Assembly: GCA_029782355.1 (NCBI GenBank)
Contig: JAKOUY010000040.1
Location: 186,001-250,000 of the forward strand
Source: Actinomycetes bacterium
GTDB taxonomy: Bacteria > Actinomycetota > Acidimicrobiia > Acidimicrobiales > Ilumatobacteraceae
Direction of reading: 5' to 3'
Length of the DNA stretch: 64,000 nt
Shown here: in pieces, positions 1-64,000 of the stretch
Numbering within the stretch: position 1 is the stretch's first letter
Layout of the letters: each line of letters begins with the position of its first letter
The notes under the pieces: model-generated
What the model was told of the DNA's origin: nothing
Seen by the model: only the letters and a program-made list of their open reading frames with translations
Databases searched by the model: none
Program-made: the position numbers and the translations under genes

Positions 1-3000
1 TGTCACAGCAACTTCTCCTTCCTCGACGGTGCGGCGCATCCCGAGGCGCTGGTCGAGGAAGCCCACCGCCTCGGCCTGGAGGCCCTGGCGATCACCGACC
101 ACCATGGCCTGTACGGCATCGTCCGCTTCGCCGAGGCGGCTCGCAGCCTCGGCCTGCCCACCGTGTTCGGGGCGGAGATCACCCTGACCGCGCCGGGCCG
201 GGTCGCCCGCACCGAGGCCGCCACCGAGCGCCAGGTGGCCACCGGGGCGGTGCCCGACCGCACCGCCCCCGACCCCCCCGGCGAGCACCTGGTCGTCCTG
301 GCCGACGGTCCGACCGGGTACGCCCGCCTGGCCCGGGCGTTGAGCCTCGGCCACCTGGCGGGGGAGAAGGGTGCCCCGCAGTTCGCCCTCGCCGACCTGG
401 CCGACGTCCTGGCCGGGCACGTCTGGGTGCTGAGCGGGTGCCGCAAGGGTGCGATCCCGGCGGCGCTCACCACCCACGGCCCCAGCGCTGCAGCCCGCCA
501 GCTGCACCGACTGACCGAGGCCTTCGGCCGGGACCGGGTGCTGGTCGAGTTGTGGGACCACGGCGACCCGCTCGACGGGGTGCGCAACGACGCCCTGGCC
601 GAGCTGGCCGCCCGCCACGACGTCGGCTGCGTGGCCACCAACAACGTTCACTACGCCACCCCCGCCCAGCGCCGGCTGGCCACGGCGGTGGCCGCGGTGC
701 GCGCTCGACGCAGCCTCGACCAGCTCGACCCGTGGCTGCCGGCCTCAGCTGGGGCCCACCTGCGCAGCGGCGCCGAGCAGGCCCGCCGGTTCCTGCGCTA
801 CCCGGGTGTGGTCGAGCTGGCCGCCGAGGTCGGCCGGCAGGCGGCCTTCGACCTGGCGCTGGTCGCCCCGTCGCTGCCCCCCTACCCGTGCCCGCCGGGG
901 CCTGACGGCCGGCCGCTCAGCGAGATGCAGTACCTCCGCCAGCTGGTCGACGCCGGAGGCCGGCGGCGCTACGGGGAGCGCCCGGCAGCCCACGAGGACC
1001 TGTCGATCCGGGCTCGGGCGTGGCGGACCATCGACCACGAGCTGGACATGATCGAGCAGCTCGGCTTCGCCGGCTACTTCCTGGTGGTCTGGGACATCGT
1101 CGAGTTCTGCAACCGGGCCGACATCTACTGTCAGGGCCGGGGCAGCGCGGCGAACAGCGCGGCGTGCTACGCCCTCGGGATCACCAAGGCCGATGCGGTG
1201 TCCCTCGGGCTGCTCTTCGAGCGGTTCCTCTCGCCCGACCGCGACGGCCCGCCGGACATCGACCTGGACATCGAGAGCGACCGTCGCGAAGAGGTCATCC
1301 AGTACGTGTACCAGCGCTACGGGCGCCACCACACCGCCCAGGTGGCCAACGTGATCACCTACCGGACCCGCTCCAGCGTGCGCGACATGGCCAAGGCGCT
1401 CGGCTACTCGCCCGGCCAGCAGGACGCCTGGAGCAAGCAGATCGACGCGTGGGGCACGGTGGCCAGCACCACCGCCGCCCAGCGAGCCGCCGCCGAAGCC
1501 GGCACGGTGGACGCCCGGGCGATCCCTGACACCGTGCTGGAGCTGGCCGCCGAGATCGAGGACGCTCCCCGCCACCTCGGGATCCACTCCGGGGGGATGG
1601 TCATCTGCGACCGTCCGGTGATCGAGGTCTGCCCGGTGGAGTGGGCTCGGATGGCCGAGCGCAGCGTGCTGCAGTGGGACAAGGACGACTGCGCTGCGGC
1701 GGGTCTGGTCAAGTTCGACCTGCTCGGCCTGGGCATGCTCTCGGCCCTGCACGGAGCCGTCGATCTGATCCGTGACCACCGCGGCTACCAGGTCGACCTG
1801 GCCACCATCCCCCAGGAGGACGAGGTCTACGCCATGCTCTGCCGGGCCGACACGGTGGGCGTGTTCCAGATCGAGAGCCGGGCGCAGATGGCCACCCTGC
1901 CCCGGCTGCGCCCCCGGCGCTTCTACGACCTGGTCGTCGAGGTCGCCCTGATCCGCCCCGGCCCGATCCAGGGTGGGTCGGTGCACCCCTACATCCGCCG
2001 GCGCAACGGTCAGGAACCGATCACCTACCTGCATCCGCTGCTGGAGAACTCGCTGGGCAAGACCCTCGGTGTGCCGCTGTTCCAGGAGCAGCTGATGCAG
2101 ATGGCCATCGATGTCGCCGGGTTCACCCCGGCCGAGTCCGACGAGCTGCGCCAGGCAATGGGGTCCAAGCGCAGCCGGGCACGGATGGAGCGGTTGAAGG
2201 CCCGCCTGTTCGCCGGGATGGCCGAGCGGGGGATCACCGGGGAGATCGCCGAGGAGATCTTCGTGAAGATGGCCGCCTTCGCCAACTACGGGTTCCCGGA
2301 GAGCCACAGCGTGTCGTTCAGCTACCTGGTGTACGCCTCGGCCTGGCTCAAGTACCACGAACCGGCGGCGTTCTGCGCGGCGTTGCTCAACGCCCAGCCG
2401 ATGGGCTTCTGGAGCCCACACTCGCTGTGCCAGGACGCCCGCCGTCACGGGGTGACGGTGCGCGGTCCGGACCTGCACGCCTCGGTGGCCGGTGCCACCC
2501 TGGAGCCGTGCCCGGGGTCGGTGGGTGACGTGGCCGTGCGCCTCGGCATCGCCTCGGTGCGCGGCATCGGCGAGGACCTGGCGGCCGAGATCGCCGCCGG
2601 GCGGCCGTACGACTCGCTGGAGCACCTGGTGCGCACGGTGCCGGCGTTGACCACCGCCCAGCTCGAGGCCCTGGCGACCGCCGGGGCCTTCGAGGCCAGC
2701 TTGGGCTACGACCGTCGCCGGGGGGTGTGGGCCGCCGGTGCTGCCGCCCAGGCCAGGCCCGGGCGGTTGGCCGGGATCGTCGTCGGTGAGCAGGCACCCG
2801 CGCTGCCCGGCCTGGAGCCGATCGAGGTGACCGTCGCCGACCTGTGGGCCACCGGGGTGTCGGCCAACGGGCACCCCACCGAGTTCCTGCGCGCCGAACT
2901 GGCCAGCCGCGGGGTGGTGACCGCCGCCGGGCTGTGGGACTGCGAGCCGGGCAGCCGGGTGCTGGTGGGTGGGGTGGTCACCCATCGCCAGCGGCCGATG

Positions 3001-3225
3001 ACGGCCGGCGGCACCACGTTCCTCAACCTCGAGGACGAGACCGGGTTGATGAACGTCGTGGTGTCCAAGGGGTGCTGGACGCGTCACGCCCGGGTGGCCC
3101 GCACGGCTGCGGCCCTGCTGATCCACGGCCGCCTGGAGCGTTCCGAGGGGGTGGTCAACATCGTCGCCGAGCGGCTGACTCCGCTGGTGGTGGCGGCCAG
3201 CCCAGGGTCACGCGACTTCCGCTGA
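1..3225 (+). CDS. dnaE2: Error-prone DNA polymerase III alpha subunit DnaE2 (5' end cut by window edge)
   Basis: C-family DNA polymerase used for translesion synthesis after DNA damage. In actinobacteria it normally acts with ImuA' and ImuB, which would lie beyond the left edge. The frame is open from base 1 and no start codon is in the window; 1074 residues are visible. It begins inside the PHP domain (CHSNFSFLDGAAHPE, then ITDHHGLYG), roughly residues 1-260. The polymerase core follows, with catalytic aspartates in PDIDLDIES (418-426) and a third candidate in VKFDLLGLG (D573). An OB-fold-like region lies near 980-1030. Length and lack of an extended C-terminal tail fit DnaE2 better than the replicative DnaE1. 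It converges on the peptidase gene that ends at 3273. Confidence 0.93.
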   Translation, partial: CHSNFSFLDGAAHPEALVEEAHRLGLEALAITDHHGLYGIVRFAEAARSLGLPTVFGAEITLTAPGRVARTEAATERQVATGAVPDRTAPDPPGEHLVVLADGPTGYARLARALSLGHLAGEKGAPQFALADLADVLAGHVWVLSGCRKGAIPAALTTHGPSAAARQLHRLTEAFGRDRVLVELWDHGDPLDGVRNDALAELAARHDVGCVATNNVHYATPAQRRLATAVAAVRARRSLDQLDPWLPASAGAHLRSGAEQARRFLRYPGVVELAAEVGRQAAFDLALVAPSLPPYPCPPGPDGRPLSEMQYLRQLVDAGGRRRYGERPAAHEDLSIRARAWRTIDHELDMIEQLGFAGYFLVVWDIVEFCNRADIYCQGRGSAANSAACYALGITKADAVSLGLLFERFLSPDRDGPPDIDLDIESDRREEVIQYVYQRYGRHHTAQVANVITYRTRSSVRDMAKALGYSPGQQDAWSKQIDAWGTVASTTAAQRAAAEAGTVDARAIPDTVLELAAEIEDAPRHLGIHSGGMVICDRPVIEVCPVEWARMAERSVLQWDKDDCAAAGLVKFDLLGLGMLSALHGAVDLIRDHRGYQVDLATIPQEDEVYAMLCRADTVGVFQIESRAQMATLPRLRPRRFYDLVVEVALIRPGPIQGGSVHPYIRRRNGQEPITYLHPLLENSLGKTLGVPLFQEQLMQMAIDVAGFTPAESDELRQAMGSKRSRARMERLKARLFAGMAERGITGEIAEEIFVKMAAFANYGFPESHSVSFSYLVYASAWLKYHEPAAFCAALLNAQPMGFWSPHSLCQDARRHGVTVRGPDLHASVAGATLEPCPGSVGDVAVRLGIASVRGIGEDLAAEIAAGRPYDSLEHLVRTVPALTTAQLEALATAGAFEASLGYDRRRGVWAAGAAAQARPGRLAGIVVGEQAPALPGLEPIEVTVADLWATGVSANGHPTEFLRAELASRGVVTAAGLWDCEPGSRVLVGGVVTHRQRPMTAGGTTFLNLEDETGLMNVVVSKGCWTRHARVARTAAALLIHGRLERSEGVVNIVAERLTPLVVAASPGSRDFR

Positions 3226-3247
3226 CCGAGGCGGCGTCGGGACGCCC

Positions 3248-3282
3248 GGCGTCAGGCGTCAGGCGTCCGGCGTCAGGCGTCC
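3248..3282. repeat. Heptanucleotide tandem repeat (GGCGTCM)x5
   Basis: Five head-to-tail copies of GGCGTCA or GGCGTCC lie in the short gap between the convergent dnaE2 and LysM-M23 genes. The fourth copy contains the stop codon of the minus-strand peptidase gene, so loss or gain of a 7-bp copy would shift that protein's C-terminus. Confidence 0.85.
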
Positions 3283-4151
3283 GGTGCGGTGGGCAACGCC
3301 ATGGCCACGGCGCAGGCAGTCGGGTTGGCCGCCGACCAGCGGTCGAGAGCGGCGCGTGGCGAGGTCGACGTGCCCGATCGCCAGGCGGAGAGGTAGGCCT
3401 GTGGCCAGATCACGCCGCGGCGGACCCGCCATTCCTTGCCGGGGCAGGGCAGGGACAGCCCGAAGTGGATGTGGCACGACCCGGCCCGGCCGCTCTTGCC
3501 CACATAGGCGATGGGGGTGCCGACGGTGACCCGGGCGCCCACCACGGTGCCGGCCATGATCTCGTCGAAGTGGGCCATGTAGTAGCGGACCCCGTCGTCG
3601 CCGAGGATGGCCACGTAGCGCCCGCCGCGATAGGCCGGGTTGTCGATCGTGGGGTTGTACAGGTTCTCGGTGCGGACCTCGATCACCGTCCCGGTCACGG
3701 GGGCCACGGCCACGGACCGGCAGGCGGCGAAGATGTCGGCGGCCGGATAGCCGGAATGGGTGGTCGACCACGAAAAGCGCACGCCCGATGCCAGGGGGGC
3801 CCGGCGGACCAGGCCGTCTCCGGCTGGTGCCGGGGGTGGGGCCGCCGTCGGGTTGCCAGCGGCCAGGACCACCAGGCGCCGGCCGGGGCGGATGACCGAG
3901 GTCAGCCGGAGGTGGTTGAGGGCCAGCAGGGTGCGCAGCGGGGTGTGGGTGATCCGGGCGATGCGTGACAGCGAGTCGCCCCGACGCACCACGTAGATGG
4001 TGGTGGCCGCAGCAGCGGGGCGGATCACGGCCACCGGGGCGGTCACCGCCGCCGGGCGCACGGTGGTGCCCGATGCTCCGGCGCCGGGTGCTGCCATGCC
4101 GAGGGCACCGGTGATCACGGCCAGCGCCGTGCACATCAGACGACGTCGCAT
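3273..4151 (-). CDS. Exported LysM-domain M23 family metallopeptidase
   Basis: Probable secreted peptidoglycan endopeptidase of 292 residues. An N-terminal signal peptide (about 1-27, basic start then a hydrophobic stretch ending GAGASG) is followed by one LysM domain (52-95, YVVRRGDSLSRIA) that should bind peptidoglycan. A Pro/Ala linker leads to an M23 peptidase domain (about 130-240). Candidate zinc ligands are H132 and D139 in THSGYPAADIF, H194 in YYMAHFDE, and H227/H229 in SCHIHFG, so the catalytic set looks complete. It is the last gene of a minus-strand run with an M14 peptidase and an L,D-transpeptidase, which suggests joint cell-wall remodelling. Exact bond specificity cannot be read from sequence. 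Confidence 0.88.
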   Translation of the reverse strand: MRRRLMCTALAVITGALGMAAPGAGASGTTVRPAAVTAPVAVIRPAAAATTIYVVRRGDSLSRIARITHTPLRTLLALNHLRLTSVIRPGRRLVVLAAGNPTAAPPPAPAGDGLVRRAPLASGVRFSWSTTHSGYPAADIFAACRSVAVAPVTGTVIEVRTENLYNPTIDNPAYRGGRYVAILGDDGVRYYMAHFDEIMAGTVVGARVTVGTPIAYVGKSGRAGSCHIHFGLSLPCPGKEWRVRRGVIWPQAYLSAWRSGTSTSPRAALDRWSAANPTACAVAMALPTAPDA

Positions 4152-4224
4152 GTTCTCGGTCCGCCTTTCGCGTCGGTGTGCTGCCCGCCGCAGGGAGCGT
4201 AGCCGGGGAGACCCGCAGCGACCG

Positions 4225-5223
4225 TCACGACTCGCTGGCGATCGTCAGGAACGCCCGGGCGTGGCGGGCGGCCACGGCGCTCGTGTAGTAGCTGGGCATC
4301 TCGACCACGAACGAGGTCGAGCCGGGGATCCGGTGGTTGACGTAGTGGGTGGCGTTGCCCGTGCATCCGTACGGGCCGCAGGTGGTGTACTGCACCGGGT
4401 ACCCGGTGAGCTGGGCGTAGCGCTGCAGCAACGGGTAGTTGGCCACGCCACGGTTGTCGTCGACGTGCTGGCCGACCTGATGCCACCAGATGACCACGCG
4501 TGGTTGGATCGACTGCAGGAAGTTCTGGGTGGCCCGGGTCTCGGGCTCGGAGGCTGCCGAGGGGCCCGAGTACTTCTCGGTGCCGGCACCCGAGCGGACC
4601 CAGTCGCCCCCGTCGAAGTTGCGGTTGAGATCGACGTGGTGGGCGTTGTCGCGCAGGTGGGCAGCCGTGCCGTCGGGGTTGACGGTGCGGATCACCCACA
4701 GCTGGACGTTGGCCGGGATCGCCGCCGTGGTCAGCATGTAGTTGACCATCATCTGGCCGCGCGGCTCGTCGCCGTGGATGTTGCCCACCGCCAGCACCGG
4801 GATGCCGGTGGCGCTGCCCAGGCGGTAGGCCACGATCGGGCGGCCCTTGACCGAGTACCCGATGATCCGCTGCTCCTGGATCCGCGGGTTGACCGCTCCG
4901 GCGGTGGCCCAGATGCCGAGGGCCTGGCCGGTGGCCTGGTTGACCACTCCGGTGACCGGCAGGCCACGGGCCGCCTGGAACGTGCTGACCGCCCGGGTGG
5001 TGACCGAGCCGTAGTAGAAGTCGATGTAGCTGGTCTGGAAGCGCAGTGCCTGGAGCCGCCGCTCGATGCAGTTGACCCCCGCTCCGGACATCCCCTGGCG
5101 GTACGTGGTGGAGATCGAGCAGGCCGCGGCGACCTCGCTGACCCCCGCCGCCCCGGCGACGGCACCGACGGGCACGGCCAGGGCGAGCGCCACTGCCAGG
5201 CGGGTGAACCGGGTCCGACCCAT
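4225..5223 (-). CDS. Exported M14 zinc carboxypeptidase with peptidoglycan-binding domain
   Basis: 332-residue secreted protein with a signal peptide at about 1-33, a PG_binding_1-type domain at about 38-105 (RQGMSGAGVNCIERRLQALR) and an M14 catalytic domain at about 115-328. The M14 residues are all present: HGDE (H150, E153), the substrate-binding pair in DLNRNF (N200, R201), the third zinc ligand in IWWHQ (H248) and the catalytic glutamate in FVVEMP (E308). It is therefore probably active on cell-wall peptides, as in murein peptide amidases or gamma-D-Glu-diaminopimelate peptidases. Its ATG overlaps the stop of the upstream L,D-transpeptidase (TGATG), so the two are likely translationally coupled. 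Confidence 0.88.
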   Translation of the reverse strand: MGRTRFTRLAVALALAVPVGAVAGAAGVSEVAAACSISTTYRQGMSGAGVNCIERRLQALRFQTSYIDFYYGSVTTRAVSTFQAARGLPVTGVVNQATGQALGIWATAGAVNPRIQEQRIIGYSVKGRPIVAYRLGSATGIPVLAVGNIHGDEPRGQMMVNYMLTTAAIPANVQLWVIRTVNPDGTAAHLRDNAHHVDLNRNFDGGDWVRSGAGTEKYSGPSAASEPETRATQNFLQSIQPRVVIWWHQVGQHVDDNRGVANYPLLQRYAQLTGYPVQYTTCGPYGCTGNATHYVNHRIPGSTSFVVEMPSYYTSAVAARHARAFLTIASES

Positions 5224-6218
5224 CAGCTGATCACCACCACGGCGTCACCGACGGCGAGCCACCGGTAGATCGTCACCGCCTGGTTGGGCAGGACCCGCAC
5301 GCAGCCAGCGGTCTTGCCGAACATCGCCATCGATCCGACGGAGCTGAGCGGCTGGATGTAGGCACCGTTGCGGTACTTCGGCACGGAGTGGAACCCCACC
5401 CGGGCGCCTCGCTGCTCACCGCGAGCGAAGGCGGTGAAGTAGGTCATCGTCGTGTAGGAACCGCTGGAGCGCGAGTACGAGCTGACGCTCTTGGAGTAGA
5501 CGTGATACGTGCCCGGGTCGGGTTGGTCCTGCGCGGACGTGACCACGAACTCGGCCAGCGGCCGGCCGTGGTCGCAGAGCCAGGCCCGCTGGCGGGCCCG
5601 GTCGAGGACCGCGGCGTGGGCCGACGACGGGCAGCTCTTGGTCTCCTCCGGGGCCGGATCCGTCGGCGGCGGAGGTGGTGCGGTCGGCGTGTCGGCAACC
5701 AGGCCGAGGCGCAGCGCGGTGTCGACGTTGACCGTGCCGGTGACCACCAGGCTGGCGCGCTGCTGGAACATCGTCACCGCGGCCTTGGTGTACGCCCCGA
5801 ACGAGCCGTCGACGCCACCCCGCAGGGGGATGCCGTGGGCCACCAGAGCTCGCTGGGCGGCGCGGACGCGAGTCCCGCTCATGCCGATGCGCAACGTGGT
5901 CCAGCTCGCCGCCGACGGCAGGGTGCCGGCCAACGACGACACGGACGGCAGGACCGCGGACGAGACGGACGACGAGGCGGCGGACGAGACCGACGACGAG
6001 GCGGCGGACGAGATGGCGGACGCGACGGACGGCGTCACGGAACGGGTCGACGGCGTCTCGACCGACGTCGGTGGGTGATCGGTGGTGTCCGACTCGGCCC
6101 GGGCGACGGGAGCGGCCAGCAGCACGGCCGTGGCCAGCGCGCCGGCGCTGATCGCCCGACCGGCCGCCCCGACGGGGCGCCGTGGCCAGGGGAGACCTCG
6201 CGCTGCGGTCCGACTCAT
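5223..6218 (-). CDS. L,D-transpeptidase (YkuD) with peptidoglycan-binding domain
   Basis: 331-residue exported enzyme expected to form 3-3 peptidoglycan cross-links or anchor proteins. The start at 6218 was chosen because GGAGG lies six bases upstream; longer in-frame starts lack this. Order: signal peptide, a Ser/Ala/Val-rich low-complexity linker (repeats of SSAASSSV, about residues 58-90), a PG_binding_1 domain (IGMSGTRVRAAQRALVAHGI), then the YkuD domain to the end. The catalytic cysteine sits in KTAGCVRV, where most relatives have S/T-H-G-C; here the His position is Ala. An upstream His is present in VGFHSVP. First gene of a three-gene cell-wall operon. The motif variation lowers certainty about activity but not about family. 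Confidence 0.86.
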   Translation of the reverse strand: MSRTAARGLPWPRRPVGAAGRAISAGALATAVLLAAPVARAESDTTDHPPTSVETPSTRSVTPSVASAISSAASSSVSSAASSSVSSAVLPSVSSLAGTLPSAASWTTLRIGMSGTRVRAAQRALVAHGIPLRGGVDGSFGAYTKAAVTMFQQRASLVVTGTVNVDTALRLGLVADTPTAPPPPPTDPAPEETKSCPSSAHAAVLDRARQRAWLCDHGRPLAEFVVTSAQDQPDPGTYHVYSKSVSSYSRSSGSYTTMTYFTAFARGEQRGARVGFHSVPKYRNGAYIQPLSSVGSMAMFGKTAGCVRVLPNQAVTIYRWLAVGDAVVVIS

Positions 6219-6323
6219 GGCGCTCCTCCGACAGTTGCACCCCCGCCCCGGGTGTGACCGGCGGCAGTGTAGTGGGGTCGACCCGGCGCGCACCAGGGGC
6301 GATGTCCGCCCCGGACGCCCCGG

Positions 6324-6623
6324 CTACGGCTCGGGTCGCTCGTGGAGACCGTCGTTGAATGCTCGGTACATCTCGTAGATGGCCTTGCACTCGTCGCACA
6401 GCGGGAGCTGCTGGGGATCGCGCGACGGCACCCAGACGTGACCGCAGAGCGCTTCGAGCGGTGTGCCGTAGATCCGCGCCTCGAGCACCTTGGCCGCGGC
6501 GTTCTCGCCCGGTTCGGTCTTGACGATGTGTGCCGCTGCCGGGTCGCCCGGTTGGCGGACCAGCTCGGTGTCCTCGGTGACCACGACCGACGGCGACATC
6601 GACGGCGACATCGACGGCGACAT
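6324..6623 (-). CDS. DUF3039 family protein with repeated start region
   Basis: Small actinobacterial protein of the DUF3039 type, function unknown. The conserved part runs from EDTELVRQPGDPAAAH to ALCGHVWVPSRDP and LCDECKAIYE. The cysteines of ALCGHVW and PLCDECK suggest a zinc-binding site. Three in-frame ATG codons (6623, 6611, 6599) are created by a 12-bp repeat encoding MSPS, so the product is 99, 95 or 91 residues; no Shine-Dalgarno sequence separates the choices. It is divergent from the zinc-ribbon gene at 6694, so the roughly 70 bp between them must hold both promoters. Confidence 0.82.
   Translation of the reverse strand: MSPSMSPSMSPSVVVTEDTELVRQPGDPAAAHIVKTEPGENAAAKVLEARIYGTPLEALCGHVWVPSRDPQQLPLCDECKAIYEMYRAFNDGLHERPEP
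6588..6623. repeat. 12-bp tandem repeat spanning start codons of the DUF3039 gene
   Basis: Three perfect copies of a 12-bp unit (ATGTCGCCGTCG read on the minus strand), plus a fourth copy lacking ATG at 6624-6635. Each perfect copy carries an in-frame ATG, so copy-number changes would add or remove start codons without a frameshift. Confidence 0.85.
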
Positions 6624-6681
6624 CGACGGCGACGGCGACGATGCACGGGGCGGGGCCACCGCACCAGTCAACCACGGCCAG

Positions 6682-6687
6682 TACACT
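6682..6687 (+). promoter_or_regulatory. -10 box TACACT, leaderless spacing
   Basis: TACACT ends six bases before the GTG of the zinc-ribbon gene at 6694, the spacing expected if transcription starts at the start codon. Confidence 0.6.
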
Positions 6688-6693
6688 GCCGAG

Positions 6694-6918
6694 GTGCCGC
6701 TGTACGAGTTCCGCTGCAAGACGTGTGCGTCGACGTTCGAGGTGCGCCGCCCGATGAGCGAGGCCAGCGCGCCGGCGACCTGCCCGGAGGGCCACCCCGA
6801 CGGAGTCCGCCTCCTGTCGGTGTTCGCCAGCGTGGGCGCGTCGGCCGGAGCGGCGCCCGCTCCGGCGCCGAGTGCGCCGGCCCGCCGTGGGTGTGGCTCG
6901 GCCTGTGGCTGCCACTGA
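6694..6918 (+). CDS. FmdB-type zinc-ribbon protein
   Basis: 74-residue small regulatory-type protein of the FmdB/CxxC_CXXC_SSSS family. The product starts VPLYEFRCKTCASTFEV, the typical family opening, so the GTG at 6694 is the start and the open frame upstream is not coding. The first zinc knuckle is CKTC. The second pair is atypical: CPEGH in place of the usual C-x2-C. An Ala/Pro linker leads to a Cys-rich tail (GCGSACGCH) that may supply further ligands. Function is unknown beyond metal binding. No Shine-Dalgarno is present, in line with the -10 box placed for leaderless transcription. Confidence 0.85.
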   Translation: MPLYEFRCKTCASTFEVRRPMSEASAPATCPEGHPDGVRLLSVFASVGASAGAAPAPAPSAPARRGCGSACGCH

Positions 6919-6988
6919 CCGCCAGCCGTCCAGCGCGATCCCAGCCCGGACCACCCGCCGGTCCTGACGCTCGGCCGGATGCCGTTGG

Positions 6989-7462
6989 CTACGGGCCGCC
7001 GGGGCATCGTCCGCCGACCTGCCAGCCGATCTGAACCCAGGCCAGCGACGACCAGCGCGGCCGCGGCGGCACGCCGAACAGCTCCGGGATCGACACCCCG
7101 AGAGGCCCCTCGACGACGAACCAGTCGAGCAGCACGCAGCCATGGGCGGCCGCCCCGTCGGCGGCCTCGCACCACCGGTCGAGGTGCCGCGCGTCGAACA
7201 TCGGCACGGCATTGGCGCTGATGACCACCAGCGCGGCGCACTCCGGCACGCTGGCGAACCACTCGGTGCAGCGCACCACGGCATCGGCGTCGGTGGTGCC
7301 GTCGACCACCACGACGGCACGGCCGGTGCGATCCTCGGCCAGCGGGAGCAGCACGGTGCTGTGCGGTGGTGGGAGGGCCAGCTGATCGACGACGACCAGG
7401 GCCTGGGTGGCGCGGACGATGGGATCACGGCCACCGTGCGGGATGGGCTCGGACACGTGCAT
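6989..7462 (-). CDS. Uncharacterised protein, faint MPN/RadC-like resemblance
   Basis: 157-residue cytoplasmic protein that I do not recognise firmly. The ATG at 7462 is preceded by GAGGAA at good spacing, so it is preferred to longer in-frame starts. Central segments such as RAVVVVDGTTDAD, ALVVISANAVP and HGCVLLDWFVV have the strand/helix rhythm of the JAB/MPN fold seen in RadC (a C-terminal strand like LLDHIIVG). The catalytic HxH and acidic residues of that family are absent, so any relationship would be to an inactive member. There is no signal peptide or membrane segment. It is convergent with the zinc-ribbon gene and divergent from the ArsC-like gene. Confidence 0.7.
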   Translation of the reverse strand: MHVSEPIPHGGRDPIVRATQALVVVDQLALPPPHSTVLLPLAEDRTGRAVVVVDGTTDADAVVRCTEWFASVPECAALVVISANAVPMFDARHLDRWCEAADGAAAHGCVLLDWFVVEGPLGVSIPELFGVPPRPRWSSLAWVQIGWQVGGRCPGGP

Positions 7463-7584
7463 GGCTTCCTCGGCAGGGCAAGCAGGCCCGCTGGTGCGGG
7501 CCGCCAACGGCTGATCGGGGGAAGCGCCGGCGATGGTACGCCGCCGGTGTGACGCGGTTCCGGGGCGCACCGTCCCGCCCTGGC

Positions 7585-7590
7585 TACAGT
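7585..7590 (+). promoter_or_regulatory. -10 box TACAGT for the ArsC-like gene
   Basis: TACAGT ends six bases before ATG 7597, which fits leaderless transcription. No Shine-Dalgarno is visible, so this also supports the start at 7597, upstream of the in-frame TGA. Confidence 0.6.
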
Positions 7591-7596
7591 CGGCCC

Positions 7597-7962
7597 ATGG
7601 CCCAGGTCACCATCTATCACAACCCGAACTGAAACAGCTCCAGCAATGCCGTGCGCATTGCCGAGGAGATGGGTGTCGATCACACCGAGGTGCGCTACCT
7701 CCAGTCGCCGCCGGACGCGGCCACGCTGCGGGCGATCATCGCCAAGCTGGAGGACCCGGTCACCGATCTGGTCCGCCGCGACGCCCACTGGAACAAGCTC
7801 GGCCTCACCGACGCCGACGTGGCGACCGCCGATCAGGTGGTGGCGGTGCTCGGTGCGCACCGGCAACTGATGCAGCGACCGCTGGTCGTCACCGCCGACC
7901 GGGCGATCATCGGTCGCCCGAAGGAGCGGGTCCGCGAGATGTTGGCCGCCCTGCCGCGCTGA
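7597..7962 (+). CDS. ArsC-family protein with in-frame TGA at catalytic position 12: probable selenoprotein
   Basis: ArsC/Spx-like thioredoxin-fold protein of 121 residues if codon 12 (TGA, 7630-7632) is read as selenocysteine. The N-terminus reads MAQVTIYHNPN-[TGA]-NSSSNAV. In ArsC the motif is IYHNPxC with the nucleophile Cys12, so the TGA falls exactly on the catalytic residue. Downstream the frame is intact and family-like to a normal stop: VRYLQSPPD, then RPLVVTADRAIIGRPKERV, which holds the arginines that bind oxyanion in arsenate reductases. The Arg usually found four residues after the Cys is Ser here. A hairpin matching the bacterial SECIS pattern follows the TGA (7643-7661). The alternative is a nonsense mutation or sequencing error. 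Substrate (arsenate or another oxidised thiol or oxyanion) is not established. Confidence 0.82.
7643..7661 (+). promoter_or_regulatory. Bacterial SECIS-like hairpin downstream of TGA
   Basis: A perfect 7-bp stem, GCAATGC (7643-7649) pairing with GCATTGC (7655-7661), closes a five-base loop CGTGC (7650-7654). The loop begins 17 bases after the TGA and has G at its second position. These features fall inside the usual bacterial SECIS description: loop 16-37 bases from the UGA, stem 4-16 bp, G in the first two loop positions. The stem uses AAT and ATT codons, which are uncommon in this GC-rich DNA, as expected if RNA structure is selected. Confidence 0.72.
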
Positions 7963-7991
7963 GCACGGCGATCTCTGTCGCGCCGGAGCGG

Positions 7992-8249
7992 TCAGCGCCG
8001 ACGGCGTCCGCCCACGGCCTGCAGCACCAGCAGCAGCAGGACTGCACCGAGCGCGCTGACCAGGATCGAGCGGAGGTCGAAGTCGTTGACCCCCTGCTTG
8101 CCGGCGGCATGCATCAGCGCCCCACCGATCAGCGCGCCGAGCACGCCGACGGCGATCGTGTAGAGGCACCCGGTGCGGTCGTCCTTGACGACCCATCGAG
8201 CCAGCAGCCCGGCCAGCAGGCCGACGGCGATCCACGCCAGGATGGTCAT
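7992..8249 (-). CDS. GlsB/YeaQ/YmgE-type small membrane protein
   Basis: 85-residue integral membrane protein of the transglycosylase-associated (GlsB/YeaQ/YmgE) family, often stress-linked and of unknown biochemical role. It has three hydrophobic segments: ILAWIAVGLLAGLLARWVV near the N-terminus, a glycine-rich one (TIAVGVLGALIGGALM) and a C-terminal one (ILVSALGAVLLLLVLQAV), followed by a basic tail GGRRRR. The family's Gly-rich motif in the middle segment is clear. It is convergent with the ArsC-like gene and transcribed away from metH's 3' end, with its own -10 box. Confidence 0.85.
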   Translation of the reverse strand: MTILAWIAVGLLAGLLARWVVKDDRTGCLYTIAVGVLGALIGGALMHAAGKQGVNDFDLRSILVSALGAVLLLLVLQAVGGRRRR

Positions 8250-8256
8250 GCCCCCG

Positions 8257-8262
8257 ATGCTA
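8257..8262 (-). promoter_or_regulatory. -10 box TAGCAT upstream of the YeaQ-type gene
   Basis: Read on the minus strand, TAGCAT ends seven bases before ATG 8249, consistent with a leaderless or very short-leader transcript. Confidence 0.5.
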
Positions 8263-8292
8263 CGGCTCGCGCCCGGGCTGCCTGACTCCCGG

Positions 8293-8314
8293 GCCGGCCG
8301 GATCGCGGGCCGGC
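8293..8314 (-). terminator. GC-rich hairpin after metH stop
   Basis: GCCGGCC (8293-8299) and GGCCGGC (8308-8314) form a 7-bp stem with an eight-base loop. It begins one base beyond the metH stop codon at 8316-8318. A second inverted repeat, GCCCGGG with CCCGGGC (8271-8277 and 8288-8294), overlaps it. No T-tract follows, as is common for high-GC actinobacterial terminators. Confidence 0.45.
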
Positions 8315-8315
8315 G

Positions 8316-11300
8316 TCAGCGGGCGACGAAGTACTTGGCCTGCGGGTGATGGCAGATCAACGCCGAGGTGGTCTGCTCCGGCTGGTACTGCCAGCCGGTG
8401 TCCTCGCTGACCTCGATCCCCAACCGGCCGGCGTCGAGCAACTGGGCGACCACGGCGTTGCCTTCCAGGTCGGGGCACGCCGGGTAGCCCCACGAGTACC
8501 GGCCGCCGCGGTACTGCTGGCGGAACAGCCCGCCGAGCGACGGCCCGTCTTCGTCGGCGAATCCCCACTCCTGGCGGATGCGGTGGTGCCACATCTCCGC
8601 CAGCGCCTCGGCCATCTCCACCCCGATCCCGTGCACCTGCAGGTAGTCGGTGTAGCGATCGGCCGCGAACAGCCGGGCGGTCTCCTCGCTGACCGCGGCA
8701 CCCATCGTGACGATGTGGAACGCGGCGTAATCGACCTCGTCGCCCGCCACGGGCCGGAAGAAGTCGGCGATGCACTGGAACGGATCCTCGCCCTGGCGGG
8801 GGAAGGTCATCCGGGCCAGTTCGGTCGTGCGCGACGGGTCCTCCCACACGATCAGGTCGTCGCCGTCGCCGTTGACCGCGAAGTAGCCGTACACCACCTG
8901 GGGCACGAGGATGCCCGAGGCCTTGGCCTCCGCCAGACGGGCGCGCAGCTGCGGGCGTAGCCGGGCCTTGAAGGCCTCGTCGCCCTCGGTCCCCTCCGGG
9001 CGGAACTGCCACTGGTTGCGGAACAGCGTGGTCTCGTTGAGGTACGCGGCGATCTCGTCGAGCGCCAGTCCCTTGACGATCCGCGACCCGAGGAACGGTG
9101 GCGTGAACACCGGGTTGTCGGTCACCACGGACGGCGAGCGGGCCGGCACGTCGGAGGCGGACGGGTGCTGGCCGAGCCGCGGTGGGAGCACCCGCCCACC
9201 CAGCTCCCGACCGAACCCGGGGTCGTCGGCGCCGGCCTTGATGGCCATCAGTCGCTCCATGGTCCGCAGCCCCTCGAACGCGTCGCGCCCGTAGAACAGC
9301 CGGCCCTCGTACACCTGGCGCAGGTCGCGCTCGACGTAGCTGCGGGTCAGCGCCGCCCCGCCGAGCAGCACGGGGATGTCCGACAGTCCGAGGTCGTTGA
9401 GCTCGATCAGGTTGTCGCGCATGACCAGGGTCGACTTGACCAGCAGACCGCTCATGCCGATGGCGTCGGCGCCGACTTCCTGGGCCGTGGCGACCATCTC
9501 GCCGATCGGCACCTTGATCCCCAGGTTGTGGACCTCGTAGCCGTTGTTCGTGCAGATGATGTCGACCAGGTTCTTGCCGATGTCGTGGACGTCGCCCTTC
9601 ACCGTGGCCAGCACCAGGCGGCCCTTCGACAACCCGGTGCTGCTGTGGTCCATGTGCGGTTCCAGGTGGGCGACGGCGGCCTTCATCGTCTCGGCGCTCT
9701 GCAGCACGAAGGGCAACTGCATCTCGCCAGACCCGAACAGGTCACCGACCACCTTCATCCCGTCCAGCAGCGTGTCGTTGATGATGTCCAGGGCGGGGAT
9801 CCCGGCGGCCAGCGCCTCGTCCAGCTCGGCCGTCAACCCGTCGCGATCACCGTCGATGATCCGGTGCTTGAGCCGTTCGTGCACCGGCCAGCCGCTGCGG
9901 TCCTCGACCACCGTCTTGACGCTGGTGACGTCGGCGAACACCTCCAGCAGGTGGGTCAACGGATCGTGGCCGGGGGTCCGCCGGTCGTAGATCAGGTCGA
10001 GGCAGGCGTCGCGCTGCTCGGCGGGGAGCTTGTTCAGCGGGACGATCTTGGCGGCGTGGACGATGGCCGAGTCCAGCCCGGCGGCGACGCACTCGTGGAG
10101 GAACACGCTGTTCAGGGCGTGGCGGGCGGCGGTCGACAGCCCGAAGCTGACGTTGCTGACCCCGAGGGTGGTGAACGCACCGGGGATCTCCGCCTTGATC
10201 CGCCGGATGGCCTCGATGGTGTGCATCGCATCAGCGCGCAGGTCCTCGTCGCCGGTGGACAGCGGGAAGGTCAGGGCGTCGAAGATCAGGTCGCCGGCCG
10301 ACAAGCCGTAGCGCTCGGTGGCGATGCGGTGCAGGCGGTGGGCGACCTCCAGCTTCCAGGCCACGTCGCGAGCCTGGCCGCGCTCGTCGATCAGCAGGCA
10401 GATCACGGCCGCCCCGTACTCGGCGGCCAGCGAGAGCACCCGGTCGAGCCGGCTGCCCTCGGCCTCGCCGTCCTCCAGGTTCGCCGAGTTGAGGATCGCC
10501 CGCCCACCGATGTGGCCGAGCCCGGCCTCCATGACCGGTGGCTCGGTGGAGTCGAGCACCAGCGGCACGCTGGCCTGGGTGGCGAAGCGCCCGGCGATCT
10601 CGTGCATGTCGGCCGTGCCGTCGCGCCCGACGTAGTCGACGCAGACGTCCAGGACGTGGGCACCCTCGCGGATCTGCTCGCTGGCCATCTTCGTGCAGGT
10701 GTCCCAGTCGCCGGCTAGCATCGCCTGGCGGAAGGCCTTGGAACCGTTGGCGTTGGTCCGCTCGCCGATGATCAGGAAGCTGAGGTCCTGGCGCAGCGGC
10801 ACCGGGCTGTAGATCGACGAGACGCTGGGCTCCAGCACCGGCCGGCGGTCGGCGGGCGCCATCCCGGACACTGCCTCGACCACGGCGCGCAGGTGCTCCG
10901 GCGTGGTCCCGCAGCATCCACCGACGACGCCCACGCCCAGATCCGTCACGTGGTGGCGGTGGTAGTCGGCCAGGGCCTGCGGGGTCAGGTCGTAGTGGGT
11001 TCGCCCGTCGACGATGCTCGGCAGGCCGGCGTTGGGCATGACCGAGATCGGCACCGGGCAGCTCTGGGCGAGGGCACGGAGGTGCTCCTGCATCTCCGCC
11101 GGGCCGGTGGAGCAGTTCAGCCCGAACACGTCGGCGCGCATCGCCGCCAGGCTGGTGAGCGCCGCGCCGATCTCGCTGCCCACCAGCATCCGTCCGGTGG
11201 TCTCCATCGACACCTGGACCTGGATCGGCACCTGGCGGCCGGCGGCGCGCATCGCCCGGCGGCAGGCGATCATCGCCGCCTTGGCCTGCAACAGGTCGTA

Positions 11301-11789
11301 GCACGTCTCCACCAGGAACAGATCGATCCCGCCCGCCAGCAGGCCACGGGCCTGGACCTCGTAGCTGTCGCGCAGGGAGGCGAAGTCGATGAAGCCGAGG
11401 CTGGGCAGCTTGGTGCCCGGACCGATCGAGCCGGCGACGAAGCGTGGCCGACCGTCGGTGGCGTGGTCGTCGGCCACCTCGCGGGCCAGGCGGGCGGCGG
11501 CCACGTTCAGCTCGTAGGCCCGTTCGGCGATGCCGTACTCGCCGAGGACCACGCCGAAGCTGCCGAAGCTGGCGGTCTCCACGGCGTCGACGCCGACGGT
11601 CAAGAAAGCGTCGTGCATGCCGCGGATCATGTCCGGCCGGGTCAGGCAGAGCAGCTCGTTGCAGCCCTCCAGATCGGGGCCTCCGAAGTCGTCGGCGGAC
11701 AGCTCGAGCCCCTGCACGTAGGTCCCGAACGCCCCGTCGAAGACCACCACTCGCTCGGCGACGGCGTCGAGATACCCCGGCGAACCCAT
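8316..11789 (-). CDS. metH: Cobalamin-dependent methionine synthase MetH
   Basis: Transfers a methyl group from 5-methyltetrahydrofolate to homocysteine via enzyme-bound cobalamin. The 1157 residues hold all four modules. A homocysteine-binding domain (about 1-310) contains VVGGCCGT. A pterin-binding domain follows (about 330-600, LIIGERTNANGS). The B12 cap and B12-binding domain (about 640-870) have the cobalt-ligand motif DVHDIGKN. The C-terminal AdoMet activation domain (about 900-1157) contains the family-typical YSWGYPACPDLEG. Length is close to the usual 1150-1230. It stands alone with its own -10 box and a 14-bp tandem repeat upstream. I saw no cobalamin riboswitch in the 160-bp upstream gap. 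Confidence 0.96.
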   Translation of the reverse strand: MGSPGYLDAVAERVVVFDGAFGTYVQGLELSADDFGGPDLEGCNELLCLTRPDMIRGMHDAFLTVGVDAVETASFGSFGVVLGEYGIAERAYELNVAAARLAREVADDHATDGRPRFVAGSIGPGTKLPSLGFIDFASLRDSYEVQARGLLAGGIDLFLVETCYDLLQAKAAMIACRRAMRAAGRQVPIQVQVSMETTGRMLVGSEIGAALTSLAAMRADVFGLNCSTGPAEMQEHLRALAQSCPVPISVMPNAGLPSIVDGRTHYDLTPQALADYHRHHVTDLGVGVVGGCCGTTPEHLRAVVEAVSGMAPADRRPVLEPSVSSIYSPVPLRQDLSFLIIGERTNANGSKAFRQAMLAGDWDTCTKMASEQIREGAHVLDVCVDYVGRDGTADMHEIAGRFATQASVPLVLDSTEPPVMEAGLGHIGGRAILNSANLEDGEAEGSRLDRVLSLAAEYGAAVICLLIDERGQARDVAWKLEVAHRLHRIATERYGLSAGDLIFDALTFPLSTGDEDLRADAMHTIEAIRRIKAEIPGAFTTLGVSNVSFGLSTAARHALNSVFLHECVAAGLDSAIVHAAKIVPLNKLPAEQRDACLDLIYDRRTPGHDPLTHLLEVFADVTSVKTVVEDRSGWPVHERLKHRIIDGDRDGLTAELDEALAAGIPALDIINDTLLDGMKVVGDLFGSGEMQLPFVLQSAETMKAAVAHLEPHMDHSSTGLSKGRLVLATVKGDVHDIGKNLVDIICTNNGYEVHNLGIKVPIGEMVATAQEVGADAIGMSGLLVKSTLVMRDNLIELNDLGLSDIPVLLGGAALTRSYVERDLRQVYEGRLFYGRDAFEGLRTMERLMAIKAGADDPGFGRELGGRVLPPRLGQHPSASDVPARSPSVVTDNPVFTPPFLGSRIVKGLALDEIAAYLNETTLFRNQWQFRPEGTEGDEAFKARLRPQLRARLAEAKASGILVPQVVYGYFAVNGDGDDLIVWEDPSRTTELARMTFPRQGEDPFQCIADFFRPVAGDEVDYAAFHIVTMGAAVSEETARLFAADRYTDYLQVHGIGVEMAEALAEMWHHRIRQEWGFADEDGPSLGGLFRQQYRGGRYSWGYPACPDLEGNAVVAQLLDAGRLGIEVSEDTGWQYQPEQTTSALICHHPQAKYFVAR

Positions 11790-11798
11790 CGGCGCTGC

Positions 11799-11804
11799 AC
11801 CCTA
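11799..11804 (-). promoter_or_regulatory. -10 box TAGGGT for metH
   Basis: On the minus strand TAGGGT ends nine bases before ATG 11789. The adjacent 14-bp repeats start three bases further upstream and would occupy the -35 and upstream promoter region. Confidence 0.5.
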
Positions 11805-11806
11805 TC

Positions 11807-11890
11807 GTCGTGGGTCCGACGTCATGGGTCCGACGTGGTGGGTCCGACGTGGTGGGTCCGACGTGGTGGGTCCGACGTGGTGGGTCCGGC
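11807..11890. repeat. 14-bp tandem repeat x6 between metH and pepA
   Basis: Six direct copies of a 14-bp unit, consensus GTGGTGGGTCCGAC: copy 1 has GTC-GTG, copy 2 GTC-ATG, copies 3-5 match the consensus, copy 6 ends GGC. The array fills 84 of the 159 bp between the divergent metH and aminopeptidase starts and abuts the metH -10 box. It could be a repeated regulator site or a simple expansion. Confidence 0.9.
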
Positions 11891-11948
11891 GGTGCGCCGG
11901 GGCCGACGATCCAGCGGCGCTGCCCGACCCTCGTGGCAGACTTGGCCG

Positions 11949-13418
<1,470 letters not shown>

Positions 13419-13425
13419 GCGACCG

Positions 13426-14061
13426 TCACCCGCCCGCCGCCTGGATCCCGTCCAGCGTGCCGGCCGCGACGGCCGCCGCCGTGGCCCCGACCCCGGCGGC
13501 CAGCAGGCACCGCTCGATGGTCGAGGCGTCGTCACCGAGGTGGCGCAGCGTCGCCGCCAGCTGGGAGGCCCGCCGTTCGTCGGCGGCCGGCGCCTGGCGC
13601 TGCCAGGTGCGGTGAGCCTCCTGCAGGGCCGCCGGTAGGCGCGCCAGCTGGCGGGCCGAGAGCGGTGGCAGGCGGCGACGCACGGCCAGCGCACCGGGGA
13701 TGGTGCGGGTCACGCCGAACAGCTCGCATCGTTGCAACGCCCGGCCGAACGGGCCGCCCGCGGCCAGCGAGCGGGCCAGTCCGAGCGTCGCCGCCAACTC
13801 GGCGACGTCCTGCTCGTAGCCGTACGGGTAGCGGGCCAGGCCTCCGGCCAGGATGCGCAGGATCCACGTTGCCGTCGGTCCGAGGACGGACAGCCAGAAC
13901 TGCTGGACGTAGGTCGACTGGACGTCGGTGCCGATCGCGTCGACCACCGGGTCCTCCCACGGGACGATCATCAGGACCTCGGGCAGGCACGCCGCAGCCG
14001 TCGGGGTGGAGGCCGAGGTCGACGCCGGACTCGACGTCTCGGCCGGGGTTGCGGTGCTCAT
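13426..14061 (-). CDS. Uncharacterised actinobacterial protein, possible winged-helix core
   Basis: 211-residue protein of unknown function. The start at 14061 (MSTATPAETS) has GGAG at suitable spacing. After a Ser/Thr/Ala/Pro-rich N-terminus of about 30 residues comes a conserved-looking block (YVQQFWLSVLGPTATWILR, then DVAELAATLGLA). A segment follows that resembles a winged-helix: a recognition-like helix (FGRALQRCELFGV) then a hairpin ending in ALAVRRRLPPLSARQ. I infer possible DNA binding from this layout only. There is no signal peptide or obvious membrane span. It is divergent from the sirtuin gene. Confidence 0.75.
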   Translation of the reverse strand: MSTATPAETSSPASTSASTPTAAACLPEVLMIVPWEDPVVDAIGTDVQSTYVQQFWLSVLGPTATWILRILAGGLARYPYGYEQDVAELAATLGLARSLAAGGPFGRALQRCELFGVTRTIPGALAVRRRLPPLSARQLARLPAALQEAHRTWQRQAPAADERRASQLAATLRHLGDDASTIERCLLAAGVGATAAAVAAGTLDGIQAAGG

Positions 14062-14146
14062 GCGGTGCTCCATCCACTCGAGTTGCCAGCGCACGGGATG
14101 GGGGAAGTACGGGTGCAGAGGACAGCACCGGGCCCGATCCGGCAGC

Positions 14147-14152
14147 TACCGT
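14147..14152 (+). promoter_or_regulatory. -10 box TACCGT for the sirtuin gene
   Basis: TACCGT ends six bases before ATG 14159, the spacing of a leaderless transcript; no Shine-Dalgarno is seen. Confidence 0.55.
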
Positions 14153-14158
14153 TCGACG

Positions 14159-14979
14159 ATGCACCCCGACGCCGATGCCCACGCCGGTGCGGCGGCGCTG
14201 GCCTCGGCCAGGGCAGCGCTGGACCTCGGACGGCGCGTCGTCGTGCTGACCGGGGCCGGGGTGTCCACCGACTCCGGGATCCCCGACTTCCGCGGGCCCA
14301 ACGGGGTGTGGACGAAGAACCCGGCAGCCGAGCGGGCCTCGACCCTGCAGCACTATCTCGCCGAGCCGGAGACCCGCCGGGCGGCGTGGCAGCAGCGACT
14401 GAGCTCGCCGGCGTTCGCCGCCGAGCCGAACGGGGCTCACCGAGCGTTGGTCGAGCTGGAACGATCCGGCCGCCTGGACACCCTGGTCACCCAGAACATC
14501 GACGGGCTGCACCAGCGTGCCGGCTCGGACCCGGCACGTGTGCTCGAGGTCCACGGCACGGCGTGGTTCACCCGCTGCTGGCAGTGCGGGGATCGTCGGC
14601 CGATGGTCGAGGCGCTCGACCGGGTGCGAGCCGGGGAGGACGACCCCTCGTGCCGGCTCTGTGGGGGGATCCTGAAGAGCGACACGATCTCCTTCGGCCA
14701 GGCGCTCGTGCCCGAGACGATCGACGCGGCGATGGCGGCCGCTCGGCGGGCCGACGTGCTGCTCGCCGCCGGGTCGACGCTCTCCGTTTACCCGGTGGCC
14801 GACATGGTGCCCCTCGCCGGGCGGGCCGGCGCCACGGTGATCGTGGCCAACGGGGAACCGACGGCCATGGACCATCTGGCCCACGTCGTGCTCCGCCGCC
14901 CGCTCGGGGAGATCCTCCCGGCCATCTGCGCCGGCCTCGACCCCATCGCTAATCCCGACCAGTCCGGTAGGGTTTCACC

Positions 14980-14983
<4 letters not shown>
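14159..14983 (+). CDS. Sir2-family NAD-dependent protein deacetylase
   Basis: 274-residue sirtuin that removes acyl groups from protein lysines using NAD+. Key motifs are GAGVSTDSGIPDFRG (NAD binding), TQNIDGLH, and the catalytic histidine in LEVHGTAW. The zinc site has CWQC and CRLC pairs. GSTLSVYPV and IVANGEPT complete the Rossmann core. All catalytic elements are present. The chosen ATG begins a short alanine-rich N-terminus and sits six bases after a -10 box. Its stop overlaps the start of the rhodanese-ThiF gene (ATGA), so the two can be co-translated, although the second gene also has its own promoter. Confidence 0.92.
14968..14973 (+). promoter_or_regulatory. -10 box TAGGGT inside the sirtuin gene
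   Basis: TAGGGT lies within the last codons of the sirtuin gene and ends six bases before ATG 14980, giving the rhodanese-ThiF gene a likely leaderless promoter of its own. Confidence 0.5.
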
Positions 14984-16143
<1,160 letters not shown>

Positions 16144-16212
16144 CAGCGCGTCCACCCCCAACCTCGCCCACCCGGACCCCGGGAGTCCCGGGGAACCGGC
16201 TGCCCCGACCGT

Positions 16213-16228
16213 TCTTGTCGTGACAAGA
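16213..16228. promoter_or_regulatory. Isolated palindrome TCTTGTC-GT-GACAAGA
   Basis: Seven-base inverted arms around a two-base centre, lying in the gap between two convergent genes (stops at 16143 and 16350). The two-base centre is too short for a hairpin, so it looks more like a dimeric regulator site than a terminator, yet no promoter-facing gene is next to it. Confidence 0.4.
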
Positions 16229-16349
16229 TCGCTACGTCTCGAACCGGTCACGACCAGAACGCCGAGGCGGGGTCGGCCGAGGGTGCCGGGGGCGATGCGG
16301 GGCGGGCGGGCCGGGACGGGCGGGCCGGGACGGCGCCGGTGCGGGGGGA

Positions 16350-17162
16350 TCAGGCCAGCAGGGCGTGCTCCAGGGCATGCAGGTGGTGGTCGGGCACGCC
16401 GAGGTGGCGGACGTACTGGCGGACCGAGCCGTGGGCCGTGCAGATCGTGTCGAGCACGCCGGCCATCGCCTCGGGCAGCGAGGCCATGAACGCGGTGGGC
16501 GTGTCGGCAATGCCGGCCATCGCCTCGGGGTGCTCCCGGCGAGTCCAGGCGCGCAGTCGCTCGGTGGCCTCGGTGGTCTTGGCGTAGTCGGCGACGATGT
16601 ACTCGTGGCGTACGCCGAGTGCGCCGAGCACCAGCATGGCCAGCACACCCGTGCGATCCTTGCCCGCCGCGCAGTGGAACACCGCCGGCAGCACGCCGGC
16701 GTCGGCGAGGTGGCCGATGGCCTGGGCGAAGCGAGGGGCCCGGGCATCGAGCATCCGCAGGTAGGCCCACTCGAGGAACTCGGCGGGGGTGCGCTCGGTG
16801 ACCTCGTGCCGGGGCAGGCGGTCCCACGTGGTGTCGATCACCGAGAGCTGGTGATAGGTCACCGGGTGGTAGTCGATTGGGAACCGGCCACGCAGGTCGA
16901 CCTCCTCGTCGGTGCGCAGGTCGATGACCGTGCGCAGGCCGAGCCGGCGGACGGCGTCGAGGTCGTCGCCGCTCAGGCGGTACAGCCCGTCGGCGCGATA
17001 CAGCCGACCCCACTGGGTCATCCGGCCGTCGTCGGTGGGGTACCCGCCGAGGTCACGAAAGTTGTGGACGGCGTCGAGGGCGATCAGCCGCCGGGGGTCG
17101 TCGAGCGCGGTGCGCAGGTCGACGTCCAGCGCGGCGGAGGGCACGGTCGGGGCGGAGGACAT
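16350..17162 (-). CDS. Tyrosine-protein phosphatase, IphP/LipA-like
   Basis: 270-residue phosphatase of the bacterial dual-specificity/IphP type. The active-site P-loop is HCAAGKDRTG (C-x5-R present). The N-terminal block NFRDLGGYPTDDGR and the general-acid region after LRTVIDLRTDEEV are typical. Relatives dephosphorylate phosphotyrosine or phosphoinositides; the substrate cannot be told here. The start at 17162 was preferred because TACCGT sits ten bases upstream on the coding strand and the preceding open frame is not family-like. It is convergent with the rhodanese-ThiF gene. Confidence 0.88.
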   Translation of the reverse strand: MSSAPTVPSAALDVDLRTALDDPRRLIALDAVHNFRDLGGYPTDDGRMTQWGRLYRADGLYRLSGDDLDAVRRLGLRTVIDLRTDEEVDLRGRFPIDYHPVTYHQLSVIDTTWDRLPRHEVTERTPAEFLEWAYLRMLDARAPRFAQAIGHLADAGVLPAVFHCAAGKDRTGVLAMLVLGALGVRHEYIVADYAKTTEATERLRAWTRREHPEAMAGIADTPTAFMASLPEAMAGVLDTICTAHGSVRQYVRHLGVPDHHLHALEHALLA

Positions 17163-17238
17163 GGCTCGATCCACGGTATCGGAGGGGGTTCGGCGAGCCG
17201 GGGACAGCGAAACGAACGTTGTGTGAACCCTGTCGCAG

Positions 17239-18126
17239 TCAGGCCGGTGCATCGGCTCCCGCGGCGTCGATCTGCTCACGCTCCTGGACCACCACGCCAC
17301 CGATGACCAGTGCTGCGCCGGCCAGGTCGACGGCGCTCGGCCGTTGGCCGAGGGCCAGGTACCCCACCACCATGGCGCTGACCGGCAGGAGGGCCAGGAG
17401 CACGGCGAAGCGTCGGGTGGGGATGCGGCGCATGACGAACTGGTCGAGCCCGTACGGCACCACCGTGGAGAGCAACCCGACCACGAAGCACAGCAGCAGC
17501 AGGCGCGGCGAGGAGAACAGTGGGCCGGCCCCGTGAGCGCCGAACGGCGCCAGCACCAGCGACCCGAACAGCAGGCTGACGGTCAGTCCGGAGAGGCCGC
17601 GCTGCAGGCCGGCGACCCGCCGGCCGAGGACGATGTACCCGGCCCACGTCAGCGAGGCGCCGGCGATGAACACCAGGCCGAGCGGCTCGCTGTCGATCTC
17701 CACGCCGGAGAGCAGGACGACGCCGGCGGCGGCGAGGGCCAGGGCCAGCGAGTTGCGCAGCGAGCGGGTCAAGGCCGCGGCCAGGGCGATCGGTCCGATG
17801 AACTCGATCACCACGCTCTTGCCCAGCGGGATGCGATCGATGGCCAGGTAGAAGCACAGGTTCATCAGCGCCGTGGTCGCCCCGAACAGCGCTGCCCGAC
17901 CGAGATCATCTCGGCTCCAGGCCTGGCGCCACCAGCGGGTGGTCACGGCCAGGATCGTCGCCGCGGTCAGTGCCCGCAGCCAGACGACCGACTCCGGCGG
18001 GGCATCCTCGAACAGCTTGACGGCGACCACCGCCCCGACGTACTGGACGATGCCGGCGACGGCGAACAGGGCTTCCGGTGAGGCCTGGTCGATGGCGCCG
18101 GCGGCGGCCGACCGTGGTCGCGGCAC
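17239..18126 (-). CDS. EamA/DMT-family membrane transporter
   Basis: 295-residue integral membrane protein with about ten hydrophobic segments in two EamA repeats, the organisation of drug/metabolite exporters such as RhtA and YdcZ relatives. Recognisable pieces are the N-terminal FAVAGIVQYVGAVVAVKLF, LGKSVVIEFIGPIALAAAL, LTWAGYIVLGRRVAG and the C-terminal ALGQRPSAVDLAGAALVIGG. The GTG start at 18126 lies eight bases after the stop of the class II aldolase gene, so the two are probably one transcript. The substrate is unknown; amino-acid or metabolite export is typical for the family. Confidence 0.88.
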   Translation of the reverse strand: MPRPRSAAAGAIDQASPEALFAVAGIVQYVGAVVAVKLFEDAPPESVVWLRALTAATILAVTTRWWRQAWSRDDLGRAALFGATTALMNLCFYLAIDRIPLGKSVVIEFIGPIALAAALTRSLRNSLALALAAAGVVLLSGVEIDSEPLGLVFIAGASLTWAGYIVLGRRVAGLQRGLSGLTVSLLFGSLVLAPFGAHGAGPLFSSPRLLLLCFVVGLLSTVVPYGLDQFVMRRIPTRRFAVLLALLPVSAMVVGYLALGQRPSAVDLAGAALVIGGVVVQEREQIDAAGADAPA

Positions 18127-18134
18127 CAAGCGGC

Positions 18135-18947
18135 TCAGTCGAACAGCTCGGGGTCGGTGCGGCAGATCTCCTGCCACAGCGGCTGGAAGCTGAACCACCC
18201 GGCGGCGGGGAACGCCGTCTGGGTTCGGGTGTAGGTGGCCATCTCGTGGGGGATCAGCTTGGGTGTCCCGGCGGCCATCGCCGCCAGCTGGGCCTGGCAG
18301 CTGCGCTCCATGCTGATGAACCAGAACGCCGCCTCGTCGACGCTCTCGCCCACGGTGAACAGCCCGTGGTTCTGGTGGATGGCCGCCTTGCCGGTGGGGA
18401 AGTTGGCGGCCAGCTCGCGCCCGGCCTCGACCTCGAACACGACGGCGCCGCCCTGGGCGGTGATGACGGTGTGATCCTCGTAGAAGATGCAGGCGTCCTG
18501 CGTGATCGGGTCCAGCGGGATGCCGAGCGAGCTGAACGCCTTGCCGTAGACGCTGTGGCTGTGCGCCGCGGCGACGATATCCGGGCGGGCCTGGTGGACA
18601 GCGGCATGGATGACGAAGGCCGCCCGGTTGACCGGCTTGGAGCCGTAGACCACATCGCCGTCGTGGTTGACCAGGATCAGGTCGCTGACCCGGACGTGGC
18701 GGAAGCTCATGCCGAACGGGTTGACCCAGAAGTGGTCGGGGAACTCGGGATCGCGCACGGTGATGTGCCCGGCGACGCCCTCGCCGAAGCCCAGCCGACC
18801 GAAGATGCGCAGCGCCCCGGCCAACTTCTGCTTGCGCGCCAGGCGCTCCTCGGCCACGGTCGCCGGCCGCTCGGGGAACCCGAGCGAGGTCTCCTTCGGG
18901 GTCAGCGGGACGCCGTCGATCTGGCGCGGCTCGGTGTCGGTGCTCAT
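18135..18947 (-). CDS. Class II aldolase/adducin-family protein
   Basis: 270-residue zinc-dependent aldolase-fold protein. Family hallmarks are GEGVAGHITVRDP near residue 60, AAAHSHSVYGKAF with the metal-binding HxH, and the C-terminal HQNHGLFTVGESVDEAAF with the third His region. Members cleave or decarboxylate hydroxy-sugars and related acids (fuculose-phosphate aldolase, methylthioribulose dehydratase, hydroxyketoacid decarboxylases). Nothing in the neighbourhood fixes a substrate. The downstream gene is an EamA exporter in the same run. Confidence 0.86.
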   Translation of the reverse strand: MSTDTEPRQIDGVPLTPKETSLGFPERPATVAEERLARKQKLAGALRIFGRLGFGEGVAGHITVRDPEFPDHFWVNPFGMSFRHVRVSDLILVNHDGDVVYGSKPVNRAAFVIHAAVHQARPDIVAAAHSHSVYGKAFSSLGIPLDPITQDACIFYEDHTVITAQGGAVVFEVEAGRELAANFPTGKAAIHQNHGLFTVGESVDEAAFWFISMERSCQAQLAAMAAGTPKLIPHEMATYTRTQTAFPAAGWFSFQPLWQEICRTDPELFD

Positions 18948-18955
18948 GGTCGTGG

Positions 18956-18961
18956 AGCGTA
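18956..18961 (-). promoter_or_regulatory. -10 box TACGCT for the class II aldolase gene
   Basis: On the minus strand TACGCT ends eight bases before ATG 18947, in line with a short-leader or leaderless start. Confidence 0.45.
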
Positions 18962-18977
18962 GACGGGGTGCCGGCGA

Positions 18978-19877
18978 TCAGGCCGGCTGCGCCGCCGTGG
19001 ACCGGTGGGCGTTGTCCCAGATGGCCTCGACGATCTGGGGCCAGCGGTTGCGCGGCAGATCGTGGGCCATGTCCGGGAACATCAGCAGCAGCGAGTTGGG
19101 CACGCAGCGAGCCGTCTCCCGGCCGCCGGAGGGCAGCACCAGTGGGTCGACCATGCCGTGGATCACCAGGGTCGGGACTCGCACCTGGCGGAGCCCGTCG
19201 TTGCGTGCCGGGCTGGCGGCGATGGCCAGCATCTGCCGGGCGGTGCCCACCGTGTCGTCGCTGCGCGCGCCCTCGGCGCGCAGGATCCGCTCGACCTCGA
19301 CGGCGTCGAAGCGCGGCCCGGAGATCAGCCGGTTGAGCTGCATCGCCCGGCGCAGCCGTTCCTCGGGGTCGTCGACCGGTGCGGTGAAGATCAGCGAGCG
19401 GGCCTTCAACAGCAGGCTCGGCTTGCTCAGCCCATGGCTGGCGTCTCCGGTGTTCGACATGATCGAGCACAGGCTGCGCACCCGTGTGGGATGGTCGATG
19501 GTCAGCTGCTGGGCGATCATCCCGCCCATCGACGCCCCGACCACGTGGGCCTGATCGATGCCCAGCGCCTGCAGCAGGCCGGCGGCATCGTCGGCCATGT
19601 CGGCGAGCGTGTAGGTGGCCCGCTTGGACGAGCGGGTGATCATCGCCTTCAGCAGCGAGCGCGGCTTGGGTGCCGGGCCCTGGGTCTTGGTCGAGGTGCC
19701 GATGTCGCGGTTGTCGTATCGGATCACCTGGAAGCCACGTTCCGCCAGCAGCTGGCAGAAGCCGTCCGGCCACATCAGCATCTGGGCGCCGAGCCCCATG
19801 ATCAGCAGCAGGGGTTCACCCCCGTCGCCGATGATCTCGTATTCCAACTCGACGCCGTTCGCCGTGGTTCGTGCCAT
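18978..19877 (-). CDS. Alpha/beta-fold hydrolase
   Basis: 299-residue cytosolic alpha/beta hydrolase. The oxyanion region LLLIMGLGAQMLMW, the nucleophile elbow GASMGGMIAQ (Ser), the acid in HGMVDPLV (Asp) and the histidine in FPDMAHDLP make a full catalytic triad. It resembles the DNRDIGTSTK-type esterase/hydrolase group common in actinobacteria and is a paralogue-like match in layout to the gene at 26985. The start MARTTANGVELEYE is the normal family beginning. Substrate is unknown. It is upstream of, and in the same direction as, the class II aldolase gene. Confidence 0.88.
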   Translation of the reverse strand: MARTTANGVELEYEIIGDGGEPLLLIMGLGAQMLMWPDGFCQLLAERGFQVIRYDNRDIGTSTKTQGPAPKPRSLLKAMITRSSKRATYTLADMADDAAGLLQALGIDQAHVVGASMGGMIAQQLTIDHPTRVRSLCSIMSNTGDASHGLSKPSLLLKARSLIFTAPVDDPEERLRRAMQLNRLISGPRFDAVEVERILRAEGARSDDTVGTARQMLAIAASPARNDGLRQVRVPTLVIHGMVDPLVLPSGGRETARCVPNSLLLMFPDMAHDLPRNRWPQIVEAIWDNAHRSTAAQPA

Positions 19878-20033
19878 GCCGTCCAGTGTGCCAGCGGCGG
19901 GTTGAATGGTCACCGTGCTGGTGGTCGACGGGGGCCGCGCCCTCTGCACGGGTGCCGCGACCGTTCGCCGATCTGGCGTGCGCCGCCTCGACCGCGTCGC
20001 CGATCCGGTGGCCGGCAATGGCACGATGATCCG

Positions 20034-20423
20034 GTGAACCGCGCCATCCAGCCGTCGTCCATCGCCGCCCCGGCGGCCAACTACGCCCACGCCGTGGTCA
20101 CCGACGCGCCAACCCGCTGGGTGCACACCAGCGGCACGGTCCCGGTCCGGCCTGACGGCACCGTGCCCCGCCGGATCGGTGAGCAGGCCGATGTCGTGTG
20201 GGCCAACCTGCTGGCGATCCTCGACGAGGCCGGGTTGTCGGCCGGCGACGTGGTCGGCGTCACCACCTACGTGGTCGTCGACGAGATGGAGCACCTGGGC
20301 GAGGTGATGGCGGCGCGCGACCGGGCGCTCGGCGGTCGCCGGGTGGCCAGCACCCTGGTGACCGTGCCGGCCCTGGCCCGCCCGGAGTGGCGGATGGAGA
20401 TCGCTCTGGTCGCCGCCCGCTGA
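20034..20423 (+). CDS. RidA/YjgF-family protein
   Basis: 129-residue Rid-family protein. RidA proper hydrolyses reactive enamine/imine intermediates released by PLP enzymes. The sequence shows the family layout: an early APAANYAHAV, VHTSGTVPVRPDGTV in the second strand, VGVTTYVVVDEM in the middle and the C-terminal RVASTLVTVPALARPEWRMEIA. The Arg usually at RidA position 105 appears matched by the ARPEWRMEIE-like segment, but I cannot assign a subgroup. The GTG at 20034 starts the protein. The stop overlaps the next gene's ATG (TGATG), so the two are coupled. Confidence 0.87.
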   Translation: MNRAIQPSSIAAPAANYAHAVVTDAPTRWVHTSGTVPVRPDGTVPRRIGEQADVVWANLLAILDEAGLSAGDVVGVTTYVVVDEMEHLGEVMAARDRALGGRRVASTLVTVPALARPEWRMEIALVAAR

Positions 20424-20932
20424 TGGCCCGGCTGTTCCTGGCCGTGCGGCCACCGCCCGACGTGGTGGAGATCCTCGCCGCCTTGCCGCGCAAGGATCGC
20501 CGCGGCGTGCGCTTCGTGGCACCCGACTCGTGGCACGTCACCCTGCGGTTCCTCGGTGAGGCGTCGGAGCAGGCGGTGATGACGGCCATGGCCGGTGTCG
20601 ACCTGCCGGCGGCGACGGTGCGCCTCGGCCCGGGCACCGACCTGCTCGGCGAGCGGGTCCTGGTGGTCCCGGCCCACGGGCTGCAGCGCCTGGCCGGCGC
20701 GGTGATCGCCGCGACCGGTGACCTCGGCGAGCGGCCGCCACGACGGGCCTTCCACGGTCACGTGACGATGGCTCGGCTGAAGCCCGGGGCTCGTCTCGAT
20801 GGCCTCGTCGGGTTCCCGCTGGTCGGCGGGGCGGTCGAGTTCCCCGTCCAGTCCGTCGAGCTGATCAGCAGCCGCCTGCGCGCCGACGGTGCCCGGTACG
20901 AGACGCTGGCCTCGTGGCCGGTAGGTGGCTGA
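20423..20932 (+). CDS. thpR: RNA 2',3'-cyclic phosphodiesterase (ThpR, 2H family)
   Basis: 169-residue member of the 2H phosphoesterase family (formerly 2'-5' RNA ligase). The two catalytic HxTx motifs are HVTLRF near residue 38 and HVTMARLK near residue 113, each in the correct strand. The protein opens MARLFLAVRPPP, the usual ThpR beginning. It acts on 2',3'-cyclic phosphate RNA ends in tested homologues. It is translated from an ATG overlapping the RidA stop, and its own stop is three bases from the convergent LuxR-type regulator. Confidence 0.9.
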   Translation: MARLFLAVRPPPDVVEILAALPRKDRRGVRFVAPDSWHVTLRFLGEASEQAVMTAMAGVDLPAATVRLGPGTDLLGERVLVVPAHGLQRLAGAVIAATGDLGERPPRRAFHGHVTMARLKPGARLDGLVGFPLVGGAVEFPVQSVELISSRLRADGARYETLASWPVGG

Positions 20933-20935
20933 GGC

Positions 20936-23848
20936 TCAGTCGATCAGGCCGTCTCGCCGGGCGATCGCTGCGGCCTCGGTCCGGCTGGCGGCCTCGAGCT
21001 TGGCGAGGATATTGGAGACGTGCACCGAGGCCGTCTTGGTGGAGATGTACAGCTGGGTGCCGATCTCGCCGTTGGTCCGCCCGGAGGCGACCAGCCGCAG
21101 CACCTCGAGCTCCCGTGGGGTCAGGGTCTCGCGCGACCGCGCCGCTGCTGGCGGGGCGGAGCCGGCCAGCGAGTCGAGCAGCGGGCCGGCTCCGAGACGC
21201 ACCGCGGTACGACGGGCCGATTCGGCGAGTTGGTCGGCTTCGGCGGGATCGCCGCCGACCTGCCGCAGGACGCCCGCCAGGCGGGCCTCGATCCGGGCGG
21301 TCTCGGAGGGATCACCGAAGGCTCGGTGGGCGGCGAGGGCCTGGCGCCAGACACCCACCAGCTGCTCTCGATCGGGCGGGTCGATGCCGGCGGTCCATCG
21401 CCACCGCTGGGCCTCGGCCTCGGCGCTGGCCAACCAGGCCCGACCCTCCGGCCCCCACTCGCCGCGCGCCAGCTGCCGGCGCTCGGCCACCTGGCGGGCG
21501 TCCTCCAGCAACTGGCCGACTCGCTCGGTGGCGGCGAGGCGCTCGGCGGCTGACTCGGTCGCAGCTGCGGATGCCATGGTGGCCAGCGTCATTGCCGCCA
21601 GGCGGACCTTGGCGCCGAACTGCGACGGCCAGGTGCGCGACACGCAGGCGACGATGTCGTCGTAGATCCGCAGCGCCCTGGCCTGGTCGGCGGCGTGCTC
21701 GGCGGCGCGCAGCTCGACGCCGCCGGCGGTGAGGGCGAGCAGCCCGTCGGCCGCCCAGTGCTCGCGCAAGGTGGCGAGCAAGGGGGCGGCCGCCGGATCG
21801 CCGCGCTCGGTCAGGATCTTGGCCCGCAGGGCGTCGAACAACGCCTGGTACACCGCCGGCGGTGCCAGCGCCGAGACCTCGCACGCCGCCAGAGCCTGAT
21901 CCCACTCCCCCGACAGCTGGTGCAGCAGGGCGTGCTGCCACCGGGCTTCGGCGGCCCACGGCGACCACGGCGCGCCGTGGGCCTCGGCCGTGCTCACCGC
22001 CTCGGCGTAGGCCTGCTGCGCGGCACGCAGGTCGCCGGCATCCGAGCGGACCACGCCGAGCAGGTAGCGAGCGCGGACCTCGGTGATGTCGGCGCCGACC
22101 CGGTGGGCGCGCTCGGCGGCATCGGCGAGAGCGGCGGCGACGTCGTCGTCGGGGGCGCCGCCGGGCAGACCGACCAGCGTGGTCTGCGCCGCGCTGGCCA
22201 GCCGAGGCAGATCCAGGCGGCGGGCCAGCTCGAGGGCTCGGGTGGCTGCGTCGCGAGCCTGCTCGATCTCGCCCGTGCGGGCCAGTGCCAGGGCATGGCT
22301 GGCCAGGGCCCGAGCTCGTGGCGCACCGGCATCGTCGGGGATCAGCTCCAACGCCTGGCGGGTCAGCGGCACCAGCGGCTCGTCGGTTTCCACCAGCCAC
22401 AGCGCGTCGGCCAGGGCCACCAGCATCTGCCCGCGGACCAGGGCCGGGGCGTCGTCGGCCAGCGCGTCGAGCTGGCGGCGCACGACCCGCCCGGCACGCG
22501 CCGGGTGGCCGCCGGCGATCAACGCACCGGCGGTCCGAGCGACCAGCAGCCCGAGGTCGATGCCGTCGGGTAGCGGGGTCAGGTGGAGCAGTTCGAGAGC
22601 GGCCAGGTAGTGCGCCGCGGCGTCGTCCGGGCCGCCGACGCTGCTGGCTTCGTCGCCGGCCTGCAGGCTGGCGAGCAGCGCCCGGGCGTTGTCGCCGGCC
22701 AGTCGGGCGTGGCGGGCCAGCTCGGCGGCGGTTCCGGTGCCCGGCTGCTCGCTCAGCGCCGTGGCATAGGCGGCGTGCAGGGCGACGCGCTCGCCGGGCA
22801 GGAGGTCGTCGTAGGCCGCCTCGGCGAACAAGGTGTGTCGAAAGCGGTACGACTCCCCGGGTCCCGGTACCAGCACGTGGTGCTCCACGGCGTCGCGCAA
22901 CGCCCGATCCAGGTCGGCACCGCTGACACCCGACACCGCCGCCAGGAGGCCGTGGTCGACTCGCCGACCCGATGCGGCGGCGACGCGCACGACGTGCTGG
23001 CTGCGCTCGTCGAGACGTTCGAGGCGCATCCGCAACAGATCGGCGAGGTCGTCGGGCAACCGCCCGTCACCGGTGTGATAGGCGTCGACCAGCTCCTCGA
23101 TGAAGAAGGCGTTGCCCTCGCCGCGCCCGACGATTGCGCTCTCGTCGTCCGGTGACAGCGGCTCGGGCTCGAGCAGGCGGATGAACTGGCGGGCGTGTCC
23201 GGCGTCGAGCGGTTCGAGCATCAGCCGCTGGAGGGTGGGGAGCCGGGCCCACTCGGCGAGCTGGCGGCGCAGCGGATGGCGGCGGTGCAGATCGTCGGCG
23301 CGGTACGAGGCGACGAGGGCCACGCACGAGGCGAACCCGCGGGAGAACAGGAAGGTCATCAGGTCACGGGTCGAGTGGTCGGCCCAGTGCAGGTCCTCGA
23401 CGACCAGCATCGTTGGGTGGTCGGCTCCGGCCGCCTCCGCCACGGCATGCACGGCGGCGAACAGTTCGGCCCGGCTGGCGCCGTCGTCCTCGTCCTCGGG
23501 CCCGCCGAGCACCCGCCGGCCGGGTTGCAGGCGGGCCAGGGCCGGGTGGTCGGCGGCCACGGCGGACACCACGTCGGGCTGGCTGCGGGTCAGCCGGCCG
23601 ATGATCTCCGACCACGGCAGGTAGGGCAGGGCGCTGTCGGAGAAGTCCAGGCAGTGCCCGACCACGACCTGCCAGCCGGCGGCGGTGGCCCGGGCGGCCA
23701 GCTCGTGCAGCAGGCGGGTCTTGCCGACCCCGGCGTCCCCGCCGATCAACATGCTGTCCCGGCCGCCCGACGGGGAGGCGATCGACAGCTCGTCGAGCAG
23801 GCGCTGCAGCTCGCGCTCCCGACCGACCAGCGCTGTCATCAGCTCCAT
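20936..23848 (-). CDS. Large ATP-binding LuxR-family transcriptional regulator (LAL/MalT-like)
   Basis: About 970 residues. The N-terminal AAA/STAND ATPase starts LVGRERELQRLLDEL, then the Walker A LIGGDAGVGKTRLL and a Walker B-like MLVVEDLHWADHS. A long Ala/Arg/Leu-rich helical middle resembles TPR repeats. The C-terminal LuxR HTH of about 60 residues includes LTPRELEVLRLVASGRTNGE and ISTKTASVHVSNILAKL. Such proteins are signal-responsive activators, often of catabolic or secondary-metabolic genes. The target is unknown. An in-frame GTG at 23878 is an alternative start; neither has a clear ribosome site. It lies just downstream of a 48-residue ORF on the same strand. Confidence 0.88.
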   Translation of the reverse strand: MELMTALVGRERELQRLLDELSIASPSGGRDSMLIGGDAGVGKTRLLHELAARATAAGWQVVVGHCLDFSDSALPYLPWSEIIGRLTRSQPDVVSAVAADHPALARLQPGRRVLGGPEDEDDGASRAELFAAVHAVAEAAGADHPTMLVVEDLHWADHSTRDLMTFLFSRGFASCVALVASYRADDLHRRHPLRRQLAEWARLPTLQRLMLEPLDAGHARQFIRLLEPEPLSPDDESAIVGRGEGNAFFIEELVDAYHTGDGRLPDDLADLLRMRLERLDERSQHVVRVAAASGRRVDHGLLAAVSGVSGADLDRALRDAVEHHVLVPGPGESYRFRHTLFAEAAYDDLLPGERVALHAAYATALSEQPGTGTAAELARHARLAGDNARALLASLQAGDEASSVGGPDDAAAHYLAALELLHLTPLPDGIDLGLLVARTAGALIAGGHPARAGRVVRRQLDALADDAPALVRGQMLVALADALWLVETDEPLVPLTRQALELIPDDAGAPRARALASHALALARTGEIEQARDAATRALELARRLDLPRLASAAQTTLVGLPGGAPDDDVAAALADAAERAHRVGADITEVRARYLLGVVRSDAGDLRAAQQAYAEAVSTAEAHGAPWSPWAAEARWQHALLHQLSGEWDQALAACEVSALAPPAVYQALFDALRAKILTERGDPAAAPLLATLREHWAADGLLALTAGGVELRAAEHAADQARALRIYDDIVACVSRTWPSQFGAKVRLAAMTLATMASAAATESAAERLAATERVGQLLEDARQVAERRQLARGEWGPEGRAWLASAEAEAQRWRWTAGIDPPDREQLVGVWRQALAAHRAFGDPSETARIEARLAGVLRQVGGDPAEADQLAESARRTAVRLGAGPLLDSLAGSAPPAAARSRETLTPRELEVLRLVASGRTNGEIGTQLYISTKTASVHVSNILAKLEAASRTEAAAIARRDGLID

Positions 23849-23899
23849 CTTGACCCGCCGATCGACGGTCGTCGGCACACCGCCACCGGCTGCCGTGGG

Positions 23900-24046
23900 T
23901 CAGCCGAGCGACTCGTTGGGGCGCCCCGGCTCGGTCGGTGCCCACTCCGCCCGCTGGATGCGCCGACGGCGGCGCGGCAACCACGCCTGGCGCAGGCGGG
24001 TCCTGCGGTAGTCGATCTCTGCCTGGATGAACCGTTCGTTGAGCAC
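23900..24046 (-). CDS. Small basic protein, 48 residues
   Basis: Short Arg-rich protein starting [20 protein letters not shown] and continuing with a block of arginines ([13 protein letters not shown]). The GTG at 24046 has a strong GAGGAG Shine-Dalgarno seven bases upstream, which is the main reason to accept it. The longer open frame upstream has no such site. Small actinobacterial proteins opening with a similar RFIQAEIxYRRxR pattern are, as far as I recall, common next to regulators. No function can be assigned. It precedes the LuxR-type regulator with a gap of about 50 bases and could be co-transcribed. Confidence 0.65.
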
Positions 24047-24094
24047 CGCTGGACTCCTCGCTGCGGGTGTCGCCCCGGTGGCGACCTCACACCA

Positions 24095-24113
24095 CTCAGG
24101 GTGCGCTCCTGAG
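24095..24113. promoter_or_regulatory. Inverted repeat CTCAGG-N7-CCTGAG
   Basis: A perfect six-base inverted repeat with a seven-base spacer lies about 50 bases upstream of the 48-residue gene and 135 bases upstream of the mutase gene. It may be an operator in this divergent promoter region or a small hairpin in the leader. Confidence 0.35.
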
Positions 24114-24234
24114 GTAGGCACCCACATCGGGCGTTCTCCGTATTGCGCCACCCGGGTGCCTCAGATCGCGTGTCGCCCGCCATCCGGGACCGCGGGGCGG
24201 ACCAGTGCATGCGGGCGGCGATGGACCCAGCCCG

Positions 24235-24240
24235 TACGAT
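24235..24240 (+). promoter_or_regulatory. -10 box TACGAT for the mutase gene
   Basis: TACGAT ends eight bases before ATG 24249; no Shine-Dalgarno is visible between them. Confidence 0.5.
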
Positions 24241-24248
24241 TCCGGGTG

Positions 24249-25838
<1,590 letters not shown>

Positions 25839-25948
25839 CGCGCCGGGTCGTGCGAATGGCGGTCGAACGCTTGATGACACGGCGGTTCTGTGCTCATATT
25901 GGTCCCCACGACGGGCGCTCGGGCCGCCCGGCCATGTGGAGGGCACAC

Positions 25949-26965
25949 ATGAATCGTCACTGGTTGACTGCGGCAGTCGTGGTGGCCGGCTGGGTCGGAG
26001 CGAGCGCGACCGGGACCGCCGCGACCACACCACCCGGGGGATCGGCCAACCCGGGCACCGTCGTCACCGACCTCCCGGCGAGCGCTGCCACGGTGAACGT
26101 CGTGCCAGTCTCACTGGCGGACTACCGCATCGAAGTCCCGGCTGAAATCCCCGCCGGACCGACCCGGTTCGTCGCCACCAACGTCGGACGGGAGGAGCAT
26201 CACATGACGCTGGTCCGACTTGCCGAGGGGCAGACCTTCGCTGCGCTGATCGCCGACCTGGTGGCCGATCCCGTGGTGGCGTTGGGCAAGTACGAGCTGG
26301 TGCCCGGCCCGCAATCCGTTGGTCCGGGAGGCACCCAGGCCATTGATGTCGACCTGCAACCAGGGGCGTACGTGGCGCTGTGCGTCATCCCTGACGCCGC
26401 GGGCGTGCCGCACGCGGCGAAGGGGATGATCACCCAGTTCACGGTGACCGGGTCGCCGGCCGCGGCCACGGCCGTGCCGGACGGCCCAGCGATCCACCTG
26501 GAGGAGTACCGCTTCGTCGCCGACCCCGGGTTGACCACCGGCCGGGTGGTGCGTGTGGAGAACGTGGGCGGCGCCAGCCACGAGATCGCCTTCTATCGTG
26601 TGGATGACGGGGCGACCGTCGACCAGGTGATCGCCGCGATGCTGAACCCCGCCGGCGCACCGGCACTCCCGCGGGGCACGCCGTCAGGCGGGGTCACTGC
26701 CATGTCGCCGAAGCACGCCGCTGGATTGGTGCTCACCCTGCGGCCGGGGGCCTACGTCGCGGTGTGCTTCCTGCCCACCTCCGACAAGTCCGACCACCTC
26801 CACAAGGGCATGCTGGCGAGCGTGACCGTTGCCGCCGACGGCGCACTCACCCTCGAGATGGTGCCGACGGGAGCGGCCACGAGTGCGCCGGGCGACACGA
26901 CGCCGGGTGGCTCCACTCCGATGGCCCCGATGCCCGTGGGCACGGGACCGACGATGCACACCTGA
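25949..26965 (+). CDS. Secreted protein with two tandem cupredoxin-like domains
   Basis: 338-residue exported protein. The ATG at 25949 has GGAGG six bases upstream and begins a signal peptide (MNRHWLTAAVVVAGWVGASA); earlier in-frame starts would bury it. Two similar domains follow (about 45-185 and 190-310). Each has an early histidine (EEHHMTLVRL; ASHEIAFYRV) and the spacing C-x9-H-x4-M: C in ALCVIPD or AVCFLP, then H, then KGM. This is the His-Cys-His-Met ligand pattern of type 1 copper sites, so both may bind copper. The tail is Thr/Pro/Gly-rich. It probably carries electrons or stores copper outside the cell; a partner is not evident. Confidence 0.75.
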   Translation: MNRHWLTAAVVVAGWVGASATGTAATTPPGGSANPGTVVTDLPASAATVNVVPVSLADYRIEVPAEIPAGPTRFVATNVGREEHHMTLVRLAEGQTFAALIADLVADPVVALGKYELVPGPQSVGPGGTQAIDVDLQPGAYVALCVIPDAAGVPHAAKGMITQFTVTGSPAAATAVPDGPAIHLEEYRFVADPGLTTGRVVRVENVGGASHEIAFYRVDDGATVDQVIAAMLNPAGAPALPRGTPSGGVTAMSPKHAAGLVLTLRPGAYVAVCFLPTSDKSDHLHKGMLASVTVAADGALTLEMVPTGAATSAPGDTTPGGSTPMAPMPVGTGPTMHT

Positions 26966-26984
26966 ACCGGGAGGCGGTGACGGC

Positions 26985-27854
26985 TCAGCGGTTCCGGGCG
27001 AGGAACCCGGAGACCCGGTCGATCAACCGGTCCCACAGTTGCGGTGGCAGGTCGTGGCCCATTCCCTCGACGATCTCCAGCTGCGCGCCGGGCACTAGCT
27101 CGGCCGTCCGCCGCCCGCCGCTGACGTCGATCAGGGTGTCGGCGGTGCCGTGGATGACCAGGAACGGCACGGTGACGTGGGGGAGTTGGGCGGCCCGGCT
27201 GGACCCGGCCGCCAGGATCGCCAGGTACTGGCGGCCGACGCCGTCCGGTCGGAAGGCCCGGTCGTAGGCCGCCTCGGCCTCGGCGGTGACCCGCTGGGCG
27301 TCGGCGAATGCCGGCGAACCCCACAGGCGCATCCCGGTCACCGCGCCCTCGACGGCCTCCTGGCGAGTGGCCGGCGGCGTGCGAGTGAGGTGGGCGGTGG
27401 CCTCCGGTGTGGCCTGGCCGACGTCGCGCTCGCCCGTCGAGCTCATCACCGAGGTGACCGAGGCGATCCGCCCGGGGTGGTGGATGGCCATCGTCTGGAC
27501 GATCATCCCGCCCATCGACACGCCGAACACGTGGGCCCGGTCGATGCCCAGCTCGTCGAGCACGGCCATGCCGTCGGCGGCCATGTCGGTCAGCTCGTAG
27601 GCGTTGCCCCGCTTGCCCACGGCGGGTGCGCCGGCGAAGTCGGACGACAGCCCGGTGTCGCGGTTGTCGTAGCGGATCACGTAGAGACCTCGCTCGACGA
27701 AGCGCTCGACGAAGCCGAGGGCGTAACCGGTCGACTGCATGCAGAGGCCGCACACCAGCAGCAGTGCCGGGTCGGCGGGATCGCCGAAGGCTTCGTAGGC
27801 GATCTCGGTGTCACCATGGTGGGCCAGGCCACGGCGGTGCGGTTCGAGCGTCAC
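26985..27854 (-). CDS. Alpha/beta-fold hydrolase
   Basis: 289-residue hydrolase with a complete triad: nucleophile elbow FGVSMGGMIVQ, acid in HGTADTLID, histidine in VEGMGHDLPP. Early features include LLLVCGLCMQSTGYALG and VIRYDNRDTGLSSD, shared in order with the hydrolase at 18978, so the two are probably distant paralogues. Substrate is unknown. It is three bases downstream of the acyl-CoA ligase gene on the same strand and is likely its operon partner, which suggests an ester, thioester or fatty-acid-related role. Confidence 0.87.
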   Translation of the reverse strand: MTLEPHRRGLAHHGDTEIAYEAFGDPADPALLLVCGLCMQSTGYALGFVERFVERGLYVIRYDNRDTGLSSDFAGAPAVGKRGNAYELTDMAADGMAVLDELGIDRAHVFGVSMGGMIVQTMAIHHPGRIASVTSVMSSTGERDVGQATPEATAHLTRTPPATRQEAVEGAVTGMRLWGSPAFADAQRVTAEAEAAYDRAFRPDGVGRQYLAILAAGSSRAAQLPHVTVPFLVIHGTADTLIDVSGGRRTAELVPGAQLEIVEGMGHDLPPQLWDRLIDRVSGFLARNR

Positions 27855-27857
27855 GGC

Positions 27858-29612
27858 TCAGCTCCCGGTGAGGGTGTGGCGCAGCTCGCGCTTCAGGAAC
27901 TTGCCGCTGGCGTTGCGCGGCAGCGGCTCATCGAGGACGTAGACGTGCTCGGGGATCTTGTGGCGGGACAGCCGTTCGCCGAGGAAGGCGGTGAGCTCGT
28001 CCGGGGTCATCGAGCGCCCGGGGTGCAGGACGATGGCGGCGCCGACGGTCTCGCCGAGACGCTCGTCGGGCACCCCGAACACGGCCACCTCGGCCACTGC
28101 CGGATGGTGGTAGATCGCGGCCTCGACCTCGCTGCAGTACACGTTCTCGCCGCCGCGCAGCACCATGTCCTTGGCCCGGTCGACGATGAACACGTAGCCG
28201 TCCTCGTCGATCCGGGCGATGTCGCCGGTGTGGAACCAGCCGTCGCGGATCGCCTCCGCGGTGGCCTCCGGGCGGTTCAGGTATCCCTTGATGACGATCG
28301 AGCCGCGCACGCACAACTCCCCGGTTGCCTGCGGGTCGGGGGCCAGGTCGTGACCGTCGGCGCCGATCAGCTTGGCGTCCAGCGTCGGGACCACCGGACC
28401 GCACGACGACGGCTTGGCCAGGTAGCTGCCCAACGAGTTGGCAGTGACGATGCCGCAAGTCTCGGTGAGGCCGTAGCCGGTGGTCGCGGCGCGCCGGTTG
28501 ACCTGCGAGGAGATCTTGCCGACGAGATCGGGCGGCACGGGAGCCCCGCCCCCGGACAGGCCGATCATCGACGACGTGTCGCGGGTGGCGAAGTCCGGAT
28601 GGGCCAACAGCTCGCGGCCCATGGTCGGCACGCCGGCGAAGTTCGTCACCCGCTCACGCTCGATCAGCTCCAACGCCCGGCCGGCCTCCCACCGGTACAT
28701 CAGCACGAGCTTGCCGCCCACCAGGGTGGCCGGGTACAGCACGCAGTTGTTCGCCGTGACGTGGAAGAGGGGGGTGGTGGCCATGAACGTCGGCTGTGCC
28801 GGTGGCGGCGGGGTGGGGTCGGGAGCGCCTGACGCGGTGGCCGCGGCGTCCTCGGCGGCGGACCGGGCGGCGTCGGCCATCTGCGAGGCGGCGGTCATGA
28901 AGGCGATGTTGAACAGGTTGGTGACGCAGCCGCGGTGGGTCAGTTGGGCGCCCTTGGGGAACCCGGTCGTGCCCGAGGTGTAGAAGATGCAGGCGTCGTC
29001 ATCCGGGTCGATGTCGGCAGGCGGCAGGGTGTCCGGCGCCCCCTCCGTGCGCACCACCTCGGACCAGCGCACCGCGTCGTCGGGCAGGTCCCCGTCGTGG
29101 CGGGTGACGATCAGCGACAGCGGGTGGGGTGCATCGGGCCCGCTGCGCAGCTCGCCCAGCACCGGTGCCAGCCGCGCCAGGCGCTCGCCGTCGACGATGG
29201 CCAGGCGTGGCTGCGAATCGGTCAGGCCGTAGTGCATCTCCGGCGTGGTCCACCAGGCGTTCATCCCGACGCACGCCGCGCCGAGGCTGAGGATCGCCCA
29301 GTAGCTGATCACCCACTCCGGATAGTTGCGCATCGCCACTGCCACCCGGTGGCCGCGGCGGACGCCGTAGGTGTCGTGGAGCAGCGCCGCCAGGCAGCGG
29401 ACCTGGGCGTGGACCTCGGCGTAGGTCAACCGCTCGTCCTCGAACACCAAGTAGTCCTTGTCGCCATGGCCGGCGCTGAGGGCGAACAGCTGGCGGACAT
29501 CGGCCGGGGCGGTGGCGAAGACCCGCATCGGCACGCCACGGACCTCGATGGTCGACATCGGGAACGGTCCGGCTGCCAGATCGCTGATCGCCGTGCGCAG
29601 GGCATCGCTCAT
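27858..29612 (-). CDS. AMP-binding acyl-CoA synthetase/ligase
   Basis: 584-residue member of the ANL superfamily, activating a carboxylic acid to an acyl-adenylate and then acyl-CoA. The P-loop is FYTSGTTGFPKGAQ. Other core motifs are ATTGYGLTETCG, the hinge region WFHTGDIARIDEDGYVFIVD, and the catalytic lysine near the end in RNASGKFLKREL. Residues about 230-270 contain an Ala/Pro-rich insertion (PDPTPPPPAQPT) that is unusual within the domain. Fatty or short-chain aromatic acids are typical substrates of similar enzymes. Its stop is three bases from the start of a hydrolase gene, so the two are probably one operon. Confidence 0.9.
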   Translation of the reverse strand: MSDALRTAISDLAAGPFPMSTIEVRGVPMRVFATAPADVRQLFALSAGHGDKDYLVFEDERLTYAEVHAQVRCLAALLHDTYGVRRGHRVAVAMRNYPEWVISYWAILSLGAACVGMNAWWTTPEMHYGLTDSQPRLAIVDGERLARLAPVLGELRSGPDAPHPLSLIVTRHDGDLPDDAVRWSEVVRTEGAPDTLPPADIDPDDDACIFYTSGTTGFPKGAQLTHRGCVTNLFNIAFMTAASQMADAARSAAEDAAATASGAPDPTPPPPAQPTFMATTPLFHVTANNCVLYPATLVGGKLVLMYRWEAGRALELIERERVTNFAGVPTMGRELLAHPDFATRDTSSMIGLSGGGAPVPPDLVGKISSQVNRRAATTGYGLTETCGIVTANSLGSYLAKPSSCGPVVPTLDAKLIGADGHDLAPDPQATGELCVRGSIVIKGYLNRPEATAEAIRDGWFHTGDIARIDEDGYVFIVDRAKDMVLRGGENVYCSEVEAAIYHHPAVAEVAVFGVPDERLGETVGAAIVLHPGRSMTPDELTAFLGERLSRHKIPEHVYVLDEPLPRNASGKFLKRELRHTLTGS

Positions 29613-29677
29613 CGCAGCATTGTGCCCGCTGACGAAGACCGGCGGGAAACGGTCCCCGCGCCTGCCAGGCTGGCGGT

Positions 29678-30280
29678 GTGGAGCGATTGCGCGTCGGCGC
29701 CGACGGGGTCACCCGCTGCTGGTGGTGCGGCGACGACCCGCTGTACGTCGACTATCACGACCACGAGTGGGGTCACCGGTGGACGGCCGACGACCGGCTG
29801 TTCGAGAAGCTGTGCCTCGAGGGGTTCCAGGCCGGCCTGGCGTGGATCACCATCCTGCGCAAGCGCGAGCACTTCCGCCGGGCCTTCGACCGCTTCGACA
29901 TCGAGCGGGTCGCGGCGTACGGCGAGGCCGATGTGCAGCGCCTGCTCGGCGACGCCGGCATCGTCCGCCACCGCGGCAAGATCACCTCGGCCATCGGCAA
30001 CGCCCGTCGCGCCCGGGAGCTGGTCGCCGAGTTCGGCTCCCTCGCCGGGTACGTCGAGCAGTTCCGCAGCCCCCGCGCCCCCGGCCTGTCGCCCGGCGCG
30101 GCGATACCGGCCACGAGTCCCGAGTCGGTGGCGATGAGCAACGATCTGAAGCGACGCGGCTGGACCTTCGTGGGGCCGACGACGATGTACGCCTTCATGC
30201 AGTCGATGGGTCTGGTCGACGACCACATCGACGGCTGCCAGCGCCGCCCGCCAACGATCGGCGGGGCGGTCAGCCGGTGA
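29678..30280 (+). CDS. tag: DNA-3-methyladenine glycosylase I
   Basis: 200-residue base-excision repair enzyme that removes 3-methyladenine. Hallmarks are the N-terminal zinc-site cysteines in RCWWCGDDPLYVDYHDHEWG, FEKLCLEGFQAGLAWITIL, and the C-terminal FVGPTTMYAFMQSMGLVDDH with its conserved His and the final Cys (DGCQRR). Length matches the family. GTG start at 29678. Its last 11 bases overlap the convergent acylase gene. Confidence 0.93.
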   Translation: MERLRVGADGVTRCWWCGDDPLYVDYHDHEWGHRWTADDRLFEKLCLEGFQAGLAWITILRKREHFRRAFDRFDIERVAAYGEADVQRLLGDAGIVRHRGKITSAIGNARRARELVAEFGSLAGYVEQFRSPRAPGLSPGAAIPATSPESVAMSNDLKRRGWTFVGPTTMYAFMQSMGLVDDHIDGCQRRPPTIGGAVSR

Positions 30281-32915
30281 CGGTGACGGACGTCAGCGCC
30301 GGGTCGGCGTCGATCTCGGCGTCCGTGAAGGCGACCTGACGCCAGTTCTTGTCGGCGAAGCGCTGGGTCTGCACCGTGAACAGCGGCGAGCTCCGGTCGC
30401 CGGTCTCTCCGTAGGTCAGGATCGCCCAGGCTCGGGGCTGGCCGCTGGTGAAGTCGACGTTGAACAGGAAGCTCGTGCCGCGGTCGACCGGGTAGCCGGA
30501 CGGGCGCAGGTCCGAGCCAGGGACCACCGGATCGCCAGCGTCGGCGACGGGTTCGGTGGTGTTGCCGGGCCGACTGTAGTCGACGACGTTGGTCAGCCCG
30601 TCCGGCCCACTGCCCCCACCCAGGCCGATGCGCGGGCCGTGCTCGGTGGCCCGCAGGGCGTACTGCACGGCGCCCAACCGGACATCGACGGCCAGGCCGG
30701 CCTTCGTCAGGGTCTGGACGGCGCGGGCCAGTGCCATCAGCACCGGATCGTGGACTGGGTCGGCGGCCGGCTTCAGGCCCGACGGCGTGTGCAGCGCGTC
30801 GGCCGGATCGAACGGCACGGCCCACAGCCCGTCGAGGCCACCCTCGACGTCGCGGCGCACCGCCGACATCAGCTCGTGCCATAGCACCGCGCCCACGCTG
30901 TCGGTGTTGTCGAAACCGTCCCAGGCCGTCAGCACGGCGCACGCCGGGGCGACGTCCACCGCCTCGGCGGGCAGGGCCACGGCGCCGTCGGGGCCGTCGA
31001 GCTGGGGCACGTCCACCACGGTGGCGCCGGCGCACCGGGCGGCCACGGCGGGGCGCAGCAGGCGGGCCGAGCCGACCCGGTCGTACAGGGCCGCGGCTCG
31101 CAGCTCGGCACTGGTCCAGGTGCCGTCGGACCCGGCCGGCCCGCTGGCACCCTCGCTCAGCACCTCGGCGTTCTCCCGGGTGCGCAGCGAGCGAACCGTG
31201 TCCTGCTCGCCGTGGAGGATCGAGTACCCGCCGGACAGCCGCTCGGTGGCGTGGTACATCCAGAAGCTGTCGTTGGCGTTGAACACGTAGTCGCCGCGCT
31301 CGACCTGTGGCATCTCGTCGAAGGGGACCAGGCCGGGGTCCCGGGCACCGGGCACCTCCGCCCAGCGGAACGTGCTGTCCGAACCGTTGAGCAGCACGGC
31401 GCCGTTGGCCTTGGCGATCTTGGTGATCGGATCCGTCGCCAGGGCCTGGCGGTACTTGGCCTCGGCGGCGGGAGACAGCTTCGGCGTGGCCGACGTGTCC
31501 GCGTACCAGGCCCGGCCGTCACGGCTGACGGCGATGGTGTTGAACAACGGGACTCCCTGATGCGTCCGGTGGGCGGCGATGAACTCGTCGAACGTCGTCG
31601 CCGTGTCCATCGCCAGGTACTGGTCGACGAACTCGTCGTTGTTCAGGTTGGCATCACGGAATGTCAGCGTCTTCGCCGTCGTCCAGCCGAGGCCCGGGAA
31701 GTTGACGATCGGGCCGTACTCGCTGTGATACAGCCGGCGGTGCTGTTGGACCGTGGTCCCGTCGGGCTGGCGGACGTCGACGGTGTAGTCCGTGGAGGTC
31801 ATCGGCACGGATACGCCATCCACCAGGTACCGCGTCGGATCGGCGGGGTCGAGGTCGAGCAGATAGCCGGTGAACCGGGCCCCCGCGGAGACCGTGTGGC
31901 TCCAGGCGAACTCCTTGGTGAACCCGACGCCGACGCCCGGCAGGCCGATGAGCATCGCCCCGTAGATGTTCATCGCCGGAGTCGTCAGCTGGACCTCCCA
32001 GAAGCGCAGCGAGCCCTCCCAGGGGAAGTGCGGGTTGCCGATCAGCATGCCGCCGGACCCGCCGGTGACGTCGTCGGCGCCGATCGCCCAGGCGTTGCTG
32101 GCGGCCTGCGGGGACACCTCGGCCCACGCCGCCGCCATGCGTGCCGGGCCGTCGGCCGAGCTGGTCGGGACGCTGCCGGGTGCGGCCGGTGCCGGCGGCT
32201 GGGCCGAGGGGATCAGCCGGGCCAGGCTGGCGCTGCTGGCCAGCAGCGTGACCCACCGCCCGTAGGTGTACAGCTCGACCGGGGTGATCGGGCGCACCCA
32301 GTCCTGGCCGGCGCACCATCCGGTGAACCCGCCCGGGTGCTCCGCCAGGTAGCGGTTCCAGCCGGCGGCGTAGGCCGTCATCATCTCGCGCACCCCGCTG
32401 CTGGCCGTGGTGAAGTCGGCGGCGGCGAGATCGGCCAGGCCGATGCTCTCCCAGGCGAAGTCGCTGTCGACGTTGGCGTCCTTGGTCCCCGGACCGAAGG
32501 TGGCCGCCCGCCGGGCCAGCGGGGTGAGCACGGCGTCGGCCAGCGTGCAGCCGTGATCCTGCGCGTTGGCGTAGCCCTGCCCGAAGATCACGTCACCGAG
32601 CCGGTCACCGGTGATGTGCGGGACGCCGTCGGTGGTCCGCCGGATGACGGCCCGGTAGGCCGACCCGGCCGGGGTGCTGAGCGCGCCGGTACCGGCCGGG
32701 GCCGGCTGGGGCGACACGGTGCCGGCGGGGGCCGGCTGGGAGGACACGGTGCCGGCGGGAGCCGGCTGGGGCGACACGGTGCCGGCCGGGCCCGGCTCGG
32801 AGGACACGGTGCCGGCCGAGGCCGGCGGTGTCGGGCTGGTCGCCTGGGCGGCGGTCGCGGTCAGTAGGCCGGCGGCCAGCAGGGCGGTGGCGGCGGACGA
32901 GGGGGTGCGGCGCAT
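30270..32915 (-). CDS. Penicillin acylase-family Ntn-hydrolase, exported
   Basis: 881-residue precursor of the penicillin amidase family, which cleaves amide bonds of substrates such as acyl-homoserine lactones, cyclic lipopeptides or beta-lactams. Order: signal peptide (about 1-25), a repetitive Pro/Ala linker, the alpha chain beginning VIRRTTDGVPHITGDRLGD, a spacer, then the autocatalytic nucleophile serine in ASNAWAIGADDVTGG. The beta chain follows with MLIGNPHFPW and the typical NDEFVDQYLAMD region. The Ser and surrounding motif look active. Substrate cannot be deduced. It is convergent with tag, and upstream it follows dapD in the same direction. Confidence 0.9.
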   Translation of the reverse strand: MRRTPSSAATALLAAGLLTATAAQATSPTPPASAGTVSSEPGPAGTVSPQPAPAGTVSSQPAPAGTVSPQPAPAGTGALSTPAGSAYRAVIRRTTDGVPHITGDRLGDVIFGQGYANAQDHGCTLADAVLTPLARRAATFGPGTKDANVDSDFAWESIGLADLAAADFTTASSGVREMMTAYAAGWNRYLAEHPGGFTGWCAGQDWVRPITPVELYTYGRWVTLLASSASLARLIPSAQPPAPAAPGSVPTSSADGPARMAAAWAEVSPQAASNAWAIGADDVTGGSGGMLIGNPHFPWEGSLRFWEVQLTTPAMNIYGAMLIGLPGVGVGFTKEFAWSHTVSAGARFTGYLLDLDPADPTRYLVDGVSVPMTSTDYTVDVRQPDGTTVQQHRRLYHSEYGPIVNFPGLGWTTAKTLTFRDANLNNDEFVDQYLAMDTATTFDEFIAAHRTHQGVPLFNTIAVSRDGRAWYADTSATPKLSPAAEAKYRQALATDPITKIAKANGAVLLNGSDSTFRWAEVPGARDPGLVPFDEMPQVERGDYVFNANDSFWMYHATERLSGGYSILHGEQDTVRSLRTRENAEVLSEGASGPAGSDGTWTSAELRAAALYDRVGSARLLRPAVAARCAGATVVDVPQLDGPDGAVALPAEAVDVAPACAVLTAWDGFDNTDSVGAVLWHELMSAVRRDVEGGLDGLWAVPFDPADALHTPSGLKPAADPVHDPVLMALARAVQTLTKAGLAVDVRLGAVQYALRATEHGPRIGLGGGSGPDGLTNVVDYSRPGNTTEPVADAGDPVVPGSDLRPSGYPVDRGTSFLFNVDFTSGQPRAWAILTYGETGDRSSPLFTVQTQRFADKNWRQVAFTDAEIDADPALTSVTVTG
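32694..32813 (-). repeat. 30-bp tandem repeat x4 encoding GTVSxQPAPA
   Basis: Four in-frame 30-bp copies encode ten-residue repeats (GTVSSEPGPA, GTVSPQPAPA, GTVSSQPAPA, GTVSPQPAPA) just after the acylase signal peptide, residues about 35-74. They probably form a flexible cell-wall-spanning linker of variable length. Confidence 0.85.
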
Positions 32916-32949
32916 GACCCCATGCTCCCACCATCGGCAGGTGCGCCGG

Positions 32950-33891
32950 TCAGTTGGCGTGCAGGATGGCGTTGAGCCCACCCCAGTTGGGGGTGCGCGG
33001 CAGGGCCTCGACGGCGCCGGTCTGGCTGTTGCGCCGGTACAGCAGGCCGCTGGCGCCGCTGAGCTGTCGAGCCTTGACGACACCGACCTCGCCGCTGCCG
33101 CTGGCGCCGTGGACGGCCACCACCGTGCCGGCCGTGAGGTACAGGCCGGCCTCGACCACGCAGTCGTCGCCGAGGCTGATGCCCAGACCCGATTCGGCGC
33201 CCAGCAGGCAGCGCTCACCGATCGTCACCTGCTCCTTGCCCCCGCCCGACAGCGTGCCCTGGATCGAGGCCCCGCCGCCGATGTCGCTGCCGTCGCCCAC
33301 GACGACGCCGGCCGAGATGCGGCCCTCGACCATCGAGGTGCCCAGCGTGCCGGCGTTGAAGTTGACGAAGCCCTCGTGCATCACGGTCGTGCCGGGCGCC
33401 AGGTGGGCGCCGAGACGGACTCGGTCGGCGTCGGCGATGCGCACGCCGGTGGGCGTCACGTAGTCGGTCATCCGCGGGAACTTGTCCAGGCCGTAGACCT
33501 GCAGGTGACCGCCGTCGGCGCGCACCGCCCAGCGCAGCGCATCCACCCGTGTGGGTGCCACCGGGCCGTGCGACGTCCAGGCGACGTTGGCCAGCAGGCC
33601 GAACAACCCGTCGAGGTTGACGGTCCGCGGTTGGACCAGCCGGTTGGACAGCAGGTGCAGGCGCAGGTACACGTCGGCGGCGTCGGCGGGCGCGGCGTCC
33701 AGATCGATGTGCGCGGCGACGGGCACGACGTCGACCCCACGAACGGGGTCATGGCGGGGTTCGATGCCGCGGCCAGGCTGGTCGCTCGGCGAGCCGAGGC
33801 CGAGGTCGGGGTACCAGGCGTCCAGCACGGTGCCGTCCTCGGCCACGGTGGACAGGCCGCGGCCCCAGGCCAGGCGTGGTGCGGTGCTCAT
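32950..33891 (-). CDS. dapD: Tetrahydrodipicolinate N-succinyltransferase, actinobacterial type
   Basis: 313-residue enzyme of the succinylase branch of lysine and diaminopimelate synthesis. The left-handed beta-helix region is clear from the hexapeptide-like run after [20 protein letters not shown]. The conserved blocks [19 protein letters not shown] and [12 protein letters not shown] follow, and [18 protein letters not shown] ends the actinobacterial-type C-terminus. This DapD type differs from the proteobacterial one in its long N-terminal domain. The ATG overlaps the lysS stop (ATGA), linking lysine synthesis to lysyl-tRNA charging. Confidence 0.9.
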
Positions 33892-35408
33892 TCCCAGACC
33901 TCCGGTCGCAGTGTGGGGAACAGGACGACTTCCTTGATCGAGCTGACCCCCGCCAGCAGCATGGCCACCCGGTCCATGCCGATGCCCAGGCCGCCCGTGG
34001 GGGGCAGCCCGTACTCCAGGGCCCGCAGGTAGTCCTCGTCCACGGTCCCGGCTTCGGCGTTGCCGGCCTCCTTGGCCCGCTGCTCGTCCTCGAACCGGGC
34101 GCGCTGCTCCAACGGATCGTTCAGCTCGCTGTAGCCGTTGGCCAGCTCCCGGCCGCCGACGAACAGCTCGAAGCGCTCGGTCAGGTGGGGGTCGTGGCGG
34201 TCGGTGCGGGCCAGCGGGCTGATCTCCACGGGATGCCCGGTGACGAACGTCGGGGCGATCAGCGAGGCCTCGACGGTGGCCTCGAACAGCTCCTCGACCA
34301 GCTTTCCGGTTCCCCACGAGGGGGCGGCGACCACCCCGTGACGTTCGGCGATGGCCACCAGGGCCGGGCGGGGCATCGACGGGTGGACCTCCTCGCCCAC
34401 GGCCGCACTGGTCAGGTCGGTCATCTTCGCCTGGCGCCACGGCTGGGCCAGGTCGACGGACGTGCCGTCGATGTCGACCACCGTGGTGCCCGTGGCGTCC
34501 TGCGCCGCCCGGGTGATCAGCTCGGTGGTGATGGCGATCATCTCGGTGTAGTCGGCGTAGGCCTGGTACAGCTCCATCATCGTGAACTCGGGGTTGTGCC
34601 GGGTGGAGACGCCCTCGTTGCGGAACACCCGGCCGATCTCGAACACCCGGTCCATGCCACCGACGATCAGCCGCTTGAGGTGGAGCTCCAGGGCGATGCG
34701 CAGGAACAGCGGCATGTCCAAGGCGTTGTGGTGGGTGAGGAACGGCCGGGCGTGGGCGCCGCCGGCCTCGACGTGCAGGACCGGGGTCTCGACCTCGACG
34801 TAGTCGTGCTCGTGCAGGGTCCGCCGGAAGCTGGCGATGACCTCGTGGCGGATCCGAAAGGCCCGGCGGGCCGACTCGGTGACGATCAGATCGGCGTAGC
34901 GCTGGCGGAATCGGGTGTCGGTGTCGGACAGCCCGTGCCACTTGTCCGGCAGCGGGCGGACCGCCTTGGACAGGAGCTGGAAGGTGATCACCTGGACACT
35001 CAGTTCGCCCTTGCGGGTGGTCATCACCGTGCCGTCCACGCCCACCCAATCGCCGAGGTCGAGGTCGGCGAAGGCGGCGAAGGCCTCCTCGCCGACCACG
35101 GCCTTGGACACGAACAGCTGGACCTCCGACTCCCGCTCGCGGATCGTGGCGAAGATCAGCTTGCCCTGCTCGCGCTTGAGCAGCATCCGCCCGGCCACCT
35201 GGACCCGCTCGTCGGTCTCCTGGCCGGCCTCCAGGTCACCGTGGGCCTCGCGTAGCTGCGCCACGGTGTGCGAACGGTCGAAGCGATAGGGGTACGGGTT
35301 GGTGCCCGCCTGGCGCAACGTGGCCACCTTGTCCAGCCGCTTGGCCCGCTCGCCGGCCAGTCCGCTGGTGGTGACGGGCGCGCTGGTGGGCGGGACGTCG
35401 TCGGTCAC
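33888..35408 (-). CDS. lysS: Lysyl-tRNA synthetase, class II
   Basis: 506-residue class II aminoacyl-tRNA synthetase. An N-terminal extension of about 25 residues precedes the OB-fold anticodon-binding domain (about 85-190, [19 protein letters not shown]). The catalytic core carries motif 1 (around [19 protein letters not shown]), motif 2 ([18 protein letters not shown]) and motif 3 ([13 protein letters not shown]). GTG 35408 was chosen because TACCGT ends eight bases upstream; longer frames have no support. It is followed directly by dapD. Confidence 0.95.
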
Positions 35409-35416
35409 GGGCTCCG

Positions 35417-35422
35417 ACGGTA
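35417..35422 (-). promoter_or_regulatory. -10 box TACCGT for lysS-dapD
   Basis: On the minus strand TACCGT ends eight bases before the lysS GTG at 35408. Confidence 0.5.
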
Positions 35423-35459
35423 CCGCCGACAGCCGCCCGACCACGACGGCATTGCCGGT

Positions 35460-35465
35460 TAGCCT
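35460..35465 (+). promoter_or_regulatory. -10 box TAGCCT for the Lpd-like gene
   Basis: TAGCCT ends eight bases before GTG 35474. The same hexamer recurs before the genes at 43251, 51598, 58859 and 59125. Confidence 0.55.
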
Positions 35466-35473
35466 GACCCGCC

Positions 35474-36835
35474 GTGGCAACCAGATTCGTGATCATCGGC
35501 GGCGGCCCGGCCGGCAACACGGCCGCCACGTACGCCGCCCGCCTGGGTGCCGAGGTGACCATGGTGGAGCGCGACGTCATCGGCGGCGCCGCCCACCTGT
35601 GGGACTGCATCCCGTCGAAGACGATGATCTCCACCGGCGGAGCGATGAGCTTCTCCCGGCGGATCGGCGGGATGGGGCTGGAGCAGTCCGACGTCGCCGT
35701 CGATGCCGAGGGCCTGACCCACCGGATCGAGACGATCAAGTCGAAGCTGTCCCAGGGCACCACCCAGCTGCTCTCCAGCCAGGGCGTCCGCCTGGTCATG
35801 GGGACGGCCCGGATGGTCGGCCCGCACCAGGTCGAGATCAGCGATCTCGACGGCGTGCGCGTCGTCGAGGCCGACGCCGTGCTGGTGGCCACCGGGTCCC
35901 GCCCGCGCATCCCGGCGTGGTGCCACCCGGACCACGAGCGCATCCTGACCACCCGCGACTGCTACCCGCCCAGCATCTTCCCGGACAGCATCACGGTGGT
36001 CGGCTCCGGCGTCACGGGCGTGGAGTTCGTCCACATGTTCTCGTCGTTCGGGGCTCAGGTCACGTTGGTGGTCAGCCGCCAACAGGTGCTGCCGGCCAAG
36101 GATCCCGAGGTGGCCGCGGTGCTGGAGGAGGACTTCCTGCGCCGTGGGGTCCGCCTACTGAAGGGTGCCCGGGCGACGGCCATCGAGCGGGAGGGCGCCG
36201 AGGTCGTGGTCCGCTGCGACGACGGCCGGGTGGTGCGCAGCACCCACGCCGTGCTGGCCATCGGCTCGGTGCCGAACACCGACTCGCTGAACCTCGAGTC
36301 CGCCGGGGTCGCCCTCGACGAGGGCGGCTACATCACCATCGGTCGGCACTGCCAGAGCAACGTCCCGCACATCTATGCCGCCGGTGACGTGAGCGGCAAG
36401 CTGCCCCTGTCCAGCGTCGCCGCCATGCAGGGCCGCAAGGTGGCCGAGCACGTCATGGGCCTGCAGCGCGTCGCCCACCGCCACCTCGACTACGACAAGG
36501 CGGCCAGCGCGATCTTCACCGAGCCGGAGATCGCCGATGTCGGCCTGGCCGAGGCCGAAGCGTTCGCCGTCGGGCGCAAGATCCGGGTCACCAAGGTGCC
36601 GTTCAGCGCCACGCCCAAGGCGCTGATCAACAACGACCCGCGCGGCTTCGTCAAGATCATCAGCGACCCGGCCACCGGCGTGGTCCTCGGCGGCTCAATC
36701 GTCGGACGGCACGCCGCCGAACTGATCAGCGTCATCGCCCTGGCGGTCACCGCCAACCTGAAGGTCAGCGACATCGTCGAGTCCCTGCTGGTCCACCCAG
36801 CCCTCAGCGAAGCCCTCGCCGAAGCCGCCGAATAG
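35474..36835 (+). CDS. Lpd/SthA-like FAD-dependent pyridine nucleotide oxidoreductase lacking the redox disulfide
   Basis: 453-residue flavoprotein with the dihydrolipoamide dehydrogenase fold. FAD binding: FVIIGGGPAGNTAATYAARLG. NAD(P) binding: TVVGSGVTGVEFVHMFSSFG. Second FAD motif: IYAAGDVSGKLPL. A C-terminal dimerisation domain ends in HPALSEALAEAAE. The active-site segment reads GGAAHLWDCIPSKTM: the second cysteine of the usual CxxxxC pair is kept but the first is replaced, so it cannot form the redox disulfide. It is more likely a quinone reductase (like mycobacterial LpdA) or a transhydrogenase-type enzyme than a lipoamide dehydrogenase. The C-terminal His-Pro is present but its Glu partner is changed to Ser. 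Confidence 0.87.
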   Translation: MATRFVIIGGGPAGNTAATYAARLGAEVTMVERDVIGGAAHLWDCIPSKTMISTGGAMSFSRRIGGMGLEQSDVAVDAEGLTHRIETIKSKLSQGTTQLLSSQGVRLVMGTARMVGPHQVEISDLDGVRVVEADAVLVATGSRPRIPAWCHPDHERILTTRDCYPPSIFPDSITVVGSGVTGVEFVHMFSSFGAQVTLVVSRQQVLPAKDPEVAAVLEEDFLRRGVRLLKGARATAIEREGAEVVVRCDDGRVVRSTHAVLAIGSVPNTDSLNLESAGVALDEGGYITIGRHCQSNVPHIYAAGDVSGKLPLSSVAAMQGRKVAEHVMGLQRVAHRHLDYDKAASAIFTEPEIADVGLAEAEAFAVGRKIRVTKVPFSATPKALINNDPRGFVKIISDPATGVVLGGSIVGRHAAELISVIALAVTANLKVSDIVESLLVHPALSEALAEAAE

Positions 36836-36926
36836 CCCCCGACCCACCGCCAGCCCCCGCCCGCCCGGCCCGTCCCACCGGCCCTCAGCCCCCGTCCCGC
36901 CGCCCCCCAACCCCCTCCGTGGTCAG
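36836..36926. other. C-rich tract (G-rich on the minus strand)
   Basis: About 90 bp made almost entirely of C runs with few A/T bases, starting at the stop of the Lpd-like gene. The minus strand has several runs of three to six G, so it could form quadruplex structure or act as a pause/termination region. Confidence 0.6.
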
Positions 36927-37266
36927 TTCCGCGCCCATGGGCGCGGGGATGTGCAAGCCCGGCGGTTTCCGCGCCCATGGGGCTGAGGGTGGTCACGGCG
37001 GGCGCCGAAGATGCCCGGTCATCGCGCCGGCCGGGCCGGCGATCGGCGCCCAGGCGCTTGCGGCACGTTTCGCGCCCATGGGCGCGGAGATGTGCATGCC
37101 CGGCCGTTTCCGCGCCCATGGGGCTGAGGGCGGTCACGGCGGGCGCCGAAGCTGCCCGGTCATCGCGCCGGCCGGGCCGGCCATCGGCGCCCCGGCGTTG
37201 GCGGCACATTCCGCGCCCATGGGCGCGGGGATGTGCATGCCCGGCGGTTTCCGCGCCCATGGGGCC
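36927..37266. repeat. 141-bp tandem repeat (2.4 copies) with nested perfect palindromes
   Basis: Copies begin at about 36927, 37068 and 37209; the third is partial. The core CGCGCCCATGGG occurs six times (36930, 36970, 37071, 37111, 37212, 37252) with alternating 40- and 101-base spacing. The first core of each copy extends to a perfect palindrome, CCGCGCCCATGGGCGCGG (18 bp) in copies 1 and 3 and its inner 16 bp in copy 2. Each full copy also holds the inverted repeat GGCGCCGA/TCGGCGCC (37001-37008 and 37043-37050 in copy 1) around GCCGGCC-G-GGCCGGC. Because 141 is a multiple of three, both strands stay open in repetitive frames, which I regard as non-coding. Confidence 0.9.
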
Positions 37267-37281
37267 GAGGGAGTTCTCCTC

Positions 37282-37395
37282 GGGGGCGCGGACGGGGGCG
37301 GGGCGGGGGGGAGCGGCGCGCTCGGGGGTTGGTGGGGGGCGGGGTCCTCGGGGGCGCGGTCGAGGGCGCGGTCGGCGGGGGTGGTCGGGTGGGGG
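37282..37395. other. G-rich tract with quadruplex potential
   Basis: The plus strand carries many G runs, including a 5-4-7 run series at 37294-37311 and another series at 37324-37344. It mirrors the C-rich tract on the other side of the 141-bp repeats and ends at the barstar-like stop codon. Confidence 0.6.
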
Positions 37396-37746
37396 TCAGC
37401 GGTGGATCAGGGTGACGGCCAGGCGGGCGGGGGACTCGGACTCGACGAGGACCAGGGCATCGGCGACGGCCTGGTAGGCCGCTGGGTCGTGGTGGGCGAG
37501 TCGCCCGGCGCGGTCCCAGATCAGCTCGACGAACGGGCCGTCGGCGAGGGCCAGGTCGCGCAGGCAATCCACCAGGGCGTCGAGGTTGTGGCCGTAGTAG
37601 TCGGGAAAGCCGAGGTCGCGACCGAAGGCGGCGAGCGTGGCTGCTCGGGTGCGCCGGCCGTGGACCACCAACGCCCGCCGCCCGGCCGCGGTGGCCATGG
37701 CCCGCAGGGTGGCGAGGCGGACGCCGTCGCCGTCCAGCACTCTCAC
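37396..37746 (-). CDS. Barstar-family ribonuclease inhibitor
   Basis: 116-residue barstar-like protein. The key segment FPDYYGHNLDALVDCLRDL matches barstar's FPEYYGENLDALWDCL, including the aspartates equivalent to D35 and D39 that plug the RNase active site. The remaining strands (FVELIWDRAGRLA, ARLAVTLIHR) fit the fold. The GTG start overlaps the stop of the upstream RNase gene (GTGA) with GGAGG just upstream, so inhibitor and enzyme are translated from one message. The inferred job is to protect the producer's cytoplasm from the RNase encoded directly upstream. Confidence 0.87.
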   Translation of the reverse strand: MRVLDGDGVRLATLRAMATAAGRRALVVHGRRTRAATLAAFGRDLGFPDYYGHNLDALVDCLRDLALADGPFVELIWDRAGRLAHHDPAAYQAVADALVLVESESPARLAVTLIHR

Positions 37747-38258
37747 ACGCCCTCCAGGATGCGCGAGAACGTGTCGTAGTGGTTGCCGGTGTAGTACATC
37801 TCCCCGTTGCTGCCGACGATGATCCGCCGGGTGCCCCGATTGCTGGCCCCCGGGGTCACCACCGTGTACTCCCGGTAGTAGCCATCGCGCCGCGGTGGCA
37901 GGACCCGGTTGAGGTTGTGGTAGGTGGCGCCGTCGTTGCGTGGGAAGCGGAACGGGCCACCGTGGCGGATGGCCACGAGGGTGTCGTGGGCCTCTGCCGG
38001 CAGCTTGGACTCGGCCACGTACGGCAGGCCGGACGCCTGGTCGACGTTGGCCCCGCCTCGCGCTGCGGGCGACTGCGGGCGGCCGGCCGAGCGAGTGGCC
38101 GACTCGCCGTCGGTGGTCGCCGTGACCCGCGGTGTGGCGTCCACCGGGGCGGCTGCGTTGCGATGCTCCCACAGCAGCACGCCGACCAGCACCATGGCGA
38201 CGATGCCGGCGACGACACCGGTCCACTGGTGGCGCCGCGACGGCGCCTGGGTCGCCAC
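37743..38258 (-). CDS. Membrane-anchored or secreted guanyl-specific ribonuclease (RNase Sa/N1 family)
   Basis: 171-residue protein with a short basic N-terminus, one hydrophobic segment (WTGVVAGIVAMVLVGVLLW), a Thr/Ala/Ser-rich linker and a C-terminal RNase domain of about 95 residues. That domain matches RNase Sa closely: GPFRFPRNDGATYHN, the catalytic glutamate in YYREYTVVTPGA, the catalytic arginine in GTRRIIVG and the catalytic histidine in YYTGNHYDTFSRI. The disulfide cysteines of secreted RNase Sa are missing. The GTG start lies one base after the biotin carboxylase stop, and the barstar-like inhibitor follows with overlap. Whether the N-terminal segment is cleaved or kept as an anchor is unclear. 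Confidence 0.88.
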   Translation of the reverse strand: MATQAPSRRHQWTGVVAGIVAMVLVGVLLWEHRNAAAPVDATPRVTATTDGESATRSAGRPQSPAARGGANVDQASGLPYVAESKLPAEAHDTLVAIRHGGPFRFPRNDGATYHNLNRVLPPRRDGYYREYTVVTPGASNRGTRRIIVGSNGEMYYTGNHYDTFSRILEGV

Positions 38259-38259
38259 G

Positions 38260-40026
38260 TCAGCCGACGACGACGACCACGTCGCCGGCACCCACGGTGT
38301 CGCCGGCCTTGACCTTGATCTCGGTGACCTCGCCGGCCTTGTCGGTGGCGATCTGGTTCTCCATCTTCATCGCCTCCAGCACCACCACCGCCTGCCCGGC
38401 CTCCACCTGCTGGCCGACCTCGACCAGGATCTTGACGATGGTGCCCTGCATCGGCACCTCGACCCGCCCCGATCCGCCGCCGGACCCACCCGAGCCACCG
38501 GACCCACCGGCCCGGGCTGGCTTCTTGGCCTTCGGTGACGCCACCACCGCCTGGCTCTCGGGTACCCACATCTTCACGTCGAAGCGCTTGCCGTTGACCT
38601 CGACGGTGGTCGACCGCTCCACCAGCGCGGCGGCGTCCTCACCGGCCGGTGCCGGCGCGCCAGGAGCCGCGACGCCGGAGAGGTCGAGGCGCTCCTCGAC
38701 CCATTTCGTGCTGTGCTCGACCGCGGCGAAGTCTGCGTGGCGGAGGATCGCCAGATCGGCGGGGATCGTCGTCGCCACCCCCTCGACCGACATCTCCTCC
38801 AACGCCCGGATGGTGCGGGAGATGGCCGTCGGGCGGTCCTTGCCCCACACGATCAGCTTGCCGACGAGGTTGTCGTAGAACTGGCTGATCGTGTCGCCGC
38901 TCTCGTAGCCGCTGTCGAAGCGCACGCCGAACCCGTCCGGTGTGTGCAGCTTGGTGATCGTGCCCGGCGAGGGCAGGAACTTGCCGCCGGCCGGGTTCTC
39001 GGCGTTGATCCGGATCTCGATGCCGTGTCCGTGGCGCCGGGCGGCGACCTGCTCCTGGGTCATCGGCAGGGGCTCGCCGCTGGCGACCCGGATCTGCCAC
39101 TCGACGAGGTCGATGCCGGTGATCACCTCGGTCACCGGGTGCTCGACCTGGAGCCGGGTGTTCATCTCCAGGAAGAAGAAGTCACCGTCCTGATAGATGA
39201 ACTCGACCGTCCCGGCGTTGTAGTAGCCGACCGCCTTGGCGGCCTTGATCGCCGCCTGACCCATGGCCTCCTCGACGCCGTCGGGCAGGCCGGGAGCCGG
39301 GGCCTCCTCGACCAGCTTCTGATGGCGGCGCTGGGCCGAGCAGTCGCGGGTCGACACCCAGACCACGTCCCCGTGCTGGTCGCCGACGATCTGCACCTCG
39401 ACGTGGCGCGGCCAGGTCAGGTAGCGCTCGACGTAGATCTCGTCGCGGCCGAAGAAGGCCTTCGCTTCGCGCTTGGCCGAGTCCATCGCCTCGGCCACCT
39501 CGTCGGCCGAGCGGACCACCTTCATGCCCCGGCCGCCGCCACCGAAGGCGGCCTTGATGGCCACCGGCCAGCCGAACTCGTTGCCGAACGAGGTGATCTC
39601 CTCGGCGGAGGTGACGAACTCCGTGGTGCCCGGCACGATCGGGCAATCGCCGCGCAGCGCGGCCTTGCGCGAGCTGACCTTGTCGCCCATCTCGTCGATG
39701 GCCGAGGCCGGGGGTCCGATGAAGGCCACGCCACGGGACTCGATCGCCCGGGCGAAGTCGGCGTTCTCGCTGAAGAAGCCGTAGCCGGGATGCACGCCGT
39801 CGGCGCCGCTGCGATCGATGGCGTCGAGGATCGCCGCGGTGTTCAGGTAGCTCTCCGCCGCAGTCTGCCCGCCGAGGGCGTAGGCCTCGTCGGCCAGGCG
39901 GACGTGGAGGGCGTTGCGGTCCAGCTCGGAATAGACGGCGACGGTCTGGATGCCGAGCTCGCGTGCGGCGCGGATGACACGCACGGCGATCTCACCACGG
40001 TTGGCGATCAGGATCTTCGAGAGCAC
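38260..40026 (-). CDS. Acyl-CoA carboxylase alpha subunit: biotin carboxylase fused to biotin carboxyl carrier
   Basis: 588-residue AccA-type subunit of acetyl-/propionyl-CoA carboxylase. Biotin carboxylase domain (about 1-450): ILIANRGEIAVRVIRAARELG, the ATP-grasp Gly loop FGGGGRGMKVV, EMNTRLQVEHPVTE. A bridging segment and a Gly/Ser-rich linker follow. The carrier domain at the C-terminus has the biotinylated lysine in VLEAMKMENQI. GTG 40026 was chosen because TAGATT ends seven bases upstream. It needs a separate beta subunit, not in this window. It is divergent from biotin ligase and leads an operon with the RNase/barstar-like pair. Confidence 0.93.
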   Translation of the reverse strand: MLSKILIANRGEIAVRVIRAARELGIQTVAVYSELDRNALHVRLADEAYALGGQTAAESYLNTAAILDAIDRSGADGVHPGYGFFSENADFARAIESRGVAFIGPPASAIDEMGDKVSSRKAALRGDCPIVPGTTEFVTSAEEITSFGNEFGWPVAIKAAFGGGGRGMKVVRSADEVAEAMDSAKREAKAFFGRDEIYVERYLTWPRHVEVQIVGDQHGDVVWVSTRDCSAQRRHQKLVEEAPAPGLPDGVEEAMGQAAIKAAKAVGYYNAGTVEFIYQDGDFFFLEMNTRLQVEHPVTEVITGIDLVEWQIRVASGEPLPMTQEQVAARRHGHGIEIRINAENPAGGKFLPSPGTITKLHTPDGFGVRFDSGYESGDTISQFYDNLVGKLIVWGKDRPTAISRTIRALEEMSVEGVATTIPADLAILRHADFAAVEHSTKWVEERLDLSGVAAPGAPAPAGEDAAALVERSTTVEVNGKRFDVKMWVPESQAVVASPKAKKPARAGGSGGSGGSGGGSGRVEVPMQGTIVKILVEVGQQVEAGQAVVVLEAMKMENQIATDKAGEVTEIKVKAGDTVGAGDVVVVVG

Positions 40027-40033
40027 GTCTGGC

Positions 40034-40039
40034 AATCTA
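40034..40039 (-). promoter_or_regulatory. -10 box TAGATT in the 19-bp divergent gap
   Basis: On the minus strand TAGATT ends seven bases before GTG 40026. On the plus strand the same bases hold CAATCT seven bases before the biotin ligase ATG at 40046, so the two divergent -10 elements appear to overlap. Confidence 0.5.
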
Positions 40040-40045
40040 CGCGGA

Positions 40046-40798
40046 ATGCCCGACAGGCCTACCATCACGCCAGCTGGCACATCGCCCGGCGCGAGCGGGC
40101 TCGGCGGTGAGCACCGGTGGCCGTCCGGATGGCACGTCGCCGTGGTCGACGTGACCGGCAGCACCAACACCGACCTGGCAGCTGCGGCCCGCGCCGGCGC
40201 CCCCGACCGCAGCGTGCTGGCCGCCCGGCACCAGACCGCCGGACGGGGCCGGCTCGACCGTCACTGGGACACGCCGCCGGGGGTCAACCTGCTGGTCTCG
40301 ATGTTGTTCCGCGGCGTGCCCGACCCGGCCGTGCGTCTGACCCAGCGGGTCGGCCTGGCGGCCGTGGCCGCGGCCCGCCGCCTGAGCGGCGCCCCGGCCG
40401 TGCTGAAGTGGCCGAACGACGTGCTGGTGGGTGATGCCAAGCTGGCCGGCATCCTCGCCCAGCTCGACGCCGAGCAGGGCTGGGTCGTCGTCGGTCTCGG
40501 GCTCAACGTCGGCTGGTGCCCGCCCGGCGCGGCTCGCCTCGGTGCCCAGCTCGATCCGCTCGACGTCCTCGCCGCGGTGCTGGCCGAGTACGACGCCCTG
40601 CCCGTCGACGACGCCGAACTGGTGGAGCGCTACCGCCAGAACCTGGCCACCCTCGGCCGCCCGGTGCGAGCGGTGCTGGCCGGATCGGAGCTGCACGGTC
40701 GGGCCGTCGACGTCGACGAGCACGGGCGGCTCGTGGTCCAGCCCGACAGCGGCCCGGCCGTGGCCCTGGACACCGCCGACGTCGTCCACCTGCGCTGA
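40046..40798 (+). CDS. birA: Biotin--[acetyl-CoA-carboxylase] ligase
   Basis: 250-residue ligase that attaches biotin to the carrier lysine of biotin-dependent enzymes, including the divergently encoded carboxylase. Family motifs: GSTNTDLAAAARAG, AARHQTAGRGRLDRHW (biotinyl-AMP site), LKWPNDVLVGDAKLAGIL, VVGLGLNVGW and a small C-terminal domain. The N-terminal helix-turn-helix of E. coli BirA is absent, so it is probably not itself the transcriptional repressor. Only 19 bases separate its start from the carboxylase start. Confidence 0.93.
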   Translation: MPDRPTITPAGTSPGASGLGGEHRWPSGWHVAVVDVTGSTNTDLAAAARAGAPDRSVLAARHQTAGRGRLDRHWDTPPGVNLLVSMLFRGVPDPAVRLTQRVGLAAVAAARRLSGAPAVLKWPNDVLVGDAKLAGILAQLDAEQGWVVVGLGLNVGWCPPGAARLGAQLDPLDVLAAVLAEYDALPVDDAELVERYRQNLATLGRPVRAVLAGSELHGRAVDVDEHGRLVVQPDSGPAVALDTADVVHLR

Positions 40799-40844
40799 GC
40801 GCCGCCGCCGGCGAGGTGGCCCGAACACCCGGCATGATGGGCGG

Positions 40845-41939
40845 GTGCAGATCGGGGTCAACCTGCTGTGGTGCGTCCCCGGTGATGTGGGCGGCTCCGA
40901 GGAGTACCTGGTCCGTCAGTTGCTCGGCCTCGCCGCTGCCGCCCCGGATCTGGCGGCAGCGTGCACCCTCTACACGGTGCCGGCGTTCGCCCCGGCGCAC
41001 CCCGACGTTGCCGCCGGGTATCGCACCCGCATCGCCCGCTTCGACGGATCCTCCCGACCCGGGCGGGTGGTGGGCGAGGTCCACTGGCTGCGGCGGGCCA
41101 CGGCCGGGCTCGACCTGGTCCACCACGGCGGTGGCACGGCGCCGCTGGGCGCCCGCCGGCCATACCTGCTGACCGTCCACGACCTGCAGTACCGCACCTT
41201 CCCGCAGTACTTCTCGGCGCTGAAGCTGGCCTACCTGCGGGCGATGATGCCGCGCTCGGCACGCGGTGCCCGGCTGGTGACCGTTCCCAGCCAGTACGTG
41301 CGGACCACCGTCTCCACCGCCTTCGGTCTCCCCGCCGAGCGGGTGATGGTGGTGCCCCACGGGGTCGAGCCGGCGGTCAGCGAGCTGGTCCCGCCGGCGT
41401 CCGAGATCCGCGCCCGCTACGGGCTCGGCGCCGGGCCCTTCGTGGTCTATCCGGCCGTGACCCACCCGCACAAGAACCACCGCCTCCTGGTCGATGCGCT
41501 GCGCGGGCCGTGGGCCGGGCGGGACGTGCAGGTGGTGTGCATCGGCGGGCGCGGTGCGGCCGAGCCGGTGCTGGCCGCAGCCGGCGACCCGCGGCTGATC
41601 CGTGCCGGGCGGGTGCCCGACGCCGACCGCAACGGTCTGATCGCCGCGGCCGAGGCCCTGGTGTTCCCGAGCACCTACGAGGGCTTCGGCGCCCCGCTCA
41701 TCGAGGCGATGACCCTCGGGACCCCGGTGGTCTGCAGCGACTCGGCCGCACTCCCGGAGGTGGCCGGGGACGCCGCGGTCGTCCGCCCGCCGACGGTGGA
41801 CGCCTGGGCCGACGCCCTCGACGAGGTCGATCGGCACCGGGCGACGCTGGTCGAGGCCGGCCGTCGGCGGGCGACGATGTTCACCGCCGAGCGCAGCGGG
41901 GCGGCGCTGGCCGAGGCCTACCGGGCGGCCCTGCGATGA
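40845..41939 (+). CDS. Glycosyltransferase family 4 protein
   Basis: 364-residue GT-B fold retaining glycosyltransferase. N-terminal GVNLLWCVPGDVGGSEEYL is the acceptor-side glycine motif. YLLTVHDLQYRTFPQYFS is typical of the WbaZ/MtfB-like mannosyltransferase branch. The C-terminal donor domain has YPAVTHPHKNHRLLVDALRG and the EX7E region FPSTYEGFGAPLIEAMTLG. GTG start at 40845, with CATGAT six bases upstream resembling a -10 box. It overlaps the next glycosyltransferase (ATGA). The donor is probably an NDP-sugar such as GDP-mannose, judging from the neighbourhood. Confidence 0.88.
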   Translation: MQIGVNLLWCVPGDVGGSEEYLVRQLLGLAAAAPDLAAACTLYTVPAFAPAHPDVAAGYRTRIARFDGSSRPGRVVGEVHWLRRATAGLDLVHHGGGTAPLGARRPYLLTVHDLQYRTFPQYFSALKLAYLRAMMPRSARGARLVTVPSQYVRTTVSTAFGLPAERVMVVPHGVEPAVSELVPPASEIRARYGLGAGPFVVYPAVTHPHKNHRLLVDALRGPWAGRDVQVVCIGGRGAAEPVLAAAGDPRLIRAGRVPDADRNGLIAAAEALVFPSTYEGFGAPLIEAMTLGTPVVCSDSAALPEVAGDAAVVRPPTVDAWADALDEVDRHRATLVEAGRRRATMFTAERSGAALAEAYRAALR

Positions 41940-43210
41940 GCGGGTCGCCGTCCCCCTCGACGACCGGCGGACCGTTGCGACTGCTGGTGCTGTGCCCGCA
42001 CTTCGCACCGGACACCGCCCCGACGGGCGTGGTGATGACCCGCATCGTCGAGGAGTTGGCCGGTCGCGGCCATCACGTCGAGGTGGTCACGGCCCTGCCG
42101 TGGTACCGCGGCCACGCCATCGAGCCCGGATGGGGTGGACGGCCGTGGCGCACCGAGCGAACCGCGTGGGGCCGGATCCACCGAGTCCACCCGTTCCCCG
42201 GCGGCGACAAGCGCAACCTGGCCCGCCGGGCCGTGGGGTTCGCCGGGTTCTCGGCGCTGTCCGGCCTGCGCGCCCTGGCCCCGGGCCCGATCGACGCCAC
42301 CATTGCCATGTCCCCGCCGCTGACCATGGGGATCACCGCCTGGCTGGCCGGTGGCGCCGCGCTGGGTGCCCACGGCCCGCTGGTCTTCAACATCCAGGAC
42401 GTGTTCCCCGACGCCGCGGTCCGAACGGGCGCGATCACCAACCGGCGGGTCATCGCCGCGCTGTCGTGGCTGGAGCGATTCAGCTATCGCCGGGCCGCGG
42501 CGGTGACCGTGCTGAGCGATGATCTGGCCGCCAACGTGCGCGCCAAGGTGCCCGGGCGGGAGTCGACGGTGCACGTCATCCCCAACTTCGTCGACACGGT
42601 GGCGATCCGACCGGGACGTCGTGAGACCTCGTTCCGCCGGCAGTACGGCATCGGTGACGAACCGGTGGTGATGTACGCCGGCAACGTCGGGTTCTCCCAG
42701 AGCCTGACGTTGCTGCTCGACGCGGCCCGCCAGCTGCCGGCGGCCACGTTCGTCATCAACGGCGACGGCTCGGCTCGAGCCGAGTTGCAGGCCGCCGCCG
42801 CCGGGCTCGGCAACGTCCGCTTCACCGGATACCAGCCCGCCGATCGCCTGGCCGAGGTCCTGGCATCGGCCGACGTCCACGTGGTGCCGCTGCGCGCCGG
42901 GCTCGGCGCGGTCAGCGTGCCCTCGAAGACCTACTCGATCATGGCCGCGGCCCGCCCGGTGGTGGCGGCGATCGACGCCGGGACGGAGGTGCCGCGGTTG
43001 CTCGAGGCGTCGGGCGGCGGCGTCGCCGTCCCTCCCGACGAGTCGACGGCGTTCGTCGCCGCGCTCGCCGATCTGCTCGGTCGTCCGGATCGGGGTGCAT
43101 CGTTGGGCGCGGCCGGTCGCCGCTACGTGGAGCAGGTGGCCTCGCCGGCTGCCGTGGCCGTGGCCTACGAGTCGCTGATCCGCCGGCTGCTGGCGAGCGA
43201 CCGGCGTTGA
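41936..43210 (+). CDS. Glycosyltransferase family 4 protein, WbuB-like
   Basis: 424-residue GT-B glycosyltransferase of the WbuB/WcaI-like group. It opens with LRLLVLCPHFAPDTAPTGVV, has the WbuB-type FNIQDVFPDAAVRTGAI and VTVLSDDLAANV blocks, the linker PNFVDTVAIRP, and a donor domain with VMYAGNVGFSQSLTLLLDAA and VPSKTYSIMAAARPVVA. Relatives transfer N-acetyl-fucosamine or related sugars onto lipid-linked intermediates. It is translationally coupled to the preceding glycosyltransferase; both probably act in one surface-glycan pathway at the inner face of the membrane. Confidence 0.88.
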   Translation: MSGSPSPSTTGGPLRLLVLCPHFAPDTAPTGVVMTRIVEELAGRGHHVEVVTALPWYRGHAIEPGWGGRPWRTERTAWGRIHRVHPFPGGDKRNLARRAVGFAGFSALSGLRALAPGPIDATIAMSPPLTMGITAWLAGGAALGAHGPLVFNIQDVFPDAAVRTGAITNRRVIAALSWLERFSYRRAAAVTVLSDDLAANVRAKVPGRESTVHVIPNFVDTVAIRPGRRETSFRRQYGIGDEPVVMYAGNVGFSQSLTLLLDAARQLPAATFVINGDGSARAELQAAAAGLGNVRFTGYQPADRLAEVLASADVHVVPLRAGLGAVSVPSKTYSIMAAARPVVAAIDAGTEVPRLLEASGGGVAVPPDESTAFVAALADLLGRPDRGASLGAAGRRYVEQVASPAAVAVAYESLIRRLLASDRR

Positions 43211-43235
43211 TCGGCGCTGGGTGCCGGCCACCCGG

Positions 43236-43241
43236 TAGCCT
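43236..43241 (+). promoter_or_regulatory. -10 box TAGCCT for the His-motif membrane protein gene
   Basis: TAGCCT ends nine bases before GTG 43251, separating this gene from the glycosyltransferase operon upstream. Confidence 0.55.
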
Positions 43242-43250
43242 GTCGACCTC

Positions 43251-44153
43251 GTGGCCCCCTCATCGTCCGCCCAGAGAGTCGCCAAGCTGGCCTCACGCAA
43301 CCGTGGCAAGAAGGTGCGCTTCCAAGGCGGCACCCTGTTCCCGGTGGCGATGGTCGTCGTCGGCCTGCTGCTCGTCGGCCTGATCGCCTACGCCAAGGCC
43401 TCCCTGCCCAGCGACGGCGGTGGCCCGCCGCGGCTCGGCGACCACTGGCACGAGGCGTTCTCGATGTACGTGTGCCGGGCCGATGGCTCGTTCGAGACCC
43501 TCCCGAACCTGAAGGGCACGCTGGAGGAGCAGGGTCCGGACCCGGCGACCGGTCAGCAGGTGGTGCTGAACGCCGGGTACCGCAACACGGGCATCCACAG
43601 CCACCAGGACGGCGTCATGCACTGGCACCCGTACACCAGCCGGGCCACCGGGACCCGTGCCCGGTTGAAGGTGTTCCTCGACAACTACGGCGTGACCCTG
43701 ACCAACACCAAGTTCGCCACGCCGGCCGACCAGGGCGGGGAGACCTTCGACACCTCGACCTACCAGTGCGGCGGCAAGAAGACCCGCATCGTGGTGCGGG
43801 AGTGGGACAACTTCAACAGCGGGACCTCCAACGACTGCACCAACGATTGCGCCAACCTGCGGATCCGCAAGAACGGCATGGTGTTCACGGTCGCCGTGGT
43901 CCCGGAGGGCGACGTCGAGATCCCCAAGCCGGTGTGGGCCGCCGATCTGCCCAGCCTGGGCGCCTCCGACGGTGGTGACCCGATCCCGACCGAGGGCACC
44001 GGTCCGGCGAAGACCGTTCCGCTGGTACCGGGGGTGTCGGCCCCCAGCGGGAGCACCCCGGCCGGGAGCACGCCGGCGCCGGCCGGCAGCGCCCCGGCGG
44101 CCACCACCCCGGTCACCTCGCCTGCCGGGACGACGGCCGCCACCAAGGCCTGA
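43251..44153 (+). CDS. Membrane-anchored protein with a His-rich HxHxDG-HxHP motif, function unknown
   Basis: 300 residues. A basic N-terminus (RNRGKKVRF) is followed by one membrane span (LFPVAMVVVGLLLVGLIAYA) and an extracytoplasmic domain. The domain has clustered histidines: DHWHEAFSMYVC near residue 65 and GIHSHQDGVMHWHPYTS near 120. Four cysteines occur, two of them in DCTNDCANL. The His/Asp pattern strongly suggests a divalent metal site. Similar proteins appear, as I recall, in acidimicrobial and marine actinobacterial genomes without a known role. The C-terminal 60 residues are a Pro/Thr/Ala-rich wall-spanning-type tail. It lies between glycosyltransferases and a sugar nucleotidyltransferase, two bases upstream of the latter. 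Confidence 0.78.
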   Translation: MAPSSSAQRVAKLASRNRGKKVRFQGGTLFPVAMVVVGLLLVGLIAYAKASLPSDGGGPPRLGDHWHEAFSMYVCRADGSFETLPNLKGTLEEQGPDPATGQQVVLNAGYRNTGIHSHQDGVMHWHPYTSRATGTRARLKVFLDNYGVTLTNTKFATPADQGGETFDTSTYQCGGKKTRIVVREWDNFNSGTSNDCTNDCANLRIRKNGMVFTVAVVPEGDVEIPKPVWAADLPSLGASDGGDPIPTEGTGPAKTVPLVPGVSAPSGSTPAGSTPAPAGSAPAATTPVTSPAGTTAATKA

Positions 44154-44155
44154 AC

Positions 44156-45151
44156 ATGCAGGCGGTCGTCCTGGTCGGCGGGTTCGGGACCCGCCTGCGG
44201 CCGCTGACGGCGAGCGTCCCCAAGCCGATGCTCCCGGTCGGTCACGTCCCGATCATCGCTCGCCTGATCGCCGGGCTGGCACGCGGTGGTGTCGACGACG
44301 TCACCCTGGCGCTCGGCTTCAAGCCCGAACCGTTCCGCGCTGCCTTCCCCGACGACCACTACCACGGTGTGCGGGTGCGCTACGCGGTCGAGCCCGAGCC
44401 GCTCGACACCGCCGGGGCGATCCGCTTCGCCGCCGACGCCAGCGGCATCACCGACACCTTCGTGGTGGCCAACGGTGACGTGCTCACCGACCTCGACGTC
44501 GGCCATCTGGTGCGCCGCCATCGCCAGTGTGCGGCCGAGGCGACCATCCACGTGATCGCCGTGGACGACCCGTCGGCGTTCGGTGTGGTCGACCTCGACG
44601 AGTCGGGCCGGGTGCGTCGGTTCGTGGAGAAGCCGCCGCCGGGGACGGCGCCGAGCAACCTGATCAACGCCGGCACCTACGTGCTGGAGGCGTCGGTGCT
44701 GGCCAGGATCCCGAGCGGCCAACGGGTGTCCATCGAGCGGGCCACCTTCCCGGCGGTCGCGGCCGACGACGGCCTGTTCGCCGTGGCCACCGACGACTAC
44801 TGGCTCGACACCGGTCGCCCGGAGACCTACCTACAGGCCAACCTCGACGTCCTGAGCGGGCGCCGCCGGCACGACCACTGCTCCGCCGTGGACGACGGAG
44901 CCGACGTGGCCGCCGATGCCGAGCTCGTCGACAGCCTCGTCGGTGGGGGCGCCCGGGTCGGGTCCGGTGCCCGGTTGGGCCGCACCGTCGTGCTGCCCGG
45001 CGCCTCCGTCGGCGCCGATGCCGAGGTGGTCGAGTCGCTGGTCGCCGGGCGGGTGGGGGCGGGAGCGGTCGTCCGCCAGTGCGTGATCGGGTCGGACGGG
45101 TCGGTCGCCGCCGGCGAGCGACTCGACGGCGTCAAGCGTCCGGCACCATGA
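44156..45151 (+). CDS. Sugar-phosphate nucleotidyltransferase, probable mannose-1-phosphate guanylyltransferase type
   Basis: 331-residue nucleotidyltransferase. The signature VVLVGGFGTRLRPLTASVPK (pyrophosphorylase loop) opens the protein. VVANGDVLTDLDVGHLV carries the metal Asp, FGVVDLDESGRVRRFVEKP and LINAGTYVLEASVL follow, and DDYWLDTGRPETYLQANLD ends the catalytic domain. The C-terminus has degenerate hexapeptide repeats (left-handed beta-helix). Organisation matches GDP-mannose pyrophosphorylases of the ManB/ManC-like short type. GDP-mannose production would feed the dehydratase at 47187, but glucose-1-phosphate enzymes are close relatives and cannot be excluded. Confidence 0.85.
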   Translation: MQAVVLVGGFGTRLRPLTASVPKPMLPVGHVPIIARLIAGLARGGVDDVTLALGFKPEPFRAAFPDDHYHGVRVRYAVEPEPLDTAGAIRFAADASGITDTFVVANGDVLTDLDVGHLVRRHRQCAAEATIHVIAVDDPSAFGVVDLDESGRVRRFVEKPPPGTAPSNLINAGTYVLEASVLARIPSGQRVSIERATFPAVAADDGLFAVATDDYWLDTGRPETYLQANLDVLSGRRRHDHCSAVDDGADVAADAELVDSLVGGGARVGSGARLGRTVVLPGASVGADAEVVESLVAGRVGAGAVVRQCVIGSDGSVAAGERLDGVKRPAP

Positions 45152-45197
45152 CCGTCGCGGGCGCCGAATCCGCCCGCAGAGTCACCGCGCGGGCGCG

Positions 45198-46124
45198 ATG
45201 AACACGCTGGTCGTGGGTGGCGCCGGGTTCATCGGTTCGCACCTCGTCGATCGGCTGCTGGCCGACGGGCACTCCGTCGACGTGGTCGACGACCTCTCCA
45301 GCGGGGCGTTGGCGAACCTCGCCGAGGCCCGTGCCGCCCACGGTGCGCTGCGGATCAGCACGCTCGACGCCACGGCGCCGCCCTTCGCCGATCTGGTCGC
45401 CCTGCGCCGTCCGGAGGTGATCTACCTCCTGGCGCCGCTGGTGCCCGGCGTGGTCGAGCCGCGCCGGCTGGTCGAGCCGGCCCTGGCCGTGACCGTGGCG
45501 GTGCTGGAGGCCGCCCGGCACGTGGCGGGCACGAAGGTCGTCGCCCTCCTGCCCGGCGCGTCGCTGTACGGCGACGTCCCCGCTCGGGAGCAGCCGATCA
45601 AGGAGGGCCGTGGCTGGAGCCCGGTCGACGTGCGCGGCGTGGCGGCTCGCGCCGTGCTCGACCTGCTGCAGGTCTACCGCGACGCGGCCCAGGTGGAGTT
45701 CACCGTGTTGGTCACCGGTTGCGTCTACGGGACCCGCCAGCGCGCCGACGGTGGAGTGGTCGCCGCCCTGCGCGCCGCAGCCCTGGCCGGGCGGGCACCG
45801 GTGCTGCACGGCGACGGCCGCCAGGCGCGCGATCTGCTGTTCATCGACGATGCCGTCGACGCCCTGTCGCGGGCCGCCGACCGGGCGGGCGGGCTGATCG
45901 TCAACGTCGGATCGGGCACGCCGACCACGATCCGCGACCTGTGGCAGGCGGTGGCGGCCAGCCTCGGCCTGGCGCCGGCCGATGCCGAGGCGCGTCTCGA
46001 TCCCGCCGGGCCGGGCGGCGTGGCCCGGCTGGTGCTCTCACCCACCCGGGCCCGCATCCACCTCGGATGGGAACCGTGGACCGGCCTCGCCGACGGGCTG
46101 GCCCAACTCGCTCAGGAGGCCTGA
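45198..46124 (+). CDS. NAD-dependent epimerase/dehydratase-like protein lacking the YxxxK motif
   Basis: 308-residue extended-SDR protein. The nucleotide-binding N-terminus is intact (TLVVGGAGFIGSHLVDRLL). GDGRQARDLLFIDDAVDALS and NVGSGTPTTIRDLWQAVA are typical of UDP-glucose 4-epimerase relatives. The catalytic region, usually S..YG..K, reads WSPVDVRGVAARAVLDLL: neither the tyrosine nor the lysine of YxxxK is present. It can bind a dinucleotide but may not be a normal epimerase; a structural, regulatory or unusual redox role is possible. It lies between the nucleotidyltransferase and fbiA; its stop overlaps the convergent fbiA by 13 bases. Confidence 0.82.
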   Translation: MNTLVVGGAGFIGSHLVDRLLADGHSVDVVDDLSSGALANLAEARAAHGALRISTLDATAPPFADLVALRRPEVIYLLAPLVPGVVEPRRLVEPALAVTVAVLEAARHVAGTKVVALLPGASLYGDVPAREQPIKEGRGWSPVDVRGVAARAVLDLLQVYRDAAQVEFTVLVTGCVYGTRQRADGGVVAALRAAALAGRAPVLHGDGRQARDLLFIDDAVDALSRAADRAGGLIVNVGSGTPTTIRDLWQAVAASLGLAPADAEARLDPAGPGGVARLVLSPTRARIHLGWEPWTGLADGLAQLAQEA

Positions 46125-47089
46125 GCGGCGTCGAGCACGGCTCGGGCCAGGCTGGCGGGCACCCCGGGCACGGACATCACCGAGGGGGTGACGACGGCGC
46201 GCATGCCGGCCGCCTCGACCTCGCCGGCCAGGTGGGCGTCCTGCGGGTCGATCACCAGCGTGGCGGCGATCGGGTGGTACAGCTGGGCGACGCCGACCAC
46301 GCTGGCCGGCACGCCCAGCTCACCCATCAGCCGGTCGGCCGGTCCCTTCAGTGCCTGCCCGCCGACGATGGGGGAGACGGCGACCACCGTGTCACGGCGC
46401 TCGGCCAGCAGCTCCTCGACACCGTCGAGGGCACGGATCGGGCCGATCGAGACGATCGGGTTCGACGGGGCGATCACCACGCGCGGCGCGGCGAGCAGCG
46501 CCGATCGGGCTTCGCCGGTGAGCCGGGCCTCGGCGGCGCCGGCGAAGCGCACCGCGGCGACGGCCACGTCGTGGCGCCGCTGGACGAAGTACTCCTGGAA
46601 GGCCAGCTCACCGCCGTCGGGCAGGGTCAGCACCGTCCGCACCGGGTCGTCGGACATCGGCAGGACGATGGTCGCCAGGCCCCAGGCGGCGGCGATCTCG
46701 GCGGTGACCGCCGTCAGCGTGGCACCCTCGTCCAGCCGGGCGGTGCGGTAGAGGTGGGTGGCCAGGTCCTGGTCGCCGAGGTTGAACCACGTCGGCGCCG
46801 CACCCGAACCATGCGGGTGGACGTCGGTGTAGCGCCCCAACGCGGCCATCGCCCGCCAGGTCTCCCCGGACAACCCCCAGCCGCGCTCGGGATCGATCGC
46901 CCCGGCCAGCGTGTAGATCACCGTGTCGATGTCGGGGGAGATGTGCAGCCCGTTCAGTTCGGCGTCGTCGGCGGTGTTCACCACGGCCACCAGTCGCGCC
47001 GGGTCGACCACCCCGGCGAGCGCCGACAGCATCCGGGCGGCGCCCACGCCGCCGGCGAGCACGGCGATCGTCGAGGCCGAGGGGTGCAT
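46112..47089 (-). CDS. fbiA: 2-phospho-L-lactate transferase (coenzyme F420 biosynthesis)
   Basis: 325-residue CofD/FbiA enzyme that joins the phospholactate-type moiety to the deazaflavin FO, giving (dehydro-)F420-0. Diagnostic segments: IAVLAGGVGAARMLSAL, VVNTADDAELNGLHISPDIDT, WFNLGDQDLATHLYRT and VVIAPSNPIVSIGPI. The start MHPSAS at 47089 has TACCGT seven bases upstream. Its fbiB partner is not adjacent. FbiA, the glycan genes, DUF3499 and phosphomannomutase also cluster in mycobacteria and streptomycetes. It is divergent from the GDP-mannose dehydratase. Confidence 0.92.
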   Translation of the reverse strand: MHPSASTIAVLAGGVGAARMLSALAGVVDPARLVAVVNTADDAELNGLHISPDIDTVIYTLAGAIDPERGWGLSGETWRAMAALGRYTDVHPHGSGAAPTWFNLGDQDLATHLYRTARLDEGATLTAVTAEIAAAWGLATIVLPMSDDPVRTVLTLPDGGELAFQEYFVQRRHDVAVAAVRFAGAAEARLTGEARSALLAAPRVVIAPSNPIVSIGPIRALDGVEELLAERRDTVVAVSPIVGGQALKGPADRLMGELGVPASVVGVAQLYHPIAATLVIDPQDAHLAGEVEAAGMRAVVTPSVMSVPGVPASLARAVLDAAQAS

Positions 47090-47096
47090 GGCGTGC

Positions 47097-47102
47097 ACGG
47101 TA
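47097..47102 (-). promoter_or_regulatory. -10 box TACCGT for fbiA
   Basis: On the minus strand TACCGT ends seven bases before ATG 47089. Confidence 0.5.
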
Positions 47103-47186
47103 GAGCCTGGGGGTCGCCCGCCGGGAGCCGACGGTGTGGCCGTACACTGAGCGGCCGTCGAAACCGCCTCGTAGATCGGTTGCCCC

Positions 47187-48170
47187 ATGCCCCGCGCCTT
47201 CATCACCGGCATCACTGGCCAGGACGGCCAGCACCTCGCCGAGTTCTTGCACACCCAGGGTTACGACATCTACGGGATGGTCAAGGGGCAGAACAACCCG
47301 CGGATGACCGTGGTCCGCGAGGAGTTCCCCTACGTCGAGCCGGTCCCCGGCGACCTGGCCGACCTGCCCTCGCTGGTCAAGGCGCTCGAGCAGACCCAGC
47401 CGGACGAGGTCTACAACCTCGGGGCGATCTCCTTCGTCGCCCTGAGCTTCAACCAGGCCGAGCTGACCGCCAACATCACCGGCCTCGGCGTGCTGCGCAT
47501 GCTGGAGGCGGTGCGGATGGTCGGCGGGGCGACCAACAACCCGATCCGCTTCTACCAGGCCAGCAGCAGCGAGATGTTCGGCAAGGTGCGCGAGACCCCG
47601 CAGACCGAGCGGACGCCGTTCCACCCGCGCTCGCCGTACGGCTGCGCCAAGGTCTTCGGCCACGACATCGTCGTCAACTACCGGGAGAGCTACGACCTGT
47701 TCGCCTGCAGCGGGATCCTGTTCAACCACGAGGGTCCACGCCGCGGCCTGGAGTTCGTCACCCGCAAGGTGACCAACGCCGTGGCCCGGATCAAGCTCGG
47801 CCTGCAGCAGGAGCTGGTGCTCGGCAACCTCGACTCCAAGCGCGACTGGGGCTACGCCGGCGACTACGTCAAGGCGATGTGGCTGATGCTCCAACAGGAC
47901 CAGCCCGACGACTACGTGGTCGCCACCGGCGAGACCCACAGCATCGAGGAGCTGGTCACCTTGGCGTTCGCCGAGGCCGGCATCGACGACTGGCAGCGCT
48001 ACGTCCGCCAGGACCCGAAGTTCTTCCGCCCGGCCGAGGTCGACCTGCTGATCGGCGACCCGAGCAAGGCCCGCGAGAAGCTCGGGTGGAAGCCGGAGGT
48101 CGACTTCCCCAGCCTGGTGAAGATGATGGTCGAGCACGACCTGCGCATCGAGTCCGCCAAGATCCGCTGA
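47187..48170 (+). CDS. gmd: GDP-mannose 4,6-dehydratase
   Basis: 327-residue SDR enzyme converting GDP-D-mannose to GDP-4-dehydro-6-deoxy-mannose, the precursor of GDP-fucose, GDP-rhamnose or GDP-perosamine. NADP site: [17 protein letters not shown]. Catalytic region: [17 protein letters not shown] with Ser and Glu, and [14 protein letters not shown] with YxxxK. The loop [20 protein letters not shown] is characteristic of Gmd. The C-terminal [26 protein letters not shown] completes the signature. No Gmer/Rmd partner is visible nearby, so the final sugar is unknown. Confidence 0.94.
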
Positions 48171-48221
48171 ACCGGACGCCGCCCAGCGACGCGACGGAGC
48201 CCCGCTTGGTCGAGCGGGCGC

Positions 48222-49574
48222 CTATCCGACTGGCGCGATGTGCCCGACGATGAGGTGTCCCTGTTCGCCGACACCATTCACCGGCGCCGGGATGACGATA
48301 GTCGTGGAGTCGTGCGCTTCGACCCATGCCGGCTGTGGACCGGAGCGTCGGTCTGACGGGTCGGGGGGCACGGTCACGCTCACTCGTTCCCACGTCCTTC
48401 CGTCGCGTGAGCTCAACAAGTAGATGAATCCACCTGGGTCGACCAGGGTGGCGATCAGCTGGTTGCCGAAGGCCACGAGGCCTGGCAGGGTGGGCGTGGG
48501 CACCCCGAGCGGGACCATCTCCGTCCAACGGTCTGTGGAAACGTCGAGCACGGCGGCCGCCGGCTTCATGTCGCAGAGCCAGCGCGACCTCTCCGTGGGG
48601 TCGTCCGTCGCGGCTATCGACGGACTCTCGCACTCCGGTCCGTTCAGTGCACTCATCGACACGAGCGCGCGGTCGGTTGCGGTCAGCACACCCACAGGCG
48701 GCGACGTTGGGATCTCAGCCCATTGACGGTTGTCGGTGGAGGACCACACGGTCGCGCTGCCGTCGCGGGCCACGGCTCGGACGTAGACGCGTCCGCCGGT
48801 GAGCACGCCGCCGCTATCGACGTACAGGCCCGTGAGCCCGTCGAGGTGAGCGACGGTCCAGTCGATGCCGTTCGTCGAGGTCTCCAACGTCGAGTCGAAC
48901 GTTCCGGAGCGGACCAGGATGTCTCCAACTGAGAAGAGGTTTCCGGCGTTGACGAGTGGATCTCCGATTGGCGCCCAGGCTTGTCCGTCCGGCGACGTGT
49001 AGAGCTGTGACGGCTGCGGTGGTGAGCCTTCGGTCGGCGGGGTCGGGGAGGCATACACAAAATACGCACGGCTCGTCGCGGCCACTGCATACATGGTCTG
49101 GTGACGGAACCTCGACGGATCCGGTTCGTTCCAATGCTCGCCGTCGGGGGAGAACCACACCCGGCCTTGGCCGTCTGCGAGGTGGTCATATCCTTGACCG
49201 CTGGCCACGAATCCGTTCGGTCCTGCAGCAATCGAGAACACCCCGGCGCGCCCGATTGATGAGCCCGGCTCCAGCACCGTCCATTCGATGTGCTGTGCAG
49301 GGCCGCTGAACAGCAGTGGAGGCGTCGCATCGGGGCGTGAGGTCCGATCGGTGCCGGTTGGCGAGGACCGACCGATCTCGTGTCGGATTGCCAAGGTCGC
49401 CATGACTGCCAAGCCAACGAGGGAGACGAGCGCGGCGGCCACCCGCCCCGAGCGACGACCGTCCCATCGCCGGAGAGCGAGTGGTGTAGCGCGGAATGGT
49501 TCGGGCTCGACCGACACGCGGGCGGCGACGTCGTCGAACAGCGCCGTGAGACGGTCGTGCAGATCAGTGATCAC
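48222..49574 (-). CDS. Single-pass membrane protein with an Asp-box (BNR) repeat exodomain, partner of the ECF sigma factor
   Basis: 450 residues. A 43-residue cytoplasmic N-terminus is followed by one membrane span (VAAALVSLVGLAVMATLAI) and an extracytoplasmic region of about 380 residues. That region has at least five S-x-D/N-G/N-x-x-W Asp-box motifs (SPDGEHW, SPDGQAW, STNGIDW, STDNRQW, SRDGRTW), the marks of a beta-propeller. GTG 49574 overlaps the sigma-factor stop (GTGA) with AGGAG upstream, so the two are co-translated. Position suggests an anti-sigma or sensor role, but no canonical zinc anti-sigma motif is visible. Base composition seems lower in GC than its neighbours. Confidence 0.8.
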   Translation of the reverse strand: MITDLHDRLTALFDDVAARVSVEPEPFRATPLALRRWDGRRSGRVAAALVSLVGLAVMATLAIRHEIGRSSPTGTDRTSRPDATPPLLFSGPAQHIEWTVLEPGSSIGRAGVFSIAAGPNGFVASGQGYDHLADGQGRVWFSPDGEHWNEPDPSRFRHQTMYAVAATSRAYFVYASPTPPTEGSPPQPSQLYTSPDGQAWAPIGDPLVNAGNLFSVGDILVRSGTFDSTLETSTNGIDWTVAHLDGLTGLYVDSGGVLTGGRVYVRAVARDGSATVWSSTDNRQWAEIPTSPPVGVLTATDRALVSMSALNGPECESPSIAATDDPTERSRWLCDMKPAAAVLDVSTDRWTEMVPLGVPTPTLPGLVAFGNQLIATLVDPGGFIYLLSSRDGRTWERVSVTVPPDPSDRRSGPQPAWVEAHDSTTIVIPAPVNGVGEQGHLIVGHIAPVG

Positions 49575-50080
49575 GAGAACTCCTCTCGAAGCCGGGCAAT
49601 GGCCCTGTGGTGCAGCGTCTTCACGGTGCCGGTGGGACACCCCAGTGTCTCGGCAATCTCCGCCTCGGTGAGCCGAGCCCAGTAGCGCAGGACCAGCACC
49701 ACCTGCTGGCGGTGAGCCAGCCTGCGGACGCCGCTCAACAGTTCGGCGGTCTGCGGTGGCAGCTCGACATGGTCGCTCGCCAGCTGGGCGAGATGATCGC
49801 GCTCGAATCTCCGCCTCCGCCACATCCGTCGGCAGCCGTTGACCACCACGGTGCGCAAGTACCGGTCGGGTCGCTCGAGCCCGGCGAAGCGAGGATATAC
49901 GGCCGCGTAGGCGTCCTGGGTGACGTCGTCTGCCGCAGCGAGCGAACCGGTCAGCAGGTAGGCGAGGCGCTTGCTGGCCGGATACGTGCGAGCGTAGAAG
50001 TCGGCGAACACTCGTCGGGCGGCGCCGTCGGGCGGCCCGGGTACGAGTGTTCCAAGCTCGGCCGAATCGTTCGTCACCAC
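49571..50080 (-). CDS. ECF-type RNA polymerase sigma factor (SigE/SigM-like group)
   Basis: 169-residue sigma-70-family ECF factor. Region 2 runs through FADFYARTYPASKRLAYLL and DDVTQDAYAAVYPRF. The basic stretch GCRRMWRRRRFERDHL follows. Region 4 is RQQVVLVLRYWARLTEAEIAE with the helix-turn-helix LGCPTGTVKTLHHRAIARLR. It has the SigE-like subgroup's RYWARLTEAEIAE style. GTG start at 50080, and its stop overlaps the Asp-box membrane protein gene. The pair probably forms a surface-signal response unit; target promoters are unknown. Confidence 0.88.
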   Translation of the reverse strand: MVTNDSAELGTLVPGPPDGAARRVFADFYARTYPASKRLAYLLTGSLAAADDVTQDAYAAVYPRFAGLERPDRYLRTVVVNGCRRMWRRRRFERDHLAQLASDHVELPPQTAELLSGVRRLAHRQQVVLVLRYWARLTEAEIAETLGCPTGTVKTLHHRAIARLREEFS

Positions 50081-50154
50081 CTGACAGAGTCGTCAACGGC
50101 CCCGCTGGTTTCAACTCCTCGAGCCGAGGGAGGGCCGGATCCCGCGGCGGCTGC

Positions 50155-51492
50155 TCAGGTTTCGAAGGGCATGTCGGTGATCGCCTCGATGACGTGCTCA
50201 CCGGTGGGGTGCGGGGCGCCGCGCCGCAGGAGGTGCCGGAGGGCGACGACGAAGGCGATCAACGCAGCGAGCGACGAGGCGACCAGGCCGTACTCGATGC
50301 GCCGGAACAGGTTGTGGCTGGACAGCCAGGTGACCAGCACGAGGGTGACCATGCCGATGCCCCACCCCAGAGCGACCAGGGCGTGGCCGCGCAGGGCGAT
50401 CACCGCCTGGGCCAGGGCCAGGGCGAACATGTACATCGCGCTGCCAAGGGCCAGCATCGCCATCGTCTTCTTCGACAGCTGGGCGCCGTAGAACTTGTCG
50501 ATGATCGTCGGGCCGAGCAGGTAGGCACCGGTGGTGCCCACGACGGCCACGACGAGGACCACTTTCAGCAGCCGGGTCAGCCCGTTGCGGAACTCGGTGA
50601 TCTCGTCGCGGGCAGCCAGCCGGGCCAGGCGGGGGAGCAGCGCGGCCTGCACGGCCTGGAACATGAACAGCGGCACCCGGGCCAGCAGGACGCCCCACCC
50701 GAACTGGGTGACCAGCGCCTTCTCGTTCGGGGCGCGCAGGATGGTGGCGGCCAGCGGACCGGCATTGACCAACCCGGCGGCGAAGACCGAGCCGAGCAGC
50801 AGCCAGCCGAGGTTCGGGGTGACCTCGTGCCAGCTCGCCGGCGGGCCGTCCTCGGTGCGCAGCCAGCCGCGGACGGCCACGAAGATCACGGGCGGGAGCG
50901 GGGCCAGGGCGAAGATCAGCCCGTAGGCCCCGATGGCCTTGACCCCGATCACCGCCAGCGCCAGGCAGACCACGATCCGGACCACGCCGTCCCCGCCGAT
51001 GACCACCGAGTAGGAGCGGAACCGGCCGGATCCGCTGGAGATGCCGCGCGCCACGTGGGCCGGGGCGTAGGCCACGAACGAGAGCAGCAGGGCCAGCACC
51101 ATCACCCAGTTGTGTCCGAAGAAGTGGGTGGACAGCGTCGGGCCGAGCGCCAGCACGGCGGCGATCACTGCGCCGGCCAGCATGGCGCACAGCTGGATCA
51201 CCCGGCGGACCACCGGGCGGCCGCCCTGACCCATCGCCCGGCGGTGCGACAGCGCCCGGGCGACCTCTTGCTCGACGGGCAGGAAGAACCCGGGGGCCAG
51301 GGCGAAGGTGGCGAACCACAGGCTGGACAGCGGTTGGATCGCCTCGTCGGTCCCGCCGAGCGCGCTCTTGGCGATCTTCAGGAACAGGTAGCTGGCGATG
51401 CCGGCGATGAACAGCCCGATGGCCACCGGAACGGTGCCATCCGGGAGCGGCGTGCGTGACGACGCAGGGGAGTCGGTGTCGGTGCGTGCCAC
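50155..51492 (-). CDS. Polysaccharide/lipid flippase-like membrane protein (Wzx/MATE-type)
   Basis: 445-residue polytopic membrane protein with about 12 hydrophobic segments, the layout of the MOP superfamily (Wzx O-unit flippases, MurJ). Examples are VAIGLFIAGIASYLFLKIA at the N-terminus, WFATFALAPGFFLPVEQEVAR with the conserved charged residues of the first repeat, and TRLLKVVLVVAVVGTTGAYLL in the second half. Given the adjacent glycosyltransferases, translocation of a lipid-linked glycan is the likeliest role. It is divergent from the large GT2-membrane protein with about 105 bp between them. Confidence 0.8.
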   Translation of the reverse strand: MARTDTDSPASSRTPLPDGTVPVAIGLFIAGIASYLFLKIAKSALGGTDEAIQPLSSLWFATFALAPGFFLPVEQEVARALSHRRAMGQGGRPVVRRVIQLCAMLAGAVIAAVLALGPTLSTHFFGHNWVMVLALLLSFVAYAPAHVARGISSGSGRFRSYSVVIGGDGVVRIVVCLALAVIGVKAIGAYGLIFALAPLPPVIFVAVRGWLRTEDGPPASWHEVTPNLGWLLLGSVFAAGLVNAGPLAATILRAPNEKALVTQFGWGVLLARVPLFMFQAVQAALLPRLARLAARDEITEFRNGLTRLLKVVLVVAVVGTTGAYLLGPTIIDKFYGAQLSKKTMAMLALGSAMYMFALALAQAVIALRGHALVALGWGIGMVTLVLVTWLSSHNLFRRIEYGLVASSLAALIAFVVALRHLLRRGAPHPTGEHVIEAITDMPFET

Positions 51493-51581
51493 TCGGCCGA
51501 CGAATCTATCGTCGGCGCCCGCTCGGCAGGCCCCGGTGGGTGCCGCCGCTCAAGTGACGGATGTGTTACGAGGCCGGCCGC

Positions 51582-51587
51582 TAGCCT
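51582..51587 (+). promoter_or_regulatory. -10 box TAGCCT for the GT2-membrane protein operon
   Basis: TAGCCT ends ten bases before ATG 51598 in the divergent gap to the flippase gene. Confidence 0.5.
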
Positions 51588-51597
51588 GGCCACTCCG

Positions 51598-54500
51598 ATG
51601 AGCGCCACGGAGACGATCGCCCCGCCTGTCGTGGCCGTGATGGTGGTGCACGAGCCGGGCGCGTGGTTCACCGAGGTCCTCGGCGGGCTGGTGATCCAGG
51701 ACTACGCCAACCTGCGCCTGCTGTTCCTGGTCAGCGGGGCGTCCGACGAGGCCGTGGCGATGATCGACGAGCGGATCCCCCACGCGTTCGTCCACCGGCT
51801 TGGGGGCGATCCGGGCTTCGCCGAGTCGGCCAACGAGGTCCTCGGTCTGGTCGAGGGCGACAACGGGTTCTTCTGCATCCTCCACGACGACGTGGTCCTG
51901 GAGCGCTCGACGATCCGGCTGCTGGTCGAGGAGCTGTACCGCAGCAACGCCGGCGCCGTCGGGCCCAAGCTGGTCGACTGGGACGACCGGCGGATCCTGC
52001 AACGTGTCGGTCTCGGCGTCGATGCCTTCGGCGAGGTCGACACCTTCCTGCAGCCGGGCGAGGCCGACCAGGAGCAGCACGACGCGGTGAGCGACGTGTT
52101 CGCCCTGCCGTCGGCATGTCTGTTGGTCCGCGCCGACCTGTTCCGGGCGCTCGGTGGATTCGATCCCGGGATCCGCTTCCACGGCGAGGACGTCGAGTGG
52201 AGCTGGCGGGCGCACCTCGGCGGGGCCCGCACGGTGGTCGCCCCGGCGACGCGGGTCCGGCACCGCGGACGCCTCGCCGAGCGGCGCCCGGAGCTCGACC
52301 ATCGCGGCCTGATCGAGCGCAACCGGATGTTCGCCGCGAGCACCCTCACCGCGCCGGCGCGGCTGCCGCTGGTGATGGTCCGCCACGTCACCCTGACCCT
52401 CGCCCAGCTGATCGTCGGGCTGTTCACCGGAACCGCCGGGCGGGCCTTCGCCGCCCTGCGCGCCACCGCCGGTCTCCTGCCCCGCCTGCCCGCCGTGCTC
52501 CGCCGGCGGGCCGTGGTCCGCCCGCAGCGCCGGGTCCCCGCCAGCGAGGTTGCCGGGCTGCAGCTGCGCGGCAGCGCCCGGCTGACCTCCTACCTGCGCA
52601 GCCGCGGCTCGGCGCCCGTCGACCCCGAGGCCACCGTCGAGCGTCGCTGGCGCCAGACCGCCGGCTCGGCCCCGGCCGTCGCCTGGATCGCCCTGCTCGT
52701 CGCCCTAGTGGTGGGCAGCCGGCAGTTGATCCGCGGCGGGGTGCCGCACTTCGGCCAGTTCCTGGCCTTCCCCGATCACGCCGGCACCCTGCTCGGCGAG
52801 GTCCGCAGCGGGTGGTGGTCCCACGGTCTGGGGTCGGCGCGCCCGGCTCCCACCGGCGCGGCGATGGTGGCCGTCGGCAGCGTGGTGGCCTGGTTCCACA
52901 TGGGCCTGTGGCACACCCTCAGCGTCGTCGGGCTGTACCTGGTGGGGCTGCTCGGGATGTGGCGCCTCGGCCGGCTGTTCCCCACGGCGCGCTCGCGCAT
53001 CGCCGGGCTCGGGGTCTACGGCGCCGTGCCGCTGCCGGCGGCGCTGCTGGCCAGCGGGCGCTGGGGGGCGATGGCCTGCTACGCGGCCTTCCCCTGGACC
53101 GTCCACCTGCTGCGCCGCTGCGCCGGACTGGAGTCGTTGGGCGAGGCCCACAGCGACCTGGTCGAGCGCTACACCGACCACACCCGCCGGCGGCGCATCG
53201 GTCTGGCCGCCGGCCTGGTCCTGACCGTGGCCGTCGCCTCGGCCTTCGCCCCGGTGTACCTGCTGGTCGTGGCCGTGTCCGCCGCGGTGCTGGCAGCGGC
53301 CGGGCTCGCCGTCGGGGCCACCTGGCAGTCGGCGTTGTCGATGGTGGTCCACGGACTGGGAGCGGCCCTCGGCGCGGTGATCCTGCTGTGGCCGTGGTCG
53401 ACCACCTGGTTCACGGCCGGTGGCTGGACGGCCATCGCCGGGGTCCCCCCCGCCGGCGGCGGCGGCATCGGGCTGGCCGGGTTGGCCCGCTTCGCCGTGG
53501 GTGCCGGGTCGCTCACCGTGCTGGCGCTGGCGCTGTACCTCCCGCTGTTCGGGGCGCTGGCCCTGGCCCGTGGTTGGCGATTCACCTGGGCCGTGCGCGC
53601 CGCCGCCCTGGTGGTGGTGTTCCTCGGCATCGCCGTGCTGGCCGATCGCCAGGCCCTGTGGTTCTCACCCCCGGAACCGGGTCTCCTGCTGGTCCCGGTG
53701 GCGCTGGGCCTGGCGCTGGGGGCGGCGTGCTTCGTGGCCGCCCTGCAGGACGACGTGCTGGTCGGTGGGTTCGGGTGGCGCCAGCCGCTGGGCCTGCTGT
53801 GCACCGCCGGGTTGGCCATCGGCGCGGTTCCCGGCATCGTCGCCGCCTCGGGTGGCCGCTGGAACATGCCCCACTCCACACTGCTGTCTGTCACCGGTCA
53901 GCTCCCGCACAACGCCGAGCAGGGCAACTACCGGGTGCTGTGGCTGGGCGACGCCCGGCTGATGCCCGTCGGGTCGTGGATGTACGCCCCCGGCCTGGCG
54001 TACGCGCTGACCCAGGACGGACCGCTCACGGTCGAGGACGCCTGGGCCACGGCGCCGACCGACGCCGAGCTGACCGTGCGCGACGCCATCGACGCCATCG
54101 CCAGCGGCACCACGGCGCGCGCCGGGCGGCTGCTCGCGCCCTTCGCCGTGCGCTACATCATCATCCCGGCCGACGACGGCACGGGCGGGGACTCGCCGCT
54201 GCCGCTGCCGAACGGTCTGCAGGACGCGCTCGACGACCAACTCGACCTGACCAAGCCGGTGCTCGGCCCGCTCAAGTACATCGTCTACGAGAACCAGGCG
54301 TGGCTGCCGCTGCGATCCGAGCTGTCCGACGCCGCGGCGGCCGCCAGCAAGTCCGACGACCCGGCCGCTCTGGCCAGCGCCGAGCTGGGCACCAACGCGC
54401 CGTTCGCCGTGGGGGCGCCGGATCGTGGTCCGGCCCGCGGAGCGGTGCTCGGTGGCACCGTGCACGTCGCCTCGCCGCTCAACCGCGATTGGACCCTGAC

Positions 54501-54813
54501 CATCGCGGGCAGCGAGGTGTTCCCCCATCCGGCGTTCGGCGTGACCAGCGCGTTCGATGTCAGCGAGAGCGGGGAGGCGGTGCTGCAGCACCACACCCGG
54601 GTCTCGCGCACCGTCGAGCTGACCCTCCAAGGGTTGCTGTGGCTGGCCGTCCTGCTGGCCGCGACGCGCCTCGATCCGCTGGCGTGGTACCGGCGCCGGC
54701 GCGGGCTCGTGCCGTCGACGGCCCAGCCGGTGCTGAGCATCGACGAGGAGCAGTTCGCCATGGCACCGTGGCACGCCGGTGACCCGCTCGACGACGTCTG
54801 GGGTGCGGAGTGA
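51598..54813 (+). CDS. Large bifunctional-looking membrane protein with N-terminal family 2 glycosyltransferase
   Basis: 1071 residues. The N-terminal 250 residues are a GT-A family 2 domain: VVAVMVVHEPGAWFTEVLGG, the DxD-like FCILHDDVVLE, FALPSACLLVRADLFRALGG, and FHGEDVEWSWRAHLGG with the catalytic ED. A linker leads to about 12 membrane spans (residues about 360-760), then an extracytoplasmic domain of about 300 residues (RVLWLGDARLMPVGSW), a last membrane span and a cytoplasmic tail. It probably transfers a sugar from an activated donor and may also export or polymerise the glycan. The DUF5719 gene overlaps its stop (start 54810), a pairing I recall from other actinobacteria. Confidence 0.83.
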   Translation: MSATETIAPPVVAVMVVHEPGAWFTEVLGGLVIQDYANLRLLFLVSGASDEAVAMIDERIPHAFVHRLGGDPGFAESANEVLGLVEGDNGFFCILHDDVVLERSTIRLLVEELYRSNAGAVGPKLVDWDDRRILQRVGLGVDAFGEVDTFLQPGEADQEQHDAVSDVFALPSACLLVRADLFRALGGFDPGIRFHGEDVEWSWRAHLGGARTVVAPATRVRHRGRLAERRPELDHRGLIERNRMFAASTLTAPARLPLVMVRHVTLTLAQLIVGLFTGTAGRAFAALRATAGLLPRLPAVLRRRAVVRPQRRVPASEVAGLQLRGSARLTSYLRSRGSAPVDPEATVERRWRQTAGSAPAVAWIALLVALVVGSRQLIRGGVPHFGQFLAFPDHAGTLLGEVRSGWWSHGLGSARPAPTGAAMVAVGSVVAWFHMGLWHTLSVVGLYLVGLLGMWRLGRLFPTARSRIAGLGVYGAVPLPAALLASGRWGAMACYAAFPWTVHLLRRCAGLESLGEAHSDLVERYTDHTRRRRIGLAAGLVLTVAVASAFAPVYLLVVAVSAAVLAAAGLAVGATWQSALSMVVHGLGAALGAVILLWPWSTTWFTAGGWTAIAGVPPAGGGGIGLAGLARFAVGAGSLTVLALALYLPLFGALALARGWRFTWAVRAAALVVVFLGIAVLADRQALWFSPPEPGLLLVPVALGLALGAACFVAALQDDVLVGGFGWRQPLGLLCTAGLAIGAVPGIVAASGGRWNMPHSTLLSVTGQLPHNAEQGNYRVLWLGDARLMPVGSWMYAPGLAYALTQDGPLTVEDAWATAPTDAELTVRDAIDAIASGTTARAGRLLAPFAVRYIIIPADDGTGGDSPLPLPNGLQDALDDQLDLTKPVLGPLKYIVYENQAWLPLRSELSDAAAAASKSDDPAALASAELGTNAPFAVGAPDRGPARGAVLGGTVHVASPLNRDWTLTIAGSEVFPHPAFGVTSAFDVSESGEAVLQHHTRVSRTVELTLQGLLWLAVLLAATRLDPLAWYRRRRGLVPSTAQPVLSIDEEQFAMAPWHAGDPLDDVWGAE

Positions 54814-56279
54814 GGTTGCCCGATCTGGCCGCGCTGAATGTCCGCCGCCTGGCCGCCATCGTCGTCGCCGTCGGGGCCACGGGGTGGATGGCCAGCGCCG
54901 ACCACTCCCGCCCGCCGCGGCTGACGCCCACCTTCACCGAGCTCGGCGAGGTGACCATGCCCTTCGCCCCGTCGGGCCAGCAGATCACCGGCACGTGGTA
55001 CTGCCCCGGCGCACCGCGCCGTGCCGGAGCCGGTGGTGACGTGGTGATCGCCAACCCGAACACCCGCCGGCTCACCGGGTGGGTCACCGTGTTCACCGAC
55101 GATCCGGCTGCGTCAGCGGCCACCGTCGCCCTCGACATCGACCCGAACAGCATGCAGACCGTCGATCTGGCCGCCTCCCAGCCGGCCGGCACCTATCTCT
55201 CGGCCATGGTCGAGCTGACCGGTGGCGGCGGCCTGGTCGAGCAGCGGGTCACCAACCCGGCCGGCAATGCCGTGTCGGCGTGCAGCAACGCAGCCGGCGG
55301 GCAGTGGAGCTTTGCCGACGGGACGACGTCGGCGGGCAGCCTGGAGCAGCTGGCGCTGACCAACCCGTTCCCCGACACCGCCATCGTCGACGTCACCCTG
55401 CTGACCACCAGCGGTACCCGCCGCCCGGCGGCGCTGCGCGGCCTGCCGATCCCGGGCCGCTCCGTGGTCAGCGTGCCCATCGACCAGATCGCCCAGAACG
55501 AGGCCAACGTGTCGATCACCGTGGCCGCGTCACGCGGCCGGGTGGTCGCCGCCCGGGCCCAGACCTACCAGGGCGGCGGGCGGTCGGGGTTCTCGCTCAG
55601 CCTCGGCGCCCCGTCGCTGTCCGACCAGTTCTACTTCGCCGACAACGAGGTCAAGGCCGGGACGATCAATCGCTACACGGTCTTCAATCCCAACCAGACG
55701 CCCATCGAGGTCACCGTGGTGCCCATCGGTCCGGCCGTCGACCCGAACGTGTCGCAGGACCCCATCGAGGTGGCGCCCGGCTCGGCCCAGACGGTCACGC
55801 TCAGCACGGCCGCCGACTCGACCATCAAGCAGGTGCCGCCAGGCCGGGTCGGTCTGGCCTTCTCCACTGCGCTCGACACCCCGTCGACCTTCCTGGTCGA
55901 GCAGTCCGTCACCCGCAACGCGGCCACCAGCGTGATCCCCGGCGTTCCCGGCAGCCTGGTCAGCCAACGGTGGACCATGGTCGTCACCCCGCCCGGGGAC
56001 CTCACCGACGCCGTGCGGGTCTACAACGTCGACGCCAACGACGGGGCGATCACGGTCCACGCCCTCGGCCCGGACGGGTTCGTCACGGTCCCGTCGCTCG
56101 CCGAGGTCCCCCTGCCGGCCCGCTCCAGCATCAGCCTCGACCTCACCGGCCTCGGCGCCGACCTGGTCGGCCGGGAGATGCTCGTCGACTGCGGCGGGTG
56201 CCGGATCGTGGTCACCCGGTCGATGCCGCGTGGCCACCAGTTGGCCGGACGGACCCTGTCCGTGCCACTGAACGGGTGA
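54810..56279 (+). CDS. DUF5719-family secreted protein
   Basis: 489-residue exported protein with an N-terminal signal anchor (LAAIVVAVGATGWMASA) and repeated beta-sandwich-like segments: ITGTWYCPGAP near 65, VVIANPNTRRLTGWVTVF near 80, LEQLALTNPFPDTAIVDVTLL, INRYTVFNPNQTPIEVTVVP and VRVYNVDANDGAITVHAL. Each begins with an N-P-type turn after a strand, which suggests several immunoglobulin-like repeats. Cysteines are few (CPG, CSN, CGGC). The family has no established biochemical role; its coupling to the GT2-membrane protein (4-base ATGA-type overlap) suggests it helps assemble or bind the same glycan. Confidence 0.82.
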   Translation: MRLPDLAALNVRRLAAIVVAVGATGWMASADHSRPPRLTPTFTELGEVTMPFAPSGQQITGTWYCPGAPRRAGAGGDVVIANPNTRRLTGWVTVFTDDPAASAATVALDIDPNSMQTVDLAASQPAGTYLSAMVELTGGGGLVEQRVTNPAGNAVSACSNAAGGQWSFADGTTSAGSLEQLALTNPFPDTAIVDVTLLTTSGTRRPAALRGLPIPGRSVVSVPIDQIAQNEANVSITVAASRGRVVAARAQTYQGGGRSGFSLSLGAPSLSDQFYFADNEVKAGTINRYTVFNPNQTPIEVTVVPIGPAVDPNVSQDPIEVAPGSAQTVTLSTAADSTIKQVPPGRVGLAFSTALDTPSTFLVEQSVTRNAATSVIPGVPGSLVSQRWTMVVTPPGDLTDAVRVYNVDANDGAITVHALGPDGFVTVPSLAEVPLPARSSISLDLTGLGADLVGREMLVDCGGCRIVVTRSMPRGHQLAGRTLSVPLNG

Positions 56280-56286
56280 GCCGGGC

Positions 56287-56751
56287 GTGACCCAGTTGAT
56301 CGTCGCCGCGGCCGTGTGCCTGGCCACGGTGGCACTGGCCGCGGTGCTGCGCCGCCGGCGGGTCGTGGCGCCCCCGACGCAGCCGCGGGCCGTGGTGCCC
56401 GCTCAGCTCGACCGGGCGGACTTCGCCGGCACCACGCCCTGGCTGCTGGTGCTGTTCAGCTCGGCCACCTGCGCGGCCTGCGCCGACGTGCGCCGCAAGG
56501 CCGACGTGCTCGCCAGCGCGCAGGTCGCCGTGGTCGATGCCGAGTTCGGCACCCACCGGTCACTGCACGACAAGTACGGCATCACCGCAGTGCCGGTGGT
56601 GGTGCTGGCCGACGGCGGCGGCGTGGTCCGCGCCAGTTTCGTCGGGCCGATGACGGCCACCGATCTGTGGGCCGCAGTGGCCGAGGCTCGCCAGCCGGGC
56701 AGCACGCCGAGCGGCATCGTCGGCCACTGCCAGCGCGACGCCACCGTCTGA
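56287..56751 (+). CDS. Membrane-anchored thioredoxin-like protein
   Basis: 154-residue protein with one N-terminal membrane span (TQLIVAAAVCLATVALAAVL), basic residues, then a thioredoxin fold. The active-site motif is CAAC within LFSSATCAACADV, and the cis-proline region is ITAVPVVVLADGGG. A CAAC dipeptide differs from the usual CGPC. The charge pattern after the span (LRRRR) suggests that the thioredoxin domain is cytoplasmic, though topology is uncertain from sequence alone. A lone Cys near the C-terminus (GHCQRD) is a possible third redox site. GTG start, seven bases after the DUF5719 stop, so co-transcribed. Confidence 0.82.
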   Translation: MTQLIVAAAVCLATVALAAVLRRRRVVAPPTQPRAVVPAQLDRADFAGTTPWLLVLFSSATCAACADVRRKADVLASAQVAVVDAEFGTHRSLHDKYGITAVPVVVLADGGGVVRASFVGPMTATDLWAAVAEARQPGSTPSGIVGHCQRDATV

Positions 56752-56784
56752 CGGTCCGACCGCCGCGACGGGCGGCGGCAGCGG

Positions 56785-58743
<1,959 letters not shown>

Positions 58744-58749
58744 GGATCC

Positions 58750-58755
58750 ATGCTA
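58750..58755 (-). promoter_or_regulatory. -10 box TAGCAT for ftsH
   Basis: On the minus strand TAGCAT ends six bases before ATG 58743, exact leaderless spacing. Confidence 0.55.
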
Positions 58756-58843
58756 CGGCGGCGGTCCGGCAATGGTTCGACGGGTCGGCGGCGCACGACG
58801 TCGGGCCACGGGCGACATCCACCACCTGCCGCAGCCCGACTCC

Positions 58844-58849
58844 TAGCCT
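58844..58849 (+). promoter_or_regulatory. -10 box TAGCCT for the DUF3499 gene
   Basis: TAGCCT ends nine bases before ATG 58859, in the divergent gap to ftsH. Confidence 0.55.
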
Positions 58850-58858
58850 GCGTGCCCG

Positions 58859-59095
58859 ATGATCCGCCACTGCACCCGCACCGGATGCGCCGAGCCGGCT
58901 GCGGCCACCCTGACCTATCACTACCGGCGGGCCCAGGTGTGGATCGACGACTTGGTGACCGAACGCGACCCGCACGGCTACGACCTGTGCGCCCGGCACA
59001 CCGAACGGGTCTCGGTGCCCAACGGCTGGCAGCTCCACGATCGGCGCATGGCCATCCTGGCGGAGGCGCCGGCGCATCGGCTGCTGGCCGGCTGA
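58859..59095 (+). CDS. DUF3499 family protein
   Basis: 78-residue actinobacterial protein of the DUF3499 type. It opens IRHCTRTGCAEPAAATLTYHY, where CxxxxC is a likely zinc half-site, then YDLCARHTERVSVPNGW supplies another Cys and a His, so it is probably a small zinc-binding protein. Function is unknown. In mycobacteria and streptomycetes it sits next to phosphomannomutase and near fbiA; here a phosphomannomutase lies 3.6 kb downstream on the same strand. Confidence 0.86.
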   Translation: MIRHCTRTGCAEPAAATLTYHYRRAQVWIDDLVTERDPHGYDLCARHTERVSVPNGWQLHDRRMAILAEAPAHRLLAG

Positions 59096-59109
59096 TCGGC
59101 CGGCGCCGG

Positions 59110-59115
59110 TAGCCT
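59110..59115 (+). promoter_or_regulatory. -10 box TAGCCT for the CPBP protease gene
   Basis: TAGCCT ends nine bases before ATG 59125, immediately after the DUF3499 stop. Confidence 0.55.
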
Positions 59116-59124
59116 CGGCCCGCC

Positions 59125-59853
59125 ATGTCCGGATCTGTCGATTCGTTGCCCGAGCACGGCCGCGGCCCGGCCGGGATCACGGTCGGCGTGGCCCTCGCCG
59201 CCTGGGCGGCGTCGTGGATCGGTGGGCAGATGCTCGGGCTGGTCCCGGCGGCGTTCAGCGGCATGCCGACCCATCCGCTGGGGCTGCCGTGGCAGCAGGC
59301 GGTCGGGGTGGCCATTGCCTGGTCGGCGCTAATCGTCGCCGTCGTCGTCGTCTCCCGGCGGTTCGGCACGGGGCACCCGGCCGTCGACTACGGATGGCGG
59401 GTCCGCCCACTCGATCTGCTCGGCATCCCGATCGGCGTCGCCACCCAGGTGCTGGCGATCCCGCTGCTGTACGTGCCGCTGCGCCATCTGTGGCCGGCCA
59501 CCTTCGCCCGCGAGGAGGTCGAGCGCAATGCTCGTGACCTGATCGACCACACCCATGGCGCGGGCTGGGTCCTGCTGGTGGCCATCCTCGTGGCCGGGGC
59601 CCCGCTGGTCGAGGAGGCGATGTATCGAGGCGTGCTGCACGGCGCCTTCGAGCGGCGGGTGGCCACCGCTCCGGCGGTCGTCGCCTCGGCCGCGCTGTTC
59701 GCCGCCATCCACCTGCGACCGGTCGAGTTCCCCGGGCTGTTCGTCGTCGGAGCGGTCCTGGCGGTGTGCTACAGCCTGACCCGACGGCTGGGCATGAGCG
59801 TGTTGGCCCACATGGCCTTCAACGCCACCGCGCTGGTGGTCGCTCACCGGTGA
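59125..59853 (+). CDS. CPBP family intramembrane glutamic endopeptidase
   Basis: 242-residue membrane protein of the CAAX-protease/bacteriocin-processing (Abi) family. About seven spans are visible. The catalytic motifs are EEAMYRGVLHG (EExxxR) near residue 168, the histidine in AAIHLRP, and HMAFNAT (HxxxN) near the end, all present in order. Members process prenylated or membrane peptides or have scaffold roles; the substrate here is unknown. It lies between the DUF3499 gene and the large membrane protein, all on the plus strand. Confidence 0.9.
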   Translation: MSGSVDSLPEHGRGPAGITVGVALAAWAASWIGGQMLGLVPAAFSGMPTHPLGLPWQQAVGVAIAWSALIVAVVVVSRRFGTGHPAVDYGWRVRPLDLLGIPIGVATQVLAIPLLYVPLRHLWPATFAREEVERNARDLIDHTHGAGWVLLVAILVAGAPLVEEAMYRGVLHGAFERRVATAPAVVASAALFAAIHLRPVEFPGLFVVGAVLAVCYSLTRRLGMSVLAHMAFNATALVVAHR

Positions 59854-59899
59854 GCTGCCGACCGGCACGGTGGTGGAACTGCAAGGATGTGACCCGCCT

Positions 59900-62743
59900 A
59901 TGAGCCCGAACGACCCGATCGACCCGCGCCGCAACGGGCCCGTCGACCCGCCGCTCGACGACATCCTCGACGACGTGTGGCTCGACGACCCGTCTCCGGT
60001 GCCGGGCCACAGCGAGCGTCGAGCGCTGGCCGACGAGCCGGAGACCACCGCCGAGTCGCTCGACCAGCGGCCTGCCGCGGTCGGGGTTGCGGACGACGGG
60101 ATTCCGACCCGCCGGCCGTGGTATGTGCGGCGCGGCCCGTATGCCCGGTTGCGCCGGTGGTCGGCCGGACCGTGGACCGGTGCTCGGATCGCCGAGGCGC
60201 TGACGGCCGCCACCATCCTCGTCGGCGCCACCTTCAGCGTGCTGCGCGTCACCCACTTCCCCGATCTGGTGCTGCGCGACAACACACCCACCGGTGGCGA
60301 CATGGGCGCCCACGTCTTCGCTCCCGCCTACCTGCGCGACGTCCTGCTGCCGCACTTCCAGCTCAGCGGGTGGACCAACTACTGGTACGCCGGCTTCCCC
60401 CTCTACCGCTTCTACATGGTCGTGCCGGCGCTGATGATCGTGGCGCTCAACGTGATCCTGCCCTACGGGATCGCCTTCAAGATCGTCACCATCCTCGGGT
60501 TGCTCACCCTGCCGTGGTGCTGCTGGGCCTTCGGCCGGCTGGCGCGCTTTGCCTTCCCGATCCCCGAGCTGATGGCGCTGGCGTCCCTGTGGTTCATCTA
60601 CGACGAGAGCTTCTACCTGCTCGGCGGCAACGTGAAGAGCACGATGGCCGGCGAGTTCTCCTTCTCCATCGCCCTGTCGTTCGCCGTGCTCGGGTTGGGG
60701 CTGTTCGCCCGTGGCCTGGAGACGGGCAAGTACCGCACCAGCACGGCGGTGATCCTGGCCCTGGCCATGCTGTGCCACGGCATCGTCCTGCTGTTCACGC
60801 TGCTCGGGGCGCTCCTGCTGTGGCTGGTGTGGATGGATCGCCGGCGGCTGGTGTACGGCGCCCAGGTCCTCGGCCTGGCCGTCCTGCTGTCGGCGTTCTG
60901 GGTGGTGCCCTTCGTGCTCAACCACCAGTACATGACGGACATGAAGTACCACCCCCGCCCCGAGGGCGCCGGCGACTCGTTCTGGGACATGTTCTTCCCG
61001 TGGTCGACGCCGCTCGACGTGCTGGTGTCCGGTCTGGCGTTGATCGGGTTCGTCGTCAGCGTGGTCAAGCGGCACATCGCCGGCGCCTGGCTGGGAATCA
61101 TGTGCGTGGCGCTGATGGCCGCCACCTACCTGGCGCAGAACCGCCTGCCGGTGGTCGGGCTGCTGTGGAACCCGCGCATCCTGCCGTTCCTCTACCTGCT
61201 GCGCCTGCTGCTGATGATGGTCGGCATCGCCGAGCTGGTCCGGGCGATCCACGCAGCCGGTCGGCCGGCGGGCGTGACCACCGGTCGTTCGGGGTGGGTC
61301 GTCGGCACGGCCCTGGCCGGAGCGATGTCGATGATCGTCATGGTCACCCTGCTGTTCGCCTACCGGGCGATGCCGTTCGCCAAGAACATCGACGTCCACG
61401 GCCAGACGGTGTACGCGGTCGGCGCCGCCGGCTTCTACCCGTTGCAGCTCACCCCGCAGGCCACCAAGAAGGCGGCCGAGGCCGACGGATGGACGGCGTT
61501 CAACTTCGAGGGCTACGAGGGCCGCAACGGCTACGGCGAGTACAAGGCCCTGGTGGATCAGATGGGTGCGCTCGGCATGGACCCGAAGCACGGCTGCGGG
61601 CGGGCGATTTACGAGAACAACGAGAAGATCAACGGCTACGGCACGACCATGGCCCTGATGCTGCTGCCGCATTGGACCAACGGGTGCATCGACAGCATGG
61701 AAGGCGTGTACTTCGAGGCGTCCGGCACCACCCCGTACCACTTCCTCACCGCCGCCGCGGTCAGTTCGAGCAGTTCCAACCCGGTGCGCGGCCTGGACTA
61801 CGACAAGCTGAACATGGCCAAGGGTGCCGACTACATGCAGACCCTCGGCGTGCGCTACCTGATGGCGTTCACCCAGCGGGCCAAGGAGGCCGCCGATCGT
61901 GAGCCGGCCCTGCACCGGGTGGCGTCGGTGGGCCCGTGGGTGATCTACGAGATTCCCGGGACCACGCTGGTGGAGCCGCTGACCAACGAGCCCGTCGTCG
62001 CCAACCATCGCGGCGGTGACCAGCGCGAGCGGTTCCTGGAGATGGGCACGTCATGGTTCCAGCAGCGCGATGCGTGGGTCGCCGTCCCGGCGACCGACGG
62101 CCCCAGCGACTGGCAACGCGTCGACCTGGTCGACGACCCGTCGCGCCGCCAACCGGCCGACAAGTGGGATGTGCAGCCGGTGAAGCCGGCGCAGGAGGTG
62201 CAAGCCCGGGCCCTGCCGAAGATCACCGTCACCAACGTCCACCTCGGGGACCAGGACCTCAGCTTCGACGTCGACCGGGTCGGGGTGCCCGTGCTCGTCA
62301 AGCTGAGCTACTTCCCGAACTGGTCAGCGGACGGGGCCACCGGGCCGTACCGGGCCGGCGCCAACCAGATGATCGTGGTGCCCACCTCGAACCACGTCCA
62401 CCTGACCTTCGACCGCTCGGGCACCGACATCGTCGCCTACCTGTTGACCGTCCTCGGGATCGTCGCCCTGGTGGTGGTGTACCGCCGCGGCGACTTCGAC
62501 ATCACCCCGCAGCTGCGGTTGGCGCCGGCGCCCGCCGGCGAGGCGGACGGCGGCGAGGTCGCCACGACACCCAGCGCCACCGATCCGGACGGACCGCCGC
62601 CGGCACCCGAGCACGTCCCGATGCCCGACCCGTTGCTGGAGCGAGCCTGGACCGACGAGCACACCCGGCCCACGGATGCACTTGACGATCCGTCTGCCCC
62701 TCTCGACCCCGCTGCTCCGCCGGCCGGTAGCGTCGAGGCGTGA
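59900..62743 (+). CDS. Very large polytopic membrane protein, probable GT-C-like/YfhO-like membrane glycosyltransferase
   Basis: 947 residues. A cytoplasmic Asp/Pro-rich N-terminus of about 100 residues precedes a first span (ALTAATILVGATFSVLRV) and a loop with GGDMGAHVFAPAYLRD. The acidic loop after the first span is the placement seen in GT-C enzymes such as dolichyl-phosphate mannosyltransferases. About ten more spans follow to residue 490, then a large extracytoplasmic domain (about 490-840; for example YEGRNGYGEYKALVDQMG), a last span (IVAYLLTVLGIVALVVVY) and an Asp/Pro-rich tail. Donor and acceptor are unknown. The ATG at 59900 was chosen over an upstream GTG without certainty. The next gene, a phosphomannomutase, overlaps its stop (TGATG). 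Confidence 0.75.
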   Translation: MSPNDPIDPRRNGPVDPPLDDILDDVWLDDPSPVPGHSERRALADEPETTAESLDQRPAAVGVADDGIPTRRPWYVRRGPYARLRRWSAGPWTGARIAEALTAATILVGATFSVLRVTHFPDLVLRDNTPTGGDMGAHVFAPAYLRDVLLPHFQLSGWTNYWYAGFPLYRFYMVVPALMIVALNVILPYGIAFKIVTILGLLTLPWCCWAFGRLARFAFPIPELMALASLWFIYDESFYLLGGNVKSTMAGEFSFSIALSFAVLGLGLFARGLETGKYRTSTAVILALAMLCHGIVLLFTLLGALLLWLVWMDRRRLVYGAQVLGLAVLLSAFWVVPFVLNHQYMTDMKYHPRPEGAGDSFWDMFFPWSTPLDVLVSGLALIGFVVSVVKRHIAGAWLGIMCVALMAATYLAQNRLPVVGLLWNPRILPFLYLLRLLLMMVGIAELVRAIHAAGRPAGVTTGRSGWVVGTALAGAMSMIVMVTLLFAYRAMPFAKNIDVHGQTVYAVGAAGFYPLQLTPQATKKAAEADGWTAFNFEGYEGRNGYGEYKALVDQMGALGMDPKHGCGRAIYENNEKINGYGTTMALMLLPHWTNGCIDSMEGVYFEASGTTPYHFLTAAAVSSSSSNPVRGLDYDKLNMAKGADYMQTLGVRYLMAFTQRAKEAADREPALHRVASVGPWVIYEIPGTTLVEPLTNEPVVANHRGGDQRERFLEMGTSWFQQRDAWVAVPATDGPSDWQRVDLVDDPSRRQPADKWDVQPVKPAQEVQARALPKITVTNVHLGDQDLSFDVDRVGVPVLVKLSYFPNWSADGATGPYRAGANQMIVVPTSNHVHLTFDRSGTDIVAYLLTVLGIVALVVVYRRGDFDITPQLRLAPAPAGEADGGEVATTPSATDPDGPPPAPEHVPMPDPLLERAWTDEHTRPTDALDDPSAPLDPAAPPAGSVEA

Positions 62744-64000
62744 TGCGCGGCGATTCCCCGATCGGCGCGTCGTCGTCCCTCGACCAGATCGTCAAGGCCT
62801 ACGACGTACGCGGCACCGTCCCCGATCAGCTCAACGAGCACATCGCCTACGCCCTCGGTGTCGGCTTCGCCCGGTTCGCCGGATCGTCGAGGGTCATCGT
62901 CGCCCGGGACATGCGCCCGTCCGGCGTCGGTCTGGCCGAAGCCTTCGCCGGCGGGGTGACCGGCCAGGGCGTCGACGTCGTCGACATCGGACTGGCCTCC
63001 ACCGACATGCTCTACTTCGCCGCCGGATCGCTGGACGCCCCGGGGGCGATGTTCACCGCCTCGCACAACCCGGCGCAGTACAACGGGATCAAGTTCTGCC
63101 TCTCCGGCGCCCGACCCGTGGGTCAGGACTCCGGACTCGACGAGATCCGCGCCATCGCCGACGACGTGCTCCGTGGCAGCGCCCCGGCCACCACCGGGCA
63201 TCGCGGCCTGGTGACCACCCGCAACCTGCTCGACCCGTTCGTCGATCATGTGTTGACGTTCATCGACACCGAGCATCTCCGCCCGCTGCGGGTCGTCGCC
63301 GACACGGCGAACGGGATGGGCGGCCTGGTGGTCCCCGCGGTGTTCGAGCGGCTCGAGGCGGTGACGTTGGAGGTGATGTACGGCGAGCTCGACGGCACGT
63401 TCCCCAACCACCCCGCCGATCCCATCCAGCCGGCCAACCAGCGCGACCTCCAGGCCCGGGTGGTGTCGGGCGGGTTCGACATCGGCCTGGCCTTCGACGG
63501 TGACGCCGATCGGGTCTTCGTCGTCGACGAGACCGGGCGGGGCATGAGCGGCAGCACCACCACCGCCCTGCTCGCCGCCGCCCAGTTGCGCAGCCACCCG
63601 GGCGCCACCATCCTGCACAACCTGATCTGCTCGCGTGCCGTGCCCGAGGTGGTCCGCGAGCACGGCGGCATCCCGGTGCGCACGAAGGTCGGCCACTCGT
63701 TCATCAAGCAGTCGATGGCCGAGACCGGCGCGGTGTTCGGCGGCGAGCACAGCGCGCACTACTACTTCCTGTCCAACTACCGGGCCGACAGTGGGCTGAT
63801 CGCCAGCATGGTGGTGCTCGCCGAGATGTGCCGCACCGGCGAGCCGCTGTCGGTGATGCGCAAGCCGTTCGAGCGCTACTCGTCGAGCGGGGAGATCAAC
63901 ACGTCGGTCCACGACCCGGCGGCCGTCATCGGGCGCGTCGCCCAGCGCTTCGACGGATTTCCCCAGGACATGCTCGACGGGCTCACCGTCGATGCCGGGG
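62743..64000 (+). CDS. Phosphomannomutase/phosphoglucomutase (3' end cut by window edge)
   Basis: Alpha-D-phosphohexomutase that interconverts mannose-6-phosphate and mannose-1-phosphate, the substrate for GDP-mannose synthesis. The visible 419 residues include DQIVKAYDVRGTVPDQL, the phosphoserine loop MFTASHNPAQYNG, the metal loop FDGDADRVFV and the sugar-specificity loop GGEHSAHYYF. The last domain runs off the window at 64000 without a stop. Its ATG overlaps the upstream membrane-protein stop. It resembles the actinobacterial PmmA/ManB that accompanies DUF3499. Confidence 0.93.
   Translation, partial: MRGDSPIGASSSLDQIVKAYDVRGTVPDQLNEHIAYALGVGFARFAGSSRVIVARDMRPSGVGLAEAFAGGVTGQGVDVVDIGLASTDMLYFAAGSLDAPGAMFTASHNPAQYNGIKFCLSGARPVGQDSGLDEIRAIADDVLRGSAPATTGHRGLVTTRNLLDPFVDHVLTFIDTEHLRPLRVVADTANGMGGLVVPAVFERLEAVTLEVMYGELDGTFPNHPADPIQPANQRDLQARVVSGGFDIGLAFDGDADRVFVVDETGRGMSGSTTTALLAAAQLRSHPGATILHNLICSRAVPEVVREHGGIPVRTKVGHSFIKQSMAETGAVFGGEHSAHYYFLSNYRADSGLIASMVVLAEMCRTGEPLSVMRKPFERYSSSGEINTSVHDPAAVIGRVAQRFDGFPQDMLDGLTVDAG

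Follow-up and report, generated by a model that had tools for sequence, protein, structure and literature searches.

We describe a gene (7597..7962, forward strand, stop codon included) whose product is very probably a glutaredoxin-linked ArsC-family selenoprotein, 121 amino acids long with selenocysteine (Sec) at residue 12. It lies in a 64,000-nucleotide stretch, referred to here as the window, of the genome of an aquatic actinobacterium (Acidimicrobiales, Ilumatobacteraceae). The in-frame UGA at codon 12 is almost certainly a Sec codon, recognised by SelB and tRNA-Sec with the help of a hairpin at 7643-7661, as comparison of 189 loci and linkage to selA indicate.

The frame opens at ATG 7597-7599, meets TGA at 7630-7632, the codon corresponding to the catalytic Cys12 of plasmid R773 ArsC, and continues for 109 codons to the stop TGA at 7960-7962. 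Its translation begins MAQVTIYHNPN-U-NSSSNAVRIAEE and runs through to that normal stop. With the TGA read as a residue, the protein matches Pfam ArsC (PF03960) over its full length (9e-15, 55.2 bits against a cut-off of 24), and its best-scoring NCBIfam model, again full length, is TIGR00014 arsC (1.5e-27, 96.4 bits with Cys standing in for Sec, a little short of the equivalog cut-off of 106.05). An earlier reading of the DNA letters, made without database searches (hereafter the sequence-only reading), had proposed an intact ArsC-like frame with TGA at the catalytic Cys codon and 109 codons from there to a normal stop; the whole-length matches and the coordinates bear out both points. It had also predicted that standard gene callers would truncate or miss the gene, and mechanical calling indeed returns only a 103-residue open reading frame from GTG 7651, devoid of the active site. 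Gene callers will lose the first 18 codons of Sec-ArsC and, with them, the active site.

Relatives were drawn from two sets that may share organisms. The first covers 298 genomes from the window's order, of which 190 have a relative, and its fetched loci have TGA at codon 12 in 77 cases and TGC or TGT in 32; the second, a named collection, has 58 and 22, respectively. Together, codon 12 is TGA in 135/189 loci and TGC or TGT in 54/189, with no other codon at this position.

Active site and candidate function

Across an alignment of 35 sequences, residues 12, 60, 94 and 107 never vary, and they fall in register with those of R773 ArsC, so that the window protein carries the arginine triad 60/94/107 of glutaredoxin-type ArsC. 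In R773 ArsC this triad is reported to be essential, whereas YffB, a relative presumed to act on another substrate, lacks two of the three arginines (PMC3169414). The AlphaFold2 model of the window protein has a pLDDT of 94.5, and the best matches of the predicted fold are the arsenate reductases 1i9d and 1jzw (VIA Z 15.6), a value equal to or slightly over that for Spx and over that for YffB, with an identity that exceeds both. In the model, Sec12 is predicted to lie at the N-terminus of helix 1, beside Arg60, Arg94 and Arg107.

Because every active-site residue of R773 ArsC is retained, Sec taking the place of Cys12, arsenate reduction is our best guess for the function, held with modest confidence. 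The selenolate would attack an oxyanion, likeliest arsenate, to form a Se-As(V) adduct. Beyond residue 12, 129 of the 135 Sec proteins lack Cys, and the window protein has no other Cys at all, so an outside thiol would have to resolve this adduct. Mycothiol is a candidate in view of an MshC-like gene in the source genome, which scores slightly under its cut-off; a search of the same genome for the actinobacterial glutaredoxin family TIGR02200 gave no match. The thiol and a redoxin would then release arsenite and regenerate Sec, and Acr3 would export the arsenite. Taken jointly, these steps from adduct to export and regeneration seem to us somewhat probable.

A rather doubtful, yet credible, alternative is that the same selenoprotein is not mainly an arsenate reductase, and that the ArsC fold serves a Sec-dependent thiol or selenenyl oxidoreductase or a reductase of another oxyanion. 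ACR3, ArsI and ArsR are all present in the source genome, where arsR is divergent from arsI/cadI-acr3 (locus L145, contig C27), and the presence of Acr3 and ArsR speaks for arsenate, as do the three invariant arsenate-binding arginines, two of which YffB lacks. That ars cluster has no arsC, however, and ars genes lie beside none of the 189 loci searched; the relatives' loci likewise revealed no conserved operon and no strongly conserved neighbours. The genome also encodes a second ArsC-like protein (L147:1456-1896, minus strand), of the low-molecular-weight phosphatase class, Cys-containing and below all NCBIfam cut-offs, and Sec-ArsC therefore need not be the reductase that feeds Acr3. The spread of Sec-ArsC over many genomes of one order, and an active-site loop, UNSSSN, without the Arg found in CGTSR of R773, also favour the alternative. 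Arsenate reduction nonetheless remains the function that we prefer.

Conservation and decoding of codon 12

Most of the named relatives come from Ilumatobacteraceae or elsewhere in Acidimicrobiales; Cys forms are seen in Janibacter, Ornithinimicrobium, Terrabacter and others, and Ilumatobacter nonamiensis YM16-303 (L164), a named strain, carries the TGA form. A tree of the family requires at least eight Sec/Cys changes, as estimated from few columns and resolved only in part. The sequence-only reading had proposed to look for Cys/Sec exchange at codon 12 in a homologue alignment, which is what the 135 TGA and 54 TGC or TGT codons represent. What it would have counted against itself, a TGC or TGT at 7630-7632 and random stops or frameshifts in relatives, did not occur: the TGA recurs at codon 12 in many independent assemblies, in frames that are otherwise open. 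As a separate observation, several more distant ArsC paralogues (L112, L115, L113, L100, L105, L120 and L078) likewise have TGA as their codon 12; their loops include UGKSR, their hairpins differ, and they are perhaps the outcome of separate Sec/Cys exchanges.

The source genome (3.79 Mb, 98% complete) contains the full set of selenocysteine genes whose absence would have told against recoding: selA and selB are adjacent (369 and 285 bits, each above its NCBIfam cut-off), selD scores 329 bits, and a tRNA-Sec with a UCA anticodon scores 65.6 bits against a gathering score of 47. Among the fetched loci of the first set, selA accompanies 76/77 TGA rows versus 10/32 Cys rows (Fisher p 2e-14, with relatedness ignored), and the sole TGA row without it comes from an 83%-complete genome. 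One genus within the window's own family contains both states, as genome G232 has TGA and selA, and G102, which is 99% complete, has TGC, no selA match and a decayed hairpin. Across the order, selA lies above its cut-off in 175/298 genomes; according to a review, selenoproteins are rarely retained by aerobic bacteria.

Upstream of the gene, a putative -10 element, TACAGT (7585..7590, forward strand), lies 6 nt before the ATG. A TANNNT motif ends 6-8 nt before the ATG in 46/47 loci of the window's clade and is rare at other spacings. This fixed distance supports ATG 7597 as the start and suggests that the mRNA is probably leaderless, with its 5' end at or beside the ATG.

It is very improbable that the TGA is a true stop, whether the gene is a pseudogene, the codon a sequencing error, or translation begins at GTG 7651 to give a 103-residue protein without the catalytic residue. 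Mechanical gene calling yields exactly this last product. Against all of these stand the recurrence of TGA at this codon in 135 loci, drawn from many assemblies, which leads us to reject pseudogene and sequencing error, and its tight linkage to selA. Furthermore, the relatives keep both frame and protein on either side of the TGA, third codon positions dominate the substitutions (38.0 per pair versus 19.6 and 17.4 at the others), and the first 11 codons are conserved, as is their distance from the -10 element.

Hairpins downstream of the UGA

The sequence-only reading had noted a perfect 7-bp stem closing a five-base loop, in agreement with the usual description of a bacterial SECIS element. 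The window sequence does contain this hairpin (GCAATGC at 7643-7649, CGTGC at 7650-7654 and GCATTGC at 7655-7661); 17 nt separate the TGA from the loop, whose second base is G, and the hairpin fits the published bacterial model, which asks for a loop of 3-9 nt, a stem of 4-16 bp, a spacing of 16-37 nt and G within the first two loop positions (PMC13188914). The outermost pair, 7643-7661, is missing in 26/49 relatives, so the stem conserved in evolution is one of 6 bp (7644-7649 with 7655-7660, apical loop CGUGC at 7650-7654, forward strand), whose six pairs are present in 49/49 sequences of the clade, one G-U among them.

A single rule-fitting hairpin is weak evidence by itself, because the fold z-score of the window hairpin is only -1.4 and hairpins that fit the rules with 6 bp or more are found in 17/54 Cys homologues, versus 128/135 TGA homologues. 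It is conservation that lifts the window hairpin above chance. No covariation was found within the window's own clade, since the stem is nearly invariant there, and the evidence in this clade is instead a synonymous freeze: codons 17-21 are synonymously fixed, whereas codons 14, 15, 22 and later ones vary. The stem codons are AAT in 48/48 and ATT in 49/49 sequences, versus 6/41 Asn codons (15%) and 12/304 Ile codons (4%) elsewhere in the same genes of the clade. The rarity of these codons and the selection on the RNA that the sequence-only reading had deduced from it are thereby upheld, the freeze being limited to codons 17-21. On these comparative grounds, we take it that the hairpin is a real SECIS. 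An Rfam scan of the window gave no matches. Elsewhere in the window, positions 11806-11888 hold a tandem array of the 14-bp unit CGTGGTGGGTCCGA in 5.9 copies, flanked by metH and a leucyl aminopeptidase-like gene.

In a sister clade the hairpin has another sequence, CCUUGGC-GGUC-GCCGAGG, and lies about 6 nt farther downstream than in the window's clade. Pairing holds in 99% of cells of this stem; both-sided changes occupy 27 cells, versus 6 in shuffles, and the three pairs in which both sides have changed are far above shuffled and slid controls. Codon 19 (Leu or Val) covaries with codon 23 (Glu or Thr), and because the two change together, the RNA stem appears to dictate protein residues in this clade.

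The search for other selenoproteins in the source genome proceeded one family at a time, and its list is a lower bound. Three UGSC-family genes have an in-frame TGA at the UGSC motif (L134, C19:297875-298303; L135, C14:57500-57907; L136, C35:389523-389978), two of them with strong hairpins directly after the TGA and only L134 above the NF041046 cut-off. A peroxiredoxin with an in-frame TGA in TPGUT (L139, C13:89334-89711) and a thioredoxin-like protein with one in PTUGVC (L143, C14:36537-36860) are likely further selenoproteins. No in-frame TGA was found in the matched part of the molybdopterin oxidoreductases (PF00384, L129-L133) or of SelD (L017) of this genome; in a 2006 survey, each selenoproteome included FdhA or SelD (PMC1794560). 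A TGA flagged at the CysRS match proved to be a stop just upstream of that gene. Suppression of the codon-12 TGA as another residue, such as Cys or Trp, with no role for selenium, is scarcely credible given the conserved SECIS with its compensatory changes, the tRNA-Sec in the genome, the co-occurrence with selA and the several other TGA-containing selenoprotein families alongside.

Novelty and relation to known systems

The kind of enzyme is already known: the Sargasso Sea survey of 2005 described UxxS-type Sec-ArsC (14 sequences; PMC1088965), and the GOS survey of 2008 did so under the name 'ArsC 1' (77 sequences; PMC2398784). The sequence-only reading had rightly stated that metagenomic surveys report ArsC-like selenoproteins. 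Sec-containing ArsC is also listed in reviews, and corresponds to the TIGR00014 entry of one from 2026, with MBT3519430.1 as example sequence (PMC13188914). A text search of the literature, with most subscription journals outside it, did not turn up papers about selenocysteine in Acidimicrobiia or about Ilumatobacter selenoproteins. As far as the literature searched shows, what is new is the breadth of Sec-ArsC in Acidimicrobiales, the presence of two SECIS designs in homologous genes and, probably, the leaderless mRNA.

We tentatively combine these observations into one reading, plausible but short of probable, in which Sec-ArsC would be lineage-wide in Acidimicrobiales, its leaderless mRNA would have a 5' end only some 34 nt away from the UGA, and two homologous clades would carry different SECIS sequences about 6 nt apart, with pairing that dictates residues 19 and 23 and a substrate that may not be arsenate. 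If so, SECIS elements would be replaceable within one gene. A little-studied metagenomic selenoprotein family gains a host group, a decoding machinery and natural Cys revertants, and selenocysteine use extends across many genomes of an order on which the literature searched says almost nothing. Because a carrier strain is named, I. nonamiensis YM16-303, activity and selenium dependence become testable.

Spx binds RNA polymerase. Spx and YffB share the fold of the window protein (VIA Z about 14-15), but its sequence and curated-model scores for them are clearly lower, and the Spx models TIGR01617 (55 of 75 bits) and PRK01655 (36 of 123 bits) stay under their cut-offs. YffB further differs by its lack of the arginine triad (PMC3169414). 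The UxxC-form selenoprotein (NF041106; 'Arsenate reductase 2' of GOS, cd03032) is likewise a Sec-containing member of the ArsC superfamily, but has a second Cys in its motif, and NF041106 is absent among the NCBIfam matches of the window protein. The closest known systems include the glutaredoxin-dependent R773 ArsC (PDB 1i9d, 1jzw), with the same fold, register and numbering of residues 12, 60, 94 and 107; it differs in having Cys12 in place of Sec, CGTSR in place of UNSSSN, and about 140 residues rather than 121, and shares about 33% identity; the host of the window protein probably uses mycothiol rather than glutathione. Of the same kind are the UxxS Sec-ArsC proteins of the marine surveys, which share the family (Pfam03960/COG1393/TIGR00014), Sec at the catalytic Cys, Ser three positions on (here UNSS, residues 12-15) and a bacterial SECIS shortly downstream. 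Those are environmental sequences; for the family as seen here, a host group, the decoding genes of one and the same genome, Cys revertants and a conserved SECIS are available as well.
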